A stretch of DNA of 42,654 bases from NCBI GenBank assembly GCA_030041095.1, contig JASHON010000189.1:1-42654 (forward strand). The letters run 5' to 3'. The notes beneath the pieces are model-generated. The model ran no database searches. It was given only the letters and a program-made list of their open reading frames with translations, and was not told the origin of the DNA. A program made the position numbers and the translations under genes. Below, piece after piece: positions 1 through 42,654 of the stretch. The stretch's first letter is position 1, and the number at the start of each line of letters is the position of its first letter. The DNA comes from Terriglobia bacterium (GTDB taxonomy: Bacteria; Acidobacteriota; Terriglobia; UBA7540).

Positions 1-437
1 TCTTCTCCCTCGGTGGTCGAGATCACCACCACTTTCATAGCTTCGCCGAGATCGTAATTCGCGGGGCAAATCAGGTTGCCGACGTTTTCGATGAAAAGCG
101 CCTGTGTGTTCTCGATCGGCAGCCGGCTGAGGGCATCTTGGACGAGCTTGGCTTCCAGGTGGCAACCGCCGTGCGTCACAATCTGCACCACCGGGACGCC
201 GTAGCGTGCTACTCGTTGCGCATCGAGGTCCGTATGGACGTCTCCTTCGATCACCGCCACGCGCAGGCGGCAGCGAAGCCGGTCCAGCGTGCGCTCCAGC
301 AAGCTGGTCTTGCCCGAGCCGGGTGAGCTGACCAGGTTCAGAGCGAAGACTCCCAGCTTTTCGAGCAGGGCACGATTCGATCGCGCTATTTCATCATTTT
401 TCTCCAGGATTTTTCTTTCAATCGTGATCACGCTCAT
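1..437 (-). CDS. hypB: Hydrogenase nickel incorporation GTPase HypB (3' part cut by window edge)
   Basis: HypB is the cytoplasmic GTPase that, with HypA, inserts nickel into the large subunit of [NiFe]-hydrogenases. The visible N-terminal 145 residues begin MSVITIERKILEKND and carry the P-loop SSPGSGKTSLLE, followed by VIEGDVHTDLDAQRV and the HGGCHLEA segment, which holds metal-ligand residues of the family. The NLICPANYDLGE stretch is also typical. There is no His-rich N-terminal nickel-storage stretch, so this is a short-type HypB. The start ATG overlaps the hypA stop (ATGA), which implies translational coupling. The gene continues past position 1. The hydrogenase structural genes are not in the window. 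Confidence 0.95.
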   Translation of the reverse strand, partial: MSVITIERKILEKNDEIARSNRALLEKLGVFALNLVSSPGSGKTSLLERTLDRLRCRLRVAVIEGDVHTDLDAQRVARYGVPVVQIVTHGGCHLEAKLVQDALSRLPIENTQALFIENVGNLICPANYDLGEAMKVVVISTTEGE

Positions 438-796
438 GATGCGTCGCCATCCTCGTCAGCCAGCTCGATTTCTGTTACATTCAGCTCTCTCCCTGAAACG
501 ATTTCGGTATCCGCACTTCCGCATTGCGGGCAAATAAAAGCCAGTGCGCGCGGCTCAAACGGCTCTTTGCAGCTTCGGCAGAGGCAACGAAGCGGGACGC
601 GCTCGATGAAGAGCGCGGAGCCTTGAAGCGGCGTGCCTTCCACCAGCGCACCGAAGCAAAATTCCAGGGATTCCGGAACAATTCCCGCCATCTCGCCCAC
701 CTTCACCCGAACGGATTGGACCCGCTCCGCAAAGCCGGAGGGAAGATGCTGCGCTGCAATTTCGAGAATGTTTTGTGCTACTGAAAGTTCGTGCAT
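434..796 (-). CDS. hypA: Hydrogenase maturation nickel metallochaperone HypA
   Basis: The 120-residue protein starts MHELSVAQNI. His2 and the N-terminal amine are the known nickel ligands of the family, and this fixes the start at 796 although the frame stays open further upstream. Two zinc-binding CxxC pairs are visible, CRSC at 73-76 and CPQC at 89-92. The length matches the family (about 115-120). HypA delivers nickel to HypB and the hydrogenase apo-subunit in the cytoplasm. It is the first visible gene of a leftward operon, overlaps hypB by four bases and is preceded by the Crp/Fnr-like site cluster at 909-957. Confidence 0.95.
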   Translation of the reverse strand: MHELSVAQNILEIAAQHLPSGFAERVQSVRVKVGEMAGIVPESLEFCFGALVEGTPLQGSALFIERVPLRCLCRSCKEPFEPRALAFICPQCGSADTEIVSGRELNVTEIELADEDGDAS

Positions 797-881
797 TTCG
801 CGTCTCAACCGGGCGAAAGCCAACGGCGCCGTCCTGTGCCGGGAAAAACCGGCTCGGCCGGGCATTTTGACTCCAGATCCC

Positions 882-892
882 ATTTTATTATG
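882..892 (-). promoter_or_regulatory. Possible -10 region for hypAB
   Basis: Read on the minus strand, the sequence CATAATAAAAT offers two overlapping -10 boxes, CATAAT (892-887) and TAAAAT (887-882). No -35 hexamer stands at the right distance. With TAAAAT the start point would fall near 875. That puts the centre of the AGTGA-N6-TCACA palindrome (915.5) about 40 bases upstream, the usual class II position for a Crp/Fnr activator. Confidence 0.35.
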
Positions 893-908
893 TAACGCCG
901 CCAGGGTA

Positions 909-957
909 GTGACGGAGATCACATTCGTTATCACACCCGCTTGTGACACGCCTCACA
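909..957. promoter_or_regulatory. Array of Crp/Fnr-type half-sites between hypA and the MFS exporter
   Basis: The only space between divergent hypA and the exporter holds AGTGA-N6-TCACA (908-923) and TGTGA-N6-TCACA (942-957). The latter matches the classical Crp consensus half-sites exactly. An extra TCACA at 931-935 faces the TGTGA at 942. The last three half-sites are spaced 11 bases apart, about one helical turn. The arrangement suggests cooperative binding by a Crp/Fnr-family regulator acting on either or both genes. This is inferred from sequence only; no regulator gene is in the window. Confidence 0.5.
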
Positions 958-1015
958 TCACGGGGACCCGGAGAGCGGGAAAATGTAGTCGGCGCACCAG
1001 GAGGAAATCCGGGCG

Positions 1016-2650
1016 ATGGATGGAATTGCACGGACGAATGGCCTGAAAGAGCCGGGTACGGCTCTGCTCGTAATGGAGCCCGAGTCGCCGCCTTGGACGC
1101 CGGCGCATAACCGGTGGTTCGTGGCAAGCGTCGTGGCTTTGGCGGCGTTCATGGAGGTCCTGGATATGACCATCGTGAACGTGGCCGTGCCCCACATAGC
1201 GGGCAGCCTCGCCGCAAGCAATGACGAAGCCACGTGGGTACTCACTTCGTATCTGGTTTCGAATGCCATCATTCTGCCTCTCAGCGGTTGGCTCGCCGGC
1301 GCGGTCGGACGCAAGCGCTACTTCACGCTCAGCCTGGCCGTTTTCACCCTCAGTTCGTTGCTGTGCGGCATCGCACCATCGCTGGGCGCGCTCATTTTCT
1401 TCCGCGTGCTTCAGGGAGCAGGTGGCGGCGGCATGCAGCCCATGGCGCAGGCAGTTCTGGCAGATACTTTTCCGCCAGCACTTCGCGGCCAGGCATTTGC
1501 GGTCTTTGGCATCACGACCGTCGTCGCTCCCGTAATCGGTCCGACTTTAGGAGGTTGGATCACGGACAACTATTCCTGGCGGTGGATTTTCCTCATCAAC
1601 ATCGGAGTGGGAATTGCGGCGCTGGCGCTCATCATGCGGTTTTTGGAGGATCCGCCCTATCTGAAGGAGCAGCGGAAAAGGCGAGTGAGAATCGACTACA
1701 TCGGCTTCGGCCTGCTTGCGCTCGGTGTGGGATGCCTGCAGGTGCTGCTCGATAAGGGCCAGGAAGACGATTGGCTCGGTTCGCACTTTATTGTGACGCT
1801 GATTGTCATTTCAGCAATCAGCCTGGTGGCGTTGGCCATTTATGAATGGCGCAGCCCGCATCCGGTTATTGATGTGCGGCTCTTTACAAACTTCAACTTT
1901 TTGAGCGCCAACGTGATGATGTTCATGGTCGGGGTAATGATGTTCAGTTCGCTCGTGTTGATGCCGCTTTTTCTCCAGACTCTGATGGGCTATACAGCGG
2001 AGATTTCCGGGATCGTGCTTTCCTTTGGAGCCATTTTTACCCTTTTCGAATTGCCGCTGGTCGGCCGGCTCACCACCAAGGTTCCGGCCCGATACCTGAT
2101 TGCTTTCGGCTGGCTGGCGCTGGCTTTAGGTATGCTCGTCTCGACTCAGCAGGTGGATTTGTACGTCAGTCTCTGGTCCATCGCCCGGTTGCGCGTGTTT
2201 CAGACCATCGGTTTGCCGTTTTTATTCATTTCGCTCACGATGATCGCCTACGTAGGATTACCCGCCGCGAAAAACAACAGCATCGCGGGCATCATCAATT
2301 TTACTCGCAACATCGGAATGAGCTTTGGGACTTCCATTGTTACCACGTTGATCGCCCGCCGCTCGCAATTCCATCAGCAGGTTCTCGCCGCCCACGTCAC
2401 AAGCACTAATCTTCAATTCGACGGCGCTTTGAACGGACTGACGCAAACGCTCGCCCATGCGGGGCACAGCGGGACGGAAGCTGTTTCCGCAGCCTACGGG
2501 CTCATCTACCGGGAGGTCCTACGCCAGGCATCGACGCTGGCTTACGTGGACACGTTTAAGGTGCTGGCTTTGGGCGCCGGCTTCATGCTGGCGTTATGCG
2601 CGCTGCTCAGACGCAATAAGCCGGCTGCGGGAGCTCACTTTATTGAATGA
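1016..2650 (+). CDS. MFS transporter, DHA2 (EmrB/QacA) family drug exporter
   Basis: A 544-residue inner-membrane protein with the length and hydrophobic pattern of the 14-helix DHA2 family. The first helix carries ALAAFMEVLDMTIVNVAVPH, the family's motif D1 region. WVLTSYLVSNAIILPLSGWL and the GRKRYF loop (motif A) follow, then a Pro/Gly-rich helix with GPTLGGWI (motif C of antiporters). These proteins exchange protons for drugs or other amphiphiles. An AGGAGG at 999-1004 supports the start at 1016; Met20 is an alternative. No EmrA-type adaptor or TolC partner is adjacent, so the substrate cannot be assigned. The next gene begins 16 bases downstream and is probably co-transcribed. Confidence 0.9.
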   Translation: MDGIARTNGLKEPGTALLVMEPESPPWTPAHNRWFVASVVALAAFMEVLDMTIVNVAVPHIAGSLAASNDEATWVLTSYLVSNAIILPLSGWLAGAVGRKRYFTLSLAVFTLSSLLCGIAPSLGALIFFRVLQGAGGGGMQPMAQAVLADTFPPALRGQAFAVFGITTVVAPVIGPTLGGWITDNYSWRWIFLINIGVGIAALALIMRFLEDPPYLKEQRKRRVRIDYIGFGLLALGVGCLQVLLDKGQEDDWLGSHFIVTLIVISAISLVALAIYEWRSPHPVIDVRLFTNFNFLSANVMMFMVGVMMFSSLVLMPLFLQTLMGYTAEISGIVLSFGAIFTLFELPLVGRLTTKVPARYLIAFGWLALALGMLVSTQQVDLYVSLWSIARLRVFQTIGLPFLFISLTMIAYVGLPAAKNNSIAGIINFTRNIGMSFGTSIVTTLIARRSQFHQQVLAAHVTSTNLQFDGALNGLTQTLAHAGHSGTEAVSAAYGLIYREVLRQASTLAYVDTFKVLALGAGFMLALCALLRRNKPAAGAHFIE

Positions 2651-2666
2651 GTGGGAGGTGGATTCT

Positions 2667-3308
2667 ATGTACCGTGTTCTGACGATTTCGAGAGAATTCG
2701 GCAGCGGTGGCGGCCGCATCGGACGCAGCATCTCCGAAAAGCTTCGATGGAAGCTGCTGGATAAGGCATTCATTGATAACATCGCCCGTGCCGCCAAAGT
2801 CGATCCTCAACTGGCGCAGCAGTTCGACGAGCGGACCGACACCTGGCTGGAGCGGCTGGGCCGCCAGGGACTTTGGATGGGCGCCCTGGAAGGCATCGCG
2901 CTCTTCAGCCAGCCGGAAACGTTTGACGCAGAAACGATGGCGACGCTGGAGCGGAAAATGATTGGAGAAGCCTATCGGGCCGGCAACTGCGTGATTGTCG
3001 GCAGGGGCGCGCAATGCGTCCTGCAAAACTGTGACGACGCTGTTAACGTTTTTGTCTTTGCGCCCTGGGCGCAAAGAATGGCAGAAGTTCAGCGGCGGCT
3101 TCCTGAAGAAAAAAGCATTGAGGAACGAATCCGGTCAATGGACCGCCAACGCGCGGATTACATTCGCAGTTACTTCGGCTGCAATTGGATGGACCCGCAT
3201 CTTTACAATCTCATGATCTCTTCCGCACTTGGAGAAGATGTCGTGGAGTCCACCATCCTTTCAGTTCTCGCCGGCGGTGGCGGCTTGCGCGCTTCTCTGG
3301 CGTCCTGA
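2667..3308 (+). CDS. Cytidylate kinase-like family protein
   Basis: A 213-residue P-loop protein of the cytidylate-kinase-like (AAA_26) family. The N-terminus MYRVLTISREFGSGGGRIGR holds the nucleotide-binding loop in the R-x-F-G-S-G-G form characteristic of this group. VIVGRGAQCVL and an Arg-rich lid-like segment (ERIRSMDRQRADYIRSYF) follow. Related proteins are presumed nucleotide kinases, but the physiological substrate of this subfamily is not established. GGGAGG lies directly upstream and fixes the ATG at 2667. The gene sits 16 bases after the exporter and ends on the base before the folE stop, so two convergent units meet with no spacer. Confidence 0.8.
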   Translation: MYRVLTISREFGSGGGRIGRSISEKLRWKLLDKAFIDNIARAAKVDPQLAQQFDERTDTWLERLGRQGLWMGALEGIALFSQPETFDAETMATLERKMIGEAYRAGNCVIVGRGAQCVLQNCDDAVNVFVFAPWAQRMAEVQRRLPEEKSIEERIRSMDRQRADYIRSYFGCNWMDPHLYNLMISSALGEDVVESTILSVLAGGGGLRASLAS

Positions 3309-3962
3309 TTATCTTGCGCCGCGCACGAGCGTCAGAAACTCCTCTCGCGTCCGCTGCGCGGTACGGAAAACACCGAGCATGGCGGACGTGACGGCGACGG
3401 AATTCTGCTTTTCGACGCCGCGCATAATCATGCACAAGTGGCGGGCTTCGATGATGACGCCGACACCAAGAGGATGGATCTTGTCCATCAACGTTTGGGC
3501 AATCTCGTTCGTCAGGCGCTCTTGCACCTGCAAGCGCCGTGCAAAGACATCTACGACGCGGGGAATTTTGCTCAGGCCGATCACCTTCTTGGATGGAATA
3601 TAGGCCACATGGCAGCGGCCGAAAAACGGCAGAAGGTGGTGCTCGCAGAGGCTGAAGATTTCAATGTCTTTGACGATGACCATCTCATCATAGCAAACGT
3701 CGTAAAGGGCGCCGTTCAGAACCGCGTCAACGTCTTGCGAGTATCCGCTGGTCAGAAACCGCATTGAGCGGGCCACTCGCGCGGGCGTTTTCAGCAAGCC
3801 CTGCCGCTGAGGATCTTCTCCCATCGCGACGATGATGTGGCGCACGGATTCTTCCACGCCGTCCAGGCCGTTCGCTCCTGCAATCCGCGTAGGCGCTGCG
3901 GGCAGTTCACATTCACTTGCTTCGTCGCGTTCCGACTGATTCTCCAGTTTCATTGGCTTCAT
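3309..3962 (-). CDS. folE: GTP cyclohydrolase I
   Basis: FolE converts GTP to 7,8-dihydroneopterin triphosphate, the entry step to folate, tetrahydropterins and queuosine. The catalytic zinc ligands are visible as C106-E-H-H109 and C177 (in RHLCM). The [19 protein letters not shown] segment and the [14 protein letters not shown] strand are typical. The 217 residues include about 35 extra, poorly conserved N-terminal residues. The start is uncertain: TTG 3968, ATG 3962 and ATG 3953 all lack a good ribosome-binding site and all lie inside the upstream reading frame. As placed, the two genes overlap by 50 bases. It is the last gene of the pterin operon. Confidence 0.95.
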
Positions 3963-4368
3963 ATTCAAAGAAATTAGATCTCGTTTCTCTGATCCTCACT
4001 CGTTTCAGGCGGGCATCTCCGTTTTTACCGGGAAATCTCGGCTGGAGCAGCTTGTAGATTTCCATGCACAAATTTTCCGTGGTCGGCGGAAGATTCCGGA
4101 AGGTTTCCGTGTCCAGGTTGAGATGCGTGTGATCGAACCGGTCCAGCACTTCTTCCCGGATGGCCGCATCCAGCACTGACAGATCGAGAACCATGCCGGT
4201 GGCCGGGCTCACGCAACCCTCCACGGTGACCTCAAGCTCGTAATCGTGGCCATGGCCATTGGCATGATTGCACTTGCCATAAAGCCGCACGTTCTCCTCG
4301 GTTGAAAGAAAATTGCAATGTAAGCGGTGAGCGGCGGAGAAATGGTAGCGCCGTGTAAGTTGAACCAT
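3913..4368 (-). CDS. 6-pyruvoyl-tetrahydropterin synthase / QueD family protein (copy 2)
   Basis: A 151-residue member of the PTPS/QueD family, which acts on the FolE product to give 6-pyruvoyl- or 6-carboxy-tetrahydropterin. Zinc ligands H14, H39 and H41 (in HGHGHDY), catalytic C33 (GKCN), the D79-H80 pair and the substrate-anchoring Glu128 (RIRET) are all present, so it should be active. It aligns almost residue for residue with the copy encoded just upstream but has a longer C-terminal tail. Its ATG overlaps the stop of that copy (ATGA). Without queC, queE or queF nearby, a queuosine role is only one option; tetrahydrobiopterin-type synthesis is the other. Confidence 0.88.
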
Positions 4369-4775
4369 CAGTCTCCATAGTAGTCCACGTAGAGGTCCGA
4401 AGTCTCGTAAAGCCGAACGCGGTGCAGGCAACCTGTGGAAATTCGTCCAGCCAATCGCCGCCAGATTTCGATGGCAATATTTTCCGTGGTCGGAATTTGC
4501 GAAGCAAATGCCGGCACGTCCGCATTAAGGAACTTATGGTCCATCGCATCGAGCACTTCGGATTCCAGGATCTCTTTGAGGTCTCTCAAATTCATCACCA
4601 TTCCGGTGGCCGGGTCAATCGTTCCCGCCACGGTAACTTCCAGCACGTAATTGTGACCGTGGCCGTGCGGGTTGTTGCATTTGCCGAAAACACGGCGGTT
4701 TTCTTCCGGGCTGAGCGATGGATTGTGATAGTAGTGTGACGCGCAAAACTCCGCCCGGCGGGTCACATAAACCAT
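4368..4775 (-). CDS. 6-pyruvoyl-tetrahydropterin synthase / QueD family protein (copy 1)
   Basis: A 135-residue PTPS/QueD-family enzyme with zinc ligands H14, H39 and H41, catalytic C33 in GKCNNPHGHGHNY, D79-H80 (AMDHKFLN) and Glu124 (RLYETSD). The FGKCNNPHGHGHNY region resembles the animal/cyanobacterial PTPS form more than the neighbouring copy does. The start at 4775 is preferred over 4805 because AAAGGA lies seven bases upstream and because it falls after the stop of the glycosyltransferase gene. It is translationally coupled to copy 2 by a four-base overlap. Two intact tandem paralogues ahead of folE point to two sequential or parallel steps on the same pterin. Confidence 0.88.
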   Translation of the reverse strand: MVYVTRRAEFCASHYYHNPSLSPEENRRVFGKCNNPHGHGHNYVLEVTVAGTIDPATGMVMNLRDLKEILESEVLDAMDHKFLNADVPAFASQIPTTENIAIEIWRRLAGRISTGCLHRVRLYETSDLYVDYYGD

Positions 4776-4785
4776 GGCATTCCTT

Positions 4786-5841
4786 TCACCGCTCCCGGAC
4801 GGCATAAACCCGGCCCTTCCAGCTTACGGCGCCCGCGTACCGGTAAGCACGGAGCGAATTGAGCAGCAGGGCGCACACGAAGGGCGTGCCCACGAGCGAT
4901 CGTAGCGCTGAGCGCGCTGAAAAGCCCGCACCGCGAAGCGCACGGCGATAGGCCGCTTGTTCCGCCACAAGCGTTCCCGCGCCCACCGCCATCAAGGCAA
5001 AACCCGCTGGTGCCCACCCGCTCAACAGAAAGAAGCCGCCACAAATCATCCCTGCCACGCCGGGCAATCCATACGCCAGAAGCAGCCGCAATAGCGCCAG
5101 CAGAACCCTGCGAGTACTCCCTGAGTACAAGAGAAACAGATTCTTCGTCCATCCTCGCCACATCCCTCCGAAGCTCGCGTACATGCGCGTTTCCACCCAG
5201 CCGCCTCCGGGAAGAAACAGCAAGCGTTTGCCGGCCGCCTTCACCCTTCGGGCGAGATCGACATCTTCGAGCACGGCTTGGGGAGAAGCTGCATGGCCGC
5301 CCACGGCCTCGTACGCCGAGCGGCGAATCAGAATGTATTGCCCGTTGGCTGCCGCATCCGGAGCATTCGGGTCGTTCACTTTGTCAAATGGGTACAAGCG
5401 CGCCAACTCGACAAAGATGAGCGGCATGACGGCCTTTTCCCACCATCTCAGCATTCTTTGCCCTGGCGAAACCGAGAGCAGGTCTGCTCCGCTTTCTTCC
5501 GCCCGCTTGAGTAAATGCCGCAGGCTGCCAGGATAGTGTTCCGTATCCGCATCCGTAAAAAGCAGCCATTCTCCTGTGGCTGCTTGTGAGCCAACGAAGG
5601 CTGCATGAGGCTTACCCAGCCAGCCTGTGGGCAATTGTTCCACGCGGAGGATGCGCAAGAGGGGGATTTGCTGTTGCAGCTCGCGGAGAACCTCGTCGGT
5701 CCCGTCATCCGATTCGTCGTTGACGACGATGATTTCTCGGACCTCCGGCTGCGCTGCAATCGATCGAACGCACCGTGCAATGTTCCCCTCCTCGTTTCGA
5801 GCTGGGACGATGACTGAGACGCGGCCGACATCATTTGCCAC
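4786..5841 (-). CDS. Membrane-associated GT2 glycosyltransferase (HpnB/CrtQ-like)
   Basis: A 351-residue family 2 glycosyltransferase. The nucleotide-sugar fold shows VSVIVPARNEEGNIARCV (residues 8-25), IIVVNDESDDGT, the DxD-type LLFTDADTEH and VLEDVDLARR. The C-terminal third is hydrophobic with about three membrane segments, giving the architecture of hopene-associated HpnB and carotenoid-type glycosyltransferases. The start is GTG at 5841; no strong ribosome-binding site is seen. It heads the pterin operon, with ten bases to the next gene, so the acceptor might be a pterin or a lipid. Operon position alone does not decide this. Confidence 0.8.
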   Translation of the reverse strand: MANDVGRVSVIVPARNEEGNIARCVRSIAAQPEVREIIVVNDESDDGTDEVLRELQQQIPLLRILRVEQLPTGWLGKPHAAFVGSQAATGEWLLFTDADTEHYPGSLRHLLKRAEESGADLLSVSPGQRMLRWWEKAVMPLIFVELARLYPFDKVNDPNAPDAAANGQYILIRRSAYEAVGGHAASPQAVLEDVDLARRVKAAGKRLLFLPGGGWVETRMYASFGGMWRGWTKNLFLLYSGSTRRVLLALLRLLLAYGLPGVAGMICGGFFLLSGWAPAGFALMAVGAGTLVAEQAAYRRALRGAGFSARSALRSLVGTPFVCALLLNSLRAYRYAGAVSWKGRVYAVRER

Positions 5842-5870
5842 AGAAAATTTAGCGCGGTTGCCTTTCTGAA

Positions 5871-6001
5871 CAGGCTGCGGAAAACTCGGCGCCGCCGCGA
5901 ATGGTGCGCCGGCATCTTGCCGGCCTACGTTGAATTGAAGGGAGTTGCCGGCTGGAAGCCGGCGCTACGTCAACTCCCCAAAAGACTTTTTCCGCAGCCT
6001 G
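5871..6001. repeat. 131-bp inverted-repeat element, copy 1 of 3
   Basis: The element is bounded by near-perfect terminal inverted repeats (CAGGCTGCGGAAAACTC at the left, its complement at the right). Inside are a GCCGGCA/TGCCGGC hairpin with loop TCT and a GCCGGCT/AGCCGGC hairpin with loop GGA. The second is enclosed by GGAGTTG (5941-5947) and CAACTCC (5971-5977). The other copies start at 13208 and 19531, all 131 bases long. It lies upstream of the glycosyltransferase gene and just before the promoter of the next rightward gene. No open frame or transposase is inside. Confidence 0.9.
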
Positions 6002-6046
6002 TGAAGCCGGTAGCAGTTTCCTGCAGGCTTTCCGCGAATTTCCAAG

Positions 6047-6052
6047 TATAAT
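6047..6052 (+). promoter_or_regulatory. -10 box of the TlpA-like gene
   Basis: A perfect TATAAT lies 14 bases before the start codon, so transcription would begin only about eight bases upstream of the ATG. No good -35 hexamer is present at 16-18 bases, where the sequence is CAGGCT-like. AAAGGG abuts the ATG directly, which is closer than usual for a ribosome-binding site. Confidence 0.5.
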
Positions 6053-6066
6053 AAACGGTTAAAGGG

Positions 6067-6627
6067 ATGAGCAAACTAGGGATTGGATTAGGGATTGCGG
6101 CCGTGGCGTCAGGCGCGGTTCTGTTTGTCGTCTTCGGGCGGCCGGCGGGGCTGCTTGCAGACGGAGATATGGTCCCGGATTTTTCCCTTCCGGCAGCCGG
6201 TCAAGGCTCATTCAGGTTTCGCCAGGACCGTGGCCACGTAGTGATCCTGAACTTCTGGGCGACGTGGTGTCCGCCGTGCGTTGCAGAGACGCCGAGCCTT
6301 GAGAAATTCGCGGCCAAGGTGCGGCCGATGGGGGTACGTGTGATTGGCGTCAGCGTCGATCAGAATTTGCCGGCGCTTGAGCAATTCGCCTCGGCGTATA
6401 GCTTGACGTATCCGATTCTGCGAGACCCCAACCAGGCCCTGGCTTCGCGTCTTGGGACTTACAAATTTCCCGAAACCTATATCGTCGATCGGGACGGACG
6501 CCTGGCGGACAAGATTATCGGCGCCACGGATTGGGGGGACCCCAGCATGCTTCAGTTCGTCGCGGCGCTGGTGCATTGGCCGCCGCGTGGAATGAGTACT
6601 GCGAAGACCGGCGGCGCAAACTGGTGA
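6067..6627 (+). CDS. TlpA/ResA-type membrane-anchored thioredoxin-like protein
   Basis: A 186-residue thiol:disulfide oxidoreductase. Residues 1-22 form an uncleaved signal anchor, placing the thioredoxin domain outside the membrane. The domain starts at VPDFSLPAAG and carries the active site WATWCPPC (C68, C71) and the cis-proline segment KFPETYIVDRDG. The pattern fits the AhpC-TSA/Redoxin TlpA group, which reduces cysteines, for example during cytochrome c maturation. No cytochrome maturation gene is adjacent, so the substrate is unknown. It forms a one-gene unit with its own -10 box, running toward the sigma-factor operon. Confidence 0.88.
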   Translation: MSKLGIGLGIAAVASGAVLFVVFGRPAGLLADGDMVPDFSLPAAGQGSFRFRQDRGHVVILNFWATWCPPCVAETPSLEKFAAKVRPMGVRVIGVSVDQNLPALEQFASAYSLTYPILRDPNQALASRLGTYKFPETYIVDRDGRLADKIIGATDWGDPSMLQFVAALVHWPPRGMSTAKTGGANW

Positions 6628-6670
6628 GCTCGCCTCGCGCTCGCCGTCCTCCGGCTCTATAATTTGCCTG

Positions 6671-6693
6671 GTTGAGACCGGAAGCATCTCAAC
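6671..6693. terminator. Weak hairpin in convergent gap
   Basis: GTTGAGA (6671-6677) pairs with TCTCAAC (6687-6693) around a nine-base loop, in the gap between two convergent genes. No T-run follows on either strand, so a rho-independent terminator is only a possibility. The rest of the 211-base gap holds nothing recognisable apart from a TATAAT at 6658 with no gene behind it. Confidence 0.25.
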
Positions 6694-6838
6694 ACTCCTC
6701 GTTGGGCCTTCCGTAGCAGTTTCGCCCTTCCCCGGGATAAAGATCGCGCACAGCCAGGTTCCAGCAGGTCACCTCTCTGACGTCTTCTGCCGGCGGCAAA
6801 GTCATGCCTAAAGTGCTGGCGATACGTAGCGCAGTCAG

Positions 6839-7408
6839 TTACTTCATCACATGGAGCGTCACATAAACTCTCAGCACGCGGCCGCTGACGGGGTCGGTTG
6901 ACATGGTGCTCTCGGTGGTTTGGCCGTTGCGCATGAGTAACTCAACGCTGGTGCTGAAGTCATCGAATACGGGCATCGTGACGACGGCTTGAGAGGAGGA
7001 ATTGTCATTGTTTTCTCGGGCCGCTCCGCCCGACGGATAGATCGAATTCCTCGACAGCACGAGATGAATGGTGAAGAGGCCGTCCCCCAGGACGGTCGCC
7101 TCGCAATCAATCCTCGTCCCAACCTGGGTTGTTGGCCCTAACTCGCCGGGCCGCGGGGCATAGGGTACCCTTAAACCCATCCGCAGCTCCGAGCGCTGTG
7201 GCAACCGGCTGCTCGCCACAGCCGGAACCGTATACGGCAAGCTGCTTATCTCTTTGCTCCCTTGGTACTCTTTAAAAACCACCTGCACTTTGATTGGAAC
7301 CATCTGGTTCGCCGGTTCGGCGGTGGACCCTTGAGTCTGCGCCTGAGCCAACGTTCCAAGAATCAGAATGCTGAAGATGCCCGTCACTAAGATCTTGCTG
7401 GTTCTCAT
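6839..7408 (-). CDS. Secreted protein of unknown function in sigma-factor operon
   Basis: A 189-residue protein with a clear signal peptide (MRTSKILVTGIFSILILG, cleavage probably after LAQAQ near residue 24). The mature part is beta-rich and shows VPIKVQVVFKEYQG, a QVGTRIDCEATVLGDGLF segment and a C-terminal DPVSGRVLRVYVTLHVMK. The pattern recalls short extracytoplasmic proteins found with acidobacterial sigma factors, but I cannot name a family. AAGGAG seven bases upstream sets the start at 7408; the frame is open to 7501. It is the third gene after an ECF sigma factor and its anti-sigma factor, so it may be a target or sensor of that pair. Confidence 0.75.
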   Translation of the reverse strand: MRTSKILVTGIFSILILGTLAQAQTQGSTAEPANQMVPIKVQVVFKEYQGSKEISSLPYTVPAVASSRLPQRSELRMGLRVPYAPRPGELGPTTQVGTRIDCEATVLGDGLFTIHLVLSRNSIYPSGGAARENNDNSSSQAVVTMPVFDDFSTSVELLMRNGQTTESTMSTDPVSGRVLRVYVTLHVMK

Positions 7409-7508
7409 CGCACGCTCCTTTGCTGCCGTTAAAAGTTTGCCTAACCCTGAAGAGGCACTGAAATGCCTGGCTTCGCCCAGGATGACAGTGACGGATTTCA
7501 CTTGTTCT

Positions 7509-8270
7509 TTACAGCGTGCCTGAACTGCTGCCGGCAGCCTTGTGCGCGAAGTTCAGACGCGCAATTCTGATCGGCGGGATCTGCAGCGGCGCCGGCACGA
7601 GCCATCCGTCCGGCCCTCGCTTGTATCCGGGAGGCGTTTTCAGCAATGGCTGCCCCTTGATCCGGCCCGTCATGAGCCCCTTATAAAGCTCGATCAGGAG
7701 CGCCTCTTGATCTTTTTCAACCAGGACTTGCGGCTGCGCCGGCTCCTTGGAGCGATGGAGACCGCGCCTCGAGCGCCTCACCGGAGGCATGCCGAACTCG
7801 TTCCTCGCCATCACTGCCCCCTTATGCTTGGGTCTACGGGCCGCAGTCGGCGCTGAACTGAGCCGCTGACTCAAACGCTGCCTCATGGCAGGCGCTGGCG
7901 ATACCAACACGGTTTTCTCCGTTGAGGTCGGCCGAGCCTTCCAGATGGTGATTCCGGCCGCAGCCATGAAGACCGCGACCGCAGCCGTCGCAGCCCAGCG
8001 GGCTGTCGGCGCGAAGCACAGTGCTTGAGTTCGAACGTCACGCCTGCCGAACCTCCGCCGAATGCTGGCGTGAAGTTCCTCAGAAGGTTCAACATCCAGC
8101 ACATCAACGATGCCACGATCAATCGTTGCCATTAACTCGCGCGCGCGCTCGAGGGCAAGCCGGCAATCCTCGCAGTGCGCAACATGGGCGCGTAACTCAG
8201 CATCGTGGTGAGGCCGAAGAGACTCTGCCGCCGCGTCGGTGATCCAGGGCTTATACTTGTAGCAACTCAT
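7509..8270 (-). CDS. Membrane anti-sigma factor with zinc-binding N-terminus
   Basis: A 253-residue transmembrane regulator. The N-terminal 40 residues hold the H-x3-C-x2-C signature of zinc-containing anti-sigma domains (HVAHCEDC, H29-C33-C36). One membrane helix lies at about 92-110 (WAATAAVAVFMAAAGITIW). A basic, proline-rich periplasmic region of about 140 residues follows and ends in a compact segment (GLMTGRIKGQPLLKTPPGY) of unknown fold. It is predicted to hold the upstream ECF sigma factor at the membrane until an external signal arrives. Its ATG overlaps the sigma-factor stop (ATGA). The periplasmic region is longer than in minimal anti-sigma factors. Confidence 0.85.
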   Translation of the reverse strand: MSCYKYKPWITDAAAESLRPHHDAELRAHVAHCEDCRLALERARELMATIDRGIVDVLDVEPSEELHASIRRRFGRRDVRTQALCFAPTARWAATAAVAVFMAAAGITIWKARPTSTEKTVLVSPAPAMRQRLSQRLSSAPTAARRPKHKGAVMARNEFGMPPVRRSRRGLHRSKEPAQPQVLVEKDQEALLIELYKGLMTGRIKGQPLLKTPPGYKRGPDGWLVPAPLQIPPIRIARLNFAHKAAGSSSGTL

Positions 8271-8803
8271 AGCAAACTCTCCGCCAATTTCTTTCGGGCG
8301 GCGTGAAGTCTGGATTTTACAGTTCCCTCGGGCAGCCCCGTCAGCAAGGATACCTCTCGGGTGTCGTATCCCTCGATGCCTGCCAGCAACAACACCACGC
8401 GGAGTTTTTCGGACAAGCCATCTATTGCAGCGAGCAGCGATCTCTCAAGTTCAGGTGACGCCACGACCGCGGCTCCGGCCACGAGGCTCACCGTGTCAGC
8501 CGCTGCTGATTCCCGGCTCTGGCGCCGATTGTTCGTTCGTTGCTGGTCAATGGCCATGCGCCAAGCCACTCGGACGATCCATGCCCTGATCCGACTGCGA
8601 TCGCGTAACCGGCCGAGGTTCTTAAACGCGCGCAGCACGGTTTCCTGAGCCACATCCTCCGCCGCCTCACGATTGTGGAGCACGCCAAAGGCTACGCGGA
8701 ACGCCAGGCGAAGGAACTCTGGAAGCTGCTCTTCGAAGGCGCTTATCGCCGCGACGCGAGGATCCACCCTGGCTTTCTCCGCCACACTCAACGCAATACT
8801 CAT
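8267..8803 (-). CDS. ECF-type RNA polymerase sigma factor
   Basis: A sigma-70 family factor of the extracytoplasmic-function group with region 2 (GVLHNREAAEDVAQETVLRAF, then RAWIVRVAWRMAIDQQR) and region 4 (the helix-turn-helix REVSLLTGLPEGTVKSRLH). There is no region 1 or 3. The start at 8803 (178 residues) has GGAAG five bases upstream; the ATG at 8815 adds four residues and has no ribosome-binding site. It overlaps its anti-sigma factor by four bases. The 294-base divergent region to the DUF2911 gene may carry its own autoregulated promoter, but I could not identify an ECF-type motif there. Confidence 0.9.
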   Translation of the reverse strand: MSIALSVAEKARVDPRVAAISAFEEQLPEFLRLAFRVAFGVLHNREAAEDVAQETVLRAFKNLGRLRDRSRIRAWIVRVAWRMAIDQQRTNNRRQSRESAAADTVSLVAGAAVVASPELERSLLAAIDGLSEKLRVVLLLAGIEGYDTREVSLLTGLPEGTVKSRLHAARKKLAESLL

Positions 8804-8945
8804 CTTGGCTTCCATAGAGCAAGACGCCGCGGCCCATGCGCTGGTTCATTCAATCCAGGCTTCGCTTGGTCTTAGTTTAGGCTCTTCACTTAATCTTTTT
8901 CCGGGACGCCTTACAGCGTGCTCGTGCGCCAGGACAAACATTAAC

Positions 8946-8975
8946 TTGAGAGGCTTATTCGATGGGACGTATAAT
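8946..8975 (+). promoter_or_regulatory. Sigma-70 promoter for the DUF2911 pair
   Basis: TTGAGA (8946-8951), an 18-base spacer and a perfect TATAAT (8970-8975) predict a start near 8982. That leaves a leader of roughly 115 bases before the first DUF2911 gene. Confidence 0.6.
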
Positions 8976-9097
8976 GAGCGCCTGCCAGGAAATTGCTGAA
9001 AAACCAGTGGTACGTGGTTAGCGGTTGGGCTTTCGCCGCCTGACCGGTGACTCAATTTTTCACTGCATCCGGAGATGTCATTCTCAAGGAGGACATG

Positions 9098-9622
9098 ATG
9101 AAGAAGAGTTCAATATTTGCTTTGACCTTATCCCTGGCGTTTGCGGTGGTGGCCTTCGGACAGAACAATCCCCGCCAGACCACTCAAGCTGAATTCAATG
9201 GCAAGACAGTTTCAATAAACTACGGGCGACCGTCGCTGGGACATTACACGATCGAGCAGGAGCTAGGCAGGAAAGGTCCAACCGGCAACTATTGGCGGCT
9301 CGGAGCTGATACATCCACAACGTTTACAAGCGGGACCACGCTGAAGTTCGGGAACGTGTCTGTTCCTGCAGGGACCTATAGTTTGTGGGCCGAACATCAC
9401 GGCAATGGCGACTGGAAACTGGTCTTCAACACGCAGCACGGACAGTGGGGCACGCAACACGATCCATCTAAGGACAAGTATTTCGTGCCTTTGACTGAGG
9501 GGAAGACCGCTACACCCGAGCAGCGCGTGACGATTACGATCCGCAGGTTGAGCGACAGCCATGGCGCAATCGACATTGTATGGGGCGATTTGACGCTCCG
9601 CACGCATTTTACCAGGGCGTGA
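9098..9622 (+). CDS. Secreted DUF2911 family protein (copy 1)
   Basis: A 174-residue exported protein. Residues 1-20 are a signal peptide (MKKSSIFALTLSLAFAVVAF). The mature part matches the DUF2911 pattern: VSINYGRPSLG, YWRLGADTSTTF, LKFGNVSVPAGTYSLWAE, WKLVFNTQHGQWGTQHD and IDIVWGDLTLRTHF. The function of the family is unknown; it is common in Acidobacteriota and Bacteroidota. AAGGAGG at 9086-9092 favours the ATG at 9098 over 9095. A second copy of identical length follows after 113 bases. Confidence 0.85.
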   Translation: MKKSSIFALTLSLAFAVVAFGQNNPRQTTQAEFNGKTVSINYGRPSLGHYTIEQELGRKGPTGNYWRLGADTSTTFTSGTTLKFGNVSVPAGTYSLWAEHHGNGDWKLVFNTQHGQWGTQHDPSKDKYFVPLTEGKTATPEQRVTITIRRLSDSHGAIDIVWGDLTLRTHFTRA

Positions 9623-9735
9623 AGGGCTCTTCTGGAGCGAAGTTGACAGGCGCGATGGAAAAAGTTCCTGGCAGCTGTCCGCAATGCCGGCAAAGGCCTG
9701 GAACGGAATTCTTTGCAATTCACAAGGAGGACAAG

Positions 9736-10260
9736 ATGAGGCGAATGAAACTGGCAGGTCTGGGGCTCGCCGCGATGTTGGCTACGGCTGTCATGGCGTT
9801 TCCGCAAGCGAATCCTCGCGGCTTCTCTCAGATCGACCTGAACGGCCGCTACGTGTCAGTGTTCTTTGGGAGACCATCGCTGAAAAGCCGAACTATTGAC
9901 GACCTACTCGGCGAGTTGAGACCTGGCAGTTATTGGCGTCTGGGCGCCGACGAATCTACAACTCTTACCACGATGACTGCGTTGAAATTTGGAAACGTGA
10001 CAGTTTCCCATGGCACCTACAGCATCTGGGCAAAGAGAAACTCCAACGGCACCTGGGACCTGGTCTTCAACCACCAATATGGTCAATGGGGTACCCTGCA
10101 CGATGCTGCTAAGGATTTCGCCTCCGTTCCACTCAAAGAAACCAGGAGCGGTTCGACGGAGCAGAAGATGAACATCACGCTGACGAAAGAAGGGGACGGC
10201 GGGGCTTTTAGGGTTCATTGGGGAAATATGGAACTGACCACGCACTTCACAGCGGGCTAA
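9736..10260 (+). CDS. Secreted DUF2911 family protein (copy 2)
   Basis: A tandem paralogue of the preceding gene, also 174 residues. It has a signal peptide (MRRMKLAGLGLAAMLATAVM) and the same landmarks: VSVFFGRPSLK, YWRLGADESTTL, LKFGNVTVSHGTYSIWAK, LVFNHQYGQWGTLHD and FRVHWGNMELTTHF. AAGGAGG five bases before the ATG fixes the start. Conserved glycine, tryptophan and aspartate positions are kept in both copies while surface residues differ, so the duplication is old and both copies appear functional. No terminator is recognisable after it. Confidence 0.85.
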   Translation: MRRMKLAGLGLAAMLATAVMAFPQANPRGFSQIDLNGRYVSVFFGRPSLKSRTIDDLLGELRPGSYWRLGADESTTLTTMTALKFGNVTVSHGTYSIWAKRNSNGTWDLVFNHQYGQWGTLHDAAKDFASVPLKETRSGSTEQKMNITLTKEGDGGAFRVHWGNMELTTHFTAG

Positions 10261-10345
10261 CGGAGATTCGGCAGGGGCAGGCTCCAAACGTGCCGCTACA
10301 GTAAGGACACTCGCTCTTTGCGGAGCTGCGTCTCGCGAATGGCGG

Positions 10346-11428
10346 TCAAGCGTGGAGGCGATGCTCTGCCACGGCGGCGGTTTTCCGGGCAAGTTGCGAA
10401 ATGGCTGCAGTCTGCAGGCGTCGCCAAGAGAACCATCGAAGCGGCCGGGTTACGGCGTCGCGGGGGAATTCATACACCTGGGCTGAAATGTTGCGGAAGG
10501 TGATGCGATGATGGATCGCGCCCAAGCGCCTGATTACGCGCGGTGATGGTGAACCATCCGAGATCAATGTTCCTTTCAGGTTTTCGAGCGCCTCGTGCGG
10601 CGTAAGCCCGAACCGCGACGGAAAGTTCCAAAGATCGCTGAGAAGATGATCGTCCAGGCCGCGAACGAGCCCGACTTTGCCGTCGCAGACGATCACCGCC
10701 GCGGCCAGGTGGTACGTTTCGGAAAGGCGGCGTGGGCGCGGAGCGGGGTATCGCTCAGGATCGCCGCTAAGGGAGGCGCGGCAGCATTTTCGGAGCGGGC
10801 ACGAAGGACAGCGCGGATTGCGCGGCAGGCAGACAAGTTGGCCGAGTTCCATGAGCGCCTGATTGAAATCTCCAGGACGCCGTGTGGAAAGAAGCTCTCG
10901 GAGTTGCTTCTCAATTTCTTTTCTGAATTTCACATCGTGAAGGTTGCCGCTAAGGCCGCGCAGCCGGCTAGCGACTCGAGCCACGTTACCATCCAAGACG
11001 GGGAACGGCGTGCCATAGGCGATGCTCAACACGGCGCACGCCGTGTAGTGGCCGACGCCGGGAAGCTGGCGCGCGGCTTCGTAAGTTTCCGGAAAATGCC
11101 CTTCGAAGTCATTCACGATGAGTCGAGCCGCGCGATGGAGGAGGCGTGCCCGGCGATAGTAACCTAACCCTGACCAAAACTCCGCCACTTTGTCGAATGA
11201 GGCCCGCGCAAGAGCGCGGCAGGTAGGGAAGGCCCGAAGGAAGCGTTCGTAATACGGAATAACGGTCAGCACCTGCGTCTGTTGCAGCATCACTTCGGAA
11301 ACCCAAATGGCGTAGGCGTCGTTCGTGCGCCGCCAGGGCAGGGGTCGCGCGTGGATCCGATACCAGCGCAGAAGCGCGGCTCGCAGGGCGGGCGGGGACG
11401 CCGGTCTTGATCCAGAATCCTGAATCAT
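10346..11428 (-). CDS. mutY: A/G-specific adenine DNA glycosylase
   Basis: MutY removes adenine mispaired with 8-oxoguanine. The HhH-GPD core shows the general-acid Glu in WVSEVMLQQTQV, the hairpin LPGVGHYTACA and the catalytic Asp in FPVLDGNVARV. A [4Fe-4S] loop follows with spacing C-x6-C-x2-C-x5-C (CLPRNPRCPSCPLRKCC). The C-terminal 130 residues are the NUDIX-like 8-oxoG recognition domain (AAVIVCDGKVGLVRG). The frame is open far upstream, but homology begins near the ATG at 11428 (360 residues); ATG 11437 adds three residues. Either way the start lies 1-10 bases from the divergent ubiD start, and an extended -10 box suggests a leaderless message. Confidence 0.93.
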   Translation of the reverse strand: MIQDSGSRPASPPALRAALLRWYRIHARPLPWRRTNDAYAIWVSEVMLQQTQVLTVIPYYERFLRAFPTCRALARASFDKVAEFWSGLGYYRRARLLHRAARLIVNDFEGHFPETYEAARQLPGVGHYTACAVLSIAYGTPFPVLDGNVARVASRLRGLSGNLHDVKFRKEIEKQLRELLSTRRPGDFNQALMELGQLVCLPRNPRCPSCPLRKCCRASLSGDPERYPAPRPRRLSETYHLAAAVIVCDGKVGLVRGLDDHLLSDLWNFPSRFGLTPHEALENLKGTLISDGSPSPRVIRRLGAIHHRITFRNISAQVYEFPRDAVTRPLRWFSWRRLQTAAISQLARKTAAVAEHRLHA

Positions 11429-11435
11429 CGTCCGC

Positions 11436-11444
11436 ATTATGCCA
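11436..11444 (-). promoter_or_regulatory. Extended -10 box, possible leaderless mutY promoter
   Basis: On the minus strand TGG-CATAAT (11444-11436) forms a TGN-extended -10 element. Transcription would begin seven bases on, at about 11428, which is the A of an in-frame mutY ATG. There is no recognisable -35 box. The element lies inside the first codons of ubiD. Confidence 0.35.
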
Positions 11445-12914
11445 TACAAAAATCTCAAAGACTTCATAACGCGCCTGGAAAGCGCGGGAGAACTGAAGCG
11501 GATTGGCGCGCCGGTGGATGTGGATCTCGAGATTACGGAAATCACCGACCGGGTTTCGAAAGCAGGGGGGCCTGCGCTGCTATTCGAAAAGCCGCGATCG
11601 GCGAAAGACGGGGTCGAGCATTCCATTCCGCTGCTCATCAACATGCTCGGATCGCGGCGGCGAATGGAGATGGCGCTCGAAGTGGGTAGGCTCGATGACG
11701 CAGCGCAGCGCATCCAGTCTTTGATGGAGTTGAAACCTCCAGCCGGTTTGTTGGATAAAGTTCGGATGCTGCCCGAGCTTGCAGAACTCGCGTCGTTTTT
11801 CCCGAAATCGGTCCGGACAGGACCGGTGAAGGAAGTTGTCGAGCAAGAAAACGTTTCGCTCGCGCGGCTGCCGGTGATGAAGTGCTGGCCGCTGGATGGA
11901 GGCAGGTTCATCACGTTTCCCATGGTCATCACCCGGAGCCCGCGGACGGGCCGGCGGAACGTAGGCTGCTATCGTATGCAGGTGTTCGATGAACGCACCA
12001 CCGCGATGCACTGGCAGATTCACAAGGGAGGCGCAGAGCATTTCCGATGGCTTGACAGACAAGGGCAGCACCGGCGAATGCAAGTCGCGGTCGCGTTAGG
12101 AGCGGACCCTGCTACGATGCTTGCCGCCATTCTGCCTTTGCCCGAGGATGTCGATGAATTCATGTTTGCGGGATTTTTACGAAAAGCGCCCGTCGAGCTC
12201 GTCAAGTGCGAAACAGTTGATCTCGAAGTTCCGGCTAATGCGGAGATCGTCCTGGAAGGTTACGTTGACCTCGACGACATTCGCGTGGAAGGGCCGTTTG
12301 GCGATCACACGGGTTATTATTCGCTGGAAGACCGTTTCCCGGCATTTCATCTGACGTGTATCACGAGGCGCAACGAGCCCGTCTACGTCTCGACGATTGT
12401 TGGCCCTCCGCCCATGGAAGATTATTGGATGGGTCACGCTGTGGAGCGGCTTTTCCTGCCCCTCATGCGGATGCAATTGCCGGAGATTGCAGACGTGCAC
12501 ATGCCGCCGGAAGGCGTCTTCCACAATCTGATGATCGTCGCCATCCGCAAAAGCTATCCCGGCCATGCCCGCAAGGTGATGAACGGGATCTGGGGATTGC
12601 CGGGCGCGATGTTCACCAAATGCCTGGTGATTGTGGATCACGACGTTAACGTGCACGACCTTGGGGAAGTGGCGTGGAAGGCTCTCAACCACATTGATCC
12701 GGAACGCGACGTACAGTTCATGCTGGGCCCGGTCGATCAGCTCGAGCATGCGTCGCGCCTGCCGAGTTTTGGCTCAAAGATGGGAGTAGACGCCACACGC
12801 AAGTGGCCTTCAGAAGGTTTTACGCGTCCCTGGCCCGACGAGATCCGAATGGACGACCAGACGAAGAAGCGTATCGATGCGATGTGGGGCGCTCTTGGAA
12901 TCGGCCGCCTGTGA
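11439..12914 (+). CDS. UbiD family prenylated-FMN decarboxylase
   Basis: A 491-residue UbiD-family (de)carboxylase, cytoplasmic and dependent on prenyl-FMN. The N-terminus MPYKNLKDFITRLESAGELKRI is diagnostic and fixes the start, which has no ribosome-binding site. NVGCYRMQVFD, MHWQIHKGGAEH and the acidic block EGYVDLDDIRVEGPFGDHTGYYS, where the catalytic Glu residues and cofactor contacts lie, are all present. The length is typical. Possible roles are ubiquinone or menaquinone (futalosine route) precursor decarboxylation or aromatic-acid metabolism. No ubiX or quinone gene is next to it, so the substrate is not assigned. Confidence 0.88.
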   Translation: MPYKNLKDFITRLESAGELKRIGAPVDVDLEITEITDRVSKAGGPALLFEKPRSAKDGVEHSIPLLINMLGSRRRMEMALEVGRLDDAAQRIQSLMELKPPAGLLDKVRMLPELAELASFFPKSVRTGPVKEVVEQENVSLARLPVMKCWPLDGGRFITFPMVITRSPRTGRRNVGCYRMQVFDERTTAMHWQIHKGGAEHFRWLDRQGQHRRMQVAVALGADPATMLAAILPLPEDVDEFMFAGFLRKAPVELVKCETVDLEVPANAEIVLEGYVDLDDIRVEGPFGDHTGYYSLEDRFPAFHLTCITRRNEPVYVSTIVGPPPMEDYWMGHAVERLFLPLMRMQLPEIADVHMPPEGVFHNLMIVAIRKSYPGHARKVMNGIWGLPGAMFTKCLVIVDHDVNVHDLGEVAWKALNHIDPERDVQFMLGPVDQLEHASRLPSFGSKMGVDATRKWPSEGFTRPWPDEIRMDDQTKKRIDAMWGALGIGRL

Positions 12915-12986
12915 ATGAAACCAGGTGAGAAGGCGGCGGTAACGCCGCCCCTGGAGTTGCTACATTTTTGAATTGATCGAAGCCGC

Positions 12987-13390
12987 GTCGTATCAGGGCA
13001 TGACTTCAGTCATGCCGCAAAGATGCTGAAGGAAAGAGGGCTTTAGCCCCTGCTGATGTCACGGCCTACCCGTAGTGCCAACCCGAGCCATATCCTGAGG
13101 TATTCGCGTACGTTCTTCATCTCCACCAGGACGTGCCAGGGACGAGCCCTGTTGCACTCGGAGCGCAACGCTACGCTTCGGCCAGGCGAAAAGCTGCAGG
13201 GGCTAAACAGGCTGCGTAAAAACTCGACGACGCCGCGACTGTAGCGCCGGCATCTTGCCGGCCTCCGTTGAATTGAAGGGAGTTGCCGGCTGGAAGCCGG
13301 CGCTACGTCAACTCCGGAAGGAGTTTTTCCGCAGCCTGTGAAGCCGTTGGAGTCTGCGACGCACTGCGGCTGAAGCCGTGCCCTGATGCA
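12987..13390. repeat. Nested REP-like inverted repeats
   Basis: An outer pair: ATCAGGGCATGACTTCAGTC at about 12990-13010 recurs inverted at about 13369-13388 with two mismatches. Each copy is itself a small hairpin (CATGACT/AGTCATG and CGGCT/AGCCG). An inner pair: TTTAGCCCCTGC at 13042-13053 and its exact complement GCAGGGGCTAAA at 13196-13207. The 131-bp element begins at the next base, 13208. The layout resembles clustered REP/BIME elements that inserted into or beside one another. Confidence 0.7.
13208..13338. repeat. 131-bp inverted-repeat element, copy 2 of 3
   Basis: Same length and structure as the copies at 5871 and 19531: terminal CAGGCTGCGTAAAAACTC and its near complement, and two inner GCCGGC hairpins, the second enclosed by GGAGTTG/CAACTCC. 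The right flank (TGAAGCCG) is shared with copy 1, so the mobile or conserved unit may be a few bases longer there. Confidence 0.9.
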
Positions 13391-13428
13391 TGGGCAGCGA
13401 AGCGGTCGCCGGAGCGCCCGGCCGGATC

Positions 13429-13791
13429 TCAGGACTTGAATTCCAGCTTGTCCTTCCAGCCGCTGAATTGGATTTCGGAAATCTTACGAAGGTGATCATG
13501 AGGCGCCCCGTAGTAAACCTCGGTTTGGCTGTTCTTCCTGGCGTTGGGGACGATCTTGGCCATGACCTTGCCTGCCAGTTTGCCCTGGCGGTAAAAGGCC
13601 ACTTGCTCTGAGCCGGCAGCGTTATTATTGACAACCACCTTGTAAGTTCCTGGCGCTAGCGTCAAATTGCTGTCTAACTGGCCGCGATACATCAATTGCA
13701 CGCGGGCTGTCCTGGCAAACGACATCCCCGTCAAAACAAATACCGCGGCCGTTGCGCCAAGAATTGACTGCATGAGCTTGTTCTTCATCAA
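13429..13791 (-). CDS. Small secreted protein of unknown function
   Basis: A 120-residue exported protein. Residues 1-26 are a signal peptide (MMKNKLMQSILGATAAVFVL, cleavage near SFA-R). The mature part reads RVQLMYRGQLDSNLTLAPGTYKVVVNN, then VAFYRQGKLAGKV and EVYYGAPHDHLRKISEIQF. This looks like a small beta-sandwich of the sort often annotated as hypothetical in Acidobacteriota. GGAGG five bases before the first ATG supports the start. It is a lone gene, converging on ubiD and separated from it by the repeat nest. I do not recognise the family. Confidence 0.7.
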   Translation of the reverse strand: MMKNKLMQSILGATAAVFVLTGMSFARTARVQLMYRGQLDSNLTLAPGTYKVVVNNNAAGSEQVAFYRQGKLAGKVMAKIVPNARKNSQTEVYYGAPHDHLRKISEIQFSGWKDKLEFKS

Positions 13792-13921
13792 AACCTCCGG
13801 TTCAATCTGGATTTTTCCCGTCAGTCAATGTGACGAGACAATGGCAGGTTTGCGTTGTAATGCGCTTAGGGTAGGAGAGCAATAATAATCATGTAGCGGT
13901 TTCACCTGAAGGGCGGCGGCT

Positions 13922-15031
13922 TCAGTCCAGCGCCCACGGGCTGAGGCTGCCACGCAGCTCCCAACACTTACCCACGATCGCCAGTGAAACGCGGCGCAGT
14001 TCGAGTGTATCTGAAAGCCGCCGTGCGCCGGCGCCGCCGACCGCCGCAAGGCTATGCTGCGATCCAAGAATCTTGGGGGCAAGAAACCAAAACATTCGGT
14101 CGATCAGCGCTTGATCGATGAAGCTTCCTAGCACCTCGCTGCCGCCTTCCACCAGCAGGGCGAGGATGCCGTTCTCTGCGAGCTTTCCAAGAACAGGCAA
14201 CAAGGGAACACGGCGCCCGTGGAAGCGCCACACTTCGGCTTGCCTCTCGATCTGTTTCTGCTTCCGGATGCTGGCGCGCGAGGAGCAGGCAACGACGCAG
14301 CGCCGGGTCTGGAGAACGCGGGCGCGGAGGGGGATGCGTAGCTGCGAGTCGAGAATCACTCGCCACGGCTCAGCGGAGCCACGGATGCGCGGCCCAAGGT
14401 GGGGATTGTCAGCCAGAACGGTGTTGATGCCAACCAGCACGGCCTGGTTTTGCGCGCGGAGTTCGCGCCCACGCCGGCGCGCCACTTCGTCCGTGATCCA
14501 CTGTGACTCACCCCGTCGCGTTGCGATCTTTCCATCGAGGCTTGCGGCAACCTTGGCGGTGACAAAAGGAAGGCCGGTTGCCCTGTATTTGAGGTAAACC
14601 TCATTCAGCTTGGCAGCCTGCTCGGTGCACACGCCGGCTCGAAGGAGCAAACCGTGCCGGCGCAACAACGCGGCGCCTTTTCCTGCCACGAGCGGGCTTG
14701 GATCGCGAATCGCATAAACCACACGACGGATCCCGGCAGCCAGAATCGCGTCCGTACAAGGCGGTGTGTGGCCGAAATGGCAGCAGGGCTCGAGGTTAAC
14801 AAAGAGAGAACCACCCCGCGCGGCCGCGCCCGCAGTCCTCAGCGCGTCCACTTCCGCGTGCGCGGTGCCCATTCCACGGTGAAAGCCCCGTCCGATCATC
14901 TTCCCGTTTTGCACCACCACGCATCCGACCCAAGGATTGGGATACGGAAGCGTCGGGGCTTGCCGGGCCAACCGCAGAGCCTCTTGCATGAAGAATTCGT
15001 CAGGGCGCTTGGAGGGGTCAATCGGTTTCAT
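13922..15031 (-). CDS. ribD: Bifunctional riboflavin deaminase/reductase RibD
   Basis: RibD carries out the deamination and side-chain reduction that follow GTP cyclohydrolase II in riboflavin synthesis. The N-terminal deaminase domain (1-145) holds H58-A-E60 and the zinc cysteines C83 and C92 in EPCCHFGHTPPC. The reductase domain (from about 150) begins PFVTAKVAASLDGKIA and contains LLVEGGSEVLGSF. The length of 369 matches the family. Its ATG overlaps the ribBA stop (ATGA), making it the last gene of the rib operon. A CTGAAG/CTTCAG hairpin spans the stop codon but has no T-run. Confidence 0.95.
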   Translation of the reverse strand: MKPIDPSKRPDEFFMQEALRLARQAPTLPYPNPWVGCVVVQNGKMIGRGFHRGMGTAHAEVDALRTAGAAARGGSLFVNLEPCCHFGHTPPCTDAILAAGIRRVVYAIRDPSPLVAGKGAALLRRHGLLLRAGVCTEQAAKLNEVYLKYRATGLPFVTAKVAASLDGKIATRRGESQWITDEVARRRGRELRAQNQAVLVGINTVLADNPHLGPRIRGSAEPWRVILDSQLRIPLRARVLQTRRCVVACSSRASIRKQKQIERQAEVWRFHGRRVPLLPVLGKLAENGILALLVEGGSEVLGSFIDQALIDRMFWFLAPKILGSQHSLAAVGGAGARRLSDTLELRRVSLAIVGKCWELRGSLSPWALD

Positions 15032-16242
15032 TGCACCTTACTCAAAAGGTGTCCCAGTTTGTCCTTCTTAACTTTGAGATAGGCGCGGTTGGAGTGGTTA
15101 GGCGTGGTTTCCAGCGGGATTCTCTTGAGGATGCGAAGGCCGTAGCGCTCGATGCCCGAGATCTTTCTGGGATTGTTGGTCAGAAGGTGGATTTGACGGA
15201 CACCGAGGTCAGCAAGAATTTGCGCACCTACGGAATAATCGCGCATATCCGCAGGCAAGCCCAACCGCTCGTTAGCCTGGACGGTATCGAGGCCGTTGTC
15301 CTGCAACGCATAGGCGCGGATTTTGTTCGTCAAACCGATGCCGCGGCCTTCCTGGCTCAAATAAAGGATCACCCCTTCCCCGTTTTCCGCCACTTTTCGC
15401 ATCGCTGAACCGAGCTGTTCCCGGCAATCGCAGCGAATTGAATGAAGGGTATCGCCGGTGAGGCACTGCGAGTGGACTCGAACGAGGGTCGGGCGTGACG
15501 ATGAAATCCGGCCCATCACCAGCGCCAGATGCTCGCGGTTCTGCGACGGGCAGCTATAGACGTGCGCGGTGAATTCACCAAACTCAGTTGGAAGATGTGC
15601 CGTCGCCACGCGGTCAACCAGCTTTTCCGTATTTTGGCGATAGTCGATCAGTTGCTCGATCGTGATGACTTTCAGCTTGTAGCGGCGGGCAAGTTGATCG
15701 ATCTCCAAACCGTCGGCGGCTTTTCCTTTCCGATCGAGCACTTCGCACAGGACGCCGACCGGAGCGAGCCCGGCGAGGCGGGCCAGATCGACCGCAGCTT
15801 CAGTATGTCCGGCCCTTGTGAGGACGCCACCGGCGCGCGCTCGCACCGGGAATACGTGGCCAGGCCGCACCAAATCGTAAGAAGCGGCGCGAGGATTGGC
15901 AAGGACTCGAACCGTGGCAGCTCGATCGGCTGCAGAAATGCCTGTCGTCACACCTTTTCGCGCATCCACGGAAACGGTGAAGCTGCAGCCAAAGGGCTGA
16001 AGGTTCTCTTCCTCGGGAACCATCGGGGACAAACCCAGCTTTTGGGCGCGTTCGCGCGTGAGCGCAGCGCAAATGAGCCCACCACCATGCTTGATCATGA
16101 AATTCAGGTCAGCCCCTGTCGCTTTCTGCGCCGCGATCACCAAGTCGGCTTCGTTTTCCCGGTCCAGGCTGTCCCGCACCACCACCATTCGCCCCTTTCG
16201 AATTTCCCTGAGCACTTCTTCAATGGTCCCGTTTTGTTGCAT
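15028..16242 (-). CDS. ribBA: Bifunctional DHBP synthase / GTP cyclohydrolase II RibBA
   Basis: A 404-residue fusion of the two enzymes that start riboflavin synthesis. Residues 1-205 are 3,4-dihydroxy-2-butanone-4-phosphate synthase (DRENEADLV at 28-36, TGISAADRAATV, RAGHTEAAVDL). Residues 208-404 are GTP cyclohydrolase II with zinc cysteines C260, C271 and C273 (SQCLTGD, CDCREQL) and YLSQEGRGIGL. Both domains keep their key residues, so both should be active. It lies eight bases after ribH and overlaps ribD. Confidence 0.96.
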   Translation of the reverse strand: MQQNGTIEEVLREIRKGRMVVVRDSLDRENEADLVIAAQKATGADLNFMIKHGGGLICAALTRERAQKLGLSPMVPEEENLQPFGCSFTVSVDARKGVTTGISAADRAATVRVLANPRAASYDLVRPGHVFPVRARAGGVLTRAGHTEAAVDLARLAGLAPVGVLCEVLDRKGKAADGLEIDQLARRYKLKVITIEQLIDYRQNTEKLVDRVATAHLPTEFGEFTAHVYSCPSQNREHLALVMGRISSSRPTLVRVHSQCLTGDTLHSIRCDCREQLGSAMRKVAENGEGVILYLSQEGRGIGLTNKIRAYALQDNGLDTVQANERLGLPADMRDYSVGAQILADLGVRQIHLLTNNPRKISGIERYGLRILKRIPLETTPNHSNRAYLKVKKDKLGHLLSKVQ

Positions 16243-16250
16243 CGCTTCCC

Positions 16251-16748
16251 TTACTCCGTCAGGCGACTGAGCGTCGCAATCATGGCCACAGCGGCCTGGG
16301 CGGCTTCGTACCCTTTATTGGTTCGGTTGTTCCCGGCGCGTCGCGTGGCGTCACCGCGATTTACCGTGGCGAGCACCTCGAAGATGACGGGAACGCCCGT
16401 GCGAAGGGATACGTCCATAACGCCACGCGCGCATTCGCGCGCGACAAGATCAAAATGAAGCGTCTCACCGCGAATGACTGCTCCTAGCGCGATCAAGGCG
16501 TCAAACCGCCCGCCCTCCGCAAGACTTTGCGCGAGTAGAGGGATTTCGAAGCAGCCTGGCACATGGAAGGATTCGATTCTCGCCTCACGCACTCCCGCTT
16601 CACGGAGGCCGAGCAAGCACATCTTTTCCAGGCTGCGAGTGATTGACTCGTGATAGTCCGCGCAGATAACAGCAACACGGGCGCGGTGGACGGCCTTCAG
16701 ATCTCCCGGCCCCGGTTTGGGGGCTCGCTTGGCGCGGTTTCGCTTCAT
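16251..16748 (-). CDS. ribH: 6,7-dimethyl-8-ribityllumazine synthase
   Basis: RibH condenses the RibB and RibD pathway products to lumazine, and its 165 residues are normal for the icosahedral or pentameric enzyme. Visible landmarks are VAVICADYHESITRSLEKM, SFHVPGCFEIPL, ALIALGAVIRGETLHFDLV (with the catalytic His region) and GVPVIFEVLATVN, then NKGYEAAQAAVAM. The start ATG at 16748 overlaps the ribE stop (ATGA), which is why it is chosen over the open frame reaching 16805. A basic N-terminal tail of about 20 residues (KRNRAKRAPK) precedes the fold. Confidence 0.94.
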   Translation of the reverse strand: MKRNRAKRAPKPGPGDLKAVHRARVAVICADYHESITRSLEKMCLLGLREAGVREARIESFHVPGCFEIPLLAQSLAEGGRFDALIALGAVIRGETLHFDLVARECARGVMDVSLRTGVPVIFEVLATVNRGDATRRAGNNRTNKGYEAAQAAVAMIATLSRLTE

Positions 16749-17329
16749 TGGACTACCAGCTTTTCCACATATTTGGCGATGAGGTCCACTTCCACATTCA
16801 CCCAATCCTTCACCCGCTTGCGACCCAGCGTCGTCTGCCGCAGCGTATAGTCCAGCAGTGAGACCGAAAACCGGCTACGGGCCGCCTCAACGACCGTCAG
16901 GCTAATGCCATCGACGGCCACAGAGCCTTTTTCGACCATATAACGTGACAAGCGTCTGGGAAGGTTGAACTGATAGATGCGCGCCTGTCCGTCCGGACGG
17001 ATCGCCGTGATCTGCGCGGTTCCGTCGACATGTCCTTGAACCAGGTGCCCGCCGACAAGACTTCCGAGCGCGAGGCTGCGCTCCAGATTGATCTGGCTTC
17101 CGGCCTTCAGCCGCCCGAGCGTCGTGCGGCGAAGCGTCTCCGGCATATAGACAACACAGAACGAAGTCCGGGCTGCTTTCTGGACCGTCGAACATACGCC
17201 ATCGATACAGACGCTTTCACCCGGCTGCAATTTCCATGAGTCAGGACTGCGGATAAGGACGGCACGTCCCTGGCTGTCGCCCTCGACCGCATTCACAACG
17301 CTGATCGCTTCGACAATACCGCTGAACAC
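16745..17329 (-). CDS. ribE: Riboflavin synthase, alpha chain
   Basis: Riboflavin synthase dismutates two lumazines into riboflavin. The two tandem lumazine-binding barrels are seen as VCIDGVCSTV with GGHLVQGHVDG (first) and VAVDGISLTVV with LLDYTLRQTTLG (second). A GTG at 17329 gives the standard N-terminus (M)FSGIVEA and 194 residues. An upstream TTG at 17353 would add eight residues, and AGGAGG lies about 15 bases upstream of the GTG, farther than ideal. It is the first gene of the rib operon. The leader shows no FMN-riboswitch signature. Confidence 0.93.
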   Translation of the reverse strand: MFSGIVEAISVVNAVEGDSQGRAVLIRSPDSWKLQPGESVCIDGVCSTVQKAARTSFCVVYMPETLRRTTLGRLKAGSQINLERSLALGSLVGGHLVQGHVDGTAQITAIRPDGQARIYQFNLPRRLSRYMVEKGSVAVDGISLTVVEAARSRFSVSLLDYTLRQTTLGRKRVKDWVNVEVDLIAKYVEKLVVQ

Positions 17330-17596
17330 GTCCTGGCGCGCAGGCCTCCTCAAGTTGAGCTAGGGATTAGGATGAGCAGGTCCCCGCTCACCACGTTCAA
17401 GTTTAGCATACCGGCATCGGACGGAGGTGCGGGGCCCGGCCTGGACCCTCAACTCTGGACCCGCGTCCGCCGGCAAAAGGTTGGCATTCCAAAGACGAAG
17501 CCCACTGCGTTCCAATTCCACGAGGCGGTGTTCGAACACTGTCCTCTGGGAACCTGCGGCGCGATGCGCGATAATGAGCCTAGAACTTCCGCATCC
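17330..17596. other. Divergent intergenic region, rib operon / LeuA2-like gene
   Basis: This 267-base region must hold both promoters, but I see no convincing one. On the minus strand TATGCTAAACT (17410-17400) could give a -10 box for ribE without a -35. The conserved RFN-element boxes (the GGGGCAGGGTG and ACCGGCGGT types) are absent. A frame open from 17372 joins the LeuA2-like gene in phase, but its first 75 codons look non-coding and unlike the family. Confidence 0.5.
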
Positions 17597-18811
17597 ATGA
17601 ACGAGCTTATCTACGATTGGAACAAGGCGGACGTGACGAACGTCACAACGGCAAAGCGTCCGCTGCTCAATGATGAAACGCTTCGAGACGGGCTGCAATC
17701 GCCTTCAATTGACGATCCTCCCATTGAGAAGAAGATAGAGATCCTTCATCTCATGGCGGACCTTCGGCTCGACTCCGCAAACCTGGGCCTTCCGGGCGCG
17801 GGCGCACGCGCCCGGGAACACGCGCTGCGGCTGGCGCGCGAGATCGCGTCCGCGCATCTTCCGATTCACGCAAATTGTGCGGCTCGGACCGTTGAATCGG
17901 ACATACATCCCATCGCGGAGATTTCGCAGTCTGCGGGAATCCAGGTTGAAGCGGCCACGTTTCTAGGATCGAGTCCAATCCGGCAGTATGCCGAAGACTG
18001 GACGCTGGACTTTCTTCTGCGCGCGACGGAACAGGCTGTCCGTTACGCGCGCAGCCTTGGCTTGCCGGTCATGTATGTGACCGAGGACACGACGCGCGCG
18101 CGGCCGGAGACGCTCCGCCAACTCTATTCGACAGCCATTCGCAACGGGGCGCAGGCGATCGCCGTATGTGATACGGTCGGCCACGCGACGCCTGCCGGCG
18201 TTCGCGCGCTGCTCCAATTTATCCTTGACGAGGTGGTGAAGCCTTCGGGAGAAAGCATCCGAGTGGACTGGCATGGGCACTCCGATCGCGGCCTCGCGGT
18301 GTGCAACTCACTTGCGGCCTTCGAAGCAGGGGCGGACCAGGTTCACGCTACGGCGTTAGGTATTGGAGAACGCGTTGGGAACACGCCCATGGACCAAATG
18401 CTTGTGAACCTGAAGCTCTCTGGAGCTATCGACCGCGATCTGACCCGTTTGAAAGATTATTGCGCCGTGATATCCGAAGCCGTTGGAATTCCGATTCCGC
18501 CTAACTATCCGGTGGTTGGCGCTGACGCCTTCCGCACCGCAACCGGCGTGCACGCGGCCGCGGTGATCAAAGCTTACCGCAAAAACGATTTCGAGCTCGC
18601 CAACCAGGTTTATTCCGGTGTACCCTCGCACTGGTTTGGACTGGAGCAGAAGATCGAAATTGGCCCGATGAGCGGGAAGTCCAACGTAATTTACTGGCTG
18701 GAAAAGCGCGGTCTGAAACCGGACCCCGAACGTGTTGAGCGAATCCTTTCCGCTGCCAAGAACGCGGACCGGGTATTGCGCGAAGAGGAAATCATGGGCG
18801 TTGTCCAGTGA
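17597..18811 (+). CDS. LeuA2-like 2-isopropylmalate/homocitrate/citramalate synthase family enzyme
   Basis: A 404-residue DRE-TIM metallolyase that condenses acetyl-CoA with a 2-oxo acid. The signature is slightly altered at the start, DETLRDG instead of D-T-TLRDG. The metal-binding helix is HGHSDRGLAVCNSLAAF, and the ALGIGERVGNTPMDQ motif is intact, as are HANCAART and GVHAAAVIKAY. The large C-terminal regulatory domain of classical LeuA (about 100 residues) is missing, as in LeuA2, NifV and citramalate-type enzymes. The start MNELIYDWNK at 17597 is chosen by homology; ATG 17564 is possible. The exact substrate cannot be told by eye. Confidence 0.82.
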   Translation: MNELIYDWNKADVTNVTTAKRPLLNDETLRDGLQSPSIDDPPIEKKIEILHLMADLRLDSANLGLPGAGARAREHALRLAREIASAHLPIHANCAARTVESDIHPIAEISQSAGIQVEAATFLGSSPIRQYAEDWTLDFLLRATEQAVRYARSLGLPVMYVTEDTTRARPETLRQLYSTAIRNGAQAIAVCDTVGHATPAGVRALLQFILDEVVKPSGESIRVDWHGHSDRGLAVCNSLAAFEAGADQVHATALGIGERVGNTPMDQMLVNLKLSGAIDRDLTRLKDYCAVISEAVGIPIPPNYPVVGADAFRTATGVHAAAVIKAYRKNDFELANQVYSGVPSHWFGLEQKIEIGPMSGKSNVIYWLEKRGLKPDPERVERILSAAKNADRVLREEEIMGVVQ

Positions 18812-18836
18812 GTGCGGGAAACTTGCACAGATGGGC

Positions 18837-18863
18837 TTGACAGAAGCTTGCGAGTAGTATAAA
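18837..18863 (+). promoter_or_regulatory. Promoter of the histone-like gene
   Basis: A consensus TTGACA (18837-18842) is followed after 15 bases by TATAAA (18858-18863). The spacer is two bases short of optimal. A leader of about 95 bases would precede the start codon. Confidence 0.5.
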
Positions 18864-18964
18864 TCTGCCATCGGGGAAACTTGCCGGATGTGTTGGCGGC
18901 CTGCAATTTACTTTTGACATGGAAGACTTCAAGGGCTCAGAGACAACGGAGCCAGGAGGAAATT

Positions 18965-19465
18965 ATGCAGTTTGACGATGCCAGAGAGCCAGACGATGGG
19001 ATGGACGATCTGGAAGACGAGCTCTCTTCGGATTACCGCGAGGAAGAGGATGAAGAAGAGGGAGAGGTAGTTCAGGGCGAAGATCTCGCGGATGAAGAGG
19101 CTACCGAAGAGGACGTGTCCTTCGCGGTTGAGGGCGAAGTGACAGAGTCCGAGACCCCTTCGACGTCCCAGGAAGCTCCGACTGCCGAGCCTAAAGCTGA
19201 GGTTGAAGCACCGGCTGCCGCGAAGAAGACGGCGGCTCCAAGGGCGAGGAAGAAAGCCGTGAAGCCGGCGGCGAAGGTTCGGAAAGCAGCCGCTAAGCCC
19301 AAAAAGGCGCCCCGTAAGCCAAAGCCTGCCGCGAAAAAGGCGACCGTGCGAGCTGGAAGCGCCCGAGCCGCCGCGCGACGACCCGCGGCACGACGACCCG
19401 CGGCACGACGACCCGCAGCGGCGAAGAAGAAGACTGCGCCTAAGAAGAGGTCTCGACGCCGTTAG
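18965..19465 (+). CDS. Histone-H1-like bipolar protein (acidic N-terminus, Lys/Ala/Pro/Arg-rich C-terminus)
   Basis: A 166-residue, probably largely disordered protein. Residues 1-75 are strongly acidic (runs such as REEEDEEEGE). The rest alternates Ala, Lys, Pro and Arg in AAKPKKAPRKPKPAAKK-type repeats and ends with three ARRPA units and KKRSRRR, like eukaryotic H1 tails or bacterial HU tails. The basic part is expected to bind DNA; the acidic part could act as an internal DNA mimic or partner site. AGGAGG five bases before the ATG and a promoter upstream support a real gene. No globular domain is visible and the exact role is not known. Confidence 0.75.
   Translation: MQFDDAREPDDGMDDLEDELSSDYREEEDEEEGEVVQGEDLADEEATEEDVSFAVEGEVTESETPSTSQEAPTAEPKAEVEAPAAAKKTAAPRARKKAVKPAAKVRKAAAKPKKAPRKPKPAAKKATVRAGSARAAARRPAARRPAARRPAAAKKKTAPKKRSRRR
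19376..19420 (+). repeat. 15-bp tandem repeat, three units
   Basis: Three head-to-tail copies of CGACGACCCGCGGCA (the third ends CAGCG) encode the RRPAA repeats of the histone-like tail. Identical synonymous choices in the first two units indicate recent slippage or duplication, so the repeat number may vary between strains. Confidence 0.9.
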
Positions 19466-19530
19466 AGTGCAGAGGACCCATCGCACATTTTATCCGCCGC
19501 TGGTAGTGTCTTTGCCGGTGAACGGCTCTC

Positions 19531-19661
19531 CAGGTTGCGGAAAAACTCGACGCCGCCGCGAACGGTGCGCCGGCATCTTGCCGGCCTCCGTTGAATTGAA
19601 GGGGGGTGCCGGCTGGAAGCCGGCGCTACGTCAACTCCCGAACGAGTTTTTCCGCAGCCTG
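19531..19661. repeat. 131-bp inverted-repeat element, copy 3 of 3
   Basis: Terminal repeats CAGGTTGCGGAAAAACTCG and the complement of CAGGCTGCGGAAAAACTCG, with the same two inner GCCGGC hairpins. In the enclosing stem GGAGTTG has become GGGGGTG, so that stem carries one wobble and one mismatch. It ends 22 bases before the HipA-like gene. A reading frame of that gene extends into the element, but there is no reason to think it is translated. Confidence 0.9.
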
Positions 19662-19683
19662 CTTCGCCAGGTGCTTGGGGGCT

Positions 19684-20541
19684 GTGGTGGAGCACATTGA
19701 CGCGAAGCATGTGCAGGCAGGACGGACAGCGGTTGAGGTAGGGCGCCGCCGCGCCGTCGAGTTGATCAGGCCCATGCGCGGCGGGTCGCGCCCATGGTTG
19801 GTACGCTGCGACGACGAAAATTACTACATCGTAAAATTTCAAAACAACCCTCAGCACATCCGGGTTCTTGCCAACGAGATGCTCGCGGGCCAGTTGGCTC
19901 AGCTCATCCAACTGCCGGCGGCCAAGCCTGCTTTGGTGGAAATGCCTTCGGCGCTTGCTGGCCGGCTGAACTCTCCGCTTTTCCCGCGCGAGGACGGCTG
20001 TGAAAGGTGCGTTCCCGGCATCCATTACGGTTCGCTCTTCCCTGGTGATCCCGCTTCGGTTTTTGTGACTGATTTTCTTCCGGATCGCCTGCTGCGCAAA
20101 GTCAATCTTCTCCCGTTCCTGGGCGCTTTTGTTTTCGATAAGTGGACGTGTAATTGCGACGGGCGGCAGGTGGTCTTCGTTCGCTCTCTCGCGGATGAGA
20201 ACGGCGGGTACGAGGTACTGCTCATCGACCAGGGATTCTGTTTTAACGACGGCGACTGGGGCTTTCCCGATGGACCTGCCCGGAGTTTCTTTCCTCGCCG
20301 GCTGGTGTACGAAGGTGTCCGTGGACTCGAATCGTTCGAGCCCTTTCTTTCGCGCATTGAGGCGCTCGACCGCGGCCAACTCGAAGCATGCGCTGAAGCC
20401 ATCCCACGGGAATGGTGTCGGAGCGACTTACAGGACCTTTTCCGCCTGGTGGAACCTCTTTTTCTCAGGCGGGTGAAGGTACGCCAGTTTGTTATTGACG
20501 CGAAGAACAGTGAATTGAGGCCGTTTCCCAATTGGGTGTGA
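19684..20541 (+). CDS. HipA-like kinase family protein
   Basis: About 285 residues with the pattern of the stand-alone HipA-like kinase domain. RPMRGGSRPWLVRCDDENYY and VVKF-type YIVKFQNNPQH at the N-terminus contain the likely ATP-lysine strand. AFVFDKWTCNCDGRQVV matches the catalytic loop and LLIDQGFCFND the metal-binding Asp. No HipB-type antitoxin lies next to it, so a classical toxin role is not implied. GTG 19684 or 19687 starts just before EHIDAKHV, where homologues begin, with a GGGGG stretch upstream. It is followed after seven bases by a DUF3037 gene, a recurring partner. Confidence 0.75.
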   Translation: MVEHIDAKHVQAGRTAVEVGRRRAVELIRPMRGGSRPWLVRCDDENYYIVKFQNNPQHIRVLANEMLAGQLAQLIQLPAAKPALVEMPSALAGRLNSPLFPREDGCERCVPGIHYGSLFPGDPASVFVTDFLPDRLLRKVNLLPFLGAFVFDKWTCNCDGRQVVFVRSLADENGGYEVLLIDQGFCFNDGDWGFPDGPARSFFPRRLVYEGVRGLESFEPFLSRIEALDRGQLEACAEAIPREWCRSDLQDLFRLVEPLFLRRVKVRQFVIDAKNSELRPFPNWV

Positions 20542-20548
20542 GACGCTC

Positions 20549-21343
20549 ATGGCCGTCGCGGACAGGCTCAAACCGTGCTCTTACTACGTCGTCCGCTACG
20601 CGCCCAATGTACTGAGGAGCGAGGGCCTGAGCATCGGTGTCCTGGTGTATTGCCCCGAGGACACCTACCTGGGTTGCCTGTTCACCGACGACTTCCGCCG
20701 CATACGGAGAGTCGACCCGAATGCAGATCACAGGCTGATCAGGGAGTTGCAACATGCCTTTGAAGAGCAGATCGAAGAGCACGAGGGCGACTTGGAAGGG
20801 TACTTGCGAACGCTCTCCGAGTCGCTTTCAAACGCAATCCGCCTTGAGCCGCCGCGTGCTTGTCTCCTGGGTGACCCTCAGGCTGAAATCGAGGCTGTTT
20901 ACGCGCGAGCGGTCGGCCATCCCCTAATCCGTCCGTCTCCGCAGGATACCCGGCTGAAGATCAAACAGCGGCTGACCGCGGCTTTAATGCACGCCGGCAT
21001 ATGGGAACGCCTGGAGAAGCGGATTCCGGCTGCGCGCTGGACAAAACCGGGCGATCCGTTCACTTTCGATTATGGTTACCGTCCCAACGGCGCCATCCAC
21101 TTCGTTCATGCGCTTTCATTGAGGCGCGATATCCAGCTCGCCAAGACCCTCGTTTACACTCTGAATTGTGTCCGCCGCATGGATGCGGCCACGCTCACCG
21201 CGGTCGTAGAGGGCGCGCCAGAGGTGGACGACGCTTCCGCCCTGGCAGCACAAAGCATACTGGAAGACGGAGGGATCGGAATGCGGCCGGTTTCAGAGCT
21301 GGAGACCCTTACGGACTCAATTCGGCGCGAATTGAGGCCGTAA
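20549..21343 (+). CDS. DUF3037 domain protein, partner of the HipA-like kinase
   Basis: A 264-residue cytoplasmic protein. Residues 10-130 match the DUF3037 pattern (YYVVRYAPNVLRSEGLSIGV, then an acidic/aromatic helix region). The C-terminal part (about 140-264) is helical with KIKQRLTAALMHAGIWERLEKR and has no recognised domain. The biochemical function is unknown. The gene follows the HipA-like kinase by seven bases, which implies co-transcription and probably a joint function, for example as kinase substrate or regulator (inference). No clear ribosome-binding site precedes the ATG, consistent with translational coupling. Confidence 0.75.
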   Translation: MAVADRLKPCSYYVVRYAPNVLRSEGLSIGVLVYCPEDTYLGCLFTDDFRRIRRVDPNADHRLIRELQHAFEEQIEEHEGDLEGYLRTLSESLSNAIRLEPPRACLLGDPQAEIEAVYARAVGHPLIRPSPQDTRLKIKQRLTAALMHAGIWERLEKRIPAARWTKPGDPFTFDYGYRPNGAIHFVHALSLRRDIQLAKTLVYTLNCVRRMDAATLTAVVEGAPEVDDASALAAQSILEDGGIGMRPVSELETLTDSIRRELRP

Positions 21344-21376
21344 GGGCTGAGTTTTCTGCCGCTCGCAATGTGGTCC

Positions 21377-21405
21377 TTGCGTGTATCCACGCCGTGCATC
21401 ATAAT
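21377..21405 (+). promoter_or_regulatory. Promoter of the Ser/Thr kinase gene
   Basis: TTGCGT (21377-21382), an exact 17-base spacer and CATAAT (21400-21405) predict a start near 21412. That is two bases before an in-frame ATG (21414) and 38 before the preferred ATG (21450). GGAGGG and CCCTCC just inside the transcript can pair. Confidence 0.5.
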
Positions 21406-21449
21406 ATCAGTCCATGGAGGGGCGGAGTGAAATCCCTCCGAACGTTTCA

Positions 21450-24311
21450 ATGACTTGTCCGCACTGCCGGGCCGAAAACGACGCTGGCGCTTCGCGCTGC
21501 GCCCGCTGCGGCAAGGGTTTGGTTGGCTTCCATGCTGCGGAAACGCTTGTAGGAAACCGCGCCCCTGCCGGCGCGGAACGGCCTGAGCCCCACCCTCTGG
21601 CCACCACCGCGGCCCTGGCTACTCCTCCTCCTCAACCTACAACCGGAACCGATCTCTGGCCTTCTGCGCCCGGGCTTTCCGTGACACTCGAGCCCGGAAC
21701 TGAATTTGGGCCGCGATATCGCATTGAGTCGCTGCTTGGCCGGGGCGGAATGGGCTTGGTCTATAAAGCGCTTGACCTCGATCTCAACCGTACTGTTGCG
21801 CTTAAGCTGATCCGGGCCGATCTCACGTTGAACCCCGAGGCGCTTCAGCGATTCAAGCAGGAGTTGCTGCTTTCCAGCCGCATCTCGCACAAGAACGTCC
21901 TGCGTATCCACGACCTCGGCGAAGTGGACGGGGTGAAGTTCATTTCCATGGCCTACGTTGAAGGCGAGGATTTGCACCGGCTCCTGCGCCGTTGCGGCCG
22001 CCTCCCGATCGACCGGATCTTAAGACTCGCCCGGCAGCTTTGTTCGGCTCTCGAAGCCGCACATAGCGAAGGAATCGTTCATCGCGATCTCAAGCCTCAG
22101 AACGTGCTCATCGACCGCGATGAGAACGCCTACATTTCCGATTTTGGCCTGGCCAAGACCTTGGAAGCGGGCGCTCAGGAGATGACGCACACGGGGCAGA
22201 TTCTTGGCACTCCGCGCTATATGTCACCCGAGCAGGCGCAGGGGAAAACGGTGGACGCCCGATCCGATCTTTATTCGCTCGGCTTGATGCTGTTTGAAAT
22301 GGCGACAGGAACCTGCCCATTCAAAGGCGATTCCTTTGCCGAGCTGATGCTGCAGCGAATTCAAGAAAAACCGAAGAACCCCAAGTCGCTTAATCCTGAA
22401 GTGCCGGACTATCTGGCGCGTGTCATCCTTCGCTGCCTCGAGGCCGATCCGGAGCGCCGCTATCAATCGGCGAGCGAGATCATTGCGGACCTGGGCCGCG
22501 AGCAAGCGTCCAAGCCTCGGCATAGCACGTCGCTTCAGATCAGTTTGCCGTTGCCTGCCCGGCGCCGCTGGATCTACGCTGCGGTAGCGGCTGCCCTCAT
22601 CGCCGCTCTCGCTTTATTTCTGATCTCTTTCCGAAAAACCCGGCAACCGCATACGGGCATTGTGGCGGCGGGAGCAGGACGCCTGCCGGCGCTTGACCGC
22701 GGAAAGTACCTTGCCGTTCTTCCCTTTCGCGTGCTCGGAAACCAGGCATCGTTAGGCTATCTGGCTGAAGGTCTGGATGAATCGCTGACGGCCAAGCTTT
22801 TCAGCCTGAGCGGCGTTCACATGGTTTCGTCCTCTGCGGTCGAGAAGGAAGGGGCGGCAAAGCCAATCTCAAAAATCGCCCAGGATTTGGGCGTGAACCT
22901 GGCAGTTCAAGGCAGCGTCCAAGCCGTCGGGCGCGAAATTGCTATTTTCGTGAGGTTGGAGGACATGTCGTCCGGCCGGCTTTTGTGGATTCAGGAATTC
23001 ACGGGCGTGCCGCGGGATTTGTTGACCATCGAAGATAAGATCTCGAACGGCTTGATCGCTCAATTGCAACTCCATCCGGGCGCGGCGGAGCTCGCACGCT
23101 CGACAGCTCATCCTACGGAGAAGTTTTCTGCCTACCAGCCTTACCTCAAAGGCCAGGACCTGATGCGAGGTTTGCCGGATGCCAAAACGATTCAGACTGC
23201 CATCGATGACTACCAGGAAGCTCTTAAGCAGGACCCGAACTTCGCACTCGCTTACGCCGGCCTCGCTAATGCCAGCCTGCAGATGTACCAGCAGAAAAAG
23301 GACCGGTTTTGGGTGGAGCAGGCGCTGACGGCTGCGCAGCAGGCGGAGCAGCTCAGCAGCAATCTGCCACAGGTTTATATGGCGTTGGGCAACGTCTATA
23401 GCGCCACAGGAAGGAGCGCGCAGGCCATTACGGATCTGAAGCGCGCTGTTCAGTTGGCGCCTGGTTCGGATGAGCCCCACCGTCTGCTTGGGAATGCGTA
23501 CGAAGCGAACGGGCAGTCGGAGCTGGCTGTCGCCGCGCTGCAGAGAGCCGTTGCAGTCGATCCTTACTACTGGGTGAATTCTGACGAGCTAGGGAAAGCG
23601 TATGAACAAGCTGGGAAATATCACGAGGCTATGGCGCAGTTCCAACGAGTCGTGCAACTTGAGCCGGCGGATGCGGCCGGCTTCTTCAATATCGGGGCAA
23701 TTTACATGATCGAGGGGGATTACAGCCACGCGATTCCATCCCTCGAGAAAGCGGTCAAGCTCAATCCCACATTTGGCCATTATTCGGACTTGGGCACGGC
23801 ATACTTTTACGCGAGGCGTTTCACTGACGCAGTCAGCGCGTTCGACAAAGCGGCGCAGCTAAGCCCGAACCAGGAAATGATTTATGGCAACCTCGCTCAA
23901 GCATACCTTTACGCAGGACAGAAACAGAAAGCAACGCAGGCATTCGCCCAAGCCATCGGCCTTTCATATAAAGAACTGCAGGTGAATCCTCGCGATGCTG
24001 ATACGCTGGCGGACATGGCGGAATATTATGCGATGCAAGGCGAGGCGGCGCAGGCCATCCAATTCATCCATAGCGCCCGCTCCATCAGCCCGGGAAACCC
24101 GCAATATGCCTATGACGAGGCGGTCGTGGAGGCTGCAGCCAGGAATCAGCCGGCGGCCCTTGCTTCACTAGGCGAGGCGCTAAGAGGGGGTTATCCCGCG
24201 CGGCAGGCAGCCCAGGACCCCGAACTCTCCATCCTTCAGGGCAATCCCGACTTCAAAAAGCTGCTCTCAGGTTACAGTGGAAAACCTACTGCCTCCACAC
24301 ACGGCAACTGA
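21450..24311 (+). CDS. Membrane Ser/Thr protein kinase with zinc ribbon, FlgO-like domain and TPRs
   Basis: A 953-residue Hanks-type kinase. An N-terminal zinc ribbon (MTCPHC, CARC; C3, C6, C17, C20) and a Pro/Ala linker precede the kinase domain at about 90-350. That domain has Gly-loop GRGGMGLVYKA, lysine in VALKLI (119), catalytic loop HRDLKPQN (211), DFG (231) and APE-like SPEQ. A single membrane helix (374-394) leads to an external FlgO/CsgG-like domain (LAVLPFRVLG... VQGSVQAVG) and seven or more TPR units to the C-terminus. Typical of Acidobacteriota; it probably senses an external ligand. The start at 21450 is preferred because of the zinc ribbon; 21414 would be nearly leaderless. Confidence 0.9.
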   Translation: MTCPHCRAENDAGASRCARCGKGLVGFHAAETLVGNRAPAGAERPEPHPLATTAALATPPPQPTTGTDLWPSAPGLSVTLEPGTEFGPRYRIESLLGRGGMGLVYKALDLDLNRTVALKLIRADLTLNPEALQRFKQELLLSSRISHKNVLRIHDLGEVDGVKFISMAYVEGEDLHRLLRRCGRLPIDRILRLARQLCSALEAAHSEGIVHRDLKPQNVLIDRDENAYISDFGLAKTLEAGAQEMTHTGQILGTPRYMSPEQAQGKTVDARSDLYSLGLMLFEMATGTCPFKGDSFAELMLQRIQEKPKNPKSLNPEVPDYLARVILRCLEADPERRYQSASEIIADLGREQASKPRHSTSLQISLPLPARRRWIYAAVAAALIAALALFLISFRKTRQPHTGIVAAGAGRLPALDRGKYLAVLPFRVLGNQASLGYLAEGLDESLTAKLFSLSGVHMVSSSAVEKEGAAKPISKIAQDLGVNLAVQGSVQAVGREIAIFVRLEDMSSGRLLWIQEFTGVPRDLLTIEDKISNGLIAQLQLHPGAAELARSTAHPTEKFSAYQPYLKGQDLMRGLPDAKTIQTAIDDYQEALKQDPNFALAYAGLANASLQMYQQKKDRFWVEQALTAAQQAEQLSSNLPQVYMALGNVYSATGRSAQAITDLKRAVQLAPGSDEPHRLLGNAYEANGQSELAVAALQRAVAVDPYYWVNSDELGKAYEQAGKYHEAMAQFQRVVQLEPADAAGFFNIGAIYMIEGDYSHAIPSLEKAVKLNPTFGHYSDLGTAYFYARRFTDAVSAFDKAAQLSPNQEMIYGNLAQAYLYAGQKQKATQAFAQAIGLSYKELQVNPRDADTLADMAEYYAMQGEAAQAIQFIHSARSISPGNPQYAYDEAVVEAAARNQPAALASLGEALRGGYPARQAAQDPELSILQGNPDFKKLLSGYSGKPTASTHGN

Positions 24312-24330
24312 ACGAGACCCTAGGGGCGGG

Positions 24331-24981
24331 CTACAACAACTCTGCAGCGCGGGAACGCCTCATCCGCCGCCACGCCAAGCCAAGAACCAGGAGCACGCTG
24401 GGAAGGAAGAGCAGCAAGGTGCCGGGCTCGGGAGCTGGGTCGTTAACGGATGTTGGCGGAAGGCTTGTGCAGGTAAGGCCATCCGACGGATTGTTGCAAG
24501 CGATGGGGTCTTCACCAACAAAAAAGACAGTTCCATTAGTTAAAGACTCCCCGCCGAAGAATGAGATGTTGACGTTCTCTCCCCCATAGAGATTTCCCGT
24601 CGGGCAGCCGGCGTTGTCGGTGAGATAAGGGCCTGAAGTGGTGCAGTTGAGCGGCTGGCCCACCAGCACGCTGTCTGGCGGAACGGTGAACGAGATTTCG
24701 AAGCTGCTCAGTTCCGTCCCCGTATTGTTGAAGAATCCCAGGCAGGCGTCGTAGTTGGGCGCAGGGTTGAATCCCGAATAGGCGCTGCAGCTCAGCCAGC
24801 TAACCGGATACACGGTGTCCGGAGAACTGATGGTGTACAGGTTCTGATATTGGGGACTTGCGGTGGGCGGGTCGAAGACGATGTGCATGTCCGTATTGTC
24901 GGCCAGCCCTGCCGCCGCGAAACCGCACACCAGAATCACCACTAGCAATAATCGCTGAAACCTGAAACCTGAAGTGCTCAT
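24331..24981 (-). CDS. PEP-CTERM secreted protein with six conserved cysteines (copy 2)
   Basis: A 216-residue exported protein. Signal peptide (1-27), then ADNTDMHIVFDP, a beta-rich mature part, and a C-terminal sorting signal with PEP at 184-186, a hydrophobic helix and the RRMRRSR tail. Such signals are cut by exosortase, and the protein is then released or attached to the envelope or exopolysaccharide. Mature cysteines lie at 65, 80, 113, 126, 162 and 171, matching the neighbour at 25079. GGAGG sets the start at 24981. It is the second gene of a two-gene unit and ends 19 bases from the convergent kinase gene. Confidence 0.85.
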   Translation of the reverse strand: MSTSGFRFQRLLLVVILVCGFAAAGLADNTDMHIVFDPPTASPQYQNLYTISSPDTVYPVSWLSCSAYSGFNPAPNYDACLGFFNNTGTELSSFEISFTVPPDSVLVGQPLNCTTSGPYLTDNAGCPTGNLYGGENVNISFFGGESLTNGTVFFVGEDPIACNNPSDGLTCTSLPPTSVNDPAPEPGTLLLFLPSVLLVLGLAWRRMRRSRAAELL

Positions 24982-25078
24982 CGGGGACCTCCCTCCAAAC
25001 TTAACCCGCCGCGCGCACGCAAGAAACCCTGCGGTACCACGCATTGCTTCGTCTAGCCTTATTTCGAAGGCTCGAACG

Positions 25079-25729
25079 CTATCCCAACCGGTAGCTCTCA
25101 CCGGATGCGGCGCGTCGCAGCCATCCAACGGCTAAGATGAAAAACAAAAGCGGAAGAGCCAGCATGAACGAGCTGGGCTCAGGCGCGGATGCAATGACGG
25201 TCGCCGGCGTGAAATCGGATAGCGCGCAGGCGACTCCGCCACAATCCGCGTACGCGCCGATATAGAAGTTCGTGTAACTCGGAACGCCTTCTCCCGTTCC
25301 CTGGCTAAAGGTGACATCCAAAAGCGAATCCGCGCCAACCGACTCCGGACAATTATTGGTCGTAAGAGAACTATCGCTGGTTTCGCAGGTCAAATCCTGG
25401 CTCGTGAAGCCCTCCAGCGTGGTCGGCGTGGTGAACTGAAGAGTGAAGGCATCCAGCGTCACTCCCGAAACGTTGTCCAACGCCAGGCAGGCGGTGTCGC
25501 CGCTCAGTGACGCCGGTATCCCCGCGTCGCTGCAACTCTGCCATGTGACCGCCAGAGGCGTGCCGAGATCGAAATCATAAACGTCCGTTATCGTGGCAGG
25601 CGGATCGCCGCTAGTTGGATCAAACACAATTCGCATATCCGAATTGTCGGCCATCGCGCCAATGGCAAATCCCAGAATCAAAACTAACGGAAATGCACAC
25701 CGAAGAAACCTTAACCCCCACACTTTCAT
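25079..25729 (-). CDS. PEP-CTERM secreted protein with six conserved cysteines (copy 1)
   Basis: A 216-residue paralogue of the gene at 24331, same length and layout. Signal peptide (1-27), ADNSDMRIVFDP at the mature N-terminus, and cysteines at 66, 81, 115, 127, 163 and 168. PEP is at 183-185, followed by a hydrophobic helix and RRAASGE. The W-x-SCS, ACL and LxCxTS motifs are shared. A GGAGGGAG sits eight bases before the ATG and a strong sigma-70 promoter lies upstream. The XrtA-type polysaccharide genes at the right of the window make an exosortase in this genome likely. The molecular role is unknown. Confidence 0.85.
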   Translation of the reverse strand: MKVWGLRFLRCAFPLVLILGFAIGAMADNSDMRIVFDPTSGDPPATITDVYDFDLGTPLAVTWQSCSDAGIPASLSGDTACLALDNVSGVTLDAFTLQFTTPTTLEGFTSQDLTCETSDSSLTTNNCPESVGADSLLDVTFSQGTGEGVPSYTNFYIGAYADCGGVACALSDFTPATVIASAPEPSSFMLALPLLFFILAVGWLRRAASGESYRLG

Positions 25730-25803
25730 CGGTCAATCTCCCTCCTTCTGCCAGGTAGCGCAACACCTCGCGACTCCCCACCACACCCCTCGCAGTATCC
25801 CCA

Positions 25804-25832
25804 ACTCTAGTCGTGTCCAAAGAGCTTGTCAA
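25804..25832 (-). promoter_or_regulatory. Sigma-70 promoter for the PEP-CTERM pair
   Basis: On the minus strand a perfect TTGACA (25832-25827), an exact 17-base spacer and TAGAGT (25809-25804) predict a start near 25797, giving a leader of about 68 bases. This is the best-formed promoter in the window. Confidence 0.7.
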
Positions 25833-25968
25833 GCTAAATCAAGGCCTCGTTTTACTGTGTATTAACTAGGCATTCCAAGCCTCTGCGGGTCGATTCCCGG
25901 GGCTCAAACCCGGCAGCCGATGATGCGTGATTTTTGCCCAAACTCATGCGACCCATCGGTCAGTGCCT

Positions 25969-27618
25969 CTATCCCGTAAAACGCAACAACGCCATCGTCA
26001 CATCATCCGCCTGTGGGGCTGAACCCACGAAGTTCTCCATGGCTTTCAGCAGGTTGTCACAGGTCTCCGACGGGCCCAAACCCTGGGTATTAGAATCTGC
26101 CAGAACATGCCTTACGCGTTCCTCGCCCAACAACTCAGACGCCTCGTTCTGCGCTTCCGTCAGGCCGTCGGAATAGATGAGAATTTGGTCGCCACGCTTT
26201 AACTCGATTTCGGAAATATCGAAAGAAGCGTTGTCAAACATCCCTACCGGGAAGTTCGGCGAGCTTACGATTTCTACCTCACCGCCCACTCTCAAGATCA
26301 TCGGGGAAGCATGGCCCGCGTTCACGAACTGGAAGCGGCCCGTGGGTTCGAGGATCCCATACAGCAGGGTGGCGTACATTTCCGGCGGCGTGCGCTGGCA
26401 GAGGAAGTGGTTCACGCTTCGAAAAAGCTGGTCGAGCGGAGGATCGGCCGCCGCGAGCGCGGCAAACGCACCCTGAAGCATAACGGACATCATGGCGGCA
26501 GGAAGCCCTTTTCCGGAGACGTCCGCGACGGTCAACCCAAACCGGTCAGCCGGGAGCGATACGAAATCGTAGTAATCACCTCCCACCGTCCGGCAGGGCG
26601 TACTGAGCGCGTGGATATGAAAATGGCCTGCCTGCGGCAGGCTACCTGGCAGCAGGCTCTCCTGAATCCGCCGCGCCACAGACATTTCATTGCGACTTCG
26701 CTCCTGCTCGCGCGCCACGCGGATCAGCCGCGCGTTCTCAATGATCATGGCGCTTTCCATGGCCAGCGTCTGAAGCGCCTGGCGGTCGAGCCGCGTAATC
26801 GCCGCGGCGCGCCGCCGGCTTTCGATGTAGAGAACACCCAGGAGTTCCGGCCTTTCCTGCCGGATGGTCTCTCCGCCAAGCTCGGCCAACGGAAGCCGCT
26901 CGAGAGGCAGGGCGACGACACTCTGCTGCTCTGCAGATAGTATCGCCGTCTCATCGGCAGCGGGCCCGCCGCTGACATTGCCCAGGATCACTTCCTCCCG
27001 GCGTGTTTCGATAACGCGCTCGACAACTTCGAGCAAGAGGTCACTCGAAGGCATTTCCGGAACGTAGCCGGTGCGGGTACGCGCCAGCCGCAGGCGGGGT
27101 TCGTGCCCTTTCTCTGTGAGAAAGAGAAAGCCGCGCTCGGCATCGAACAATTGCAGCGCGGAATCGACGACCGCGGCGAGAATTTCATCGAGCGCCGGAG
27201 CCCGGTGCAATATTTGCGCCACCTGCAGCAGCAGATTCAAGTGCTGCAGGCGAGGCGCCGCGCTTCCAGGAGCTTTTTGTATTTCGTCCAACAGGGTGGC
27301 GAGCTTGGCTTCCTCGGTCCGGTAGGTCAAGCGGTACGCATCGGTGACTCCCAGGCCGATACGGTCTCCATCCTTCAGCAGGCAGCGCGTCACACGCTCC
27401 CCGTTCACGAAGGTGCCGTGGCGGCTATCCAGATCCTCGAGGAGGTCGCCTCGGGAGTCTCTTACGATTCGAGCGTGGCGGCGGGAAATGCGGTTGTCGA
27501 GCAGTACGAGGTCGCTATCGCCCTGGCGCCCGATAGTGAAGGGCGTCTGTGCGATCTCAACCTCGCGCTCGCTTCCGGAAGCATCGCTGACGAGGATTCG
27601 CGCGCCAGTATCGGCCAT
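25969..27618 (-). CDS. FHA-GAF-PP2C (SpoIIE/RsbU-type) phosphatase
   Basis: A 549-residue cytoplasmic regulator. Residues 25-98 are an FHA phosphothreonine-binding domain (GRQGDSD, RRHARI, DSRHGTFVNG). Residues 145-300 are a GAF-type sensor domain (LFDAERGFLFL, LLGVLYIES). Residues 340-548 are a PP2C-type phosphatase with metal ligands in GGDYYD (346-351), VADVSGKG (D366) and SDGLTE. Enzymes of this layout dephosphorylate anti-sigma-factor antagonists or other Ser/Thr-phosphorylated proteins. The FHA domain suggests it is docked to a phosphorylated partner, for instance substrates of a kinase like the one at 21450 (inference). Confidence 0.92.
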   Translation of the reverse strand: MADTGARILVSDASGSEREVEIAQTPFTIGRQGDSDLVLLDNRISRRHARIVRDSRGDLLEDLDSRHGTFVNGERVTRCLLKDGDRIGLGVTDAYRLTYRTEEAKLATLLDEIQKAPGSAAPRLQHLNLLLQVAQILHRAPALDEILAAVVDSALQLFDAERGFLFLTEKGHEPRLRLARTRTGYVPEMPSSDLLLEVVERVIETRREEVILGNVSGGPAADETAILSAEQQSVVALPLERLPLAELGGETIRQERPELLGVLYIESRRRAAAITRLDRQALQTLAMESAMIIENARLIRVAREQERSRNEMSVARRIQESLLPGSLPQAGHFHIHALSTPCRTVGGDYYDFVSLPADRFGLTVADVSGKGLPAAMMSVMLQGAFAALAAADPPLDQLFRSVNHFLCQRTPPEMYATLLYGILEPTGRFQFVNAGHASPMILRVGGEVEIVSSPNFPVGMFDNASFDISEIELKRGDQILIYSDGLTEAQNEASELLGEERVRHVLADSNTQGLGPSETCDNLLKAMENFVGSAPQADDVTMALLRFTG

Positions 27619-27758
27619 GGATGAGTGCCGTGGATCCCGTGCCGCTCGATAGTCGCAGGACCTGACGGCTTGGCTATTCTAACGAGGGTTTGAGGCGGGC
27701 GCAAGGCAGCGCAAGACCTCACGAAACGATGGCCATTCTATGCGGTGCGCTCGCGCCG

Positions 27759-28631
27759 TCAAAGCGCCCGTTCCGCCATCTCCCGTCCTTTGGCCGCGAT
27801 GGGGCTGCCGAGGACGAAAACGATGAGCCCGGACCCGCCCCTGAATTTACTGTGGCGCGCGGTGGAAAAGCCGGCTCGATGAAGATGCGCTTCCAGTTCG
27901 CGCCAGCCGAGGCCTGTCTCCCTGGGCAACTCGTGGTAATGCACAGCGACGCGTCTCAGGCGGTCGAGCGCCGTTCGCGGCGTGGCGAGGAGGGAGTCAT
28001 ACTCGCTTCCGTGGATGTTCATCTTGACGAGGTCTGCGGACTCGAATCCGTGCTCGTCCATAGCTGCTGCCAGGGTTGCAACTCGAACGGATGCCGTCCG
28101 TGCTCGTTCGGACGCGGCACGCGCTTCCGCGTTGACCGTCTTTGCAGCTTGTGTGACAAGATGCCGGTCATAAGCCGCAATGCCTGCGCGAGCATCCATC
28201 CGCTCCTCTCCACTCTCGGCCCCTAGCGCCAGATCCGCAAGGGTGACCCGTTCTCTGAGTCCGTTGGCTTCCACAAGTTCCCGGAGCCTTGCAAAGGAGC
28301 TGGGGAAGGGTTCGATGGCGAGGATGCGCGCGAGCGGCGCCCTCCTCGCCGCGAACAGCGTAAAGAAGCCAACGTTCGCGCCCGCATCGACAATGCGCTC
28401 GCACGAGGGATCCACTTGGTAGTGTCTGCGAGCGAACACGAGCCAGAAAACCACAACGTCGGAGCGATCGTGGAGCCTGAGACAGCCGCCGCCGCGCAGC
28501 CTCACTTCATACGGATACTCAATCGGCCTCAGCCTGAGATATGCCAGCAGGATGGCCCTCCACTGGCGGGTTTCGGACCGGCATCTCAGGAGCTCGGGAA
28601 CCAGGCGTAGAACGCCGCGGATTGTAACCAC
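27759..28631 (-). CDS. FkbM-family methyltransferase, divergent
   Basis: A 290-residue class I SAM-dependent methyltransferase. Motif I is IVDAGANVGFFTLFA (80-94) and the acidic residue after it is in LAIEPFPSSF. The segment KMNIHGSE (203-210) stands where FkbM proteins usually read I-D-V-E-G-A-E, so two acidic positions are replaced by Asn and His. The start is GTG at 28631 with GGAG about nine bases upstream. FkbM enzymes often O-methylate sugars in exopolysaccharide clusters. It is the last gene of the leftward polysaccharide locus, and the 254-base gap before it holds nothing recognised. Confidence 0.8.
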   Translation of the reverse strand: MVTIRGVLRLVPELLRCRSETRQWRAILLAYLRLRPIEYPYEVRLRGGGCLRLHDRSDVVVFWLVFARRHYQVDPSCERIVDAGANVGFFTLFAARRAPLARILAIEPFPSSFARLRELVEANGLRERVTLADLALGAESGEERMDARAGIAAYDRHLVTQAAKTVNAEARAASERARTASVRVATLAAAMDEHGFESADLVKMNIHGSEYDSLLATPRTALDRLRRVAVHYHELPRETGLGWRELEAHLHRAGFSTARHSKFRGGSGLIVFVLGSPIAAKGREMAERAL

Positions 28632-28885
28632 CCTGGAATCTCCGGAAACTGGACGCTGCTGTTACCGGCGAGGGCACTCTGCGGCCCGTTTTCGCGTCAC
28701 CACCCCCTTTCAGCAGCCACCACCTTCTCGCGAGTCACTGCGTTGGGGAGTATGGTAGCTCATCTGATCGAGCACGGTCAAACGGCAAACGTAGCAAATG
28801 TGGCAGCAAATATCGGCGGATGCGGGCGGACCGGCGGGGGCGGGCTCGTGAACTACCGCCTCGCAAAATCGGGGCGTTGGGACCT

Positions 28886-30097
28886 TCACATTTCGTCAGT
28901 TTGCGGCAGGTCGCGCTCGGGCGGCGCGCCGTCCTTGCCGCCGTCATGAGAGGCAATCGCCGGCGTTGACGCAACTCTCGCTGCTGCCTTGCCTGCCACT
29001 CTGGATTCCGACAATTGATCCTGGCGCATTTCGCTGGCTACCACTGCCGTTTTTACGCGCTCGGACTCAAATCGCTTCTTGATTCTCAGAAACGGCTTTT
29101 CGACGAGATAATGCGAGGCAAGGGCAGCGGCAAAGGCGAGCGCGATGCTCAGCGGAAAGCGATTGAGGAAAGAATGACTGTAGCGATCCAAGAAAGGCTG
29201 CTGCCACAAATAGAGCGAGTAGCTGAGCACGCCGACAAAGGCCACAGGGCGCCAATTCAGGACTTTCCCAATCGCGCCCGTGCTGTTCCGCATGCACCAG
29301 TCGAGGCACAACGCGATACCCACATTCATTAACCCGTAACCCAGCGTGAATCGCCAGCGCAGGCGGTAAAACGGCAGAACCAGGAGCAGAGTGACGATGG
29401 GCACAAGGACGAATAGCCTCGAGGACAGCAAGCGGATGTATTCGCGGCGCGCGGAGAGCCAGCCGCGCAAGAGCGCCAGCAGGCAGCCTGTAGCGAGGCT
29501 GTCTGCCGCGGTTTCGAAGCGCACGCCGATTTCAAAGTGCGCCCCCGGGGCGAGGAGCATTTCCACCACCCGAAATGCCGGCGCGGCCGCAAGCGCCAAC
29601 GCCGCAATCATCATGCCGCGCTTTCTTCCGGCGAGGAACAGCGTCAGCGGCCACAACAAGTAAAACTGCTCTTCAACTGAGAGCGACCAGAGATGTCCGA
29701 TATACCAACTTCGGTTCGGATCGTAATTGGCCGTATAGGTGACGGCGTGGAGCAGATCGCGGGCGTGCAGCGCAACCACGCCGGAAGCGCTGAGCAATGC
29801 AATCGCCAGAATGTAAGTGTAGGAAGCCGGAAAGATGCGAAACACGCGGCGCAAATAGAATTTCTTCAGAGAAATTCGCCCCGTCACCTCGAGCTCTTCC
29901 ACGAGCAGCGTGGTGATGAGGAATCCGGAGAGCACGAAAAAGATCCGCACGCCGAATTCCGCGTAGGCTCCCGTCCATTTCAGATAAAGAGGCGGGTGCA
30001 TTTCGATGGAGTGTCCGAACAACACCAAGGCAATCGCCAGCGCCCGAAGGCCGTCAAGCGAAGGAATGCGCACGGAGTGTTGATGCTTGGCTCTCAT
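28886..30097 (-). CDS. Acyltransferase-3 (OafA/YrhL-type) membrane protein
   Basis: A 403-residue polytopic inner-membrane O-acyltransferase. The N-terminus RIPSLDGLRALAIALVLFGH is the family hallmark, with the conserved His at the end of helix 1 and the R-in-loop FYLRRVFRIFP. LWSLSVEEQFYLLWPL is the second hallmark. About ten hydrophobic helices and a soluble C-terminal tail follow. It should transfer an acetyl or other acyl group to a sugar of the locus polysaccharide or its lipid-linked precursor. There is no SGNH domain at the C-terminus. No strong ribosome-binding site precedes the ATG. Confidence 0.9.
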   Translation of the reverse strand: MRAKHQHSVRIPSLDGLRALAIALVLFGHSIEMHPPLYLKWTGAYAEFGVRIFFVLSGFLITTLLVEELEVTGRISLKKFYLRRVFRIFPASYTYILAIALLSASGVVALHARDLLHAVTYTANYDPNRSWYIGHLWSLSVEEQFYLLWPLTLFLAGRKRGMMIAALALAAAPAFRVVEMLLAPGAHFEIGVRFETAADSLATGCLLALLRGWLSARREYIRLLSSRLFVLVPIVTLLLVLPFYRLRWRFTLGYGLMNVGIALCLDWCMRNSTGAIGKVLNWRPVAFVGVLSYSLYLWQQPFLDRYSHSFLNRFPLSIALAFAAALASHYLVEKPFLRIKKRFESERVKTAVVASEMRQDQLSESRVAGKAAARVASTPAIASHDGGKDGAPPERDLPQTDEM

Positions 30098-30155
30098 GGG
30101 TAGCTTGGTTCAATGCTCCGGGGATGAATCGGCTGGAGTCGAAGCAAGTCGCAGG

Positions 30156-32417
30156 TCAGGTTCCACTTCGCATCGCTTCAGGCGCCTGCTCCAACGCCTG
30201 CTTCGCCGGCCGGCCTGCAAGGGCCGCGTAGAGCCCCACCCATTCCGGCCGGACGGAGCTCCACCGGTATTTCGCGGATTCCTCATAAGCGTTCTGAGAA
30301 AGCTCGGCGGCAAGCTCCGGCCGTTCGAGAAGCAGGATCACGTGCTCCGCCAAGGCCTGCCAATCGCCAGGCTCGGAGAGCAAACCCGTAACTCTGTGGC
30401 GGATTAAATATTGGATGCCTTCAGGCGCCGTTGAGACCACAGGCGTTCCGGAAGCAAACGCCTCAAGAATAGAAATAGGCATGTTATCGAGCCATGAGGC
30501 ATTGACGAAGATGTCGCCACGATCGTAGCACGTGGCCATATTCTCCCACGCGATCGGGCCGGTGAACTCTACATCGCGTAGCTCCAGCTCCGTCGCCAAT
30601 TCACGAACGCGGCGCTCTTCCGCGCCGGCGCCGGCAAGGATCAGGCTGGCATCCGGAAATTTTTTCTTCACACGTGCGAAGGCCATTACCACAAGGTGCA
30701 CGCTGTAATAGACGCCGAAGCCGCGCGTGCACACGAGCCGGGGCTTGACGGGCAGGCGGAGGCGGAAGTGGAACTGTCGCTCGTCAATGCAGTTTGGCGC
30801 CACGCGCGCCCGAAGCCCGAACTCGCCGAATACATCGGCCAGGTAGCCCGACGGTACCACGAGCGCATCCGCGCGCTTCAAGATGGCCTTGGCGGTCCGC
30901 CAGTTCCGCAGGTGGTCCCTGGCTTCTCCGCTGTGATAGTTGATGAGCGAAGGGACGCCGCGCAGTTTCGCTACCAGGAGCGCAGGCGAGGGCGCGAGAA
31001 CGAATGACCAATACGAAGCCGAGAAAATGTGCGCCACATCGGCGCTTCCCATCGCACGCCACAGCGTCCAGAAATAGAGCGGCATCCGCGCCACGGTTCG
31101 CAGATACGGAACGCGGCTGATCCAGCGCAGGCCACGAGGGAAGTCCGGGTCGATAGGAATGAAGCGAACGTCAACTTCGGGGTCCTGCTTCCATTTGCGG
31201 ACGAGCAGCGCCGCTTGGGCGGATTGGCCGCCCACGAAATGGAGCGAGGGCGCAACCATGGCAACCTTGATTTTTTGATCGGCCGCCATTGACGAAGAGC
31301 CACGGGCAACGGACGAGCGAGCGCCCAAGCATTTTCCACGTTCGTGCAATAGCCGCAGATAAAGCTCTTCGTATTGCCGTGCGACGCTCGCCGCGGAAAA
31401 ATGTTTGAGGGCGAATTCTCTGGCTTTAGATCCAAAGGCGGAGCGCAAATCCGAATGAGTCAGGAGGCGCTCTAACGCGCTGGCGAGAGCCTCGTCATCG
31501 TCGGGCGGGACCAGCAATCCCGTTTCGCCATCTCGAACCAATTCGGGATTGCCTCCCACGCGCGTCGCCACCACCGGCAGGCCCGCTGCCATCGCTTCGA
31601 TGATGGAGTTGGACAGGCTTTCCGAAAGCGAAGAGGAAACCACAACGTCCAGCGAAGCCAGCAGGCCGGGGACGTCGCGCCGGTCGCCCAGGAAACGAAC
31701 GTGGCTGGCGAGGCCAAGCTCCCGCGCTTGCCGTTCGAGCTCCGGCCGCAACGGCCCGTCACCCGCCAAAAGAAAATCGAGGTTTGGGAACTTGGGAAGA
31801 AGGCGAGCCGCAGCGCGCAAAAGCCCAGGATAGTTCTTCACCGGGTTGTTCATGCGAGCGATCATTCCAACTCGCAGCGTGTCCGGTTGTCGTGGAAACG
31901 CTGTAGCGGTCACGGCAAATGCTTCGGGGGCGAGTCCGTTGGGTATGACTGTGATTTTCCGCTCCGGCACTGCGCGATGGATGAGAGACTCGGCGGCCGC
32001 ACGAGAATTGCAAACGATGTGAGTGCACAGCCGGAAAGCAATATCCTGGGCGAGCAACTGGGAGCCGCGGAAGCACGTCCCAAGCTGCCGATGGCTTCCC
32101 AAGATGACGGGCACTCTGGCCAGGACTGCGGCCGGAATGAGCATCAGATTTGTGTAGAAGTCGAATGAGTGGCCCACCTCGATTCGCCCGGCGCGGAAGG
32201 CCAGCGCCAATTTAAGTCGAGATTTCCACGCCCGCGGCGCGTAAAGGCCGCCTTTGGCTGGGAACTCCATCGCATCTCCCAGCCCTTCCCGAAAGGGGCC
32301 GGCGCGCCGCATGCAACCGATCGTGACGGGGACGTCCAGGGCTCGAAGTCCCGCGACGACCATAGCGAACTGCTTCTCGCTGCCTCCGGTTTCGAAGCTA
32401 TGGCTCATCAGGAACAC
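30156..32417 (-). CDS. Fused double GT4 glycosyltransferase
   Basis: One 753-residue frame with two complete family 4 (GT-B) glycosyltransferases. Unit 1 (1-375) begins MFLMSHSFETGGSEKQFAMV and has VIPNGLAPEAF, RVGMIARMNN and the E-x7-E motif (SESLSNSIIEAMAAGLPVV). Unit 2 (377-753) begins VAMVAPSLHFVGGQSAQAAL and has VAPNCIDERQF and DNMPISILEAFASGTPVV. The linker is GARSSVARGSSSMAAD. There is no stop between them, and the internal ATG (31289) lacks a ribosome-binding site, so this is a genuine fusion. The start is GTG at 32417 with GGAGGGG six bases upstream. It probably adds two consecutive sugars. Confidence 0.88.
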   Translation of the reverse strand: MFLMSHSFETGGSEKQFAMVVAGLRALDVPVTIGCMRRAGPFREGLGDAMEFPAKGGLYAPRAWKSRLKLALAFRAGRIEVGHSFDFYTNLMLIPAAVLARVPVILGSHRQLGTCFRGSQLLAQDIAFRLCTHIVCNSRAAAESLIHRAVPERKITVIPNGLAPEAFAVTATAFPRQPDTLRVGMIARMNNPVKNYPGLLRAAARLLPKFPNLDFLLAGDGPLRPELERQARELGLASHVRFLGDRRDVPGLLASLDVVVSSSLSESLSNSIIEAMAAGLPVVATRVGGNPELVRDGETGLLVPPDDDEALASALERLLTHSDLRSAFGSKAREFALKHFSAASVARQYEELYLRLLHERGKCLGARSSVARGSSSMAADQKIKVAMVAPSLHFVGGQSAQAALLVRKWKQDPEVDVRFIPIDPDFPRGLRWISRVPYLRTVARMPLYFWTLWRAMGSADVAHIFSASYWSFVLAPSPALLVAKLRGVPSLINYHSGEARDHLRNWRTAKAILKRADALVVPSGYLADVFGEFGLRARVAPNCIDERQFHFRLRLPVKPRLVCTRGFGVYYSVHLVVMAFARVKKKFPDASLILAGAGAEERRVRELATELELRDVEFTGPIAWENMATCYDRGDIFVNASWLDNMPISILEAFASGTPVVSTAPEGIQYLIRHRVTGLLSEPGDWQALAEHVILLLERPELAAELSQNAYEESAKYRWSSVRPEWVGLYAALAGRPAKQALEQAPEAMRSGT

Positions 32418-32478
32418 TCTGGGCCCCTCCGTGCCCCCGGCCCGGTTGTTTTCCAGTGCGGCGCTGGTCGAGATGAGA

Positions 32479-33012
32479 TTACGCAGGGCGGGAGCCTCCG
32501 TTCCCCGTGCGGACTCCAGACGGTGCGTCGCCTATTGCGCGGTGTTTCTCGGTGCGGGCCTTGGGCCAGCCGGTGTAATCCCATACGTCGATGTTCTCGC
32601 GCAGCAAGCGCGCCGGCACGCCTCCGACGATACTTCTGGGGGGAACATCCCGGATGACGACCGCGTTGGCGCCGATGACCGAGCCCTGGCCCACGGTGAT
32701 TTCTCCGAGCACCTTCGCGCCAGCCGAGATGAACACGTTGTCCTCGACGCGAGGCACTCCGGCACTCTGGCTCCTTCCGCCGATCGTGACCCCTTGGGCG
32801 AGGAACACATTTCGGCCCAGTCTCACTCTGGGATGTACCACCACCCCTATGCCCCAGTATCCGACTTCCAGACCCGGGCCAGCCTCGACGGTGTACGGAA
32901 TGTAGCAGTGAAAAATGAAGACGGAGAGGCGCTGAATCACGCGCGGCAAGAGCGGGAACCGATGGAGGCAGAGCCAACGGGCCAGTCGGTAGTACGTGAC
33001 GGGGTTGAACAT
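32479..33012 (-). CDS. Hexapeptide-repeat acetyltransferase (serine acetyltransferase-like)
   Basis: A 177-residue left-handed beta-helix acyltransferase. After an N-terminal helical part (MFNPVTYYRLARWL), hexapeptide turns run from GYWGIGVVVHPRVRLGRNV to SVIGANAVVIRDVPP, closing with IVGGVPARLL, the C-terminal seal of the SAT/WcaB-type family. The shortened N-terminus (no full SAT helical domain) favours a sugar acetyltransferase of a polysaccharide locus over cysteine synthesis. ATG 33012 with GGAAGG eight bases upstream is chosen over the TTG at 33015. The tail after residue 150 is low-complexity. Confidence 0.82.
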   Translation of the reverse strand: MFNPVTYYRLARWLCLHRFPLLPRVIQRLSVFIFHCYIPYTVEAGPGLEVGYWGIGVVVHPRVRLGRNVFLAQGVTIGGRSQSAGVPRVEDNVFISAGAKVLGEITVGQGSVIGANAVVIRDVPPRSIVGGVPARLLRENIDVWDYTGWPKARTEKHRAIGDAPSGVRTGNGGSRPA

Positions 33013-33150
33013 CAAATTCGCCTTCCGCAGGCGATTAAGCCTCGCGCTGCCGCCGAGTGTTCAAGTCACCCAGCCGAGCGAGGTCTGCTGCGGACGGCAG
33101 AAGCACACCTGATTCGATGATGCCGCCGTTTCGGGGCCAGACAATTGTCC

Positions 33151-34128
33151 CTACACACGCTCCGCAGTTCCCGGACCGCCAGGGCCTGCGCCGGCTCCGG
33201 CGGCGCGCGCATGCTGATTCTCTGCTTTTTCTGTGGCGAGCACGTAGCCCAGAAGATCCATCACCGGGCCCCAGGCGGCTTCGATCGTCGCGAGCGCAGA
33301 GGGCGGCAGCTCGTCCCACCATTGCTGCGCCTTGGCTTTCCGGACAAACGGTATGTCTGATCGGCTCCCTTTGGTGGTTTTCCAAAGTCGCCGATCGCGA
33401 GCCTCGAGCATGCGCATTCGGTCCGCAGAGCTCATTTCAACGGCTCGCTGCAACTCTCCATGGCCGGCGTTGATTTTTAAGAACGACGCGATCTTAGCCA
33501 ACTCGCGAGCCGTGTCTTCAAGCATGTCCTCGTAGCGAAGCAACAGAAAGTCCCGCGAGTCTCCTCGCGTAGCGAGCCAACTGGTTACGTTTTCGCCCCA
33601 CGACCCCATGTTTCCGGCAAACCCGGCCTTCAGGCGGGTGTAGTGAGCAAAATTCTTTGCCGTCACGAGCCAGCTTCTCGTATGGTCACCCCACGTCCCA
33701 AAATATTCATCGGAACGCAGAACGCGTTCCGTCACGTAGCGTTCGATCGGGAGATCGTCTGGAATCTTGCGTTCTCTGCGGTCGTGATGATAAGCGGAGA
33801 CGGCAACGTCCCGCGGGTCTCGAACGACGTAAATCACTCTCTGGTAGCGAGGGTCGAAGCATTCGTGGCTTTTTAATATGCGGGGGCGAGGGAGTTGCCT
33901 GAGCGCCTTTCGCGATTGGCCGTGAATGTCTGGAACCAACTGCTCGATGTTCGCAAAACTGACCTGCCCGTTGGAATGGATGAGGTTGGCCACAAGGAAG
34001 CGGGTCCAGGTGTTTCCGCATTTTGGAAAAGAAACCAGGAATACATCGTCAGGCCACACGTGGAGCGTGCGCCCGGCAATATCGCTTCCCAGAACCACCC
34101 GCGTAGCGTAGACAACTTCATTAAGCAT
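33151..34128 (-). CDS. Sulfotransferase domain protein
   Basis: A 325-residue PAPS-dependent sulfotransferase. The 5'-phosphosulfate loop is SFPKCGNTWTR (33-43), the likely catalytic His is in LKSHECF (88), and the 3'-phosphate motif is YVVRDPRDVAVSAYHH (100-115). LLLRYEDMLED and the C-terminal RSDIPFVRKAK loop also fit the family. It is predicted to sulfate a sugar or lipid of the polysaccharide locus. It starts six bases after the methyltransferase gene, with GGAGGAG ten bases before the ATG. The Ala/Gly/Pro-rich tail after about residue 305 is unlike the family. Confidence 0.88.
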   Translation of the reverse strand: MLNEVVYATRVVLGSDIAGRTLHVWPDDVFLVSFPKCGNTWTRFLVANLIHSNGQVSFANIEQLVPDIHGQSRKALRQLPRPRILKSHECFDPRYQRVIYVVRDPRDVAVSAYHHDRRERKIPDDLPIERYVTERVLRSDEYFGTWGDHTRSWLVTAKNFAHYTRLKAGFAGNMGSWGENVTSWLATRGDSRDFLLLRYEDMLEDTARELAKIASFLKINAGHGELQRAVEMSSADRMRMLEARDRRLWKTTKGSRSDIPFVRKAKAQQWWDELPPSALATIEAAWGPVMDLLGYVLATEKAENQHARAAGAGAGPGGPGTAERV

Positions 34129-34134
34129 GCCGAT

Positions 34135-34980
34135 TTAACTCCTCCTGAAAAGGAACTCACTGGTTCCCAGCGTGTTGGTCGAGCGAAGGTTTACCAGCTC
34201 GAGCCCCAGTTCACGGCTGCAGAACCGAAACATCTCACCAACAGACGCGAACTCGTACGGGTAGCCGCCCAGCCAGTCGCGAATATCCGTCCAATAGCTC
34301 ATCCCGCGGCCCTGAGAGTATTCCGTGAATTGCTTGACCGGATTCTTGAAGGAGGCCAGGCGCGAGAGGAGTCCGTAACGAAGGTAATAGAGGACCTCCA
34401 TGAGCAGCTTGCCCGCCTTCGGCGAGCGGTTGTAGAGCTTTTTCATCCGGAGCCAGAATTCGGAGCCGCGACGGCCCTCCACGCGATTATAAATCGAAAG
34501 ATAAAACCATCCGCCCCGTTCGACGAGCGCGGCGGCGTTCCGGATGGCCTGCCACATGTTGCCCGTGTGGTGCAGCGATCCCCAAGCGTACACAATATCC
34601 GCCTTCTCGAGCTCGTTGACGACCGCCGCATCCAGAATCGAGCCTTTAACAACGCTCCAATGAGCGGGAGCGCCCGCGCGCCTTTTCAGCTCCAAACAGC
34701 AATTCACCGAGAAAGGGTCCACGTCCAGGCTTACAATCCGGCGAGCGCCGAGCCGCAATGCGCCCAATGAGAACAGCCCGCTGCCGCAGCCGACGTCGAG
34801 GAAGCTGCGCCCGCGTAAATCGCCAGCCTCAAGGAACTCAATGATGGATTCCCTGGCCAATCGCTCGCGTTCCGAAGTGAGGCAGCGATCCACGAATCGT
34901 TGCCAGTTCTTGCCAAAAGAGAAAGTCACCTTCCCGGGCGATGGCATGGCGTTCGTATTTTCGGCTATGACTTCGTTCAC
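34135..34980 (-). CDS. Class I SAM-dependent methyltransferase
   Basis: A 281-residue methyltransferase with motif I FLDVGCGSGLFSLGA (60-74), the ribose-binding acidic residue in VSLDVDP and IVYAWGSLHHTGNMW as motif II/III. The mixed helical insert around KKLYNRSPKAGKLLMEVLYY resembles small-molecule or sugar methyltransferases in polysaccharide clusters. The start is GTG at 34980, with AGGTG eight bases upstream, seven bases after the asparagine-synthase-like gene. The acceptor is unknown; with the sulfotransferase next to it, a modified sugar is likely. Confidence 0.8.
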   Translation of the reverse strand: MNEVIAENTNAMPSPGKVTFSFGKNWQRFVDRCLTSERERLARESIIEFLEAGDLRGRSFLDVGCGSGLFSLGALRLGARRIVSLDVDPFSVNCCLELKRRAGAPAHWSVVKGSILDAAVVNELEKADIVYAWGSLHHTGNMWQAIRNAAALVERGGWFYLSIYNRVEGRRGSEFWLRMKKLYNRSPKAGKLLMEVLYYLRYGLLSRLASFKNPVKQFTEYSQGRGMSYWTDIRDWLGGYPYEFASVGEMFRFCSRELGLELVNLRSTNTLGTSEFLFRRS

Positions 34981-34987
34981 GCGGAAT

Positions 34988-36913
34988 TCACCTGCCCAGC
35001 CCCATGGAAACCTGCGCCGGGGAAATCACCGGCCTTCTCGCTTCGAGAAAATTCCGGTGCCAGAGCTCGAACACCAGCAGCATCCACAGCAAACTTGAAT
35101 GATTCCGCCGGCCTCGTTGATGCTCGTTGAGCAGAATCCTGATGCCGCGCGCGCTAAAGTAGCCGCGCTGGAGAGTCTTGGGGTCGAGCAATATCGCCGG
35201 CAGCTCTTCCTTCAATTCGTTTCGCATCCAGTGCACGAGCGGCAAGGCAAAGCCCTGCTTGGGCCGGTTAATGGCTTCTTTCGGAACGCCGGCTCGCTCG
35301 GCCAATCTCTTGAGAATATATTTCTGCTGGTCTTCGCGAAATTTCAATCTCGCCGGCAAGCGAGTTGCGTGCTCCACGAACAGATGGTCAAGAAGCGGGA
35401 CGCGCGCTTCAAGAGAGCAGGCCATGCTCATTCGATCGACCTTCGTCAGAATATCGCCGGGCAAATAGGTTTTAGTATCCAGATAAAGCAGCCGGCTCAC
35501 GGGATCTTGCTCTGACGCGCGGTTGAGGTAGGCGCGGAATCGGTCCGACGGATCGGGGCCGCCCTTAACCGTTTCCCGGAAGTCGCCGGACAGAACCGGA
35601 ACGCGGCGTTCGATGCTCGGGAAGAAAGAAACCGAATCCAAATAGCGCTCTGGCCACGGCAACGCCGCGTTGTAAGAATAGGCATAGCCCGGCAAGGAGT
35701 GGGGAAGGAGGGGATGGAGCCGCTTGCGATACTGCCGGCGCGCCCACTCGGGCAGAAAATCGAGATGGCCTCTTCGGAAATTCACCGCATATCGGTCGTA
35801 TCCTGCGAAGAGCTCGTCGCCTCCATCACCGGACAGGGCGACGGTCACGTGCTGGCGCGCCAGCCGCGAAACGTGATACGTGGGGATCATCGACGAATCG
35901 CCAAACGGCTCTTCCAGAGATTCCGTCAGGCGGTAAAGCGTCTCGCGGATATCCGGCTCGACCACCAGCTCGTGATGCTCGGTCTTGAAACGCTCGGCAA
36001 CGAGGCGCGCGTAATGCGCCTCATTGAAATCGTTCCTCGAAAACCCGATCGTAAAAGTTTTTACCGGACGGGAGCTCGATCTCGCCATCAGCGCGACGAT
36101 GGTGGAGGAATCAACGCCGCCGCTCAGCAGCGCTCCCAGCGGCACGTCCGCAATCAGCCGGATGCGCACCGCTTCCGCCAACACGCGCTCCAACGCCTCG
36201 ATGCATTCTTCCTCGGATTGTGGTTCCACCGTGCCGTAGGCCGGAACGTCCCAATACCGCCTCGTCTCAACGTGGCCATCGGACCACTCGAGCAGATGTC
36301 CCGGCGGAAGCTTGTGGATGTTTTTGAAGGCGGTGAGAGGGTCGGGAATATAACTCCAGGTGAAGTATTCGAGCAATGCATGATCGTCAAGCTCGCCGAG
36401 CTCCGGGGCCACAGTCAGGATCGACTTGATTTCCGAGCCGAAGAAGAATGTTTCATCTGACTGCGCGTAATGCAGCGGCTTAATTCCCAGCCGGTCCCGG
36501 GCCAGCAGCAGACGCCGCTTGCGCTCGTCGTAGATTGCGAAAGCAAACATGCCGCGCAGGTCTTCCACGCAGCCGGCTCCAAAATCTTCATACAAGTGCA
36601 GGATCACTTCTGTGTCGGTATTGGTATAGAAGCGGTGGCCGCGCCCCTCGAGTTGCGAGCGAAGCTCGGGAAAGTTGTAAATCTCACCGTTGAAGACGAT
36701 CCAGACAGACTTGTCTTCGTTGTAAATGGGTTGATGCCCACCGCTCAGGTCGATGATGCTCAGCCGCCGCATGCCCAGCCCCACCGGACCTTTGGCATAG
36801 ACTCCCTCATCGTCCGGGCCGCGATGCACAATGGCCTCGCACATGGCGTGGACCACTCCGGGATCCGCCAAGGCGTCAGAATCGTTGTGAACAAATCCAG
36901 CGATGCCACACAT
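34988..36913 (-). CDS. Asparagine synthase-like glutamine amidotransferase
   Basis: A 641-residue AsnB-type enzyme. The class II glutaminase domain starts with the nucleophile Cys2 (MCGIAGF) and shows RGPDDEG and FNGEIYNF. The ATP-pyrophosphatase loop is LLSGGVDSSTIVALM (from 262). In polysaccharide loci of the XrtA/PEP-CTERM type such proteins amidate a sugar carboxylate or similar group rather than make free asparagine; this one sits squarely in that context. The length is typical of the locus-associated group. The neighbours are an O-antigen ligase (88 bases upstream) and a methyltransferase (seven bases downstream). Confidence 0.9.
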   Translation of the reverse strand: MCGIAGFVHNDSDALADPGVVHAMCEAIVHRGPDDEGVYAKGPVGLGMRRLSIIDLSGGHQPIYNEDKSVWIVFNGEIYNFPELRSQLEGRGHRFYTNTDTEVILHLYEDFGAGCVEDLRGMFAFAIYDERKRRLLLARDRLGIKPLHYAQSDETFFFGSEIKSILTVAPELGELDDHALLEYFTWSYIPDPLTAFKNIHKLPPGHLLEWSDGHVETRRYWDVPAYGTVEPQSEEECIEALERVLAEAVRIRLIADVPLGALLSGGVDSSTIVALMARSSSRPVKTFTIGFSRNDFNEAHYARLVAERFKTEHHELVVEPDIRETLYRLTESLEEPFGDSSMIPTYHVSRLARQHVTVALSGDGGDELFAGYDRYAVNFRRGHLDFLPEWARRQYRKRLHPLLPHSLPGYAYSYNAALPWPERYLDSVSFFPSIERRVPVLSGDFRETVKGGPDPSDRFRAYLNRASEQDPVSRLLYLDTKTYLPGDILTKVDRMSMACSLEARVPLLDHLFVEHATRLPARLKFREDQQKYILKRLAERAGVPKEAINRPKQGFALPLVHWMRNELKEELPAILLDPKTLQRGYFSARGIRILLNEHQRGRRNHSSLLWMLLVFELWHRNFLEARRPVISPAQVSMGLGR

Positions 36914-37000
36914 GTTCGAATCAACCTGCCCAAAGCATAGGCAGCTATAAGACTCATCGTCGGATGCGATGAACCCTTCCCTTTGGCCCTCAGGCCCAAA

Positions 37001-38395
37001 TCACCTTCGCAGGTTCACAGGCAACGGCTTCAAGACGGCCGTTGGTCCGGGCTTCCCGCCACGGGCATTCTCTCCCGGGTTCAGGGATCGCGCTGAGACC
37101 GGCGAGCCAGCTAGAAAAATTGGCGCGTTCGGGTGCCTCGCACCCACCGGTTGAGCCTGGACTGAGACTTCCGCGACCGCGACCTGTCGCATGACGGTCG
37201 TATAGGCAAACAGAAAATATAAGAAGTATTCGTATGCGTCAGGATAGAAAACGGCCGTTATGGCGAACGCGATCAGGCCCGCTTGCGAAGCGTCCGCCAT
37301 CATTCCCAGTTCCGAGGTCCGCCCGGCGCGCCTCTTTGCTTCACGAAGATTCTTGAAGGATTGCCAATAGATCATAAGAAAAAGTATCAGCGCCGGAAGG
37401 CCGCATTCTGCGCTCAACTGAGTGTACACATTGTGAGTTTCGTCCCACACGCCGGAAATGATAGGGAAATCTCCCGGGCCGATCCCGAAAAGCGGATTCT
37501 CGGCCGTCACTTCAAGGCTTTTGAACAGCAATTGCCGGCGAGTCTGGGCTGATTCATAGGCTGACTGGTAATGTTGCGAATTATTAAAGGTAGCCCCAAA
37601 CCTGTGAATCACATCGTTCCCGGCAAGAGCGAAAAGCAGCACGAAGGCCACGAATCCCAGGACGAGCAAGTAGGACCTACGCCCTTTGACGGCCACGCTC
37701 CATAAGATGTAAACAGACGCGAGGGCTAAAGCAATCATGCCGGCGCGCGATCCCGTTCGCAACGCCGCATAAACCATCATCGGGGCTGCCAGGCCCCACA
37801 AAACCTTGCGAGCGGGGCCCTTCGCGTTGATCAGGAAGACCAGCACGAAAGGCAGCGCCAGGACCATGGCCATGGCCAGATCGTTCGGATTGGAGTAGAT
37901 GCCGTTGAAGAGTCCTTTCATCCGCCCGTTCGCGCTCATGTTACTTTCTTTGAGCGAAATGGCGGCTATGAACGCCACGCTGGCCGTCTCAACAAAGATC
38001 AACCTTTTCAATCGCCCAAACGATGTCACGGCCATTGGGATCACGAGAAGGATTAAGACCATTTGCGCGAAGCCCAAGGTCGTGTGAAAAGCGCCGCCCT
38101 TCCAGACCGGCGAGAACAGGGAAGCCAGGACGAGCTGGCCCAGGAGCAGAATAACTAGAAAGGTCTCCGTCGCCAACCCGCGGCGAACCTGCCCGACGCT
38201 GAGGGCGAAAGCAATCAACGCAATGCCGCCCGCAACCCGCGCCGGATGCAAATGCGATAGCCCGGGGATCCAGAAGCCAGGCTCCATGCAGTACACCACG
38301 AAGAACGCCAGCAAGCCCCAGTAAGCGCCCTTTAGGGGCTCCTTCAGAAGCGCTGCAGGCGCTCCGATGGCTGCGGATACCTTTGCCTCGCCCAT
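37001..38395 (-). CDS. O-antigen ligase/polymerase (Wzy/WaaL-like) membrane protein
   Basis: A 464-residue polytopic membrane protein with about 12 hydrophobic helices and the large external loop of the O-antigen ligase family. RTGSRAG (after the central helices) and GIGPGDFP with THNVYTQLSAECGLPALILF are the usual landmarks, including the conserved His in HN. It should polymerise or ligate lipid-linked repeat units. The ATG at 38395 overlaps the preceding stop by one base (TGATG); GTG 38398 is an alternative. The last 60 residues are Pro/Gly-rich and not part of the family. Confidence 0.88.
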   Translation of the reverse strand: MGEAKVSAAIGAPAALLKEPLKGAYWGLLAFFVVYCMEPGFWIPGLSHLHPARVAGGIALIAFALSVGQVRRGLATETFLVILLLGQLVLASLFSPVWKGGAFHTTLGFAQMVLILLVIPMAVTSFGRLKRLIFVETASVAFIAAISLKESNMSANGRMKGLFNGIYSNPNDLAMAMVLALPFVLVFLINAKGPARKVLWGLAAPMMVYAALRTGSRAGMIALALASVYILWSVAVKGRRSYLLVLGFVAFVLLFALAGNDVIHRFGATFNNSQHYQSAYESAQTRRQLLFKSLEVTAENPLFGIGPGDFPIISGVWDETHNVYTQLSAECGLPALILFLMIYWQSFKNLREAKRRAGRTSELGMMADASQAGLIAFAITAVFYPDAYEYFLYFLFAYTTVMRQVAVAEVSVQAQPVGARHPNAPIFLAGSPVSARSLNPGENARGGKPGPTAVLKPLPVNLRR

Positions 38396-39567
38396 CACTC
38401 AACCCTCTGCCACGTCGCCGGCGCACGGCCCGCGACGTACCTGACGAACCCGACCAGGTAAGCCAAATTCATGGCCGTCACAAAATAGGCAAGCCGCCCG
38501 AAAGGCACGCGCCTGGGTCGCCGCCGCACCAGGAAGCCTGCTATCGCCCACGCATAAAAAAGGAGCTGCAACGCGAATAGCAACCGGTATAAAGGATTCA
38601 GGATAAGGCACGCATTGCTGATGAGAACAACAAGAAGGAGGAACGGAACGATCCAGCGCAGAAACTTGTGGGAAAGAAAGGCCCAGAGTGTCAGGACGGG
38701 CTGCCGCGTCCGGAGCAACTGCCCCAAGGCTCTGAAACTGCCCGCGGCGAGGCGGGCTCTTCGAGTGAATTCGCCGCTTACCGTCGATGCCGCAACCTCC
38801 GTGGCAATAGCTTCAGGATCGTACACCACGCCATAGCCCATCCGCCGGGCATTCATCGGTATCACAAAGTCCTCGATCAGTGTATCGGGCCGAAGCGTTG
38901 GGTAACACTCGCGCCGAAGCGCGTAAATGGCTCCGCTGGCCGTCAACGTGGCGCCCAGCCGGCTCTCCATCAGCCGCAACATGCTTTCGTATCTCCAGTA
39001 GACACCTTCCGTTTGCTGCGATTCCTGGCTCCCCTGGAATTGCAATGCCCCGCAGGCGGCTCCGACGCGGGGGTCGGAGAAGTGCCTCACCAGTTTCTCG
39101 ACCGCATCGGGCATAAAGAGCGTGCTGGCATCGGAGAAGATGAGGATGTCGTTCCGGCTCTGGCGCACGCCTTCGTTGAGCGCGTTCGCTTTCCCCTGGC
39201 GCACAGGGAGCAGGATCTTACGGATGCGCGGATCTTCGACCGCCTGCAGAATGGCTTCTGTGCCATCCGTCGAGCCGTCGGAAACAATCACGATTTCGAG
39301 TTTTTCCCGGGGATAGTGGAGATCGTTGACGTTCTTGATCTTCTCAGGAAGCCGTGCCCGCTCGTTGTAGGCGGGAACGATGAGAGTGGCGGACGGCAAT
39401 TCATCCACGGCGGGCGCGGCAGCGCGACGGTTACGCCGGGAAACCACGTAGAGCCAGTCGCGGTAGACTTGCGCCGTGGAATAAGCTAGAAACAAAACAG
39501 CCGGATAGAGGGCATAGGCGTAAGCGATCAAAACGAGGCATGCCCAGAAAATGGCAGGGACCAGCAA
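38395..39567 (-). CDS. GT2 membrane glycosyltransferase
   Basis: A 390-residue processive-type family 2 glycosyltransferase. An N-terminal membrane helix (5-28), then the catalytic fold with ATLIVPAYNERARLPEKI, VSDGSTDGTE, the DxD-equivalent IFSDASTLF and a TLIEDFVIPM motif. Three to four C-terminal helices follow (from about 290), as in EpsB/BcsA-like synthases. The best start is a TTG at 39567, two bases after the preceding stop and with AGGAGG ten bases upstream. No ATG fits, since the membrane helix begins directly after it. It adds a sugar to the lipid-linked precursor. Confidence 0.88.
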   Translation of the reverse strand: MLVPAIFWACLVLIAYAYALYPAVLFLAYSTAQVYRDWLYVVSRRNRRAAAPAVDELPSATLIVPAYNERARLPEKIKNVNDLHYPREKLEIVIVSDGSTDGTEAILQAVEDPRIRKILLPVRQGKANALNEGVRQSRNDILIFSDASTLFMPDAVEKLVRHFSDPRVGAACGALQFQGSQESQQTEGVYWRYESMLRLMESRLGATLTASGAIYALRRECYPTLRPDTLIEDFVIPMNARRMGYGVVYDPEAIATEVAASTVSGEFTRRARLAAGSFRALGQLLRTRQPVLTLWAFLSHKFLRWIVPFLLLVVLISNACLILNPLYRLLFALQLLFYAWAIAGFLVRRRPRRVPFGRLAYFVTAMNLAYLVGFVRYVAGRAPATWQRVE

Positions 39568-39569
39568 GG

Positions 39570-40946
39570 TCAGCGTCCTCCTCGTCCCAGCAGCACAGCC
39601 TTCAGCGTATGAAAGATGATGAGGAGGTCCAATCCGATAGAGACGTTTTTAATGTAGAAGAGGTCGTACTCGAGCTTTTCCCTGTTCTCTTCGATCGTCG
39701 CGCAGTAGCCTCTCTTGATCTGCGCCCATCCGGTGGCGCCGGGCCTCACGGACCAGCGTAGACGGTAATAGGGAATCTCTTTGACGTATTCGGCTTCCTG
39801 GTCGGGTACGAAGGGGCGCGGGCCCACAAAGTACATATCTCCGCGCAGGATGTTGTAAAGTTGGGGCAGCTCGTCCAGATGTACGCGGCGCAGCCAGCGC
39901 CCTACGCGGGTAAATCGCTCGTCATTCTTCTGGGCGGGGCGATGGTTCCCATCCTGATCTGACCCGATACGCATCGAGCGAAATTTGATCAGCTTGAACA
40001 CCTTCCCATGTTTGCCCACTCGTTCTTGACAATAAAAAACCGGCCCTTCGGAATCCAGCTTGACGGCGATGGCCGTCAAGACCATCAGGGGCAAACCTAC
40101 AACCAGGCTGACCAGCGACAGCGAAAGCGACAGCGCGCGCTTGATTAACAGCTTGTGCGTGGAAATTTGGAAGCCGTCGGAGAAAATGAGCCAACTTGGC
40201 TGCAGCTCGCGAATTTCGATCTTGCCGGAAACACGCTCGAGAAGCGTGGTGGCCATATCCACACGGACGCCCGCCATGCGCAGGTCCAGTAGTTCCTGGA
40301 CCGGCATTTTACCGCGCCCGTCCCTCATGGCAACGATCACGCGGTCGACGCCCAGGTTCCGGTTCAGTGCGGCAACTTGCGACCCAAGCTCCTCGCGCGT
40401 CATGGACCCGTTACCTGCGGCGCCCGCCCACCCCACCACTTCCATTCCAAGATCCCGCCGCCTGCGAATGGCGTCCACCAGACGCTGCGCCCGCTCTCCG
40501 CTGCCAATCACGTAAACGCGCTCTCTCAGAGACGGCAGGGAAATGAGCCACGCGTACACGCTGCGCCAGCACAGCACCGCAATCGTGAGAATGACAACAC
40601 CGAGCAGAAAAACGTTGCCGCCCAGCACCAGGCCCGGGGAAAGATACTCCAGAGCCGCCAAAACGAACGACAGGATTCCGAGAACGACAAATAGCCGGAA
40701 ATAGGTTTCGGCCTGCGATGAAACACGCTGGGCGTCGTAGAGATCGAAATAGTAAAAGCATAACAGGGCGAAGACAGAGACAGCCAGGACCTGATAAATC
40801 CCATTCTGGAATTCCAGGACCAGCACGGAGTTTGGGCCGAGGCTGATGATGGCCGCGCCCAGGAAGGACGCACACACAATGAGCGTCTCTCCGGCAATGA
40901 GGATGAGACCGCGGGCAGGGAAATAAACGCTGAAAAGCCGAACCAT
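39570..40946 (-). CDS. XrtA/PEP-CTERM-type polyprenyl-phosphate sugar transferase
   Basis: A 458-residue initiating transferase of the kind found with exosortase A systems (TIGR03013 pattern). Four N-terminal helices, a Rossmann-like domain (VYVIGSGERAQRLVDAI), then the bacterial sugar transferase domain from about 268. That domain starts KRALSLSLSLVSLVVGLPLM and contains KFRSMRIGSDQDG, LDELPQLYNILRGDMYFVGPRP and WAQIKRGY. It transfers the first sugar-1-phosphate to undecaprenyl phosphate. It precedes the GT2 gene by two bases. A 14-base palindrome lies about 100 bases upstream of its start. Confidence 0.92.
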   Translation of the reverse strand: MVRLFSVYFPARGLILIAGETLIVCASFLGAAIISLGPNSVLVLEFQNGIYQVLAVSVFALLCFYYFDLYDAQRVSSQAETYFRLFVVLGILSFVLAALEYLSPGLVLGGNVFLLGVVILTIAVLCWRSVYAWLISLPSLRERVYVIGSGERAQRLVDAIRRRRDLGMEVVGWAGAAGNGSMTREELGSQVAALNRNLGVDRVIVAMRDGRGKMPVQELLDLRMAGVRVDMATTLLERVSGKIEIRELQPSWLIFSDGFQISTHKLLIKRALSLSLSLVSLVVGLPLMVLTAIAVKLDSEGPVFYCQERVGKHGKVFKLIKFRSMRIGSDQDGNHRPAQKNDERFTRVGRWLRRVHLDELPQLYNILRGDMYFVGPRPFVPDQEAEYVKEIPYYRLRWSVRPGATGWAQIKRGYCATIEENREKLEYDLFYIKNVSIGLDLLIIFHTLKAVLLGRGGR

Positions 40947-41046
40947 GAGTGCCCTGTGTTTCCGTGTGCCGTGCCCGCCGCCGTCGGGCCTTACACGGCA
41001 AAACCGGCCCTACGCCTTGGAGAGTTCCCGCACGTTTGAGGCCCGA

Positions 41047-41060
41047 GGCGAAATTTCGCC
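41047..41060. promoter_or_regulatory. Perfect 14-bp palindrome upstream of the sugar transferase gene
   Basis: GGCGAAATTTCGCC is fully self-complementary and is the only AT-centred palindrome in the 269-base gap between the tyrosine kinase and sugar transferase genes. It could be an operator, but no second copy was seen in the window. The rest of the gap shows no recognised promoter, gene or repeat. Confidence 0.3.
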
Positions 41061-41215
41061 GAAGCCATGCCCTGAGACGCCCCCAATGTCCAGCAAAACC
41101 TTATGGCACACGATGAGACGGAACTGGACGGACTGCGGTGTTTGGATCACCCACTGCTCACGCCGCGGGCCGCATTCTGCCGCCTGTCAGCGGACGAGCT
41201 CCGTCCGGCCGCCCT

Positions 41216-42163
41216 TCAGCCCGTAGATGACGATTCCTTATCCGCCTTGACCGGCTCGCCTGCTTGATAGTAATAGGCGCTGTAAGCTGTTTGCGGCTGA
41301 ACGTGATTCATCACGACACCCAGCAAGTGCCGTTCACGGAAAAGCGCGCTCGCCTTTTGCGCGACGTCGTAAGGAGTTTTTCCTGCCTTCACCACCATTA
41401 ACACCCCGTCGCACAGATCGGAGAGCATGCTTGCGTCAGACAAGGGAACGCAAGGGGGTGAATCGACGATAATCCAATCAAACAGCGGAGCGAGGCGCTG
41501 GAGGAGGCCCTTCAGGCGGCCATTTCCGAGCAGCTCGATCGGGTCAGGAGGTGGACTGCCCCCGGGAATCAAATAAAAATTGTCATGTGCTCCCCGCTGA
41601 AGGATGCTGGAGGCTTCGACCTCACTGCGCAGGAATTCCGCCAGCCCGGGAATGGGAGCCGATCCGAACAGAACGTGCAGCCGCGAAAGGCGCAAATCGC
41701 AATCGATCAGCAACACCCGCCGTCCTGCCTGTTGCGCGAAGGACTGTGCCAGGTTGGCTGCGACAAAAGTCTTTCCCTCGCTGGGCAACGCTGAGGTTAC
41801 GAGTAAAGTCTGCAGCGGAAGCTTCTCTCTCATTTGCAGTAGCCGCGTGCGAAGCGTGCGGAACTCCTCTGAGCCGAGCGGGTGGGTCTTTGAATCGGGG
41901 AAAAGCAGGATTCGCGAATCGGGCTTCCACGAGGCCGACGGGCCTCCCGGCAGGATGCCCTCCACGGTCGTCACGGCAGCCGGTCCAAAATCACCCAGAC
42001 GGGGTGATCTCGGGGCGACAGCGTCCAACCCGTTTCGTGGAACCTCCTCGAGCACGGGCGCCGGCAAATGGTTCGAGCCGGAAACCGAACTTTCCGTCTC
42101 CGCCGGAGAAGAGGTTACCCGCTCCAACGCAGCCTTCTTAAGTGCATCGTGAATACGGCTCAT
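41216..42163 (-). CDS. CpsD/CapB-type tyrosine autokinase (XrtA-associated)
   Basis: A 315-residue cytoplasmic BY-kinase that controls polysaccharide chain length and export with a Wzz-type partner. A disordered N-terminal part (1-95) precedes the P-loop fold. Walker A SALPSEGKT (124-132), Walker A' VLLIDCDLR (150-158) and Walker B WIIVDSPP (230-237) are visible. The C-terminus holds a tyrosine cluster TAYSAYYYQ (Y294, Y297-Y299) that would be autophosphorylated. The Wzz-like activator is not fused and must lie beyond the right edge. AAGGA five bases upstream supports the start. Confidence 0.9.
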   Translation of the reverse strand: MSRIHDALKKAALERVTSSPAETESSVSGSNHLPAPVLEEVPRNGLDAVAPRSPRLGDFGPAAVTTVEGILPGGPSASWKPDSRILLFPDSKTHPLGSEEFRTLRTRLLQMREKLPLQTLLVTSALPSEGKTFVAANLAQSFAQQAGRRVLLIDCDLRLSRLHVLFGSAPIPGLAEFLRSEVEASSILQRGAHDNFYLIPGGSPPPDPIELLGNGRLKGLLQRLAPLFDWIIVDSPPCVPLSDASMLSDLCDGVLMVVKAGKTPYDVAQKASALFRERHLLGVVMNHVQPQTAYSAYYYQAGEPVKADKESSSTG

Positions 42164-42329
42164 GATAATCCTTCAGAAGAAGTTGCCAGTGGTCCTCCGT
42201 CCGTCATCCGCCGGGGGCAGCCAGGCCAGCCTGCCCTTTCCGCTAATCCCTGGCCACAGGCGACTGGTCGCCAACAACCCATAACCGGCCTTGAACAACG
42301 GACAACTGGTCCACTGGACACCGCCTTTC

Positions 42330-42654
42330 TTATTCGGCTCTTTTCAGCCGATCCATGATGGCGGCGAGGCCTTCGAACGTCTCGGCCAGCAAGGAGTCTG
42401 TGGATAAGGCGGCGCTCGGCGCAGCGCCAACCGGCGCGCTGTCCGTCAACTCGAAGTCTGCCGCAATCCCGTCGATGATCACTCCGTCCACCGGCTTCCG
42501 CTGGTCTGCAAACGCCGTGATCAGCGCCTGCTCGCACAGCAGATTGATCAGCCGCGGTATCCCCCGCGAATGCCCGTAAATCTTCGCCACCGCTTCCGGC
42601 GTAAAGACCCCTTCCCCCTCGCCCCCCGCTACCCGCAGCCGACTCGCAATATAC
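42330..42654 (-). CDS. XrtA/PEP-CTERM-associated AAA ATPase (C-terminal part, cut by window edge)
   Basis: The last 107 residues of an ExeA-like ATPase of the kind coded in exosortase/polysaccharide loci. It reads YIASRLRVAGGEGEGVFTPE, followed by AVAKIYGHSRGIPRLINLLC, the highly conserved sensor-2 region of the family, and EQALITAFADQRKPVD. The Walker motifs are upstream, outside the window. A variable acidic tail follows residue 50 of this fragment. The 166-base gap to the tyrosine kinase gene holds no recognised feature. Confidence 0.85.
   Translation of the reverse strand, partial: YIASRLRVAGGEGEGVFTPEAVAKIYGHSRGIPRLINLLCEQALITAFADQRKPVDGVIIDGIAADFELTDSAPVGAAPSAALSTDSLLAETFEGLAAIMDRLKRAE

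Follow-up and report, generated by a model that had tools for sequence, protein, structure and literature searches.

Judged by their sequences, the adjacent genes for a HipA-family kinase and a DUF3037 protein in the window (the whole 42,654-nucleotide stretch analyzed here, contig 188 of a 4.88 Mb genome) represent a real, intact and divergent HipAD-type pair. The preferred reading, held at a probability of roughly 60%, is that this HipAD-type toxin-antitoxin pair outlasted the decay of a domesticated phage cluster, which may have been gene-transfer-agent-like. What is new is where the pair appears to come from, namely a phage-particle cluster that was passed on mainly vertically and that the pair has survived.

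The kinase gene, the toxin candidate, lies at 19684..20541 on the plus strand and encodes 285 aa if the GTG at 19684 is the start, the frame being open from 19606 and the true start therefore uncertain. The gene for the 264 aa DUF3037 protein, the antitoxin or regulator candidate, follows at 20549..21343 (+). Both frames are open, and the spacing of seven bases on the same strand (20541 to 20549) given in an earlier note on this DNA was confirmed. Pfam HipA_2 was matched by the kinase at 46.4 bits (cut-off 27), over residues 26-93 only, and phrog_3162 at 51.8 bits; the partner matched Pfam DUF3037 at 61.1 bits (cut-off 22.6) over residues 12-122 (20582..20914, +). The two proteins were recognized by PADLOC as PDC-M66A (E 3.7e-10) and PDC-M66B (E 8.8e-11), respectively, and NCBIfam gave no match for either gene. 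Furthermore, the kinase had been described as keeping the ATP-lysine, catalytic-loop and metal-binding positions of its fold, in agreement with the alignment: K51 (in VKF; codon 19834..19836), D152 and N157 (DKWTCN; codons 20137..20154) and D182 (IDQG; codon 20227..20229), all on the plus strand, were invariant in 29/29 aligned homologues. These residues are presumably the HipA ATP-lysine, the catalytic-loop residues and a metal ligand, and D152, N157 and D182 have counterparts in HipA of the E. coli phage HipAD pair. A dead kinase was ruled out by this conservation of active-site residues.

An AlphaFold2 model of the DUF3037 protein had a mean pLDDT of 92.2. VIA-align comparison of its C-terminal domain (residues 130-264; 20936..21340, +) yielded Can2 at Z 10.2 (116 residues, 3.3 A), PspGI at 9.6 and Cdn1 at 9.4, with BstEII, EndoMS and XPF among the other structural matches, where models with no clear match typically reach a best Z of 7-8; Foldseek on the model was weak (best E 4.8e-3, none under 0.001). 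Most of these top matches are, we assume, of the PD-(D/E)XK fold. Column counts across 70 aligned DUF3037 homologues showed D169 and D174 to be invariant (70/70), and a conserved (D/E)xK pair was not found at 183-192. The model thus suggests a PD-(D/E)XK-nuclease-like fold that lacks the usual catalytic motif. Since no conserved (D/E)xK follows D174, the domain would be expected to be non-cleaving, and it may perhaps sense DNA.

The earlier note had proposed a coupled kinase-regulator module outside the known toxin-antitoxin types. The coupling was upheld by general adjacency, but the novelty was contradicted by the PADLOC assignments and by homology to HipA and HipD, from which the pair is identified as a divergent member of a known module, the PADLOC candidate PDC-M66, equivalent to DS-6 and HipAD. 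In hhalign comparisons the family profile of the window kinase matched phage HipA at E 1.1e-18 over most of the protein, and that of the DUF3037 protein matched phage HipD at E 1.4e-14, residues 8-156 aligning onto HipD 3-167. The genes annotated as HipA and HipD in the Escherichia phage PhiR5_1 record adjoin cI, and a CI-like HTH gene lies upstream of the pair in some of the loci related to the window. GenBank phage records yielded one kinase match and no match to the long DUF3037 protein (query from L109), and profile searches of the PDB returned four matches for the kinase (E 0.26-0.72, HipA-family toxins among them) and none for DUF3037. The window pair shares with HipAD the gene order, a HipA-like kinase followed by DUF3037, and the PADLOC models for both genes. 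It differs in that the kinase is 27% identical to PhiR5_1 HipA, that the partner matches only DUF3037 at Pfam E values up to 1, whereas DUF1829 is reported for DS-6B, that the C-terminal half of the partner, with its nuclease-like fold, is not aligned to HipD, and that the pair in Terriglobia is frequent, vertical and of phage-cluster origin. A HipA-fold kinase is also common to HipBA and HipBST, but the partner in the window is a DUF3037 protein; in keeping with the earlier note, no HipB-type or HTH protein was found beside the kinase by Pfam among the seven window neighbours scanned.

PMC12548924 describes a two-gene PDC-M66 in which deletion of the kinase abolished defence against Bas51 and deletion of DUF3037 was toxic, as well as a HipA/DUF3037 pair beside Retron-Sda1 that acts alone in E. 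coli. PMC13092281 equates DS-6 with HipAD, reports that defence is lost when a predicted catalytic residue of the kinase is mutated and that AlphaFold3 predicts binding between kinase and partner, and cites Brenes and Laub 2025 as the primary HipAD paper. By analogy with these homologues, which need the kinase for defence and in which deletion of DUF3037 is toxic, the DUF3037 protein is probably the antitoxin, and the description of the pair as lacking one is not retained. The Retron-Sda1 arrangement of PMC12548924 is alike in that a pair able to act alone is lodged in another element, and unlike in that the element there has a retron RT and ncRNA, while the relatives of the window have terminase and portal genes. 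Under the preferred reading, the kinase would be an active HipA-fold Ser/Thr kinase arresting growth via phosphorylation of a host target, the DUF3037 protein would bind and restrain it, and phage infection would disturb the complex such that the kinase is released.

Within the window, the neighbours of the pair are three riboflavin genes on the opposite strand, an isopropylmalate-synthase-like gene, and genes for a Lys/Ala-rich protein, a Ser/Thr kinase with TPRs and a small PEP-CTERM-like protein. The product of the gene directly upstream of the pair (18881-19465, +) has an acidic N-terminal half and a Lys/Ala/Arg-rich tail, a histone-like composition. Just downstream, a 965 aa protein (21414-24311, +) combines a zinc-ribbon start, a Ser/Thr kinase domain and TPR repeats; its matches to many PD-T4-6 models of defence kinases probably reflect a generic kinase. 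A PADLOC scan of ten further window proteins left seven with no match and gave one a weak mads_2 match (18.5 bits). A 528 aa protein (10349-11932, -) matched the PADLOC type II nicking endonuclease model at 101 bits over residues 186-385. The surroundings are not read as a defence island.

The pair was widespread among relatives. DUF3037 was matched in 29/39 genomes of the window's family (f1), in 47/61 genomes of the Acidiferrum-type family f78 (33 of its 39 good genomes), which we take to include Candidatus Acidiferrum typicum, in 241/399 genomes of the class and in 38/247 of the phylum sample. Two forms occur in the class, a short form with open frames mostly of about 130-200 aa (120-168 bits) and the long form of the window's type, of about 270-290 aa (mostly 45-90 bits). 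Within the window's family, 29 genomes had DUF3037, 29 had HipA_2 and 26 had both Pfam matches, and in all 26 the genes were adjacent, on the same strand and with the kinase first, which rules out chance neighbours; adjacency, the check proposed in the earlier note, is thus not rare outside the window genome. By Pfam, G005, G018 and G020 had DUF3037 only and G008, G010 and G024 had HipA_2 only, although a truncated kinase was found beside DUF3037 in G018 (L085) despite the missing HipA_2 match. Both genes were present at 30/30 loci with short or long forms (L038-L067), and a kinase was present at 59 of 60 hand-picked long-DUF3037 loci, the exception being L095. A single DUF3037 protein used as query against genome contigs gave no match; the kinase alignment used as query gave the loci. 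The kinase search gave 80 named genome loci, of which 71 also showed DUF3037; among the nine with no DUF3037 match (L150, L155, L161, L166, L188, L194, L198, L202, L206), some stretches end at the kinase and others continue. Kinase and DUF3037 are separated by about 0.9-1 kb at L088 and L090, with another ORF between them in L090.

Clustering of the neighbours at 60 loci placed the pair between a protein of about 500 aa and a Pfam phage portal in many genomes of f2, presumably Acidobacteriaceae, and in the f78 genomes G366 and G487. The protein of about 500 aa is a terminase large subunit (phrog_2, 84-90 bits; T4 gp17 by PDB profile), and the best solved-structure match of the portal profile was the RcGTA portal (6tba, E 7.7e-5). 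At closely read loci the usual order was terminase - kinase - DUF3037 - portal, inside a head-tail cluster of 19-26 kb; in G356 (f78) the terminase lies in inverted orientation at a distance of about 8 kb, and two frames share the portal. Elsewhere in the cluster, a head-tail adaptor was matched at 46.8 bits and a head maturation protease weakly. Matches to tail spike and minor tail proteins were also seen, phrog_4 identified a CI-like repressor at 70 bits, and one gene had a weak sigma-70 region 4 match, under the Pfam cut-off. No integrase family was found among 21 scanned proteins of the G366 cluster; the HTH of its repressor weakly matched a transposition-protein family (E 0.02). Neighbour cluster 15 is a capsid candidate by position and conservation, with no Pfam match at E 0.001, no PHROG match and a poor model (pLDDT 52). 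Clusters 6 and 4, compared as profiles with the PDB, had no informative match. A rearranged version of the phage cluster was seen at L195 (9001-18819), where purK/purE matches on the opposite strand separate the protease gene from the capsid candidate and the terminase match is in pieces. Cluster 12 (L102:2035-6642 and relatives) comprises fibre-like proteins of about 1500 aa with a KHYVD stretch and a C-terminal pattern that we take to be SGNH-hydrolase-like.

Across the class sample of 399 genomes, terminase was matched in 90 (83 in f2, 3 in f78 and 4 weaker in f3) and portal in 87 (84 in f2, 3 in f78), with no match to either in the window's family and none in G000. The matching genes are mostly open, being split or partial in a few genomes (terminase in G523, G613 and G595; portal in G159, G532, G605 and G356). 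An f2 sample of 150 genomes had the portal in 88 and the kinase in 106; the phage cluster in f2 is thus common, not universal. The kinase lay upstream of the portal on the same strand in 80/88 portal genomes, at 893-2450 bp (median 1155), on another contig only in 4/88, and was absent in 4/88. Contigs of a viral collection that carried the kinase, which may be virions or chromosome fragments, had the order terminase - kinase - DUF3037 - portal in 22 of 23 cases. A search of that collection by terminase gave 75 further loci, five of them with scores of 493 bits or more. Of these five, L232, L233 and L239 had already come up in the kinase set, L235 ends inside a kinase match, and L234 has terminase and portal and no pair. 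At the other 70 (at most 297 bits), no kinase, DUF3037 or portal match was found at E 1e-5 within limited flanks.

The fixed position upstream of the portal, retained in nearly all of the viral-collection contigs with the kinase, would suit a pair that is a dedicated regulator of the phage-derived particle, gating head assembly, packaging or producer-cell fate, with pair-only genomes holding a relic or re-used copy. The kinase and terminase trees, which share 16/17 splits, and the presence of a CI-like repressor and a weakly sigma-like gene in the same cluster point the same way. Nevertheless, lineages in which neither terminase nor portal was matched still have the pair, 21/105 typed kinase genomes of f2 lack the portal, L234 carries terminase and portal in the absence of the pair, and the homologue next to Retron-Sda1 works by itself in E. 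coli according to PMC12548924. Such a dedicated role is considered unlikely.

The chromosomal site of the cluster was recurrent. The G366 cluster, about 26 kb, is arranged as SLT - [repressor ... terminase - kinase - DUF3037 - portal ... tail] - PDH E2 - E1b - E1a - LipB, and in the f2 genomes G503 and G511, where the cluster spans about 19 kb, purE-purK come between it and PDH E2. Including these, the cluster ended near the same pyruvate-dehydrogenase genes in 3/4 genomes read further out; no PDH gene was found within the stretch read of the fourth, G577. As for pair-only loci, 21 of the 80 named genome loci have both SLT and E2 around the pair within the DNA covered, and in G279 (f2), which has no terminase match, purE-purK follow the pair immediately. 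The best PDH E2 match of the window genome is on another contig with the pair not nearby; the pair in this genome has therefore moved from the ancestral site. This displacement, together with the coexistence of short-form DUF3037 pairs and additional kinase copies elsewhere in the class, would be expected of a mobile defence system that arrived recently and was not specially tied to the phage cluster. That account is opposed by the common site in relatives and by the identity of the kinase (63%) and DUF3037 protein (62%) to those of the same-genus genome G029, and it is largely refuted by the congruence of the kinase tree with rpoB, window genome included, making it extremely improbable. In a separate observation, G607, G497 and G374 (genus g203) had 8, 5 and 4 matches to the long-form kinase profile, some of them fragments, while neither terminase nor portal was matched in these three within the class sample. 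These copies are a lineage-specific expansion away from the phage cluster, and because several kinase matches occur there with no terminase match, the pair can also spread alone.

To compare histories, trees were built for 30 genomes, the window genome included (the kinase being present in 29, terminase in 20 and portal in 21). The kinase and rpoB trees shared 19/26 splits (random mean 0.23, maximum 3) with no supported conflict. Corresponding values against rpoB were 17/27 splits and 2 supported conflicts for DUF3037, 12/17 and 1 for terminase, and 10/18 and 2 for portal; between genes, supported conflicts numbered 4 for DUF3037 and portal, 2 for DUF3037 and terminase, and 3 for terminase and portal. 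Given high split sharing with some supported conflicts, the history of pair and cluster was mainly, not perfectly, vertical, and the pair in Terriglobia is frequent and mostly vertically inherited. Pairwise dN/dS for nine genome pairs of relatives (seven for terminase, eight for portal) was below 0.4 for every gene, with 0.03-0.23 for the kinase and 0.04-0.20 for DUF3037, which shows the pair to be under purifying selection in relatives.

Frequent vertical distribution, unlike that of patchy defence modules, counts against the preferred reading and would also fit a housekeeping regulator, that is, a kinase-and-regulator signalling module unrelated to phage defence or toxicity. The tree matching rpoB, the low kinase dN/dS in the closest group (0.03-0.06) and the constant PDH-adjacent site in many genomes are as such a module would have them. 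However, homologues act in defence or as toxin-antitoxin systems in the tests reported in PMC12548924 and PMC13092281, the pair originated inside a phage cluster, and its presence falls short of universal (29/39, 47/61 and, for the kinase in f2, 106/150). A housekeeping role is therefore regarded as quite improbable.

The preferred reading, retention of a toxin-antitoxin pair after decay of its phage cluster, would place the pair as a once fixed internal part of a phage-derived particle cluster, between terminase and portal, the cluster having later settled in the chromosome of Terriglobia as a locus inherited vertically. The window's family and most of the Acidiferrum-type family would then have lost the particle genes and kept the pair, and in the window's genus the pair would have moved after that loss. 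Loss is preferred in both families because gain would need phage genes to arrive on either flank of the pair with an unchanged order and chromosomal site. In both the kinase and the rpoB tree, the cluster-bearing G356, G366 and G487 group as a single clade, with pair-only f78 lineages outside it, and a single regain of the cluster in this clade is therefore possible. The unaligned C-terminal half of the partner, the kinase loci with no DUF3037 match, the portal genomes with no kinase beside the portal and the supported tree conflicts also weigh against the preferred reading.

The head-tail cluster of the relatives resembles gene transfer agents, such as RcGTA, in being vertically inherited and under purifying selection, as well as in its portal. 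It differs in holding the HipA/DUF3037 pair together with genes for a CI-like repressor and a weakly sigma-like protein. Gene transfer agents are particles that package random host DNA, an activity that the acidobacterial cluster might or might not share. Literature searches on acidobacterial gene transfer agents, gene transfer agents with HipA, and domesticated prophages gave no title or abstract start describing the cluster, although full texts may. A study of acidobacterial prophages (PMC5900883) lists in its Table 1 a portal gene in 14/15 subdivision-1 genomes, two of which had no detected prophage; these counts fit an overlooked resident cluster and are not proof of one. Its prophage cluster 153 is placed at 3.78-3.82 Mb of T. 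saanensis, whereas the locus in G434 lies near 0.09 Mb, a mismatch if both are the same strain.

The unusual part of the pair is its phage-cluster origin, which was not visible from the window sequence read for the earlier note. A bolder and only tentative extension, which we would sooner doubt than assert, is that Terriglobia carry an old, vertically inherited gene-transfer-agent-like cluster with a HipA/DUF3037 switch between terminase and portal, in which the pair would control or insure the particle and outlive it, the window pair being a molecular fossil turned independent toxin-antitoxin or immunity locus. What looked like an orphan DUF pair becomes a traceable case of a toxin-antitoxin module fixed in a domesticated phage cluster and outlasting the phage genes. 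Two questions become testable in cultivable relatives, namely whether Acidobacteria produce gene-transfer-agent-like particles and what role a HipAD kinase has in its native setting. Furthermore, the nuclease-like end of the DUF3037 protein, lacking the usual catalytic motif, offers a lead on how an antitoxin might sense DNA.
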